DNA of 33,643 bases from positions 1-33,643 of IMG/VR virus record IMGVR_UViG_3300028177_000017; one strand, 5' to 3'. This DNA comes from a virus. The notes beneath the pieces are model-generated. The model did no database searches, was not told where the DNA came from, and saw only the letters and a list, made by a program, of their open reading frames with translations. Positions 1 to 33,643 of this stretch are shown here, piece after piece; position 1 is the first letter of the stretch, and every line of letters begins with the position of its first letter. Made by a program: the position numbers and the translations under genes.

Positions 1-5
1 AAGCA

Positions 6-74
6 ATGAAGATAGAACTACAGATTAGTTTATTCGTAGTTTTAATGCTAGTCTTAATCTTAAACTATGGTTAA
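6..74 (+). CDS. tiny hydrophobic peptide or end of a truncated gene
   Basis: A 22-residue open frame, almost entirely hydrophobic after the first six residues (LFVVLMLVLIL), ends at TAA. The frame stays open to the left edge, so this may be the C-terminal membrane helix of a longer protein cut by the window, or a stand-alone one-helix peptide. Too little sequence lies upstream to judge a ribosome binding site. No function assigned. Confidence 0.3.
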   Translation: MKIELQISLFVVLMLVLILNYG

Positions 75-92
75 AGACCCGAGGATGAAAGT

Positions 93-263
93 ATGAATAA
101 GTGTTCAATAACAGCGTTTTTAGTAGGTATTACGATAACTGTATCAAGTTTAGCCTTTTTTGGACAGATGATGCAGATGCCAAGTAAGGGGTTTCAGATG
201 GGTTCACAGATGATTATGCCTCAGCAACCTCAGGAATGTGTTTGTAACTGTAAGGTCAACTAG
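93..263 (+). CDS. small membrane peptide with Cys-rich tail
   Basis: A 56-aa frame preceded by GAGG at 81-84, eight bases before the ATG. Residues 5-23 form one hydrophobic helix (ITAFLVGITITVSSLAFFG), which could be an anchor or uncleaved signal. The middle is Met/Gln-rich (QMMQMPSKGFQMGSQMIM) and the end is ECVCNCKVN, three cysteines in alternating positions. There is no lipobox before a Cys, so it is not an obvious Rz1-type spanin. It sits just before the tail genes. Function unknown; I think it is a real gene because of the binding site, spacing and membrane-protein composition. Confidence 0.55.
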   Translation: MNKCSITAFLVGITITVSSLAFFGQMMQMPSKGFQMGSQMIMPQQPQECVCNCKVN

Positions 264-327
264 CCGCCTAGTAGAATAATAAGATGTTTTAAGGCATAAT
301 AACAAATAAAGTATTTCGGAGAAAATA

Positions 328-936
328 ATGGGCACATGTACAATAGAACAAGGGGAAGAACTAGGGTTATCTGTTCAGATTGAAGATGGGACTAGCACAG
401 GCTTATACCCACGCGCAATTGTTACTGATGATTCAGGTAGTACTATCACAGGAGGTACTGTAGACCTAACCGTAGCTAGCTCCACTGGAATGTACTACAA
501 CGCAGGTACTGCACTAGCTATGCCTAATAACGCGTTTGTAACAGCTACTTATATCATCTACACAGACTCAGGGCATACTACAGAGTCTACTGTTTACCTA
601 CGCTCATCAGACGTGTTTATGCGCGGCGGGGAAGTCTCCGCAGACGTTACTAAGATTAGCGGCTCTACTAGCGCCTCTGATAAATTAGAGGCTAATATTC
701 TACTTACAATCGACAGCTCTATTAACGACGCAACCCCAAGCACCACGTCATTCGATACTAATCTAACTGAGGCAGATACAGACGCATATGTAAACAGAGA
801 GGTACATATGACTAGTGGTGATGCAGCAGGTGAGGTTGGCAAAATTACAGGATATAACGGAACAACTAAGGTATTGACACTTAGCCCAGGGTTAAATACA
901 ACACCATCTAACACAGATACATTTACAATATTCTAA
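328..936 (+). CDS. beta-rich virion/tail protein, hypothetical
   Basis: 202 aa, preceded by GGAG nine bases before the ATG. The protein is rich in Thr, Ser, Gly and Asp with alternating hydrophobic residues, as in Ig-like or beta-sandwich phage surface proteins. No catalytic motif is visible. The segment around residues 165-202 (EVGKITGYNGTTKVLTLSPGLNTTPSNTDTF, here abbreviated as a motif region) resembles a small beta-barrel ending common in marine phage tail proteins. It is followed after 10 nt by another beta-rich protein, which suggests a structural role at the tail or fibre. The function is inferred from composition and position. Confidence 0.6.
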   Translation: MGTCTIEQGEELGLSVQIEDGTSTGLYPRAIVTDDSGSTITGGTVDLTVASSTGMYYNAGTALAMPNNAFVTATYIIYTDSGHTTESTVYLRSSDVFMRGGEVSADVTKISGSTSASDKLEANILLTIDSSINDATPSTTSFDTNLTEADTDAYVNREVHMTSGDAAGEVGKITGYNGTTKVLTLSPGLNTTPSNTDTFTIF

Positions 937-946
937 GAGGTTATAA

Positions 947-1477
947 ATGAGTTCCAGACTAGGGTTTTTTGGGTATGCTCGAAGAGCACGATTTGACGAC
1001 AGTATAGATGTCTCTCTCGCCCTATTACAGATTGTTAGCTACTCAGTCACTCCTACCGAAGGTGTACACGTAGACTCAGGTACACTCACACTAACCGGCT
1101 ATGGTGTTTCGCTGGAAGAGATATCTAGCGTAGACCAAGCAGCAATAGCGCTAGTAGGTAAGGATGTAACAATAGAGGGGGACATCTCTATCGACTTGGC
1201 AACTATCGCCTTGTCTGCTTACAATATCTCATTACTAGAAGATGTAAATATAGATGTTGCGGGTATTGCGTTAGTAGGTAAAGATGTAACAATAGAGGAA
1301 AGTTTTAGTATAGACCAGGCTAGTATGCAGCTAGTAGGTAAGGATATAACAATAGTATTAGATAGTACCATATCCGTAACAGGACTAAGTACTACAGCCT
1401 CTATTTCATCCCCTACCATATGGACTGAGGTGGCAACAGAAGATACAGACACATGGGTGGAAGTCCCAGCAGGATAA
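947..1477 (+). CDS. 20-residue-repeat beta protein, probable virion component
   Basis: 176 aa, start preceded by AGAGGTTATAA. After a basic N-terminus (YARRARF) it contains at least five consecutive 20-residue units at residues 42-61, 62-81, 82-101, 102-121 and 122-141. The consensus is roughly IDxAxIALVGKDVTIEExx; a degenerate copy precedes them at about 20-41. Each unit has two short beta-strand patterns, which fits a solenoid or stacked hairpins. The C-terminus (PTIWTEVATEDTDTWVEVPAG) resembles ends of other phage surface proteins. It lies between tail-type genes. The exact structural role is unknown. Confidence 0.65.
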   Translation: MSSRLGFFGYARRARFDDSIDVSLALLQIVSYSVTPTEGVHVDSGTLTLTGYGVSLEEISSVDQAAIALVGKDVTIEGDISIDLATIALSAYNISLLEDVNIDVAGIALVGKDVTIEESFSIDQASMQLVGKDITIVLDSTISVTGLSTTASISSPTIWTEVATEDTDTWVEVPAG

Positions 1478-1496
1478 TTAATTTAGGAGACCAGAG

Positions 1497-2540
1497 ATGG
1501 CATCAACGTACACAGGTAATTTAGGGTTTGAAAAGCAGGCAGACGGAGAGAACTCCTCTACTTGGGGGCAGAAGGTAAACACTGTTTTTGATTTAATTGA
1601 GGACGCCATATCAGATGTAGGTGCTATCTCTATGACATCTGATGCAGATAAGACACTAACTGATAATGATGGCTCGGTTGATGAGTCCAGAAGTGCGGTA
1701 CTTGAAGTCACCTCCTCGGTATCTCTTACGGCGACACGCTCTGTTATTGTACCCACATCTGATAAAGTATATATAGTTAAAAATGGTACATCGGGCTCTC
1801 AATCAATAACTGTAAAAACATCAGCGGGTACTGGAGTGACTATTAAGAATGGAGAGAAACGCTTTGTGTACTGTGATGGCACCAATGTAGTAGAGGCAAT
1901 AACCTCTATAGGAGCGCTGACACTAGATAGTCCATTAGCGGTAGCTCAGGGCGGTACAGGGGCTACTTCTGCTAGTGCTGCACTGACAGCACTAGGGGGA
2001 CAGACGCAGTCAGATGTACTAGACGACTTGGCAGGATTAACACAAGCTGCTGATAAACTACCCTACTTCGACTCATCTACTACAGCGGCACTGGCTTCAT
2101 TCACGACGTTCGCCAGAACAATATTAGACGATGCAGACGCATCAGCTGTCAGAACAACATTAGGACTAGGTACCTTGTCTACTAAGAGTACCATTGCCTC
2201 GACTGATATAACTAACGGAACTATTGCGACTGCTGATATTGCGGCAGACGCTATCGACGGAACCCTAATTGCAGACGATGTTGTGCTGGGCGGTAACCCA
2301 ACTACTACAACACAGACAACAGGTAACAATACAACTAGAGTGGCTACAACTGCTTTTGTAAGTACAGAATTAGGTAGTTACGCCCCACTAGCCAGCCCAA
2401 CATTTACAGGTACACCATTAGCGCCGACAGCAGCTGTGGATACTAGTACAACACAGGTAGCAACTACAGCATTTACCAAGGCACAGATAGCAGATACTTT
2501 TAGTTATGCGTCTGGTGTATTAACTATAACCACTACATAA
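1497..2540 (+). CDS. tail fibre-like protein
   Basis: 347 aa, preceded by AGGAGACCAGAG. The N-terminus (STYTGNLGFEKQADGENSST) is a form often seen at the start of phage fibre or virion-attachment proteins. Around residues 142-163 it has the PLAVAQGGTGATSASAALTALGG motif of trimeric fibres. The C-terminal third carries two copies of the fibre repeat with TTRVATTAFV / TTQVATTAFT and APLASPTFTGTP, familiar from lambda Stf- and T4 gp12/gp37-like shafts. It probably forms or caps the host-binding fibre. No receptor-binding tip is recognisable, so the tip may be supplied by the following 154-aa protein. Confidence 0.75.
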   Translation: MASTYTGNLGFEKQADGENSSTWGQKVNTVFDLIEDAISDVGAISMTSDADKTLTDNDGSVDESRSAVLEVTSSVSLTATRSVIVPTSDKVYIVKNGTSGSQSITVKTSAGTGVTIKNGEKRFVYCDGTNVVEAITSIGALTLDSPLAVAQGGTGATSASAALTALGGQTQSDVLDDLAGLTQAADKLPYFDSSTTAALASFTTFARTILDDADASAVRTTLGLGTLSTKSTIASTDITNGTIATADIAADAIDGTLIADDVVLGGNPTTTTQTTGNNTTRVATTAFVSTELGSYAPLASPTFTGTPLAPTAAVDTSTTQVATTAFTKAQIADTFSYASGVLTITTT

Positions 2541-2541
2541 T

Positions 2542-3006
2542 ATGCCAGCAGGGAATACAATCAATTATAACGGTACTGTGGTTACACCTGATAGTGTTAC
2601 CTATAACGGTAATGATGTGATTGAGATAATCAGAAATGGTACTTCTGTTTGGCTAAAGAACTACACAGCAGGCGACACTACTACTTTATACAACAATAGC
2701 TCACTTCCTGATGTTACTAACGAGTCTAATACTCAAATAGACTCTTATACTACTACTAGAGGTGGCACATATAGAGTTGTTTATTTCTATCAGGCTGTTT
2801 GGAAGGGTGTTAGAACATATATTAAAGTTAATGGTAGCACTGTTCATTCACACAGCCATTTAGACGGTAGTGTTAGCACTAAAACTACGAGCGGTACATT
2901 TGATACAGCCAGCCTATCAACTGGTGATGTGATTAGTATATGGCAAGAACCATTCCACCCTTGGTCATATTCTGGCGGTGGTAATTGGCAAATTAAAGTG
3001 GCTTAG
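2542..3006 (+). CDS. putative fibre tip or accessory tail protein
   Basis: 154 aa, starting one base after the stop of the fibre gene (TAATATG), with no separate Shine-Dalgarno, so translation is probably coupled. The first 50 residues are NGTVVTPDSVTYNGNDVIEI-type beta hairpins. The rest looks like a small jelly-roll, with aromatic-rich strands (YRVVYFYQAVWKGVRTYIKV) and a His cluster VHSHSHLDG. The coupling to the fibre gene suggests a distal adhesin or fibre-capping domain. This is inference from position and composition. Confidence 0.55.
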   Translation: MPAGNTINYNGTVVTPDSVTYNGNDVIEIIRNGTSVWLKNYTAGDTTTLYNNSSLPDVTNESNTQIDSYTTTRGGTYRVVYFYQAVWKGVRTYIKVNGSTVHSHSHLDGSVSTKTTSGTFDTASLSTGDVISIWQEPFHPWSYSGGGNWQIKVA

Positions 3007-3008
3007 TT

Positions 3009-3881
3009 ATGAGTATATATGGATATGGGTACGGAACAAACGACGGGCAGAACGCCCTTGATTGGAATTATTATAGGTACCCAGAACAGCAAGCGGGCGC
3101 AAGACCCCTAGACTATCCCGCACATTTACCGTGGCCTCCTCAACCTAATATTAACGGCGGTGGTGGAGGTGGCTTACCAGAGCCAGCAAACCAAGGTGCA
3201 GGCTCTTTAGGAGGAGGTAAAGGTTTCGGTTGGGAAGATGCTAAGAACATAGCATCTAACGCTGTATTAGGGCCTATGGGGGATAGTCTTGGTCTAGGTA
3301 ATTACAACGCAGGAAACACGATAGCTACTATAGGCGGTGGTTTATTAGGTATAGCCAATCTACCTATATCTTTGGCATTAGGGTATCTAGGTAATCAAGC
3401 ATGGAGTGATAAGTATGGAAAAGACGGGTACTGGGGTAGCTTCTGGGGCGATGATAAAGGTACAACCTCAAACAACAAGGACGACAAGGATGCTGGACCT
3501 AAAGATACAAACCCACTAGGTATACCAGGAGCAGGTAGAACTCTTACTTCTATAGCCGACCTACAAAACGGTCCTAATCAATTCGGGCCAGAAGGCTTTA
3601 ATATACAAGGGGGTGAAGGTGTTACAGACCCTAACGGTATATACAGCGACGGTAGTGGGTTGGTAAATACCCCTGCTGCGATGGAAACATTTAACCCTGA
3701 GGACAACTTTGGATACGGTGGCTCACAAGTAGATAGTAGTGGTAATAGCGCGAACTTTGGTTGGTCGGGCGGCACACACGGGGATGGCTCTTCAGGACCA
3801 GACTCAAGCGGAGGCTTTGGTGGGTTCGAGGATGGTACAGACGATAGTGATGCAGCGTCTGCAGACCAAGGTTACTGGTAG
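3009..3881 (+). CDS. Gly/Asn-rich putative structural protein
   Basis: 290 aa, starting two bases after the previous stop. The N-terminus is Tyr/Gly/Pro-rich (YGYGYGTNDG, then PAHLPWPPQPN and six consecutive Gly). Residues about 98-130 form one hydrophobic stretch (NTIATIGGGLLGIANLPISL). The remainder is low-complexity Gly, Asp, Ser and Asn, ending in an acidic DGTDDSDAASADQGYW tail. I do not recognise a family. Such Gly-rich proteins with one hydrophobic patch recur next to podovirus tail genes, so a minor virion role is likely. Confidence 0.55.
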   Translation: MSIYGYGYGTNDGQNALDWNYYRYPEQQAGARPLDYPAHLPWPPQPNINGGGGGGLPEPANQGAGSLGGGKGFGWEDAKNIASNAVLGPMGDSLGLGNYNAGNTIATIGGGLLGIANLPISLALGYLGNQAWSDKYGKDGYWGSFWGDDKGTTSNNKDDKDAGPKDTNPLGIPGAGRTLTSIADLQNGPNQFGPEGFNIQGGEGVTDPNGIYSDGSGLVNTPAAMETFNPEDNFGYGGSQVDSSGNSANFGWSGGTHGDGSSGPDSSGGFGGFEDGTDDSDAASADQGYW

Positions 3882-3900
3882 ATTTAAAGGAGCTTTAAAT
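3882..3900 (+). promoter_or_regulatory. inverted repeat enclosing the ribosome binding site
   Basis: ATTTAAAGGAGCTTTAAAT is an 8-bp perfect inverted repeat with a 3-base centre GAG. The centre and left arm contain the Shine-Dalgarno of the next gene (GGAG at 3889-3892), and the right arm ends in the first two bases of its ATG (3899). In RNA this could fold into a hairpin masking the binding site and start codon. In DNA it is two copies of an octamer over-represented in this part of the window. Confidence 0.5.
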
Positions 3901-5683
3901 GGCATTACAACCGATTAACTTCCCTCCTGGGATACAAAAAGAAAACACAACCTACTCAGCAGAGGGTTCCTGGTTTGATGGGAACAAAGTACGCTTTAAA
4001 TCAGGTAAGCCTGAGCGTATCGGCGGATGGAAAAAACATATCACCACTACCTTAGAAGGAGTCGGGCGTTCTGTTATCGTATGGCGTGCCAACAACGGTA
4101 TTATTAACACTGCCTACGGAACCCATAAAAAACTATATATAGGACAAGGTGGTACACTACACGACATCACACCTCTTAGAAAGACGGTAGACCCTGCTGC
4201 AACAGATACTTTAAATAGTACAAATACCTCTACGACAGTAACAATAACTGACACCTCTCATGGCTGTAATTCAGGAGACTATGTAACCCTGTCAGGCTTT
4301 ACAATGGGTACATCAGGTCTTGTTTCTGCCGAAGTTAATGCAAACCACTCTGTAACAGTACTCACAGTAGATACCTATACAATAACAGTCACCACTGCGG
4401 CCAGTGCAACCGTTGCATTTGGCTCTACAGTAGGTGTGTTTAAGTATGAAGTACCTATCGGCAACATAGACGAGGAGTTTGAATATGGTTGGGGTACAAG
4501 TACATGGGGAGCCAGTACATGGGGTACAGCACGCTCTACCTCATCAGTTATCCTAGCACCTAGAGTGTGGTCATTAGATACCTTCGGTGAGGATTTAGTG
4601 GCTACTTACGAAGAGGCAGGCATATACACCTGGGATGCCTCAGGAGGAACTAGTACTAGAGCCGTAGCCGTATCTAACGCCCCTAGTCAAAACTCAGTAG
4701 TTCTTGTGTCTAATCCAGATAGACATTTAGTGTCTTTCGGCTCCCATGATGGAACATCCTACGACGCATTACTTGTCAGATGGTCATCTCAGGAGGATAC
4801 ATCAGACTGGACTGCAACAAGTATCAATACCGCAGGTAGTCAGAGGATATCAGGTGGCTCTAAGATTGTAGGTGCTAGAAGAGCACAAGGACAGGTGCTT
4901 GTATGGACAGACACAGACTTACACTCTATGATGTTTACAGGCCCTCCATATACATTTGGGTTCCAGCAGATTGCCTCTCAGTGTGGCGCAGCAGGCCCTA
5001 ACTCAATGGTAGTATCAAACTCAGTAGCGTATTGGATTGGACAACATAACTTCTACATGTATGATGGTTCTGTTAAGCCACTAGAGAGTCCTGTACGTAG
5101 GTATGTACTAGATGACCTCAACCTAGCACAGCGCAGTAAGATTACAGCGGGACTAAACCAGGAGTTTCATGAGGTATGGTGGTTCTACCCATCAGCATCA
5201 AGCGATGAGAATGATAGGTACGTAACATATAACTATACAGAAGGCTCATGGGCTATTGGTACTTTAAATCGTACCGCCTGGGTAGACCGAGAGATTTATA
5301 GTCTGCCCATCGGAGTTAAATCGTCTGGTGAGGTGTATGACCATGAGACTGGGAACAGTGATGATGGTAGTGCCATCAGTGCCTACATACAATCAGCAGA
5401 TTTCGACTTAGCACAAGGTGATGAGTTATTCTTAATGACTCAGTTTATCCCTGACATAACCCACTCATCAGGCACAGTAAACCTAGACATAGAAGGTAAG
5501 CTATACCCTAACGACGCAGCAACTGCATTTGGGCCATACGCACTGACGAGCAGTACGGAGAAGGTAGATTTACGAATTAGAGCGCGTCAGATGAACCTAA
5601 AACTATCGAGTAATACCGCAACAGGGGATAGATGGCGCATAGGTACACCGCGTATCAATATACAACCAGACGGTAGGAGATAG
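3899..5683 (+). CDS. conserved podovirus structural/tail protein (594 aa)
   Basis: The N-terminus (LQPINFPPGIQKENTTYSAE then WFDGNKVRFKSGKPERIGGW) matches a family common in marine podoviruses, usually called structural or phage stabilisation-like protein (recalled, not searched). Residues about 100-185 look like an inserted beta domain (TVTITDTSHGCNSGDYVTLSG), present in only some family members. Residues about 195-215 repeat WGTSTWGASTWG. The C-terminal half has propeller-like strands (VWSLDTFGEDLVATYEEAG and VAYWIGQHNFYMYDG). A head-to-tail connector or tail-tube role is plausible. Translation may be controlled by the hairpin over its start. Confidence 0.75.
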   Translation: MALQPINFPPGIQKENTTYSAEGSWFDGNKVRFKSGKPERIGGWKKHITTTLEGVGRSVIVWRANNGIINTAYGTHKKLYIGQGGTLHDITPLRKTVDPAATDTLNSTNTSTTVTITDTSHGCNSGDYVTLSGFTMGTSGLVSAEVNANHSVTVLTVDTYTITVTTAASATVAFGSTVGVFKYEVPIGNIDEEFEYGWGTSTWGASTWGTARSTSSVILAPRVWSLDTFGEDLVATYEEAGIYTWDASGGTSTRAVAVSNAPSQNSVVLVSNPDRHLVSFGSHDGTSYDALLVRWSSQEDTSDWTATSINTAGSQRISGGSKIVGARRAQGQVLVWTDTDLHSMMFTGPPYTFGFQQIASQCGAAGPNSMVVSNSVAYWIGQHNFYMYDGSVKPLESPVRRYVLDDLNLAQRSKITAGLNQEFHEVWWFYPSASSDENDRYVTYNYTEGSWAIGTLNRTAWVDREIYSLPIGVKSSGEVYDHETGNSDDGSAISAYIQSADFDLAQGDELFLMTQFIPDITHSSGTVNLDIEGKLYPNDAATAFGPYALTSSTEKVDLRIRARQMNLKLSSNTATGDRWRIGTPRINIQPDGRR

Positions 5684-5684
5684 A

Positions 5685-5849
5685 ATGGCCATAGTACTAA
5701 AAGAAAGATTCCCGATACCTCGGGATACCTATGAAAAAGAACAGTTAAACCAGCTAGTTAGAGTACTCGAATTAGCATTCCGTCAAGTAGACTTTGAACT
5801 AGCAGATGATGCAGACCAACGTGAAGCTGAAGGTTGGTTACTTAGATGA
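5685..5849 (+). CDS. small conserved-looking phage protein (54 aa)
   Basis: A 54-aa frame starting one base after the previous stop (TAGAATGG) and sharing ATGA with the next gene at 5846-5849. That four-base overlap typical of coupled phage genes is good evidence it is translated. The sequence begins MAIVLKERFPIPRDTYEKEQ and continues as a charged amphipathic helix (LNQLVRVLELAFRQVDFELA), ending QREAEGWLLR. Similar small helical proteins sit here in related marine podoviruses (recollection only). Function unknown, possibly a connector or chaperone. Confidence 0.7.
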   Translation: MAIVLKERFPIPRDTYEKEQLNQLVRVLELAFRQVDFELADDADQREAEGWLLR

Positions 5850-6181
5850 GTAACTTCTTTAAATCATCTGGTACATCATTAACAGATACTTCACTGACTA
5901 CTTTATTAACAGCATCTGCCCAGTCGTCTTTTATCTTAAGTAGTGTTATAATATCCAACACTACCGCCGGAAGCGAAACAGTAGACATAAATTTCGTCGA
6001 TAGTAGTGCAAGTGCTACATTTAATATCGCCACCGAGCTTGCTATTGGCGCCAAGACTAAAGTCGAACTTTTGAGCAACTCCTTTATATTAGAAGAGGGG
6101 GATTCTCTAAAGGCAACAGCTTCCGCAGGGAACTGTATAGACATTGTAATATCATATTTAGATAGATATAGGGGCGCATAG
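5846..6181 (+). CDS. small beta-rich virion protein (111 aa)
   Basis: Starts inside the ATGA overlap with the 54-aa gene. The protein is Ser/Thr/Ala-rich with regular strands (SSFILSSVIISNTTAGSETV, TKVELLSNSFILEEGDSLKA), giving an Ig-like or jelly-roll pattern. The end (CIDIVISYLDRYRGA) resembles the final strand of small phage head or tail decoration proteins. The stop abuts the next ATG (TAGATGG). It is a virion protein by context; the precise location is unknown. Confidence 0.65.
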   Translation: MSNFFKSSGTSLTDTSLTTLLTASAQSSFILSSVIISNTTAGSETVDINFVDSSASATFNIATELAIGAKTKVELLSNSFILEEGDSLKATASAGNCIDIVISYLDRYRGA

Positions 6182-7177
6182 ATGGCAGGCATACAGGACT
6201 TAGCACAATACGGTAGAGGCAACGACTCAATGCTTGCTCACGTAACTCCGGGCGAGATGATGGTTCCGCCTGAGATGATGGCGCGCCACCCCGCCCTACA
6301 GAAACAACTATACCAAGCATACCTAGACGAAGGCATGGACCCTCGTCAATTTAAAGTAGGCTCTGGAATCACATCACTAAATCCAACTACAGGCAGGCCT
6401 GAGTTCGGGTTCTTCAAGAAACTGATTAAAGCTGCGGCTCCTGTTGTAGGTTATATGGTAGCAGGACCAGTCGGTGCTGCTATCGGTGGCGGGCTAGCCG
6501 GGGCCTCTGATGGTGGTGGATGGAAGGGCGGTTTAAAGGGGGCGGCTATTGGCTATGGCGCCGCCTCTCTTGCCTCAGGTGGTGCTTTCGGTGAAGGTAT
6601 AGCAGGTGCATCAGGAACAGGGTCTGGCGCTAGTGGTTGGGGAGGTTTAGGTAATATAGGCGGCCCTATGCTGATGATGACAGCGTTAGGCGCTCTAGCA
6701 AAAGAACCAGACCAGCCTGGAGGTAGTACTTACAAACCAAACACAGACAAGGGAACACCTTTTAAACTAGACCGCCCTGATTTAGAGTCAGGCACAGGTA
6801 CTCATCAGAGTAATGCAATCACCTCTGCTACTGCGGGCTATGGAACAGGTTATAAGGACCATGAGGCTGTTACTATGCCTTATGAAACAACCGCTTATGT
6901 AGAATCCCCTACAATTAAACCAACACCGTTGGTTATAGGTAACCCTAATATAACCCCAGAAGAGCTGATGGAGTATTATAGGCCTAAGGCCTATAAGGCA
7001 CAGGGTGGAATGATTAACCACGGCACAACAGGTACTGCTGACGATGTCCCTATCATGGCATCGAAAGGCGAGTTTGTAATGACCGCCGACGCAGTAAGAA
7101 ACGCAGGACAAGGCGACCCAAGAATGGGCGCTAAGAAACTATACGATTTAATGTACTCATTAGAGGGAGCAAGATAG
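6182..7177 (+). CDS. putative virion protein with GE(M/F)-type motifs
   Basis: 331 aa, beginning directly after the preceding stop. It has an N-terminal block (LAHVTPGEMMVPPEMM, then RHPALQKQLYQAYLDEGMDP) and a C-terminal block (ADDVPIMASKGEFVMTADAV, then DPRMGAKKLYDLM). Both carry a GE-(M/F)-(M/V) signature found repeatedly in podovirus tail and internal proteins. Between them lies a Gly/Ala-rich membrane-like stretch, about residues 84-150 (APVVGYMVAGPVGAAIGGGL), which could insert into a membrane during DNA ejection. The gene lies just before the large internal proteins. The assignment is inference. Confidence 0.6.
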   Translation: MAGIQDLAQYGRGNDSMLAHVTPGEMMVPPEMMARHPALQKQLYQAYLDEGMDPRQFKVGSGITSLNPTTGRPEFGFFKKLIKAAAPVVGYMVAGPVGAAIGGGLAGASDGGGWKGGLKGAAIGYGAASLASGGAFGEGIAGASGTGSGASGWGGLGNIGGPMLMMTALGALAKEPDQPGGSTYKPNTDKGTPFKLDRPDLESGTGTHQSNAITSATAGYGTGYKDHEAVTMPYETTAYVESPTIKPTPLVIGNPNITPEELMEYYRPKAYKAQGGMINHGTTGTADDVPIMASKGEFVMTADAVRNAGQGDPRMGAKKLYDLMYSLEGAR

Positions 7178-7178
7178 C

Positions 7179-8411
7179 ATGGCAACATCATCAACTACAA
7201 CGGTAGGAGGCATCCCCGAGTGGATGGAAGACTACGCCAAGAAGACAATGGCATCAGGGCAATCGCTTGCCGAAACACCTTACTCGTCGTATAGTGGCTC
7301 ACAACTAGCCGGTTTCACAGCCCCTCAAACACAGGCGGCCAACTTAGTACAATCTAATGTAGGCTCAGGACAACCAGCACTAGCCGCTTCTACAGGACTA
7401 GCAGGCGAGCAGGCCAAATACGCAAGACAAGGTATTACACAAGCAGGTGCAGGAACTCCTTTATTCGGCCAAGGTGTTACAATGACGGGGACAGGCGCTG
7501 GACTGACTAACGAAGCCGCCGCGGCAGCTCGAGGAGCCCCTTCTACATTCAACGCCATGATGCCGGGACTAGCCTCCCAGTATGCAGACACCGCTAAAGC
7601 CTACGACCCTAAGTCAGTATCAGGGTTTATGAACCCATATCAAGATGCTGTAACTAAGCAGGGTCTTGATGAGATGCGTCGTCAAGGTACGATGGGACTC
7701 AACCAGATTAGTGCAAACGCTGTTGCAGGTGGAGCATTCGGCGGTGCGCGCCACGGTATAGCCGAAGCTGAGCATCGTAGAAATATGGCACAACAGCAGG
7801 GTGAGTTCATCAACCAGTCTAATATGCAAAACTACGGACAGGCTCAGAATGCCTCTCTTCAGAACTTCCAGAATCAAATGGCTCGCCAAGCAGGCGCTGC
7901 TCAGGGATTACAGGGACTAGGTCAGACAAGCTCAGGACTACAGTCAAACGTAGCAACTCAGTTAGGTCAACTAGGCGGTCAGTACGGTACGATGGGGCAA
8001 CAGCTAGGTGCATTAGGTAGTCGATATGGTCAGATGGGTGCAACACAAGCAGGTATTGGCGCGCAACTAGGTCAGGTTGGTCAGACACAAGCAGACTTGG
8101 CTAGAATGTCTAGAGGCTTTACTGGTGATGATATTAATAGTTTACAGAATGTTGGTAACTTACAGCAAGTACAAGCACAACGTGGTTTAGACCTAGACCA
8201 AGCAGAGTGGAGTAGAAAACAGAAGTACCCATATGAGCAGCTTAACTTTATGAGCGGTCTAATTAAAGGCACTCCATATAGAACACAACAGATGTCTACG
8301 ACAGAAACACAGGACCCATCTAGAGCGAATCAGCTGTTAGGTGGACTAGCAACACTGGCGGGAGCTGGTAAAGCATTTGGATGGTGGGGCAACAGCGGCA
8401 ATACAAATTAA
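7179..8411 (+). CDS. Gln/Gly-rich helical virion protein, putative ejection protein
   Basis: 410 aa, separated from the previous stop by one base. The N-terminus (GGIPEWMEDYAKKTMASGQS) is typical of a protein found beside internal virion proteins in marine podoviruses (recalled). Residues about 150-235 are a Gln/Asn-rich helix (GGARHGIAEAEHRRNMAQQQ). Residues about 244-308 are heptad-like repeats of LGQLGGQYGTMGQQLGALGS. The C-terminus has a conserved-looking LLGGLATLAGAGKAFGWWG. Low complexity and helix content fit a protein packed in the capsid or threaded through the tail. No enzymatic motif. Confidence 0.6.
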   Translation: MATSSTTTVGGIPEWMEDYAKKTMASGQSLAETPYSSYSGSQLAGFTAPQTQAANLVQSNVGSGQPALAASTGLAGEQAKYARQGITQAGAGTPLFGQGVTMTGTGAGLTNEAAAAARGAPSTFNAMMPGLASQYADTAKAYDPKSVSGFMNPYQDAVTKQGLDEMRRQGTMGLNQISANAVAGGAFGGARHGIAEAEHRRNMAQQQGEFINQSNMQNYGQAQNASLQNFQNQMARQAGAAQGLQGLGQTSSGLQSNVATQLGQLGGQYGTMGQQLGALGSRYGQMGATQAGIGAQLGQVGQTQADLARMSRGFTGDDINSLQNVGNLQQVQAQRGLDLDQAEWSRKQKYPYEQLNFMSGLIKGTPYRTQQMSTTETQDPSRANQLLGGLATLAGAGKAFGWWGNSGNTN

Positions 8412-8424
8412 ATAGGATAATCAC

Positions 8425-10749
8425 ATGAGTATTTCAGATAAGTTACTAGAGTTCACAAGCTCTTTAAACGAGATAGATAAGTCCGATAGGGATTACTATA
8501 GTCAAATGGACATGGCCGATAAGATGTCTATGGGTATGGGGGGTCTAGGCACTTTATATGGGTCTGCCGCGGAACAAGCTGGGCAGTCAGTACAGGACTG
8601 GTCTAAGCAGAACTTGTCACCAGAGGCGATGAATCAAGCAGGTATAGCGCTTAGTAATACAGCATCTAATTGGACTCCTGAACAAACACAAGTGTTTGAG
8701 GGTATTCAGAACATACCTTCTCAAATGATACAGCCTGTACGACACCCAGAGATGCCTCAGCAGCCACAACTAACTCAGACACAGAAGAACGTAATAGCGG
8801 GTGAAAACTCAATGAACCGTATGCAACAAGAGGTTGATTATGCTAAAGCACAACAAGCCAAGAATGCAGGTATTCCGTCGATTTCAAGTGAATCTTTAAA
8901 TAATGCGTCCGGTAAATCGCAAGAGATTGTACAGCAGGCAGTAATAGACCAAACAGACGATATTGACGATACTGCTCAGGCAGCTAAAGAGACCGAAGGT
9001 TGGTCTGAAGAGCATTTCAGAGGTGCCATTAAAGTAATTGATAGCCTACTACAGCAAACAAACCCACAATCAGCTGAGTATATGTCTCTACAAAACCGCA
9101 AAGCAGACCTAATCAGAGTGTATGAATCTCAAAAAGGCAGTGATGACCCGTACCGAGCTATGGAACAACAGGTTGCTACTAACCAAATGAACACCCATAT
9201 ATTGGATACTATACACGCAGAAGAGGAAGCAGCAGCACAAGCAAAAAATACCTCTGAGTTAATAACAAACGCAAGAACATCTACTGACGTCACTCCTGCT
9301 TGGCTGGGTACACATGACACCCCTAGGGAGAAGGCAGACCAGGCAGCAGACGCTGTACACCAGAACATCGTAGACACGGCTATGGACGAGCCTACTTTCC
9401 CTGATACGGACAAGGGTGATGGCGACAGACTAGCGTATCAGGCACAGGATGCTGGTTTTGACAACGTGCAGGACTACTTAGCAGATGCGGAAACTACACC
9501 AGGTGCTAACGTAGGAGCAGGCTGGAAAGACAAGACAGCTGATAATCAAATGAAGGCTATTGAGCATCAGTTTAGTAAGCTAGATAAAGAAGTTGCCTCT
9601 CGTATTACCAAGGCAGTCCAGACACCTCCTCCACCAGGGGACGAAACAGGTGTTGCCTCTGTAAACAATACGAAGAAGGCAGTAACAGAGTCTGTTTTAA
9701 ATGAGGATGGTAGTATAAAGTCTTCAGCCGACTTACGAGGCGTATCCGCTAAGATTTTTAAAGAGGCTATGGCCTTGGAGAATATGAAGAACGTGGACAG
9801 AGACTGGGGTCCTGCTATGATGCAGTTTGGCTTAACCCTAATGTCAACTCCGGGCAACCTACTAACAGGTATTGGTATTGCAGGAAAAGACGCACTTAAG
9901 ATGTGGCGAGACATCAAGAAAGGCGATAAAACCGCAGCAACTGCTAAGAAAGAACTAGCTCTTAAGTACGCGACGCTTGCTGACACTAAAGACAAAGAAG
10001 GGAAGACTAAAGGTCTGCAGAAGGTAATGATTAATAACCCAGACACAGGCGAGAGCAGGGCTGGTTCTTACAATCCTGAGAACGGGGTTTATACATACTC
10101 CGATGGTACAGAGGTTCCTACCAATGCTAAGATATACACTATACAAGCATCTGGAAACACTGATGAACTAGGATTGACTAACACTCAAAGTGGTAAAGTC
10201 ACTTTAAATCTCAAGCGGGGTCAGTTGCTACAAGAGAAGATAGCCCATATAATGACAGCTGTCGAAGAAAACCCTACCGCGATAGGTGGGGTGGGTGAGC
10301 TAACAGGCGTCCTTAGAGGTGTTGTAGGGCAGGGAGATAACTTAGCAGGTACTAGTTTTGCCAGCAACATACCTGAGGTTACCGACGTCAGGGGTCAGTT
10401 TAAACAGCTGCGCCCTATGATGATAAAATACCTAGAAGGGATTGGTCGTTATAATAAGACAACTGAGACAATGATTGACGATTTATTTGCAGGGCTAGAT
10501 AGAACTACAAGTGCTGAGCAAACAATGACTCAGCTACGCAACATCTACAAACAGATAGCAAGAGAGCAGTCAACATACCAGACATTATTAGATGGGATGG
10601 ACAGAAATAAAAATGGCGCTGTCATCCTAACCAACTCCAGCATGCTCAAGAGGCTTGCAGTAGGAACTATAGTTGTGGACTCTAAGGGTAATGAGGTGGC
10701 AGTAACTCAGGCGATGAAGGATAGGTACGCTACTAATAAGGGGAAATAA
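8425..10749 (+). CDS. large putative internal virion protein (774 aa)
   Basis: Begins after AGGATAATCAC and ends one base before the next gene. It is mostly helical and rich in Gln, Ala, Asp and Lys in the first 450 residues. Residues about 463-495 contain a hydrophobic helix (MQFGLTLMSTPGNLLTGIGI). The C-terminal third is a compact helical domain (GELTGVLRGVVGQGDNLAGT, then RPMMIKYLEGIGRYNKTTET). No peptidase or transglycosylase catalytic motif was recognised. Size and position before a still larger protein mirror podovirus ejection proteins, such as T7 gp15 beside gp16, but homology to T7 is not visible by eye. Confidence 0.6.
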   Translation: MSISDKLLEFTSSLNEIDKSDRDYYSQMDMADKMSMGMGGLGTLYGSAAEQAGQSVQDWSKQNLSPEAMNQAGIALSNTASNWTPEQTQVFEGIQNIPSQMIQPVRHPEMPQQPQLTQTQKNVIAGENSMNRMQQEVDYAKAQQAKNAGIPSISSESLNNASGKSQEIVQQAVIDQTDDIDDTAQAAKETEGWSEEHFRGAIKVIDSLLQQTNPQSAEYMSLQNRKADLIRVYESQKGSDDPYRAMEQQVATNQMNTHILDTIHAEEEAAAQAKNTSELITNARTSTDVTPAWLGTHDTPREKADQAADAVHQNIVDTAMDEPTFPDTDKGDGDRLAYQAQDAGFDNVQDYLADAETTPGANVGAGWKDKTADNQMKAIEHQFSKLDKEVASRITKAVQTPPPPGDETGVASVNNTKKAVTESVLNEDGSIKSSADLRGVSAKIFKEAMALENMKNVDRDWGPAMMQFGLTLMSTPGNLLTGIGIAGKDALKMWRDIKKGDKTAATAKKELALKYATLADTKDKEGKTKGLQKVMINNPDTGESRAGSYNPENGVYTYSDGTEVPTNAKIYTIQASGNTDELGLTNTQSGKVTLNLKRGQLLQEKIAHIMTAVEENPTAIGGVGELTGVLRGVVGQGDNLAGTSFASNIPEVTDVRGQFKQLRPMMIKYLEGIGRYNKTTETMIDDLFAGLDRTTSAEQTMTQLRNIYKQIAREQSTYQTLLDGMDRNKNGAVILTNSSMLKRLAVGTIVVDSKGNEVAVTQAMKDRYATNKGK

Positions 10750-13700
10750 ATGGCTTTTACATTTACAGAAGAAGATTTAAGGGAAGCTCAGGTAGATGAG
10801 ACTGTACCAACTACTAATATTACCCCAACTGCGGAAGAGGTGACTACGTCAGGTTCTATTTCAGAGCCTTCAGGTTCTTTTACATTTTCAGAAGAAGATT
10901 TAGGCCCAGACGGCGAGCTTATCGTCAGTCCAAACTACAGAGAGCACCTTAAAAACAAAGCATTCCATAAATCTGAATTAGGCAGGGCGTTAGGGGGTGA
11001 AGACAACATAGACATGGATACCTACCCATCGTGGATGGAGCGTTTTGGCTATGGTATGCAAGACAACGCTAAAGAAATCTCACTAAAGTTTCAGCAGGAT
11101 TACCCTAATGGCGAAGTAACACCAGTCAAGACAAGAGAGGGTGTTCGACTAATGTACAGAGAGGATGCTGCCGATTTAAAGGAGAAGTGGAAGCCTGTTA
11201 ATCCTCAGGGTCTCAGCATCGGAGATGTCTCAGGTGCTTTACCGACTGCATTAGTGGGTGGCGCAACAGCAATCGCTACAAGCGGCGCTAGTGTTCCTAT
11301 ACAGCTAACCTCTATTTTTGCGAGTACTTTCTTATCAGAAATGGCTAGGCAAGGTGGGCAAGAACTAGGCGGTACACAAGACCAGACTCTCGGCGAAGCT
11401 ACTACGCAATCAGCTCAAACTGGTCTTATAGATACAGTACTAGGCAGCATACTGCACTTTGGCGCTAGGTACTTACCGTACCCAAGAGCGGATATGACTG
11501 ATGTCAATAGGCTTAAGCTAAAAAACGTGGAGAAAAACTTGGACGGAGCACTAAACCCTAAAGTTAGTGTTATGCCTCACCAGATGGTGGACGAAGCAGG
11601 TTCTGCGGTAGTTAAGCAAGCAGAGCAAGCAGCTCAATTGAGTCCTATTATTCCGACTAAGCAAGCAGCTCAATCAGCATTCGCGCACGACGCAGCACTG
11701 AGTATTACTAAAGGTCTTGACCCTACAGCACAGGTTCAAAAAGAATTAACAGAGCAGGCTAGAAAAACAGTTATTGAAGAAACAGACATGATACTGGAGC
11801 GCCAAGCACACGGTACAACAGAGCCAACATCTGGCTTAGATGTAAGAGATACCGCGACCGAGATTAAGGGCGCTATCGAAAAAGACTTTATACTTAAATC
11901 CAAGAAAGAGGTACAAGAGGTTTACCATAAAGTAGATGAAGCGGCAATGACTGAGCTTCCTGTATTTAATACCCTTGGGCTGAAAGATGTGGCTAAAGAC
12001 GTACGAAAAGGTATCTCAGGTATGACTCAAGAGGGCCAAGCTATAAATGTATCGTCATCTCCTGAGGGTCGTTTAGGTAGTATCTTAAATAAAATCGACA
12101 ACCTAGGTGATATCCAGCTTGACTACGACGTATTAAAGACAATACGTACTGAAGTAAATGAGATGCGCGGTGATTATGCGTGGCAACAAGGATTCGACAA
12201 TTCACAGATTATAAAAGTATCTCGTGCGCTGACAGACGCTTTAAATAACCCTGGGCATGTCGTTGATGGTAAGCTGGTTCCCTTTGCAAAGGGCGAGTCT
12301 AAATTTCTAAAAGCCCATACCTTAGCATCAGAGACGGCTAAAAAACGATTCAGACTACTCGACAACGAGCAAGTTCGCGATATGATAATGACCGACACCC
12401 CTGCTCAAATTGTAGCTAAGCTCCAAGAGCCAGGTATGCTACACGAGGATGTTATAAGTATTATTGCTAAGTATGCTCCTAGGAAGATTCCAAATATCCG
12501 ACAAGGTGTGCAGAACAACTTACTGACTGGCGACGCCCCTGTAAAAGCACTACGTGACTTGAAGCTACGCGATAAGACTATGTACGACTGGTTAGTAGGC
12601 GGAGCTGGTACCGCGCAAAGACTTGAGCGCAAGATGGTGACTTTAAAAGGTAAGCTGGCCAAGTCTGACAGAGGTACTAAGGAGCATCAAGAGCTGGTGG
12701 ATGCCAGAGATGCCCTAACCACTAAAATTACCAAGGCTAAGAAAACATATCAGGATAACGTAGACGGACTAGATAAAGCCGCTAATGATATTCACGCAAT
12801 CACCAACATGCAGTGGCAGCCACTAGCTTTAGCTCAATCAGATGCGCTTAGAGCTTTATCTACCCTGACTCACCCTACTGAAACAAAACAGTTACTATCC
12901 TCATTAGGCCCAAGAGCTAAGCCTTTATATCGACAAGCGGTTATTAGAGATATTATTGAAAACTCTATTAGGGCAAATAACAGAGGCGGCGTAACTGTAG
13001 ATAGAAAGTTATACGCTGAAGCCATGGAGAGGTACAAGAACAACGGTGTTGCGGACACGGTGCTAACTCCATTAGATTTGAAAAAACTAAAGGCGTTAGA
13101 AGACTACGTTCAAATGACAGGTAAATCTAGCTCCGATATCGGTGCGTCACTAGTTGCTGCTAATGTAATGGGTGAGTTCCGTTCGGGTGTAGCTAACGCT
13201 GATGTAAAGCGGATATTTAAAGCACGATTCCAGCTACTTTACGCCACTATGATGAGTAAAGCGTTAACCGGCAAGTGGGGCGATGCTCTGTTCATCCGCG
13301 GTAGAAAGCAGGCTCCTAAGCAGTGGACTTCACGAGCGCTAGGTGTATTTACTGGCTCTATACTTGCCGAGACATCGGAAGACTCGTTGTCTTATAAGGA
13401 CTCCGTTAAGGAGGGCTTTACAAACCAAGTGAATGATTTCAAGGCAAACTGGCAGAAGAAGAGAGAGGGTGGTTTAGTCCATGACTACCAGCTACCTACT
13501 TTAAATCGACCGGAAAGAGTCGACGATATGATGGGCGAAGGTATAAAAGAGGCTCTGCAGCAGGTAGAAGCGCTACGCGCAACAGGCCGAGAGCAAGAAG
13601 CAGCCGAGCTGGAGCGTAACATAGAGCGCCTTCTAGTAGAATCGAACCAAGGGCAGGACATGCAAATGCCTGGTCAGGATAAGGACGAGTTCTTAGGTCA

Positions 13701-14052
13701 GTATTGGGACAGAGAGTTAGCGGGTCTAGAGCGTACAGCTGAAGAAGGCAACGGTTATGCAGAAGGTGGTTACGTAACACAAGACCAGATGCAAGGCATG
13801 ATGCAGCAGATGAGCGGTGTACAGCCTACATTACAAGCGACACCGGTTATACCTCCATTACAAGAAGAGCCAGTAATGACTATGATGGGCAAAGGTATAA
13901 TGGACGCGGGGGTTATGTCAGCAGTTGAGCAATATGCGCCAAGCCTAACAAAGAAACAAAAGGAAAAAGCCAAGGTTAAGGCTATCAAGAAAGGAAACAA
14001 GCGCCGCGCTTCGACGCCCCCTCCCACAACAGGAATACTGTCTGGTTTTTAA
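10750..14052 (+). CDS. very large putative internal virion/ejection protein (1100 aa)
   Basis: Starts directly after the preceding stop (TAAATGG). The motif FTFTEEDL occurs at residues 3-10 and again as FTFSEEDL at 44-51. Residues about 155-240 are hydrophobic and helical (GALPTALVGGATAIATSGAS, VLGSILHFGARYL) and could cross a membrane. The long middle is charged helix. Near the end come YAEGGYVTQDQMQGMMQQM and a very basic tail (KKQKEKAKVKAIKKGNKRRA) that could contact packaged DNA. It is the last gene of the structural operon, where podoviruses commonly keep the biggest ejected protein. The role is inferred. Confidence 0.6.
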   Translation: MAFTFTEEDLREAQVDETVPTTNITPTAEEVTTSGSISEPSGSFTFSEEDLGPDGELIVSPNYREHLKNKAFHKSELGRALGGEDNIDMDTYPSWMERFGYGMQDNAKEISLKFQQDYPNGEVTPVKTREGVRLMYREDAADLKEKWKPVNPQGLSIGDVSGALPTALVGGATAIATSGASVPIQLTSIFASTFLSEMARQGGQELGGTQDQTLGEATTQSAQTGLIDTVLGSILHFGARYLPYPRADMTDVNRLKLKNVEKNLDGALNPKVSVMPHQMVDEAGSAVVKQAEQAAQLSPIIPTKQAAQSAFAHDAALSITKGLDPTAQVQKELTEQARKTVIEETDMILERQAHGTTEPTSGLDVRDTATEIKGAIEKDFILKSKKEVQEVYHKVDEAAMTELPVFNTLGLKDVAKDVRKGISGMTQEGQAINVSSSPEGRLGSILNKIDNLGDIQLDYDVLKTIRTEVNEMRGDYAWQQGFDNSQIIKVSRALTDALNNPGHVVDGKLVPFAKGESKFLKAHTLASETAKKRFRLLDNEQVRDMIMTDTPAQIVAKLQEPGMLHEDVISIIAKYAPRKIPNIRQGVQNNLLTGDAPVKALRDLKLRDKTMYDWLVGGAGTAQRLERKMVTLKGKLAKSDRGTKEHQELVDARDALTTKITKAKKTYQDNVDGLDKAANDIHAITNMQWQPLALAQSDALRALSTLTHPTETKQLLSSLGPRAKPLYRQAVIRDIIENSIRANNRGGVTVDRKLYAEAMERYKNNGVADTVLTPLDLKKLKALEDYVQMTGKSSSDIGASLVAANVMGEFRSGVANADVKRIFKARFQLLYATMMSKALTGKWGDALFIRGRKQAPKQWTSRALGVFTGSILAETSEDSLSYKDSVKEGFTNQVNDFKANWQKKREGGLVHDYQLPTLNRPERVDDMMGEGIKEALQQVEALRATGREQEAAELERNIERLLVESNQGQDMQMPGQDKDEFLGQYWDRELAGLERTAEEGNGYAEGGYVTQDQMQGMMQQMSGVQPTLQATPVIPPLQEEPVMTMMGKGIMDAGVMSAVEQYAPSLTKKQKEKAKVKAIKKGNKRRASTPPPTTGILSGF

Positions 14053-14056
14053 TTTA

Positions 14057-14104
14057 TGGCTAGGGCGTAGTTATTTGATATCTCCTTTTCACTATGCTTA
14101 GCCA
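14057..14104. terminator. imperfect hairpin between convergent operons
   Basis: TGGCTA (14057-14062) pairs with TAGCCA (14099-14104), and GCGTAG (14065-14070) pairs with CTATGC (14092-14097) with one G-U. A small bulge separates the stems and the loop is about 21 bases. It sits exactly between the plus-strand structural operon and the minus-strand replication operon. No T-tract follows the stem on either strand, so it may be only a weak bidirectional terminator or an end-protecting hairpin. Confidence 0.35.
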
Positions 14105-14110
14105 CCATAC

Positions 14111-14911
14111 TCAGAAATCAGTAAATCTCTGAGGTGTGCGTACTACAATCTTAGATATGTTCTTACCTGTGTAATAGTGTCTGAACGCTGTAAGTACCCA
14201 ATCACGCTTTTGTGTGTCTCTTGCGGTCAAGCCGGAGAGCTTAGTATCAATTAACTTCTTTCTCAGCGTCTGTGCAGAGTTAGAATTAGGGTTTTTCTTA
14301 TCCCCGGTAATCACTTCCTCGATAAACTCATAGGCTGAGTCATGCTCGACACGCATCAAGTAAACGTACGCCATAGCTTCTGACTCTGACATAACTCTAC
14401 TACCACGGAGAATCCAACCGTGGCATAACTCAAACAGAGCCTCCAAGTCACGTTTGTTCTTTTTATAGAAGTCTACGTACTCAGTGTTACCAATCTTATG
14501 TGTATCAGAGCCAATTAAACGACGCTCTGAGCCAAACCTATCTAATATCTTACGGATAGCAGAGGCAAGGTGTTTGGAGTTCTTAGCACCGTGTATATGT
14601 AATGCGTCATAACCACCTCGTTGCTTTCCAGTGTCAATAGTGGTAAATACTGACTCATCTACGTCATGCATAACGACTGACTGAATAGAGATGCCTGTTT
14701 CAATAATAGCTGTCAAGCGATGCTGTCCATCCAGTAATCGACCCGTGCTACCTAATACGATACTCTGTCCGTTCAGTTTAAAGTTACCTGCTAACATCTC
14801 ACTCTTTAGGAATGCTAGGTGGTTCTTAGTCAAACTACGGTTATTAATGTTCCTACTTAAGTAAGTCTTCGCCATACTAGGCGTTATTGTTTCTATTTGC
14901 AAATTGCTCAT
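14111..14911 (-). CDS. ParB/Srx-like domain protein
   Basis: 266 aa from the start chosen at 14911, which has AGGAG seven bases upstream; an upstream in-frame ATG at 14974 lies inside the preceding gene and has no binding site. Residues 61-66 are DGQHRL, the hallmark of the ParB/sulfiredoxin-like domain found in many phage proteins, with the supporting pattern NGQSIVLGSTGRLLDGQHRL then TIDTGKQRGG. The C-terminal half is helical with a basic end. In phages this family has been linked to nicking or DNA-binding, but this protein's function is unknown. It is the last gene of the replication operon. Confidence 0.7.
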   Translation of the reverse strand: MSNLQIETITPSMAKTYLSRNINNRSLTKNHLAFLKSEMLAGNFKLNGQSIVLGSTGRLLDGQHRLTAIIETGISIQSVVMHDVDESVFTTIDTGKQRGGYDALHIHGAKNSKHLASAIRKILDRFGSERRLIGSDTHKIGNTEYVDFYKKNKRDLEALFELCHGWILRGSRVMSESEAMAYVYLMRVEHDSAYEFIEEVITGDKKNPNSNSAQTLRKKLIDTKLSGLTARDTQKRDWVLTAFRHYYTGKNISKIVVRTPQRFTDF

Positions 14912-14948
14912 AGTCTTTCTCCTATTTATATTAATTATATTTGTTATT

Positions 14949-15227
14949 TTAAAACGGCATTTTATCTGCGTCATCTTCCTCGACGCCTATCGTAGAGCCT
15001 GTTTTGCTACGGTAGTCTTGGATGGTCTGTGTGCTCTTCTGCTCTTCTTTAGCAGTAAAAGACAGTGACATAAAGGGAGCTCCTTTTTTACTCGTCTTTA
15101 CCCATGATGATATCCAGTACTCTGTACCGTCAATCTCACACGAGCCTGAATATAGCGGGGAGCGCTCTGATTTGAGTTCCTTGTTTTTAAACAAGACACC
15201 TGACATATTGTTATCATATTGCGACAT
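14949..15227 (-). CDS. small SSB-like protein with acidic C-terminus
   Basis: 92 aa with AAGGAG seven bases before the start; the first base of its ATG is the last base of the upstream gene's stop. The core (GVLFKNKELKSERSPLYSGS, WISSWVKTSKKGAPFMSLSF) reads like a short OB-fold of the kind labelled phage single-stranded DNA binding or DUF736-like. The last ten residues EEDDADKMPF are acidic and end in Pro-Phe, as in bacterial SSB tails that recruit replication partners. I infer single-stranded DNA binding or partner recruitment; no assay-level evidence is possible from sequence alone. Confidence 0.6.
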   Translation of the reverse strand: MSQYDNNMSGVLFKNKELKSERSPLYSGSCEIDGTEYWISSWVKTSKKGAPFMSLSFTAKEEQKSTQTIQDYRSKTGSTIGVEEDDADKMPF

Positions 15228-15409
15228 TATAATCTCCTTAAAATTTCATTCAGTTCTTCACCTGTAGTTAGATGAATATAACAGGCTTCACGCAACATAC
15301 CATATATATAGGATTTGCGTAAACTAGAGGTGTTGTAGCGTAGTTTAGCCTTAGCTTTAACACTATCGTCCATACTACTTAATAACTCATTCACATCTGT
15401 GCCTGTCAT
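15227..15409 (-). CDS. small hypothetical protein (60 aa)
   Basis: The start at 15409 is preferred because it clears the upstream gene and has AGG six bases upstream. A longer frame reaching 15454 would overlap the upstream gene by 32 bases. The protein is helical (TDVNELLSSMDDSVKAKAKL then RKSYIYGMLREACYIHLTTG). It ends EELNEILRRL, and its stop overlaps the next start by one base, so it is translated within the operon. No family recognised. It lies between two SSB-like genes, which suggests a replication or recombination accessory role. Confidence 0.55.
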   Translation of the reverse strand: MTGTDVNELLSSMDDSVKAKAKLRYNTSSLRKSYIYGMLREACYIHLTTGEELNEILRRL

Positions 15410-15422
15410 AATTAACCTATAC

Positions 15423-16217
15423 TTAGAACGGGATTGCACCGTCGTTATCATCAACAGAAGTCACTGGGGTTTCTTCCTCAGTACCGTAATTAGCACTCTT
15501 AGCACCGCCTTTAACTGCATCGTACAGTCCCTTAGCAGTCACGTACGCATCTTGGTCAGTAACAAACCCATCCAAAGTAAATGCAATACCTTTCCAAGTA
15601 CCGTGGTCATTAGACTCGCTTGTTGAATTTAACTTCACTTGATTAGCAAACATCGGAGGAGCAAACATACCGTTAGCACCCTGCACCCGTACTGCGTTCA
15701 GTTGAGTCATCAGCTTACGTGATGCCTTAACTTGACTAGATGCCATTGAAATAACAGCAGGGTCGTAAGTACCGTCGCCGTTAATAAGAACAACAGTTAA
15801 CTCTCTCGTGTCTGCGGCTTGGTTACCATTAGCGAAGTAGTCCTTACCATCTTCACCACGAGTGATACCTAGCGCTTTGGCTTCGATTGGTGTTAGCTTA
15901 CCTAGGAAACCACCTCCCTGCTCACGAGACTGCCACTCAATGTAACAACGCTCATAATATACTGGTAAAAAGGTAATCTCATCATACAACCTCTCAGTTG
16001 CTGTGTTGTAGAACATACCTGCTTTAGCACCTTCTACATAACCTGGGTTATCTTCGTCCACCTGTGGTGACATCTTTTGCAGAGGACGTAGGAACGGCAT
16101 CGCTTGGTCTGCCGCCTCAATATTCTCTGTTCCCATACCTGCGTCTTGTTCAAACGAGCCCATTATCGCTAATTGGCTTTCTTCTTGCTCTTTCTTTGTC
16201 ATTTTTGTTGTTGACAT
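15423..16217 (-). CDS. conserved phage replication-module protein, SSB-like tail
   Basis: 264 aa with AGGAG seven bases before the ATG. The family is common in phage replication modules (recalled patterns: AMPFLRPLQKMSPQVDEDNP, AGMFYNTATERLYDEITFLP and ISMASSQVKASRKLMTQLNA) and is sometimes annotated as DNA binding. The final nine residues DDNDGAIPF are nearly identical in style to the DDDIPF tip of bacterial SSB, which binds many genome-maintenance proteins. Beta-strand content in the middle is compatible with an OB-fold. I read it as the main ssDNA-binding candidate of this phage, unproven. Confidence 0.6.
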   Translation of the reverse strand: MSTTKMTKKEQEESQLAIMGSFEQDAGMGTENIEAADQAMPFLRPLQKMSPQVDEDNPGYVEGAKAGMFYNTATERLYDEITFLPVYYERCYIEWQSREQGGGFLGKLTPIEAKALGITRGEDGKDYFANGNQAADTRELTVVLINGDGTYDPAVISMASSQVKASRKLMTQLNAVRVQGANGMFAPPMFANQVKLNSTSESNDHGTWKGIAFTLDGFVTDQDAYVTAKGLYDAVKGGAKSANYGTEEETPVTSVDDNDGAIPF

Positions 16218-16247
16218 TTCTTACTCCTATATTATTATTTTTATTTG

Positions 16248-16811
16248 TTATGATATTTTTGCCTCTTGGTATAGAAAAATACCCATCAGCTCAAGAGGAA
16301 TATCTTCCCCTTGCGCTAGCTTTTCTTTAGCTAGCGCTTTTAGTGACCCTGTGTTGATACTTATATCCTCATAGAAGTTACTAAAACCTTTCTCGATTAA
16401 TAAATCGACTAATTCTTCTGCTCTTGAGTTCTCGCCTTTCTGAAACTCAATCACTACTGTATCTTTTATCAAGCTACCCGCGCCGTGCTCTTTGAGCCAG
16501 TTGGCTACTTCTACCTTGTTCTTCTTAGGTAGCGAGGCTCTCATTTGGTCTTTAACACTAATAGACGAACCGTCTGATAATGTGAATGATGCCATACCTA
16601 CTTCCTGCATTAACTCAGGTAAATCAACCTGTGATATTTGAATATACTCTTTCTTGACGCGCTTTACATCGTCCTCTAACCGAGACAATTCAATCTTCTT
16701 GGCTACCTGCTCGTTAGCAACATCTGAAATCTTATCAATATGTACTGTATCTACACTCGCTTGAGTGGGTACATCCGCTTCAAACATTCCTTCTAGGTTA
16801 CTCTTTTGCAT
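16248..16811 (-). CDS. conserved phage protein of unknown function (coiled coil plus C-terminal domain)
   Basis: 187 aa, with AAGGAG seven bases before the start and an ATTTAAAG octamer just upstream of it. Residues about 36-62 form a charged coiled coil (KKIELSRLEDDVKRVKKEYI). Next comes a conserved core (LPELMQEVGMASFTLSDGSS, SLPKKNKVEVANWLKEHGAG) and a C-terminal element TGSLKALAKEKLAQGEDIPL ending GIFLYQEAKI. I recall this architecture as a widespread podovirus replication-region protein with no established function. The KALAKEKLAQ coding stretch forms a perfect GC-rich hairpin (16313-16337). Confidence 0.65.
   Translation of the reverse strand: MQKSNLEGMFEADVPTQASVDTVHIDKISDVANEQVAKKIELSRLEDDVKRVKKEYIQISQVDLPELMQEVGMASFTLSDGSSISVKDQMRASLPKKNKVEVANWLKEHGAGSLIKDTVVIEFQKGENSRAEELVDLLIEKGFSNFYEDISINTGSLKALAKEKLAQGEDIPLELMGIFLYQEAKIS
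16313..16337 (-). other. perfect 8-bp inverted repeat inside a coding region
   Basis: GCGCTAGC and GCTAGCGC flank a 9-base loop inside the 187-aa gene (residues reading KALAKEKLAQ). On the plus strand four T follow the stem. It is far more stable than its AT-rich surroundings. It could be an RNA processing or pausing site, or simply a result of the Ala-Leu-Ala codons. Confidence 0.4.
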
Positions 16812-16825
16812 ATTATGCTCCTTCT

Positions 16826-17146
16826 TTAAATTGAAACTTCAATCGCATAGTAGCGACTCTCTTTCTTGTCCCACGTCAGTATCTTAATCTTACCGTGGTT
16901 TGCTTTTGATGCAATCGCACCTACCATTGCAATCGCCGCGGGGGCGCCCATTGCAAGGATATAATCCTTATCTGAAAAATCCCGTAAGTCGTTCTTCAAC
17001 TGTCTCACAACAGGAGCTGTGCCTGCTGTGATATCCCCCGGAGGTAGTAGGTATTCCAATCTACCGTAGCGTAATGCATCACTTAAGTCTACAAAACGAA
17101 ATGGTTGCTGGCAAATATACACAATGCCTTTAGTTTCATCTTCCAT
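16826..17146 (-). CDS. conserved phage hypothetical protein (106 aa)
   Basis: Preceded by AAGGGAAAC before the ATG. The sequence has alternating strands and helices (RFVDLSDALRYGRLEYLLPP, VVRQLKNDLRDFSDKDYILA, APAAIAMVGAIASKANHGKI, LTWDKKESRYYAIEVSI). I recognise this as a recurring small protein upstream of coiled-coil and SSB-like genes in podovirus replication modules, but know of no function. There are no catalytic residues or membrane segments. The 76 bases before it (17147-17222), between it and the helicase gene, are AT-rich and show no clear promoter or terminator. Confidence 0.6.
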   Translation of the reverse strand: MEDETKGIVYICQQPFRFVDLSDALRYGRLEYLLPPGDITAGTAPVVRQLKNDLRDFSDKDYILAMGAPAAIAMVGAIASKANHGKIKILTWDKKESRYYAIEVSI

Positions 17147-17222
17147 GTTTCCCTTTCTTTAGTTATAAAATTCTTTAGTTCTGATTCTCAGTATACCCTA
17201 ATTAAACACTTGGTGTAATTAA

Positions 17223-19601
17223 TTAAGAAATAAAACCTTCAATATCTTTTAAAATTAAGTCTGCAACACTCTGCTTGTTTCTTAATGCTTTGATAATAGA
17301 CTCATCTACTGTACCTCGCGCCACTAGGTCTCGGTATACAACATTCTTCTTCTGACCAATACGCATCGCCCTGTCCTCAGACTGTAGTCTGTCCTCAAGT
17401 GAGTACGAATTAGAGTAGTAGATAACACTACTAGCACTCGTAAGTGTCAATCCAGTCGATGCTGTCTTATTAGCGACAAAGTATTTAATCTTAGGGCTTA
17501 GTTGGAAGTCCTGCACGTTCTTAGCACGGTCGTCCGATTCAGTCGCTCCGTAATACGAGACACACTCGTCCCCCAGCAGTGCAGTAACCTGTTGAATCTC
17601 ATGGATAAAACGACACCAGATGATAGTCTTCTCTTGGTTGTCTTCCAGTATGTCCTTAAGGAGCTTTAATTTAGCATCGCCCCCTTTAACACTAATGATA
17701 TCTCCGTCCTCAGTAGTCATATATCCCGAGATTAGCTGAGAGAGTCTGAGTAGTTTAGTGATAGCCAGCTGAGCTGTAACTCTACCTTCTGCCATCTCCA
17801 ACATTACCTCCTCCTTAATCACTTTATATAGACGCTTTTGTTCTGGAGACAGGTCAAAATACACCTTCTCGTAAATCTTGTCTGGCAGGTCAAGGCACTC
17901 CTCTTTAGTTACTCTAAATGAGTGGGGTTTAATCAACCGCTGGAGCTCATCTAGGTTCTGAAATCCAATCACCTGCGTATACTGTCGCTGTTGAGAGTGA
18001 TTAATCTTCTTCTCTAGGATAGCGAAGTGGGCGCGAAACGCGACAAACGACTGGAAGCCTAGTATGTAGGGGTCTAGAAACGCAAACTGACTGTATGCAT
18101 CCAGTGGGGAGTTTGTAATCGGGGTGCCTGTTGAGATTCTCTTGTAGGGCGCCAGCTTGCCTAGCTTTAAAACAGCCTTAGTACGCTTCGCTTGAGGTGT
18201 CTTAAACTTCTGAGACTCGTCCAATATCAACATCGTACGAAACATACGCATATACTTCTCAACGAAGGTAACGCCTTTCTTGGTGATTAGCGCCTCTACG
18301 TTCATACATACGATTCGTAGCCCTAGCTTTAAATCAACCACCGCAGCCAGCGACTCTTTGTCTTCTTTACGCATAGCTGAGTTCCATGCTGACGATGCAT
18401 ACATGTGAGTTGGCAGTGCTAAGTGTGTTGGTATCTCGTTGATAACCCAGTTCTGATGTACGCCACTAGGTGCTAGTACTAATATTGCATCAATCTTCCC
18501 TTGGTTGTATAAGTAACACGCGTTGTCTAACAGCATCTTACTCTTACCAGTATTACCGCTACAGAATATACACCCGTTCCTACGAAACACTAGATAAGTG
18601 GAGGGTACCGTGAAGCAGTACATCTTACCGTCTGGGCTGTCCTCATAAGTCACATTATCTTTACCGCTACCTATATTATAAAAACTACGCTCTGTTGCGT
18701 GAACTACGTAATCAATACCGTCCCTTCTGGTGTATCTGTTTACACTCGCTCTGGTGCCTGTAGATGAAAAACAATACTGTATGAAATCAGCGCTATCCCT
18801 ATCTCTAGTGTAAAAAGCCCTGCCTCCCGCCTTCCTGCTAGACCCGTCCCAGTAGATACACTCGTCTGCAATAGCCTCCCTCTGCTCTAAGGACGCATCC
18901 CAAAAGCCTTTGTATGTCTTGGTTTTAATTGGAGCATTGAAAGAAAATACCCAGAATCCCGTAGCTTCCTCCTGTCTCTCGTAGCATGATTTTTTATCAC
19001 TCCTGTCAAAGCCACACTCGTCTAAGATGCCTCGAAGCCTAGTTACCTTAGCCCCTTTCTTCAGCCTAAGTGTCACCCTGTCTGTAGCGCAGTTTGATGG
19101 GAAATGACCATCTGCCATCACTGCAACCTGTAGCCTTAACTGAGCATCATTTATTCCCATCTCGGTATTACTGTTTAAAGTAAAAGTAGCGGGAAATCTG
19201 GTTTTACCTACAGACCCTCCCCAATACCTGTCAGCGACATCTAGTGCAGGGCTCTCTTGCATCTTGGTGCCATACCCTTTCCACACTACGCGGTGGTCTT
19301 TGGACAATAGCATATCAAGCCCACGAGTGTTTTTAAACCTAATCATGGGGTCTGGGCAGGGCTTGACGTGATACTCAGTAGGCTCCACGAAAACAGCCTC
19401 GTTAGTCTCCATGTCCCACTGAGCAACCTCGCCTCCTGCATACTCGGACATCTTAACCCACCCTGTAGGGGATAGATATTCAGTGTCTTTGTCAACACAG
19501 CCCATGTCGGCAATCAGTGCAAAGGTCTCTCTGTCTTTCATTATGTTAAATGCCTGCTCCTGATGAGCATAAGGCTTAGTTTTAAATTTAAAGTCTGACA
19601 T
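17223..19601 (-). CDS. SNF2-family DNA helicase interrupted by an intein
   Basis: 792-aa precursor; 476 aa after removal of intein residues 35-350. AAGGAG lies eight bases before the ATG. The N-terminal extein ends IADMG and the C-terminal extein begins TGKSKMLLD, so splicing rebuilds the Walker A loop MGTGKS. Other motifs are LAPSGVHQNW (Ia), DESQ at 461-464 (motif II), STGTPI at 490-495 (III), a C-terminal helicase domain with ASTGLTL near 714-720, and QSEDRAMRIGQ at 740-750 (VI). SNF2-type enzymes translocate on duplex DNA with ATP; in marine podoviruses they sit with VRR-NUC nuclease and PolA in the replication module, as here. Confidence 0.9.
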   Translation of the reverse strand: MSDFKFKTKPYAHQEQAFNIMKDRETFALIADMGCVDKDTEYLSPTGWVKMSEYAGGEVAQWDMETNEAVFVEPTEYHVKPCPDPMIRFKNTRGLDMLLSKDHRVVWKGYGTKMQESPALDVADRYWGGSVGKTRFPATFTLNSNTEMGINDAQLRLQVAVMADGHFPSNCATDRVTLRLKKGAKVTRLRGILDECGFDRSDKKSCYERQEEATGFWVFSFNAPIKTKTYKGFWDASLEQREAIADECIYWDGSSRKAGGRAFYTRDRDSADFIQYCFSSTGTRASVNRYTRRDGIDYVVHATERSFYNIGSGKDNVTYEDSPDGKMYCFTVPSTYLVFRRNGCIFCSGNTGKSKMLLDNACYLYNQGKIDAILVLAPSGVHQNWVINEIPTHLALPTHMYASSAWNSAMRKEDKESLAAVVDLKLGLRIVCMNVEALITKKGVTFVEKYMRMFRTMLILDESQKFKTPQAKRTKAVLKLGKLAPYKRISTGTPITNSPLDAYSQFAFLDPYILGFQSFVAFRAHFAILEKKINHSQQRQYTQVIGFQNLDELQRLIKPHSFRVTKEECLDLPDKIYEKVYFDLSPEQKRLYKVIKEEVMLEMAEGRVTAQLAITKLLRLSQLISGYMTTEDGDIISVKGGDAKLKLLKDILEDNQEKTIIWCRFIHEIQQVTALLGDECVSYYGATESDDRAKNVQDFQLSPKIKYFVANKTASTGLTLTSASSVIYYSNSYSLEDRLQSEDRAMRIGQKKNVVYRDLVARGTVDESIIKALRNKQSVADLILKDIEGFIS
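18552..19499 (-). mobile_element. intein with LAGLIDADG-type endonuclease domain
   Basis: 316 in-frame residues starting at Cys35 (CVDKDTEYLSPTGWVKMSEY, block A) and ending FRRNGCIFCSGN before Thr (blocks F/G). Block B is LLSKDHRVV. The middle contains two degenerate LAGLIDADG-like helices (LQVAVMADGHF near 158-167 and AIADECIYWDGSS near 243-255), so it is probably a full-size intein with a homing endonuclease. The terminal Asn is preceded by Gly rather than the usual His, and the +1 residue is Thr; both occur in some functional inteins. Removal restores an intact P-loop. Insertion into the ATP site is a classic intein location. Confidence 0.88.
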
Positions 19602-19632
19602 TGTGATACTCCTTCTTTACTTGAACAGTTCT

Positions 19633-20088
19633 TTAATTAATTTCTGGTTTGGCATTTCCCTGCTCCAACATAATAATTACAAAACCCTCATAATCAAGCC
19701 TTCCAGAACAATGCCAAATAGCACGCTCTTTCATCTGTTCTTTTGTCCAACTGCCCAGCCCTTCTAAGGCACTCCAGTGGAACAATATAAAATCATTCTG
19801 TATTTTAATAAAAACATAACATAGCCACCCCGCCTCCCCATGCAAAACACTCCACCATCGCTGAGCACTGGTGAAATGAGGTATTCTAACGGGGGTAATG
19901 TCCTTCTTTGGGTAGTTCGCGACGTACTTTAACTCGATAAAATAGTGATTACCTCCTAATGACATAACCACGTCTGGAATCCCCTCCCCAGAGCACTCCA
20001 AGCGAGTCCATGCTGTCTTGTGCCCCAACTCCTTGGCTTTCTTGCGAAACCCGTCGCGCAACGCGCGTGCAAATGATGATTCACTCAT
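19633..20088 (-). CDS. VRR-NUC / PD-(D/E)XK nuclease
   Basis: 151 aa. Catalytic core: GIPD at 36-39 with Asp39, then IELK at 51-54 giving Glu52-x-Lys54, spaced as in VRR-NUC and Holliday-resolvase-like nucleases. The N-terminal helix (FARALRDGFRKKAKELGHK) is basic and could bind DNA. Aromatic-rich strands follow (WLCYVFIKIQNDFILFHW). VRR-NUC proteins cut branched DNA, and in phages they accompany SNF2 helicases. The gene starts within an 8-base overlap with the end of the upstream 81-aa gene. Likely a replication-fork or recombination nuclease. Confidence 0.8.
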   Translation of the reverse strand: MSESSFARALRDGFRKKAKELGHKTAWTRLECSGEGIPDVVMSLGGNHYFIELKYVANYPKKDITPVRIPHFTSAQRWWSVLHGEAGWLCYVFIKIQNDFILFHWSALEGLGSWTKEQMKERAIWHCSGRLDYEGFVIIMLEQGNAKPEIN

Positions 20089-20326
20089 CCTCGTACCTCT
20101 TTGTTAGTAGCTCTGATGTCAATATCAACCCATCCATACGCTTGATACAGCTAGCTAGATTATCCAGCTTATTGTATAAACAGAGTTGCACCTCTTTAAT
20201 CTCGTTAAATAGATACTGCTTCGCCTCGTGGTCGATATCAAGTGAATCAACTGCCTCACTAAGCTCATGCATACGCGCGGTTATGTCGTCCTTAACCTCG
20301 TCAAAATCAGAGTTCAATATCGCCAC
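20081..20326 (-). CDS. small helical hypothetical protein, start uncertain
   Basis: The chosen GTG at 20326 has GGAG four bases upstream and overlaps the preceding gene by only 20 bases. ATG at 20365 is an alternative with a 59-base overlap, and ATG at 20419 would overlap it by over 110 bases and is unlikely. From the GTG the product is 81 aa, acidic and helical (DFDEVKDDITARMHELSEAV, EAKQYLFNEIKEVQLCLYNK, LDNLASCIKRMDGLI). No family recognised. A coiled-coil accessory protein of the replication module is a reasonable guess. Confidence 0.5.
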   Translation of the reverse strand: MAILNSDFDEVKDDITARMHELSEAVDSLDIDHEAKQYLFNEIKEVQLCLYNKLDNLASCIKRMDGLILTSELLTKRYEDE

Positions 20327-20498
20327 TGTACTCCACCGGTTTAATCCTATATTCTCTGTCTTCATACCAGCCGGGTGTGACAGTACAATCTTCCCAATCA
20401 GCAGTATCAGGGTGTTCACAACATAAGTGTACCTTGTGTTGTACTGTGTAGCCCTCTGCCCAAGCGTGTATTTCTGTTGCGTGTTTATGTTTACTCAT
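20307..20498 (-). CDS. small hypothetical phage protein (63 aa)
   Basis: The start at 20498 has GGAG seven bases upstream; the frame is open to 20534 but without a better site. The sequence begins MSKHKHATEIHAWAEGYTVQ and ends PGWYEDREYRIKPVEYSGDI. The pattern HAWADG...W......P.W....EYRIKP is widespread in small proteins of phages and prophages (recalled), function unknown. It has several Trp and His and a Cys pair (LCCEHPDTADWEDC), perhaps metal binding. It lies between polymerase and nuclease genes. Confidence 0.65.
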   Translation of the reverse strand: MSKHKHATEIHAWAEGYTVQHKVHLCCEHPDTADWEDCTVTPGWYEDREYRIKPVEYSGDIEL

Positions 20499-20515
20499 CT
20501 TCATTCTCCTTAGTT

Positions 20516-22345
20516 TTAGTGGATATCCCACCAATTATCTCCTTTATTACTATCCACATGCATAGGGCAGGTAGTAGGGTAGGCTTCCACCATGACCCTC
20601 TCTAACTCATCCATAGCGCACTTTAAATCATCCCCCTTCAACGAGGTAGTTATAATTACTTCATCATGTATTACAGCAAGTAGTTTAAAATCAGTGTTGT
20701 TTACAACCCCTTGATTCCACATGTCTACAATAGCTTTTTTCATAATATCCGCGGCACCCCCCTGTATTAAGCGGTTTACTGCTTTATGTATTACAACACT
20801 GTCGGCACCTTGGTAATTACATCTTCTCTTCCCTACCGTTCTAATGTACTTCCTAGTACGGCAAACGCCTCTTACAGTGTCAGATAGCCTCCTAAAGAAA
20901 GGGAAGCTACTATTGAAGCTACCTAAAATTCTCTTACCTGTAACTGCGTCCCCCAGCTTAAGTGATAATGAGGCTTCACCCTGCCCATATAGCTGAGCTA
21001 GTAGTACCATCTTCATGGTTTGGCGCTCTACGTCTGGCGCGCTTGTCATAAGAATTGCATAGAAGTCCGACTCTGGGGTTTTATTAAACAGCTCCTTTAA
21101 TTCGTCAGCCTGTTCCCCTGAGCAGTAATGCAAAGCTAGTCGAGGCTCAATCTGTGAATAGTCAGCTCCTACTAATACCTCACCCTCATCAGCTATAAAC
21201 AACTCTCTAAAGCGAGCATCCCGAGGAGTTTGTTGTAGGTTAGGTTTACTACTGCTCATCCTTGCTGTAACCGCACCAATCTGATTAAAGCCTGCGTAAA
21301 GTCTTCCGTTGACTACGTACTTCTTATACGCGCCATCAATAAATGAGCTCATTAGTTTAGTGTTCTTGCGACACGCACTAATCGCCTGTGCAATAGGTGC
21401 ATCACAGGACTTTAAAAAGTCAGCTGTGAACGATGGGTTGCCCTTGTCAGTTATCGGATAAGGAACGCCTAGGTCATCGAACGCTCGCTGTATATCACGC
21501 CCTGCGTTTACATTAACCACTCTACCTGCAATCTGTGTAAGTGTCTTAGTTAGGGTACGACTTTCAACCACCAACTCCCCACCTAACGATTTTAGTTTAT
21601 CGGTGTCCATGCGGATACCTTTAGCGGTCATGTGTAGTAGTGGCTCAATCAAACGCATTTCTAGGTCTATAATCTCAATCACCTCAGCCTGCTTAATCAA
21701 CACCTGTTGCTTGTTATAAATGTCTAGGGTTAGTTCTGCGTCAACTCTCGCGTAGGGCTCGACCAGTTTAATCGGTGCGCGCCAAATGTTACCTGCCTGT
21801 GAGCGACCTTTTCGCCCACCAAAGGACTGGTGACACCACTCATAGAGTGCGTCCTCGTTTTTGCCTTCACCCACGTATATCTCGCCCAGTGCGCCTAGTG
21901 AGTAACTACTTCGGTACTCGTTGATACAGCGCTCTGCTAGCAATACATCAAAGAAAGGTGCTTTAGGTATGATACCCTCAGCCATTACGAATCGTAAGTC
22001 AAAGTTAGCGTTTGCCATCACCTTAAGGTTAGGCAACTCCATTAGATACTTTAAATAGTCGAGTGCTACTTGCTCATCCATATTGCTACTGTCGCCATCG
22101 TGACGAAAAGCAACATAAAAACTACTCCCGCCATCAATACTAACGGAATAACCAACAATACGGTCATCGTCATGAGGAGATAGTCCAGTAGTCTCTGTGT
22201 CAAAGGCGAATGGTACGCCTTCTGGTATAAGCGGTAAATCTGGGTGTTCATATTCCTTTAAATCCTCTGGTAAGGGTACGGGCATATCTAACCGAGCCTG
22301 TCCAGCAGGCGGTTTACTCTTAATGCCTTGTTTCCAAACTAGCAT
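20516..22345 (-). CDS. polA: family A DNA polymerase with 3'-5' exonuclease
   Basis: 609 aa, near the length of other phage PolA proteins lacking a 5' nuclease. Exonuclease motifs: FDTETTG (Asp49, Glu51), ANANFDLRFV near 111-120 and YARVDAELTLD near 198-208. Polymerase motif A is ADYSQIEPR (Asp395), motif B RQTMKMVLLAQLYG (Arg441, Lys445, Leu449, Tyr453) and motif C IHDE (His560-Asp561-Glu562). Leu449 occupies the position of E. coli Phe762. There is no DnaJ-like insertion such as I recall for phage HMO-2011. It replicates the phage genome with the neighbouring helicase and SSB-like proteins. The start overlaps the end of the upstream methyltransferase gene by 7 nt. Confidence 0.93.
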   Translation of the reverse strand: MLVWKQGIKSKPPAGQARLDMPVPLPEDLKEYEHPDLPLIPEGVPFAFDTETTGLSPHDDDRIVGYSVSIDGGSSFYVAFRHDGDSSNMDEQVALDYLKYLMELPNLKVMANANFDLRFVMAEGIIPKAPFFDVLLAERCINEYRSSYSLGALGEIYVGEGKNEDALYEWCHQSFGGRKGRSQAGNIWRAPIKLVEPYARVDAELTLDIYNKQQVLIKQAEVIEIIDLEMRLIEPLLHMTAKGIRMDTDKLKSLGGELVVESRTLTKTLTQIAGRVVNVNAGRDIQRAFDDLGVPYPITDKGNPSFTADFLKSCDAPIAQAISACRKNTKLMSSFIDGAYKKYVVNGRLYAGFNQIGAVTARMSSSKPNLQQTPRDARFRELFIADEGEVLVGADYSQIEPRLALHYCSGEQADELKELFNKTPESDFYAILMTSAPDVERQTMKMVLLAQLYGQGEASLSLKLGDAVTGKRILGSFNSSFPFFRRLSDTVRGVCRTRKYIRTVGKRRCNYQGADSVVIHKAVNRLIQGGAADIMKKAIVDMWNQGVVNNTDFKLLAVIHDEVIITTSLKGDDLKCAMDELERVMVEAYPTTCPMHVDSNKGDNWWDIH

Positions 22346-23091
22346 ACGTCTTTTATCCTACCCTTAGATATATCAAAATAGTTGCTGTCTAGTTCAATAC
22401 CAATGAAGTTTCTATTCAAGTTCTTACAAGATACACCTGTTGTGCCACTACCCATAAAAGGGTCTAGTACCAAATCATTTATGTTTGACCATGACTTTAT
22501 ATGTCGTGTTGGTAACTCCAATGGGAATACAGCAGTATGTTCAGTTTTATTTTGTGCAACTGCCATTTGCCATATATTGCTATCGACCTTCTGTGGATTG
22601 ATAGTAAGTTCTTTTTTAATTCTCACATTGTCTTTGGATATTTGTTTGCATGTAGATTTGTATTGTGTATTTGCAGTCTTGCATTCAACCATAATGGGGT
22701 TAAATGTTTTTGGCTTTCCTTTGGAGAAAACAAACATGTATTCGAAAACTTGGTTATATCTTGGTTGTTTGACTTGAGGCATTGGGTTTGTTTTCTCCCA
22801 AATCATAGTGTCATTTAATCTAAATCCATTTTCGACAAATAATATTGCTGTTTTGAACGATGTTAAACTTTCTGAACCATTTTTAGTCTTGTCATTGCAA
22901 TTCCAAACAACAACCCCACCATCATTGAGTATTAAATAAAGTTTTTTGACAACATCTTCAAAATTTATTGATGAATCGTAACTACGTAAATCATCGTATG
23001 GTGGGCTTGTAACCACCAAATCAACCTTAACACCCTCTGCTATCAGATTATCCATAACTTCAAGGCAATCGCCTTTGTGTAAGTCAATCAT
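22339..23091 (-). CDS. beta-class DNA methyltransferase, SPPY type
   Basis: 250 aa. Motif IV is SPPY at residues 29-32, the form usual for N4-cytosine enzymes although some N6-adenine enzymes share it. Motif I (AdoMet binding) DPFMGSGTTG starts near residue 210, so the order IV-to-I is the permuted beta class. The C-terminus FIGIELDSNYFDI is encoded by 39 nt identical to the next methyltransferase. No cognate restriction enzyme lies nearby, so it probably protects phage DNA or marks it. GC is about 36%, lower than the polymerase gene beside it. Confidence 0.85.
   Translation of the reverse strand: MIDLHKGDCLEVMDNLIAEGVKVDLVVTSPPYDDLRSYDSSINFEDVVKKLYLILNDGGVVVWNCNDKTKNGSESLTSFKTAILFVENGFRLNDTMIWEKTNPMPQVKQPRYNQVFEYMFVFSKGKPKTFNPIMVECKTANTQYKSTCKQISKDNVRIKKELTINPQKVDSNIWQMAVAQNKTEHTAVFPLELPTRHIKSWSNINDLVLDPFMGSGTTGVSCKNLNRNFIGIELDSNYFDISKGRIKDVC
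22369..22407. repeat. 39-bp exact direct repeat, copy 1 (pairs with 23108-23146)
   Basis: The 39 bases are identical to 23108-23146 and encode the shared FIGIELDSNYFDI ending of two neighbouring methyltransferases; CCTTAG also lies just before both copies. The rest of the two genes is clearly diverged, so the identity looks like a recent exchange or strong constraint. Such a repeat can also mislead short-read assemblers. Confidence 0.85.
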
Positions 23092-23842
23092 TAATGCGCC
23101 CCTTAGCTATATCAAAATAGTTGCTGTCTAGTTCAATACCAATGAACTTCCTATCTAGGTTCTTACAGGCTACACCTGTAGTTCCACTGCCCATAGTAAA
23201 GTCTAAGACTATTTCATTTTCGTTGGTGTGACTCTTAATTAAGTATTCAAGTAATTCAATAGGCTTCTGTGTTGGGTGACTACCTCTAGCACCTTTCGCC
23301 CTGTTATTAAACTCTTGAATATTCTCTGGATTTTTCATGTTTGGGTTATACTCTATCTCTGTATTATTTCTCTGTATACCACCTATAACATCTGCCTTTC
23401 CTTCTGAATTATATTTGAAACCTGCATTTATTCTACTTTTGCCACTTTCCGCTCTTGGTTGCATTATTGGATAATAGTTCGCCTTCTTACCTGTTTTCGT
23501 AAACACACAAACATCTTCAATATGCTTCATTGGTTGATATTTAGCACTTGCAAAATTACTAGCAATTCGTTTTTTATAATACCACTGCCATTTGAAGTTC
23601 TGAATGTTTGAGCCAATTAACTCTGTTGTAAATGGCTGTTGTCCAAATAAAACAATAGGGGTATTTTCATCTTTTGCTAACCCTCGTAATCTTTCCCACA
23701 TATCATATAAATTTATAACACTATCCCACTTACAAGCAGTAGTTCCATAAGGCGGGTCAGTTATAATAGCATCAACCTTAACACCATCATCAATCAATCT
23801 GTCCATCACCTCTAAACAATCACCTTTATGTAAGTTAATCAT
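23084..23842 (-). CDS. beta-class DNA methyltransferase, DPPY type
   Basis: 252 aa. DPPY at 29-32 indicates an N6-adenine (less often N4-cytosine) methyltransferase. DFTMGSGTTG starts near residue 214. The segment LFGQQPFTTELIGSNIQNFK followed by KWQWYYKK is typical of a phage/prophage adenine methyltransferase family with a GSHPTQKPIELL motif (here SHPTQKPIELLEYLI). It overlaps the downstream methyltransferase by 8 nt and the upstream one by 4 nt, so the three are co-translated. The N-terminal 27 residues and C-terminal 25 residues closely resemble those of the 250-aa neighbour, pointing to duplication or exchange of ends. Confidence 0.87.
   Translation of the reverse strand: MINLHKGDCLEVMDRLIDDGVKVDAIITDPPYGTTACKWDSVINLYDMWERLRGLAKDENTPIVLFGQQPFTTELIGSNIQNFKWQWYYKKRIASNFASAKYQPMKHIEDVCVFTKTGKKANYYPIMQPRAESGKSRINAGFKYNSEGKADVIGGIQRNNTEIEYNPNMKNPENIQEFNNRAKGARGSHPTQKPIELLEYLIKSHTNENEIVLDFTMGSGTTGVACKNLDRKFIGIELDSNYFDIAKGRIND
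23108..23146. repeat. 39-bp exact direct repeat, copy 2 (pairs with 22369-22407)
   Basis: Second copy, in the 3' end of the 252-aa methyltransferase gene and in the same orientation 739 bases away. Homologous recombination between the copies would delete most of the 250-aa gene and leave a hybrid. Confidence 0.85.
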
Positions 23843-25350
23843 TCAAACCAAGTGTTTATTGATGGTTGGTTTTCTTTTATAATCACCTTATCATCATCAT
23901 CTAAAACCATATCGTCAGAAGCATTGATTCTTGCTTCTGCAATTTTGAAATAATCTTTATCCATTTCAATACCAATGAAATTAAATCCAGCGATATTTGC
24001 TGACATCCCCGATGTTCCACTTCCCATGAACGGGTCTAGTGTGGTTCCACCTTTTGGTGTTACTAACGTTTGTAGGTACAATATTAATTTAATTGGTTTC
24101 ACGGTTGGGTGATTGTTCTTTGTTGTTTTTATAGTTAGATTGTTATCGAATTTAAAACCACACCCACACCCATAAGTAGATTTTCCTAATGGAATAGATA
24201 CATCATGAGTTGGACATTTCCTAATAACATTGGACAAACCTTTGTCATGTGTGTTTCTTCCATCTTTGGTCGGAAAGTCGTCCAATCCTAAATTACGTTC
24301 ATTCTTTGATGTTTTAGCGCAGTAGAAGAATCTTGATGCTCCGCCATTAATCGATGACGCACCACTCTGTTCATCCATAATCTTGATTGGGCAATCTTCG
24401 TGACAAATGTAATCATCTACTGTTTCATTTCCATCTTCATCGCCATGCCCAACCATTTCACCTTTTCGGAAAGTTATATTCCCCCATCCTTCGTATTGTT
24501 CTGTATTGGAATTTAACTCATGTGGTTTGCTATTACCTTTTACCGTTTTAACGCCAATACATTGGCACTCAGGGTGATGTGACATAATTATGTTAGATGG
24601 GAATCTGCCTGATGTTTTTTCTGCGTTTATAGCACATTCCTCTCCTGTGGAATTCATCCTCCACCCATCATGTGAGTGCTTAGATGGGTTAAATCGTGTT
24701 GGTTCTGGTGTACCTGCAACTCGACTATCATCGATGTTGATTCCACCTGTGCCATGTTTTAGAACATTGGCAGCAACGGTTTTTTCTGAAATTGGTTTAC
24801 GTGCCATGACGATTGGTTCATGTGCTGGTTTTAAAGCAGTACCCCAACCTTCCCACTTCCCACCATTCTCGGTTAGTTCAGTTTCGATAGGAGTGTTATC
24901 TGACCCTTGTGCTTTCTTATCAAAGAACCCTTTCTGCCAATCTTCTTGTCCGGTTGGTTCATATTCGTCTCCTAGTCTTGCCTTACGAATTGATTTCCTG
25001 CCGCTACCACCATAAATTTCTGTTGCTGTTATTGCTTTACCAACGTTTAAACTTTTCGGGAATCCACTTCCAAAATTCCAAGAAATCATATCTCTTATCT
25101 CGAATCCAGCATCTTCAACACGTACTGCCATCCTATGATATGTTCTACTTCCACTGAATGACAATAAGTGACCACCTGGTTTTAATACACGTAAACATTC
25201 TTCGAATATTTCTTGACTTGGAACGTCATAGTCCCATTTCTTCCCCATGAAACTAAGTCCATACGGTGGGTCAGTCACAATTGAATCGATGCTGTCGTCA
25301 TCTAATGTTTTTAATACAACTAAACAGTCGTCATTATATAAATCTATCAT
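23839..25350 (-). CDS. large DNA methyltransferase with inserted Cys/His-rich region, DPPY type
   Basis: 503 aa. DPPY at 27-30, a GLSFMGKKWDYDVPSQEIFE element and GGHLLSFSGSRTYHRMAVRV are typical of phage adenine-type methyltransferases; DPFMGSGTSG is near residue 439. A roughly 270-residue insert separates the halves of the catalytic fold. The insert has Cys/His clusters (SHHPECQCIG, YICHEDCPIKIMDEQSG, CPTHDV...YGCGCGF) that could form zinc ribbons or a target-recognition domain. The tail beyond motif I is acidic (DDMVLDDDDK). Its start shares ATGA with the upstream membrane-protein gene. Specificity cannot be read from sequence. Confidence 0.85.
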   Translation of the reverse strand: MIDLYNDDCLVVLKTLDDDSIDSIVTDPPYGLSFMGKKWDYDVPSQEIFEECLRVLKPGGHLLSFSGSRTYHRMAVRVEDAGFEIRDMISWNFGSGFPKSLNVGKAITATEIYGGSGRKSIRKARLGDEYEPTGQEDWQKGFFDKKAQGSDNTPIETELTENGGKWEGWGTALKPAHEPIVMARKPISEKTVAANVLKHGTGGINIDDSRVAGTPEPTRFNPSKHSHDGWRMNSTGEECAINAEKTSGRFPSNIIMSHHPECQCIGVKTVKGNSKPHELNSNTEQYEGWGNITFRKGEMVGHGDEDGNETVDDYICHEDCPIKIMDEQSGASSINGGASRFFYCAKTSKNERNLGLDDFPTKDGRNTHDKGLSNVIRKCPTHDVSIPLGKSTYGCGCGFKFDNNLTIKTTKNNHPTVKPIKLILYLQTLVTPKGGTTLDPFMGSGTSGMSANIAGFNFIGIEMDKDYFKIAEARINASDDMVLDDDDKVIIKENQPSINTWFE

Positions 25351-25577
25351 TTATTTTCCGTTTTACAAAGGTGATGGTTAAAGATTCTTCTCCACACGTA
25401 AGAACGTATTACAGCACTTACCGTGAATATTCCCGTAATACCAAGATTATCAAGCATGGTCATTTCAATGTTCCATAATGGAGCAACGATGTAAATCCAT
25501 ATTATTAGAGATACGAAAAATCCGCTTGTGATATTTAGCAATGATTCAGTGAGTGAACCTAATTTTGATTGTTGCAT
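25347..25577 (-). CDS. small membrane protein, DUF7220-like
   Basis: 76 aa with two hydrophobic segments, residues about 18-35 (SGFFVSLIIWIYIVAPLW) and 43-58 (NLGITGIFTVSAVIRSYV), followed by a basic end (WRRIFNHHLCKTENK). The layout SxxES...N...GFxxSL...NLGITxIFTVxSxxRSYxxRRxF matches a small phage membrane protein family I recall as DUF7220; the number is from memory. No Shine-Dalgarno is obvious before its ATG. It shares ATGA with the 503-aa methyltransferase, so it is the first gene of that minus-strand block. Function unknown. Confidence 0.65.
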   Translation of the reverse strand: MQQSKLGSLTESLLNITSGFFVSLIIWIYIVAPLWNIEMTMLDNLGITGIFTVSAVIRSYVWRRIFNHHLCKTENK

Positions 25578-25638
25578 TATATAAAATATGCTAAAAACAT
25601 ATAATTATATACAATGTGATTTTTATTTTATGATGGGG

Positions 25639-25668
25639 TTGACCTAAATACCCATTTAGGTTTAAAAT
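25639..25668 (+). promoter_or_regulatory. sigma70-like promoter with palindromic operator in the spacer
   Basis: TTGACC at 25639-25644 and TAAAAT at 25663-25668 are separated by 18 bases. The spacer is almost filled by the perfect inverted repeat ACCTAAATACCCATTTAGGT (25642-25661), 8-bp arms around ACCC, overlapping the -35 box. A protein bound there would block RNA polymerase. Transcription would begin about 10-15 bases before the Shine-Dalgarno of the 47-aa gene (GGAG at 25682). It looks like a host-polymerase promoter under repressor control. Confidence 0.55.
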
Positions 25669-25691
25669 AATTTATATGAACGGAGAATAAA

Positions 25692-25835
25692 ATGAAACAT
25701 GAAATTAAAAATAAAATACTCCACTCTGTTAGAACACCATTGTTCAAGAGCAAGGTATTTAAAGATAAGAAAAAGGAATCTAAAAAGAATGGAAATGATA
25801 AGGATAAGGGCTATGATTATAACCCACACCCTTAA
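25692..25835 (+). CDS. small basic protein, possible ArfA-like ribosome rescue factor
   Basis: 47 aa, with GGAG six bases before the ATG and its own promoter. The sequence has HSVRTPLFKSKVFKDKKKES, close in pattern to the core of bacterial ArfA (DPLFRQRVEKNKKGKGSY), in which the Lys-rich part enters the empty mRNA channel of a stalled ribosome while RF2 is recruited. The tail (KNGNDKDKGYDYNPHP) is unlike ArfA. ArfA genes usually carry an internal hairpin that truncates their mRNA; I see none here. Alternative: a generic small basic phage protein. The match is by eye only. Confidence 0.45.
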   Translation: MKHEIKNKILHSVRTPLFKSKVFKDKKKESKKNGNDKDKGYDYNPHP

Positions 25836-25976
25836 TATGTTTAATGCCCATATTTATCATAAAATGAATTAATTCCCATCAACTAAATAATATCACTCGT
25901 AAGAGTTTTTTAAATAACACAGGAGGTACTGATATAATTATTATGAAATTTGTTTAATAGCCAATAAGGAGGTACT
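25836..25976 (+). promoter_or_regulatory. intergenic stretch with weak hairpin and duplicated Shine-Dalgarno
   Basis: ACTC-GTAA-GAGT followed by six T (25895-25911) is a weak terminator-like hairpin. AGGAGGTACT occurs twice, at 25921-25930 and 25967-25976. The second copy serves the 36-aa gene. The first is followed by a start that gives only a four-codon peptide (M-K-F-V-stop at 25953-25967), so it may be a leader peptide or a remnant of duplication. Confidence 0.4.
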
Positions 25977-26087
25977 ATGAAAAAGTATGATTGGTCAAAA
26001 GAAATTAACGGCAATGGTGAAGATATCGTAACGATGTGCTTTATGTGCTTTATTATAATAATGGGTATAGTATCAATGATTAACTAG
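25977..26087 (+). CDS. tiny membrane peptide with CxxC-type motif (36 aa)
   Basis: Preceded by an almost perfect AAGGAGGT four bases before the ATG, the strongest ribosome binding site in this half. The N-terminal half is hydrophilic (KKYDWSKEINGNGEDIV) and the second half is a single membrane helix (TMCFMCFIIIMGIVSMI) containing C-F-M-C. It is followed 34 bases later by a strong terminator. Single-helix phage peptides of this size may be lysis regulators or host-membrane modulators; no specific function can be given. Confidence 0.5.
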   Translation: MKKYDWSKEINGNGEDIVTMCFMCFIIIMGIVSMIN

Positions 26088-26114
26088 ACATAGGAAATAA
26101 TATGTTTTACTCAT

Positions 26115-26147
26115 AAAAAAAGGCAACCTTTAACAGTTGCCTTTTTT
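26115..26147. terminator. bidirectional rho-independent terminator
   Basis: GGCAAC (26122-26127) and GTTGCC (26136-26141) form a 6-bp stem with loop CTTTAACA. Seven A precede and six T follow it, so the A and T tracts extend the stem and provide a U-run for both strands. It lies between the plus-strand 36-aa gene and the minus-strand 72-aa gene, ending both transcripts. Confidence 0.9.
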
Positions 26148-26163
26148 ATTGGTTGATTATATA

Positions 26164-26382
26164 TTACTTATTAAAGATTTTATATAAAACAGCAGCGGCT
26201 ACTAGTCCAACAAGACCTTGAGCACCAAGTTGTGCAACAATACCAGTGATGGTGCCGATAATGTCACCACCAATGAATGGCACTGTGCCACCGAAAATAA
26301 CCTGTAATACGATTGCGAACGCAATCAATGCTACACCTGCTTCTGTGCCAGATTTAATCCAGCCTACGATATCTTTTAACAT
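26164..26382 (-). CDS. small Gly-rich membrane protein, holin-sized
   Basis: 72 aa, AGGAG seven bases before the ATG. Two hydrophobic segments, about residues 14-32 (EAGVALIAFAIVLQVIFGG) and 38-68 (GGDIIGTITGIVAQLGAQGL, VGLVAAAVLYKIF), are separated by a short Pro/Gly turn (TVPF). Both ends carry Lys (MLKDIVGWIK, YKIFNK). This architecture suits a class II holin or another small inner-membrane protein. It is a single-gene minus-strand unit between a terminator and the divergent T4-like operon. No lysin gene is near, so holin is only one option. Confidence 0.6.
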   Translation of the reverse strand: MLKDIVGWIKSGTEAGVALIAFAIVLQVIFGGTVPFIGGDIIGTITGIVAQLGAQGLVGLVAAAVLYKIFNK

Positions 26383-26562
26383 ATAATTTCTCCTATGTAG
26401 TTAAAATATAGTTTAAAGTCATTCCAGACTTGTAGAAAATGGCAACATTGCCAAATTCATCGGTTTATTTAGTTTTTTATTAATAAACTCATTTTTTATA
26501 TTGGTCGTTTTTATGCTTGTTGAATAGGATAAATAAGATTAAGTATAATTAAGGAGTAAAAT
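26383..26562. promoter_or_regulatory. divergent intergenic region upstream of the tail tube gene
   Basis: It contains a perfect palindrome TGGCAACATTGCCA (26440-26453), an AT-only hairpin (GTTTATT 26463-26469 with AATAAAC 26482-26488, followed by TCATTTTTT) that could be a weak terminator, GATAAATA at 26528-26535 (one mismatch from the T4 late promoter box TATAAATA) and the Shine-Dalgarno AAGGAG at 26551-26556. The late-type box is correctly placed about 28 bases before the tail tube ATG. Confidence 0.45.
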
Positions 26563-27177
26563 ATGTCAGTATCATCATTGACTAGAATGACAACACCATT
26601 AGCAACAGACCAATCAGGCTCAAGCCAAGGTTTGTTAATGCCAAAGTTAAAGTATAGATTCCGTGTAGTTTTTGAAAACTTCGGCGTATCTACACCAAGA
26701 ACTGAACTAACAAAACAAGTAATTGACTTTACTAGACCATCAGTAAGTTTTGACCCAATCGACATTGAGATTTATAACTCACGTGTACGTTTGGCAGGTA
26801 AGCATACTTGGGACGATATTAATGTTAATCTACGAGATGATGCTAGTGGCATGGTTTCTAAGTTAGCAGGTGAGCAATTACAGAAGCAATTAGATTTCAT
26901 GGAACAAGCAAGTGCCGCTTCGGGTGCTGATTACAAATTTACTACACGTGTGGAGATTTTAGACGGTGGTAATGGTGCACACGAGCCAAATGTATTAGAG
27001 ACTTGGGAAGTATATGGTTGTTACCTTGCTAACGTAAACTACGGAGATTTGAACTACGGTAGTTCAGAGCCAGTTACAGTTGCAATGACATTACGTTTCG
27101 ATAACGCAGTGCAAACTCCAATCGGTAGTGGCATTGGCGCAGATGTTGGTAGAAGCATTGGCGACAGCGTTTCGTAA
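26563..27177 (+). CDS. T4-like tail tube protein gp19
   Basis: 204 aa with AAGGAG six bases upstream. The pattern matches the T4 gp19 tail tube family: LKYRFRVVFENFGVSTPRTE, then VIDFTRPSVSFDPIDIEIYN, AGKHTWDDINVNLRDDASG (compare T4 VAGDRTFDDWTVTVMND), ETWEVYGCYLANVNYGDLNY and VTVAMTLRFDNA. Hexamers of this protein stack to form the inner tube of a contractile tail. Its presence implies a myovirus, which conflicts with the podovirus-type genes at 1-22 kb. The sheath gene (gp18) is not in the window. Confidence 0.82.
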   Translation: MSVSSLTRMTTPLATDQSGSSQGLLMPKLKYRFRVVFENFGVSTPRTELTKQVIDFTRPSVSFDPIDIEIYNSRVRLAGKHTWDDINVNLRDDASGMVSKLAGEQLQKQLDFMEQASAASGADYKFTTRVEILDGGNGAHEPNVLETWEVYGCYLANVNYGDLNYGSSEPVTVAMTLRFDNAVQTPIGSGIGADVGRSIGDSVS

Positions 27178-27187
27178 CTAATCCATT

Positions 27188-28801
27188 ATGGGATTTGGTA
27201 GTTTTCTAAAATCTTCACTAAAGGAACAACTAGGTAGTTGGGATGATTTTAGTGGTGGATTTAAAGAAGGGTTCTTCGGGAATGATTATTTCCGTGACTA
27301 TAAGCACGGAAGTAAGATATTCGTTGCCGATGGGCATGCCCTCGCCCCCACTAATAAATTCCTATTCCATGTTTACTTCACGTTAAACACTGCGGAAATA
27401 CCACAATTAAAAAAATCACTTGGTCCCGATGGGTCTAATCGTATAGGTATGCTTGTTAAAACTGTAAAACTCCCTACATTCAATTTTGAAGTAGAGGAAA
27501 TGAATCAGTACAATCGCAAGCGATATATTCAGAAGAAGATTAATTACAGACCATTGAATATCACCTTCCATGATGATGGAAGTGATACTGTTAGGTCTAT
27601 GTGGTACAATTATTATAATTATTATTATAGTGACCCTAGTCATGGATATGATGGGAAAGGTTCAAATAACCCAAGTTATAATGCACGTGATATATACGAT
27701 AACGGTCGTGTAATTAACGATTGGGGTTTCAATGGTTCAGGACCAAACGGATATGAAAAACCAGCATTCTTTACTGATATAAAGGTATATGGCATGAACC
27801 GAGGAAACTTTACCTCGTACACATTGATTAATCCAATTATTACTGATTGGGACCACGATACGTTCGATTACAGTGCTGGTAGCGAGGTGATGCAACATAC
27901 CATGACTATCAATTGCGAAACTGTTAAATACGGTCGTGGTAAGGTCGGAGAAGAGGTTAAAGGATTTGGTGAATCATCAATGTATGATACTAGTCCTAGC
28001 CCACTGCGACCAGGTACGACTGCTAGTTTATTTGGTCGTGGGGGGATGATAGAATCGGGAAGTAGCATCATTGATGATTTGGCATCAGGTAATATATTGG
28101 GTGCCATTAGAACTGGTGGTTCTTTGCGGAATACACTTAAAGGAGCAAATGTGGGGTCACTTGTTGCATCGGAATTAGTATCAGGTGCAATATCAATGGG
28201 TACCAATTATATTTCAAATAATGGAAGTAGTCTTAGTAGTACATTTTCAATTCCATCGATTGGAACAGGAATAAGCGCAATAACTAGTGGGATTGGAGGT
28301 GCAGTGTCTGGATTATTTTCAGGAAGTAACTTTGGTTCAGTAACCGATAGTATTAGTAGTGCGTTACCTAACATGGGAGGAATAACGAATATGTTCGGCG
28401 GAGTATCTCCAAGTGCAAATCAGTTAGCAGCAAAGTTAGCGCCAGGTGTATCATTAAACACTAGTGATTTTGAACATATGTTTGCTACTATGCAATCATC
28501 AATGCCACAGGGCATGGCAGTATTAGAAGGTAGTACAGGTAGTATTTCCAATGCACTATCTGGAGTAACATTACCGAGCGTAGCAAATCTACAAGATGGG
28601 ATTCCGAGCATGGATAGTTTGAAAAATATGGCAAACGATTTAACCCCTTCATTGAACAGTGTTGCTAAATCGTTTGCTCCTGTATCGCAGAGTATATCAC
28701 AGCAAATGAATACGTTGGTTAAGTCAGGTGAGGTAAAAAAACTTACCAACAGTATGCAATCGGCGGGTGATGTATTTAGTAATGGGATTAAAATAGGTTA
28801 G
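27188..28801 (+). CDS. tail-tube-like protein with long C-terminal extension
   Basis: 537 aa. Residues about 50-250 have gp19-type features: TNKFLFHVYFTLNTAEIPQL, LVKTVKLPTFNFEVEEMNQY, YIQKKINYRPLNITFHDDGS and a Tyr-rich WYNYYNYYYSDPSHGYDG. These are followed by YTLINPIITDWDHDTFDYSA. From about residue 280 the chain becomes Gly/Ser/Met-rich, with hydrophobic stretches (LVASELVSGAISMGTNYISN, ISAITSGIGGAVSGLFSGSN). A baseplate tube initiator (T4 gp48/gp54 role) or tail-tip tube protein is likely, since contractile tails use gp19-fold paralogues there. It follows gp19 after 10 bases. Confidence 0.65.
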   Translation: MGFGSFLKSSLKEQLGSWDDFSGGFKEGFFGNDYFRDYKHGSKIFVADGHALAPTNKFLFHVYFTLNTAEIPQLKKSLGPDGSNRIGMLVKTVKLPTFNFEVEEMNQYNRKRYIQKKINYRPLNITFHDDGSDTVRSMWYNYYNYYYSDPSHGYDGKGSNNPSYNARDIYDNGRVINDWGFNGSGPNGYEKPAFFTDIKVYGMNRGNFTSYTLINPIITDWDHDTFDYSAGSEVMQHTMTINCETVKYGRGKVGEEVKGFGESSMYDTSPSPLRPGTTASLFGRGGMIESGSSIIDDLASGNILGAIRTGGSLRNTLKGANVGSLVASELVSGAISMGTNYISNNGSSLSSTFSIPSIGTGISAITSGIGGAVSGLFSGSNFGSVTDSISSALPNMGGITNMFGGVSPSANQLAAKLAPGVSLNTSDFEHMFATMQSSMPQGMAVLEGSTGSISNALSGVTLPSVANLQDGIPSMDSLKNMANDLTPSLNSVAKSFAPVSQSISQQMNTLVKSGEVKKLTNSMQSAGDVFSNGIKIG

Positions 28802-28803
28802 TA

Positions 28804-29133
28804 ATGACAAGAAAGTTAAATGTAGATACGTTTTATTCGGATAGGGATATTGGAATAAGTTCCGAACACTATAGTATTGTATTTGGCTTTTTTAAGAAAG
28901 TATTCGATACACCAAACACAGCAGATGCCTTCTCTGTTGATTTATTCAGGGTGTCTAAAGCAATTGATGTATCTGTATTAACCCTCTTGGATTCAATGAA
29001 AGACAAAGATAAAATCGGAATATCTGAAATAATGGCATATTATCTTAATCAAATACGCTCACAAAGCGCACTGCTTGGGGTTAGTAATGTCATCACCCCG
29101 AATCAACAGGTTGCTAGAAATATATTGGATTAA
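28804..29133 (+). CDS. conserved T4-like virion-associated protein (109 aa)
   Basis: Starts two bases after the previous stop. FFKKVFDTPNTADAFSVDLF, then VSVLTLLDSMKD and ISEIMAYYLNQIRSQSALLG followed by ITPNQQVARNILD, is a pattern I recall from small proteins beside tail/neck genes of T4-like cyanophages and pelagiphages, labelled hypothetical or structural. Mostly helical with no enzymatic motif. The context between the tube and head-completion genes supports a virion assembly role. Confidence 0.6.
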   Translation: MTRKLNVDTFYSDRDIGISSEHYSIVFGFFKKVFDTPNTADAFSVDLFRVSKAIDVSVLTLLDSMKDKDKIGISEIMAYYLNQIRSQSALLGVSNVITPNQQVARNILD

Positions 29134-29136
29134 TAT

Positions 29137-29559
29137 ATGCCTCGATATTCACAAGGTCATTATAAACCTCGTAATCCAAACAAGTACGTAGGGAAAGGTT
29201 CCATTATATATAGAAGTTCATGGGAGTTAGCGTTTATGAATTTCTGTGATAATAACGAACATGTTATGGAATGGGCAAGTGAATCTATACGTATCCCGTA
29301 TCGTAACCCCTTGACGGGAAAGCACTCCACCTACGTTCCTGACTTTTTGGTTGTATACCAAAACAAACATGGCAAACGTGTTGCTGAATTAATTGAAATT
29401 AAACCAAAAAAGCAGAGCATGCTTACGGAGAAGTTAAATAGCAAGGAACGTGCTACGGTTGCTATTAATTACGCTAAATGGGAAGCGGCAATTGCTTGGG
29501 CAAAACGTAATCACATTGTTTTTAGAGTAATAACGGAAGACCAAATCTTTCGAAAATAA
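29137..29559 (+). CDS. T4-like head completion nuclease gp4
   Basis: 140 aa. YRSSWELAFMNFCDNN (Glu30), IPYRNPLTGKHSTYVPDF (Asp69) and LIEIKPKK (Glu87-x-Lys89) reproduce the PD-(D/E)XK core of the T4 gp4/gp50/gp65 head completion family, a TnsA-like nuclease fold. The end EAAIAWAKRNHIVFRVITED is also typical. In T4 it acts on filled heads before tail joining, probably processing DNA ends at the neck. It has no Shine-Dalgarno and begins three bases after the upstream stop, suggesting coupled translation. Confidence 0.85.
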   Translation: MPRYSQGHYKPRNPNKYVGKGSIIYRSSWELAFMNFCDNNEHVMEWASESIRIPYRNPLTGKHSTYVPDFLVVYQNKHGKRVAELIEIKPKKQSMLTEKLNSKERATVAINYAKWEAAIAWAKRNHIVFRVITEDQIFRK

Positions 29560-29560
29560 T

Positions 29561-30061
29561 ATGACAAAAAAATTAGAAAGTTTGTTTGAGTTACCCGAAT
29601 CATCGAGTAGACCAAATGAAGAAGATATTAATACGACACCAGAAGAAATAACAGCAATAGTTGAAATGAGCAATCTTGAGAAGATTGAGAATGCATTAAC
29701 TGCGGTTCGTGGATTAGAAGCAAGTGATGAAGAAATGGATACACTTGCTAGACAAGCAGTTGAAAGTTATAAAGACTTGATGGACTTAGGAATGAATGTT
29801 GAACCACGCCATGCTAGTGAGATATTTGGTGTTGCTGAGCGTATGCTTAACAGTGCAATCACAGCAAAGAACGCTAAGGTTAATAAGAAACTCAAAATGA
29901 TTGATTTACAACTCAAGAAAGCAAAGTTGGATTTGGATAATCCAGAAGGCGGACTAAGTACGTTATCCAACGGTTCATTATTGGACAGAAACGAATTATT
30001 GGACAGACTTATTAAAGGCACAGACGAATCCATCATTGATGTAGAAGAAACTGACAAATAG
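29561..30061 (+). CDS. T4-like small terminase subunit gp16
   Basis: 166 aa, starting one base after the gp4-like gene. An acidic N-terminus is followed by helices around NVEPRHASEIFGVAERMLNS (residues 79-98, compare T4 ADSPRHMEVFATLMGQM) and a basic coiled coil (AKVNKKLKMIDLQLKKAKLD). The C-terminal GSLLDRNELLDRL (138-150) compares with T4 GSPTELMDEI. gp16 forms rings that regulate the large terminase gp17, which should lie elsewhere in the genome. The assignment rests on this three-part pattern. Confidence 0.72.
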   Translation: MTKKLESLFELPESSSRPNEEDINTTPEEITAIVEMSNLEKIENALTAVRGLEASDEEMDTLARQAVESYKDLMDLGMNVEPRHASEIFGVAERMLNSAITAKNAKVNKKLKMIDLQLKKAKLDLDNPEGGLSTLSNGSLLDRNELLDRLIKGTDESIIDVEETDK

Positions 30062-30069
30062 TATAAATA
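30062..30069 (+). promoter_or_regulatory. T4-type late promoter box TATAAATA
   Basis: A perfect match to the T4 late -10 element, placed right after the gp16-like stop and 36 bases before the next ATG (30106). The AGGA of TAGGAAATTAGT serves that gene. T4 late promoters need only this box plus gp55 sigma and the sliding clamp. The downstream genes encode proteins with prohead-type leaders, which fits late expression. Confidence 0.6.
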
Positions 30070-30105
30070 CAGATAACATTTAATTACATACGGTAGGAAA
30101 TTAGT

Positions 30106-30708
30106 ATGAGAACATTACGAGATTATTTAATAGAGTCATCAAGACAATACGAATACCGTATTAAGATTGCTGGTGAATTATCACAAGAACAAATTGAAAA
30201 GATGGAGCAAGGATTTGCGGCATTCGATATGGTTAGTTTATCTGAACCAAAAAGAACACCAATTGAACAGAATCCATTGGGATTTGAAGGTATTAAGAAC
30301 AAAGAAGTTAACATTTTAGATGCTAAATTCAATTACCCTGCAAGTACAGAGCAATTTGTGCAAATTTGCAAAGATGCAGGTATTGCAGGCAATAGTATTA
30401 TTGTTGTTAATAAAGCATTTGACGATAGCATGGCAGACGAAGAAGCAAATAAAGACAGAACACCAGAAGATGGGTCTTTGTTGGATAGTGACTTACCTGC
30501 TGATATACAAGCACAAGTAGATGCTAATAAAGACTACACTACACCGGGTAGCGAAAAGGATGTTATTAAGAACAGAGCAAAGACAGAATTTGAAGTGGCG
30601 GGTGGAAAAACTGCAAAAGCAGTAACGACTAATGATTTGCCACAGAATAACACAAGTCCGTTTAGTGGTGTTAAATTACCTGAGCGTCCTGAGACAGGAG
30701 CAAAGTAA
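30106..30708 (+). CDS. virion/prohead protein with cleavable leader (200 aa)
   Basis: Begins MRTLRDYLIESSRQYEYRIK. LIE|S at residues 8-11 fits the (L/I)-x-E|(A/G/S) site used by T4-type prohead proteases. The body starts EYRIKIAGELSQEQIEKMEQ and includes LSEPKRTPIEQNPLGFEGIK and DAKFNYPASTEQFVQICKDA, a pattern I recall from uncharacterised structural proteins of large T4-like phages. The C-terminal third is disordered and acidic to basic (ADIQAQVDANKDY, VKLPERPETGAK). First gene after the late promoter. Probably packaged in the head; function unknown. Confidence 0.6.
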   Translation: MRTLRDYLIESSRQYEYRIKIAGELSQEQIEKMEQGFAAFDMVSLSEPKRTPIEQNPLGFEGIKNKEVNILDAKFNYPASTEQFVQICKDAGIAGNSIIVVNKAFDDSMADEEANKDRTPEDGSLLDSDLPADIQAQVDANKDYTTPGSEKDVIKNRAKTEFEVAGGKTAKAVTTNDLPQNNTSPFSGVKLPERPETGAK

Positions 30709-30755
30709 TGAACCTGCAGGAAAGTATTAGAAATGACTTAAAATTATTCGAAGAG
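30708..30755 (+). repeat. leader-coding repeat, copy 1 of 4
   Basis: 48-nt segment coding MNLQESIRNDLKLFEE. Related copies start at 31162, 31514 and 31813. Similarity stops sharply at the predicted cleavage site, so selection or copying acts on the leader alone. Confidence 0.8.
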
Positions 30756-31157
30756 CAAGTATTTGCTGGTTATATAGCAATGTACAATGGGCAGAAACTT
30801 GAAATTGACAAAGAAGATGCGGATGGAATATATGACGCAAAGCAATTAGCAATTGCGCATTTTAAAATACCTAAGTCAAAGCAAGGGTTACTAGCGATTG
30901 AACCTGCGTACAACGAGGAAGTCAACGAAGATGAAAATCAAGACTATAAAGTATTAGAAACACTTGCTACTTTTAGAGACCTGTATCAACAAATTAAAGT
31001 GGTAGATACGTCCGGATATGTACTTGACCAATATAAAGAATCACAGTTGCGTAACATTTATCATGCAATTATTGAGAATTCGTTTACTATTAGAAGTGGA
31101 AAACGACAAGACATTCCTGATTTAGACGGTAGCTATTACAACCACCCAATTGATTAA
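30708..31157 (+). CDS. capsid-targeted candidate, leader copy 1 (149 aa)
   Basis: The ATG overlaps the previous stop (TAATG) and AGGAG lies upstream. Leader MNLQESIRNDLKLFEE ends in an L-F-E site. The mature part includes YIAMYNGQKLEIDKEDADGI and AKQLAIAHFKIPKSKQGLLA, resembling a small beta/alpha domain common in marine phage virion proteins, then a helical C-terminus (TLATFRDLYQQIKVVDTSGY). The shared leader with three following genes, and not the bodies, is the strongest clue: delivery into the prohead before protease cleavage. Confidence 0.6.
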   Translation: MNLQESIRNDLKLFEEQVFAGYIAMYNGQKLEIDKEDADGIYDAKQLAIAHFKIPKSKQGLLAIEPAYNEEVNEDENQDYKVLETLATFRDLYQQIKVVDTSGYVLDQYKESQLRNIYHAIIENSFTIRSGKRQDIPDLDGSYYNHPID

Positions 31158-31161
31158 TATT

Positions 31162-31209
31162 ATGAACTTACAAGAAAGCATTAGAAGCGATTTAAACAAA
31201 TTAGACGAA
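31162..31209 (+). repeat. leader-coding repeat, copy 2 of 4
   Basis: Codes MNLQESIRSDLNKLDE. It differs from copy 4 at only two bases (AGC versus AAT at codon 9) over the leader, a sign of recent duplication or conversion. Confidence 0.8.
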
Positions 31210-31509
31210 GGTCAACAATCAACAGTAGACTCAGTAATGATTAAAAAACTAAACCAAAAATTTCCATGTTGCAATGCAGTTTCTACATCAGAGTGGGACG
31301 GTAAAGCGGGTGGTATTTGGTTCAGAGGCTCAGGTGATTGTGAAATAGAGGTTGAGTACGATGGAGAAAAATATAGCATGCCTTTATATGAACCAGAAGT
31401 TTTTACTGACACATTTGGAACTAATCCAGAACTAGCAGAGTTCTTAGAATTAAATGGTTGGTTCACTGAACCATATGATAGTGGTACATTAATGGCATAT
31501 CCGGATTAA
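31162..31509 (+). CDS. capsid-targeted candidate, leader copy 2 (115 aa)
   Basis: The start at 31162 is chosen because it begins the conserved leader MNLQESIRSDLNKLDE|G; an ATG four codons earlier adds only MINI. No Shine-Dalgarno; four bases separate the upstream stop from this ATG. The body has Cys pairs (KFPCCNAVSTSEWDGKAGGI, GSGDCEIEVEYDGEKYSMPL) and aromatic strands, ending FTEPYDSGTLMAYPD. The fold looks alpha+beta and is unrelated to its neighbours. Function unknown. Confidence 0.6.
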   Translation: MNLQESIRSDLNKLDEGQQSTVDSVMIKKLNQKFPCCNAVSTSEWDGKAGGIWFRGSGDCEIEVEYDGEKYSMPLYEPEVFTDTFGTNPELAEFLELNGWFTEPYDSGTLMAYPD

Positions 31510-31513
31510 TATC

Positions 31514-31561
31514 ATGAACCTACAAGAAAGCATTAGAGGCGATTTAAAACTGTTTGAGACA
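31514..31561 (+). repeat. leader-coding repeat, copy 3 of 4
   Basis: Codes MNLQESIRGDLKLFET. It shares the first ten codons with the others and the KLFE ending with copy 1. Confidence 0.8.
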
Positions 31562-31813
31562 GAAGACAGAGCAGGAATGGTTATCAACTACGATGACCCA
31601 AGTAATCCCGAAGTACGTGTTAGTGGCTTTGGTGATATGTTATTGCATCAACTTGAAGCATCTATTCAGGACAAATTAGTGAACCTTGTAGAGCGTGGCA
31701 ACGAAGGCAATTATGAAACAATTAATTGGGCAATTTATGAGCAAGGAACTTTAAAACATTTCCTCAAAGCACTTCTTGAAATTAACGACGAAATGATATT
31801 GGACAAAGAGTAA
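31514..31813 (+). CDS. capsid-targeted candidate, leader copy 3 (99 aa)
   Basis: Leader MNLQESIRGDLKLFE|T. The body is short and acidic: MVINYDDPSNPEVRVSGFGD, then helices MLLHQLEASIQDKLVNLVER and QGTLKHFLKALLEINDEMIL. It starts four bases after the previous stop without a Shine-Dalgarno, and its own stop overlaps the next ATG. No family recognised. An acidic helical internal protein might balance charge or bind a host target after injection; both are speculation. Confidence 0.58.
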   Translation: MNLQESIRGDLKLFETEDRAGMVINYDDPSNPEVRVSGFGDMLLHQLEASIQDKLVNLVERGNEGNYETINWAIYEQGTLKHFLKALLEINDEMILDKE

Positions 31814-31860
31814 TGAACTTACAAGAAAGCATTAGAAATGATTTAAACAAATTAGACGAA
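31813..31860 (+). repeat. leader-coding repeat, copy 4 of 4
   Basis: Codes MNLQESIRNDLNKLDE, nearly identical at the DNA level to copy 2. Confidence 0.8.
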
Positions 31861-32286
31861 GGGATAAACGTTGACCGTTTTATGGGCAAATACCAGTTAA
31901 GAACTCTTGACGATGTCGAAGAATATGTACGTTCATTAGTTGGGGTTGACCAAAACCACGGTAAAACCGAACTGTTAGCAATTGAAATGGGGTTCAATCC
32001 ACCACACTCAGGAAACTATGTATATTTTAAACAAAAGCGCGAAGGTGATAAAATTATAGTATTTAATACAATAGGTCCAGGATTTTATATTGGTGAGTAT
32101 GAGAGTGAATTAGACATATCTGAATTTACAATTCATCTTGACGCACCAACAACTAAAGACGAAGTTGACGAAAGATTACGCGAATACCTCGGTTATCTAA
32201 CTGATGTAAAACAAGTTGCAAAAAAACTTCATAGTGATTACACTGACTTCGAAAGCAAACGCCATTTGCCTCAGGGTTTGTATTAG
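31813..32286 (+). CDS. capsid-targeted candidate, leader copy 4 (157 aa)
   Basis: Leader MNLQESIRNDLNKLDE|G is 48 of 50 nt identical to copy 2 although the bodies differ completely. The body includes MGKYQLRTLDDVEEYVRSLV, then ETGFNPPHSGNYVYFK-like strands (actual start IEMGFNPPHSGNYVYFKQKR), DISEFTIHLDAPTTKDEVDE and a helical, basic end (VAKKLHSDYTDFESKRHLPQ). The ATG overlaps the upstream stop (TAATG). No enzymatic motif recognised. Confidence 0.58.
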   Translation: MNLQESIRNDLNKLDEGINVDRFMGKYQLRTLDDVEEYVRSLVGVDQNHGKTELLAIEMGFNPPHSGNYVYFKQKREGDKIIVFNTIGPGFYIGEYESELDISEFTIHLDAPTTKDEVDERLREYLGYLTDVKQVAKKLHSDYTDFESKRHLPQGLY

Positions 32287-32295
32287 GATAATAAA

Positions 32296-33643
32296 ATGAA
32301 AAAACTAAACGAAGGACCAACAATCAAAACAGACCACAAAGGCAGTCATTTAACGAATGCCGATGGAGAAGTTGTACAGTCTTTTGCAAAAGATAGAGCA
32401 GGATTAAAAGCCGCCAGACAATCTATGTACAAGAATTACAAAGGTCTTAATATGAAAAAACCTGAACCACAAGAGCCAGTTGAAGAAGATTCAGCAGTAG
32501 ACCCACGCATTAATATACACCGTGGTGAACAAGTAATGAAGAACAATTACCGTAAAAATGCAGGTGTTGATATGCCTGCTGATAAGGTTGCTAAGATGCA
32601 ATCAACACGTGCTGATTGGGACGCAGATAACGAGGCTAAGTTTGGTAAATTTGATTGGAATAAAACCCCTGAATTCGAAAAACCTAATGCAAGAGCATCG
32701 GAGTTGAATAAACAAGCAAAAGCGGCTAGGGCGAATTTTAAATCACCTACATTAACACCACAAGAACGTGAAACTTATAAACAATCGCGCAATGCTCAAA
32801 CTGCACAAGCAAATAAACAACGAGTTGCAAATGGACAAACACCATTTGCAATGGAAGATACAATTACAGAAAATACGGGTGGGTTTGAAGTACGTTTAGA
32901 CAATGGTGGTAGAGTTCCTATAGGAAAACATACATTTACATACCACGTCAATGACGCAAGTGAAGCAAATGCAGTAGCACGTTCTGCAGAAAAAAGTGGA
33001 ATGACAGTTCTTGACATCGATAGCGAAGAAATCCGCATTGATGCACAAGCACACAAACATAGTAGTTTGGTAAATTCACTACAAGACTTAGAAATTAACG
33101 GATACATAACAGAAGGAGTTACAGTTCATCCAAGTATGGTGTCGCAAAAAGGTCGCTACAAGGTTTTTTACAGTATACAGGATTCACTTAAAGTTGCACA
33201 AATAACACGATGGGCAGTAAAGAACAATATAACAGTACGGAAATATGACACGGACAAATTTATTATTCGTGGTAACGCATCAGACCACAGAAGTATGGTA
33301 AGTTATTTGCGCAATAAAGGAATTAGTGCTGATGCAACAGTTATGAATCCTTTAATTACTAAAGACACCGATATATACTCCGATGACGATATCAATGCTG
33401 ATATTAAACAAACCTACAACGTTGACGACGAAGGACACTTAGTAACTGGTGACGGTGACGAAGTTACAGGGCCTGGAATTTCTACAAGAATACAACAAAA
33501 AATACAACAAGATAGATTAATGCACAACGAGGATAACACAATGTCTAATTTAGATAAAAAATTAAAAAAACAACTAGAGGAAGGCATTACAGTTAATACT
33601 ACCTCCACAAACGACGATAACGTTGAAAATAATGTAAATGTTA
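32296..33643 (+). CDS. multi-site prohead substrate or polyprotein, 3' end outside window
   Basis: 449 complete codons with no stop; the gene continues past the edge. AGGA at 32285-32288 lies seven bases before the ATG. MKKLNE|GPTIK gives a short leader with an L-x-E|G site at residue 6. Further (L/I)-x-E sites follow at 190-192 (ITE|N), 271-273 (ITE|G) and 427-429 (LEE|G). Residues 7-190 are polar, Lys/Asn/Ala-rich and probably disordered. Residues about 194-255 and 274-352 look folded (FEVRLDNGGRVPIGKHTFTY; GRYKVFYSIQDSLKVAQITR). Residue 416 starts MSNLDKKLKKQLEEG, leader-like, with its own GAGGA. It may be a processed internal or core protein. Confidence 0.6.
   Translation, partial: MKKLNEGPTIKTDHKGSHLTNADGEVVQSFAKDRAGLKAARQSMYKNYKGLNMKKPEPQEPVEEDSAVDPRINIHRGEQVMKNNYRKNAGVDMPADKVAKMQSTRADWDADNEAKFGKFDWNKTPEFEKPNARASELNKQAKAARANFKSPTLTPQERETYKQSRNAQTAQANKQRVANGQTPFAMEDTITENTGGFEVRLDNGGRVPIGKHTFTYHVNDASEANAVARSAEKSGMTVLDIDSEEIRIDAQAHKHSSLVNSLQDLEINGYITEGVTVHPSMVSQKGRYKVFYSIQDSLKVAQITRWAVKNNITVRKYDTDKFIIRGNASDHRSMVSYLRNKGISADATVMNPLITKDTDIYSDDDINADIKQTYNVDDEGHLVTGDGDEVTGPGISTRIQQKIQQDRLMHNEDNTMSNLDKKLKKQLEEGITVNTTSTNDDNVENNVNV
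33529..33541 (+). promoter_or_regulatory. internal ribosome binding site inside the last gene
   Basis: GAGGA at 33529-33533 lies seven bases before an in-frame ATG at 33541 that starts MSNLDKKLKKQLEEG, a sequence resembling the capsid-targeting leaders. Many upstream genes in this operon lack any Shine-Dalgarno, so this one inside a gene stands out. Confidence 0.4.

Follow-up and report, generated by a model that had tools for sequence, protein, structure and literature searches.

Gene content of the window and layout of its last reading frame

The stretch of DNA analysed here (the window) is a linear virus contig of 33,643 nucleotides that is T4-like from ~23.7 kb onwards. From that point its genes encode, in order, two tail tube proteins, gp4 for head closure (match to phrog_218 at E 3e-43), proteins of 166 aa and 200 aa, the second of which is a head protein (phrog_14802), four small proteins and the product of a last ORF. 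In L007, L092 and L151 the terminase large subunit lies within one or two genes downstream, and the cultured phages PA5oct and Phosso have the same gene order. L002 (4052-5206) and L007 (3913-5073) have a ~385-aa gene between gp4 and the 166-aa gene that is absent from the window.

The window itself looks chimeric (1 to ~22300 versus 23687-33643). To the left lies the genome of a small phage, with PolA, a helicase, other structural proteins and a GC content of 0.41-0.52; the right part is T4-like with a GC content of ~0.37, and the two are joined within a tandem array of methyltransferase genes (phrog_67) at 22.3-25.3 kb. In close relatives of the right part, what lies upstream of the methyltransferases is instead a protein of 1125-1128 aa that by eye is similar to a T4-type tail sheath. 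The helicase ORF (17226-19601, minus strand) has an apparent intein in its Walker A region (CVDKDTEYLSPTGW...SGNTGKS).

The four consecutive small genes (30708-32286) share the leader MNLQESIRxDL..(L/F)(D/F)E in front of unrelated bodies. Behind the first of these leaders L002 has a different body, and L007 and L129 carry a different gene set; the region resembles the internal-protein genes of T4 as an exchange hot spot. The last ORF and the features discussed below are as follows, with an arrow marking each predicted cut.

31162-31509, plus strand: stand-alone leader gene (MNLQESIRSDLNKLDE↓G); in L007 and L092 its cargo domain recurs after other (L/I/V)xE sites
32296-33643, plus strand: whole precursor ORF, 449 codons, open at its 3' end (contig end)
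32296-32313, plus strand: N-terminal leader MKKLNE↓ with (L/I)xE site 6, kept in L002, L007, L027/L028 and L129/L130
32314-32490, plus strand: conserved GxHLxNADGExVQSF domain, residues 7-65 (from alignment), modelled as beta-beta-alpha
32491-32871, plus strand: insert part 1 (residues 66-192), a charged, helical stretch with site 192 (ITE↓N) at its end
32872-33114, plus strand: cargo domain copy 1, residues 193-273, ferredoxin-like, between ITE↓N and ITE↓G
33115-33390, plus strand: linker and cargo domain copy 2, residues 274-365, same fold as copy 1 (from HMM and model)
33391-33528, plus strand: end of the insert on its C-terminal side (GISTRIQQKIQQDRLMHN), the final part of which recurs in the independent contig L101
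33529-33533, plus strand: internal Shine-Dalgarno (SD) element GAGGA, 7 nt before the ATG; AGGA or AGGG kept at the same spacing
33541-33582, plus strand: internal ATG and nested leader MSNLDKKLKKQLEE↓ with site 429, the site being kept in 33 of 34 members
33583-33643, plus strand: start of the conserved C-terminal domain (GITVNTT...), which the contig end cuts

By analogy with L007 and L101, in which 369 and 352 aa follow from the internal Met, the complete precursor would be ~770-780 aa long. Searches of viral contigs with the head proteins, the ORF and pieces of the ORF gave 34 distinct members around the C-terminal domain, and all family members seen come from environmental contigs of T4-like phages, where the gene precedes that for the terminase large subunit. 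Besides the window, the near clade comprises L007, L029-31, L033-36, L092, L101, L105/106, L108, L113, L115, L118, L129/130, L137 and L140. The window protein matched no PHROG profile and Pfam only below threshold, with the same lack of match for its near-clade homologues; it had no significant match in 50,697 phage records, and protein searches of cultured phages with it and its relatives found no homologue. A 404-aa protein encoded before the terminase in Sinorhizobium phage Phosso is plausible by eye as a stand-alone C-terminal domain, but its HMM E-value was 0.18 and we do not claim it.

Candidate cleavage sites and exchangeable modules

The original prediction described the last ORF as a multi-site protease substrate with (L/I)xE sites at residues 6, 192, 273 and 429, three of them followed by Gly. 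This matches the sequence exactly, the only [LI]xE triplets being LNE↓G (6), ITE↓N (192), ITE↓G (273) and LEE↓G (429). Four triplets are at chance level (2.7 expected by shuffling, P 0.29), and we therefore dropped their number as evidence for a protease substrate. [LI]xEG is in excess (3 versus 0.14 expected by shuffling, P 0.0004). Since the triplet count equals the expectation from composition, everything beyond the LxEG excess rests on the relatives.

The sites had also been said to separate disordered from folded segments. In an AlphaFold2 model of the window protein (mean pLDDT 58), sites 6, 192 and 273 do fall in stretches with pLDDT <50 (residues 1-12, 188-210 and 268-291), whereas site 429 is the end of a helix (395-428). 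Because about one third of all residues score below 50, this match is weak on its own.

Among the relatives the four sites differ in conservation and are not equivalent, as the original prediction had treated them. Site 429 aligns as [LIV]xE in 33 of the 34 distinct members and as [LI]xE in 32, is mostly followed by Ser or Gly, and in the members that keep it always precedes the same C-terminal domain. L002, L007, L027/028 and L129/130 have site 6 as well; it is mostly present but internal in L033-type relatives (IHE↓G, ITE↓G, INE↓G; L034 and L140 are without L/I) and is lost in L029-31 and L105/106. Homologues without sites 192 and 273 do exist, the observation that was to count against the prediction, but in these the whole insert is absent or replaced. 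From the alignments, then, site 429 appears ancient and near-universal, site 6 a feature of most near relatives, and sites 192 and 273 parts of an insert that other relatives lack. Another cleavage site could be VEE↓G(L/I)(R/K), a further motif conserved close to the C-terminal end of the family protein in L007 and L031.

The insert that holds sites 192 and 273 is 345 residues long in the window protein. There is none in L007 and L105, and it measures ~50 aa in L092, ~100 aa in L029 and ~600 aa in L129. Insert part 1 (residues 66-192) has partial counterparts in L002 and L129/130, in which the cargo diverges from roughly here on, and residues 193-400 were seen, within this gene, in the window only. 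The insert holds a ferredoxin-like domain twice, copy 1 lying exactly between sites 192 and 273 and copy 2 being found at E 6e-8 by an HMM of copy 1 and its relatives from which copy 2 had been left out. A model built of the two copies shows two beta-alpha-beta-beta-alpha-beta folds in which the site ends the last strand and a low-confidence linker follows. The same domain also stands behind LAE↓A or INE↓A in another head-type protein of L036, L119, L120 and L122, which in L036 matches phrog_13484. A search by fold for a cargo function returned only generic ferredoxin/ACT-like matches (TM ~0.3 for the whole model) and uninformative viral ones. Likewise, in the small gene at 31162-31509 of the window the cargo domain starts right at LDE↓G, and where the same domain occurs in L007 and L092 it starts at INE↓A and VTE↓A, respectively.

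Across the family, homologous blocks start at [LI]xE with twice the expected frequency. Among 31 representatives, 48 of 214 block starts lay within 4 residues of an [LI]xE triplet against 23.5 (sd 4.1) in the null, and 84 of 214 within 4 residues of [LIV]xE against 40.0 (sd 5.6), the p-value being indicative because the HSPs are not independent. The control motifs [LIV]xxE, [LIV]xK and [ASG]xE gave no excess, and [LIV]E, which shares residues with the site, gave a slight one (31 versus 23.3). Together with the conservation of the sites, their placement bears out the prediction of a multi-site protease substrate. It is very improbable that the gene encodes an ordinary uncut virion protein carrying (L/I)xE triplets by chance: the number of sites agrees with that explanation, but the near-universality of site 429, the enrichment at block starts, the LxEG excess and the leaders of neighbouring genes, which end in the same site, all argue against it.

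An assembly artefact joining two genes at the contig end is scarcely credible. The window is probably chimeric elsewhere, near 22.3-23.7 kb, but L002 confirms the N-terminal part of the ORF, L101 confirms the end of the insert and the nested leader, and the fused layout recurs in more than a dozen independent contigs.

A conserved start codon inside the reading frame

The GAGGA element predicted seven bases before the ATG at 33541 is present at 33529-33533. Both this ATG (MSNLDKKLKKQLEE↓G) and the ORF start (MKKLNE↓G) open leaders that end in (L/I)xE and fall within the ~6-16 residues looked for in a T4-type internal head protein with a capsid targeting sequence. The nested leader had been likened to the stand-alone leaders of the window (MNLQESIRxDLxxLDEG); MSNLDKKLKKQLEEG agrees with these in length, in hydrophobic spacing and in its LxE↓G end, but not in sequence identity.

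The internal ATG and an SD before it are kept in each of the distinct near-clade sequences examined. The SD reads AGGA in 17 near-clade sequences and AGGG in L129/130, and the spacing to the ATG is exactly 7 nt throughout. At the SD one group encodes Glu and another Lys, both invariably by the rarer codon that ends in G, and in the codon alignment the SD column reads GAG or AAG in 13 of 13 sequences and is the sole Glu/Lys column that is fully G-ending. When all 212 internal Met codons of 14 near-clade ORFs were compared, the nested-start Met had an SD in every ORF (14/14), as against any SD-like element at 10 of the 198 others. In L129 the leader has been replaced by MKINE↓G with the ATG and SD still kept. 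The adjacent 200-aa head gene has AGGA or AGGAG at 6-9 nt in 13 of 14 loci, which indicates that SD starts are in use here. The SD and start codon are kept beyond coding need, as looked for in an in-frame nested gene. Kinship weakens the SD counts, as shared descent explains part of the AGGA conservation and perhaps about four lineages are independent; across these four (window/L007, L029/L105, L033 and L129 types) the SD pattern is still unlikely to have arisen by chance. In the cargo part of the L129 ORF (5001-7568), at residue 216, a second internal ATG follows an AGGA at a distance of 6 nt (MKNIESRTPVEE↓N) and possibly opens another nested leader.

An alternative is that the protein is a fused multi-site precursor and nothing else, the internal Met and AGGA being coding sequence and the C-terminal piece coming solely from a cut at 429. 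Distant relatives (L039, L055, L082 and others) keep site 429 and, before it, 14 residues with the same spacing (YESLDRQLKQQLNE versus MSNLDKKLKKQLEE) without Met or SD, so the nested start is not essential family-wide, and both products, once cut after 429, would yield an identical mature C-terminal fragment. On the other hand, the AGG spacing is kept while Glu changes to Lys, the codon choice goes against usage, and L129 retains ATG and SD despite its replaced leader. We regard the precursor-only explanation as unlikely, if worth keeping in mind.

The original prediction had offered fused leader genes or internal initiation as a choice. Each is probable, but they are not alternatives, since all 34 distinct members are fused in frame and the near clade keeps the internal start. 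The gene probably encodes a precursor that was fused long ago and, in addition, has an internal start that works.

A proposed precursor of head-interior proteins

Judging from the sites and the conserved start, we consider it reasonably probable that the gene encodes a multi-site substrate of a gp21-type protease with a conserved nested start, and that its product is a precursor of packaged or core head-interior proteins of a T4-like phage. The precursor would be a substrate of a gp21-type (S77) prohead protease, whose cuts after (L/I)xE, at the junctions between domains, would take off the leader MKKLNE and free the cargo domain or domains and the conserved C-terminal domain. From the SD and ATG at 33541, in the same frame, a protein of ~350 aa would also be made, consisting of a 14-residue leader resembling a capsid-targeting sequence and the C-terminal domain. 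The slot between the first conserved domain and the internal SD could then receive phage-specific cargo with the nested gene left undisturbed.

Distant relatives encode a gp21-type S77 protease (PF03420) in four large contigs, G007, G009, G010 and G011, in which the family is also present. Our search of the near-clade contigs, which are all fragments (the 213-kb contig of L137 begins at gp23), found none. In G011 and G009 gp21 adjoins gp23 and a separate gp22-like scaffold full of (L/I)xE, and the first 40 residues of gp23 include LLE, LLE, ILE and either LNE↓N or LKE↓N. These sites fit a protease that cuts at (L/I)xE, the specificity established for T4 gp21 (PMC9026906). With a separate scaffold-like gene between gp21 and gp23 and the present gene upstream of the terminase, we rejected its identification as the gp22 scaffold.

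We also weighed whether the protein might be shredded and expelled from the head as are T4 gp22, gp67 and gp68, instead of carrying packaged cargo. The T4 core proteins are cut by gp21 at several sites per protein into several fragments, most of which leave the head (PMC9026906), and the family proteins are likewise acidic and partly disordered. Here, by contrast, the sites edge exchangeable folded domains, which pass between phages and between leader genes, and relatives with the family have their separate gp22-like scaffold. The PA5oct protein gp281 (YP_010678933.1), encoded in the same place before the terminase large subunit and rich in [LIV]xE triplets, stays in the virion according to its annotation, which calls it a virion protein on the basis of ESI-MS/MS; we rejected it as a homologue, as its similarity to either conserved domain is not significant. 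A shredded core protein thus seems improbable to us, and we retain the precursor of head-interior proteins.

T4 packs small proteins into its head behind removable leaders. Its internal proteins IPI-IPIII have a short N-terminal leader, the capsid targeting sequence, that ends in (L/I)xE for gp21 and is kept before variable mature parts, and the set of genes varies by phage (PMC9026906, PMC3012670). These are single small genes with one N-terminal site, whereas the present gene combines several sites, several domains and a second start in a single frame. A shorter product from an internal in-frame start is also known in a head-assembly gene of T4, gp21 itself, whose second start at Met45 gives gp21s (PMC9026906); that gene encodes the protease, whereas here it is the substrate that is nested, and the short form starts with its own leader. 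SPN3US and phiKZ have long head propeptides cut at several sites by a gp21 relative, but the specificity in SPN3US is AxE, the pieces removed are propeptides, and the part of that account available to us reports no nested start (PMC10052503). Phage polyvalent proteins similarly combine several domains in one packaged polypeptide, but carry recognisable effector or peptidase domains (PMC5512222), none of which was found in the window protein.

More tentatively, and with some doubt, we suggest a two-start head gene with a built-in cargo slot, in which protease-releasable domains are swapped between the upstream leader domain and the internal start, so that new cargo would be targeted to and released in the head while the C-terminal protein is still made at its own level. 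The proposed reading names concrete candidate sites and would aid the annotation of a family that matches no PHROG or Pfam family. If it is true, uncultured relatives of T4 turned leader packaging into a polyprotein in which the cargo region can be exchanged and a second gene is nested, which would be a compact route to evolve proteins delivered with the DNA.
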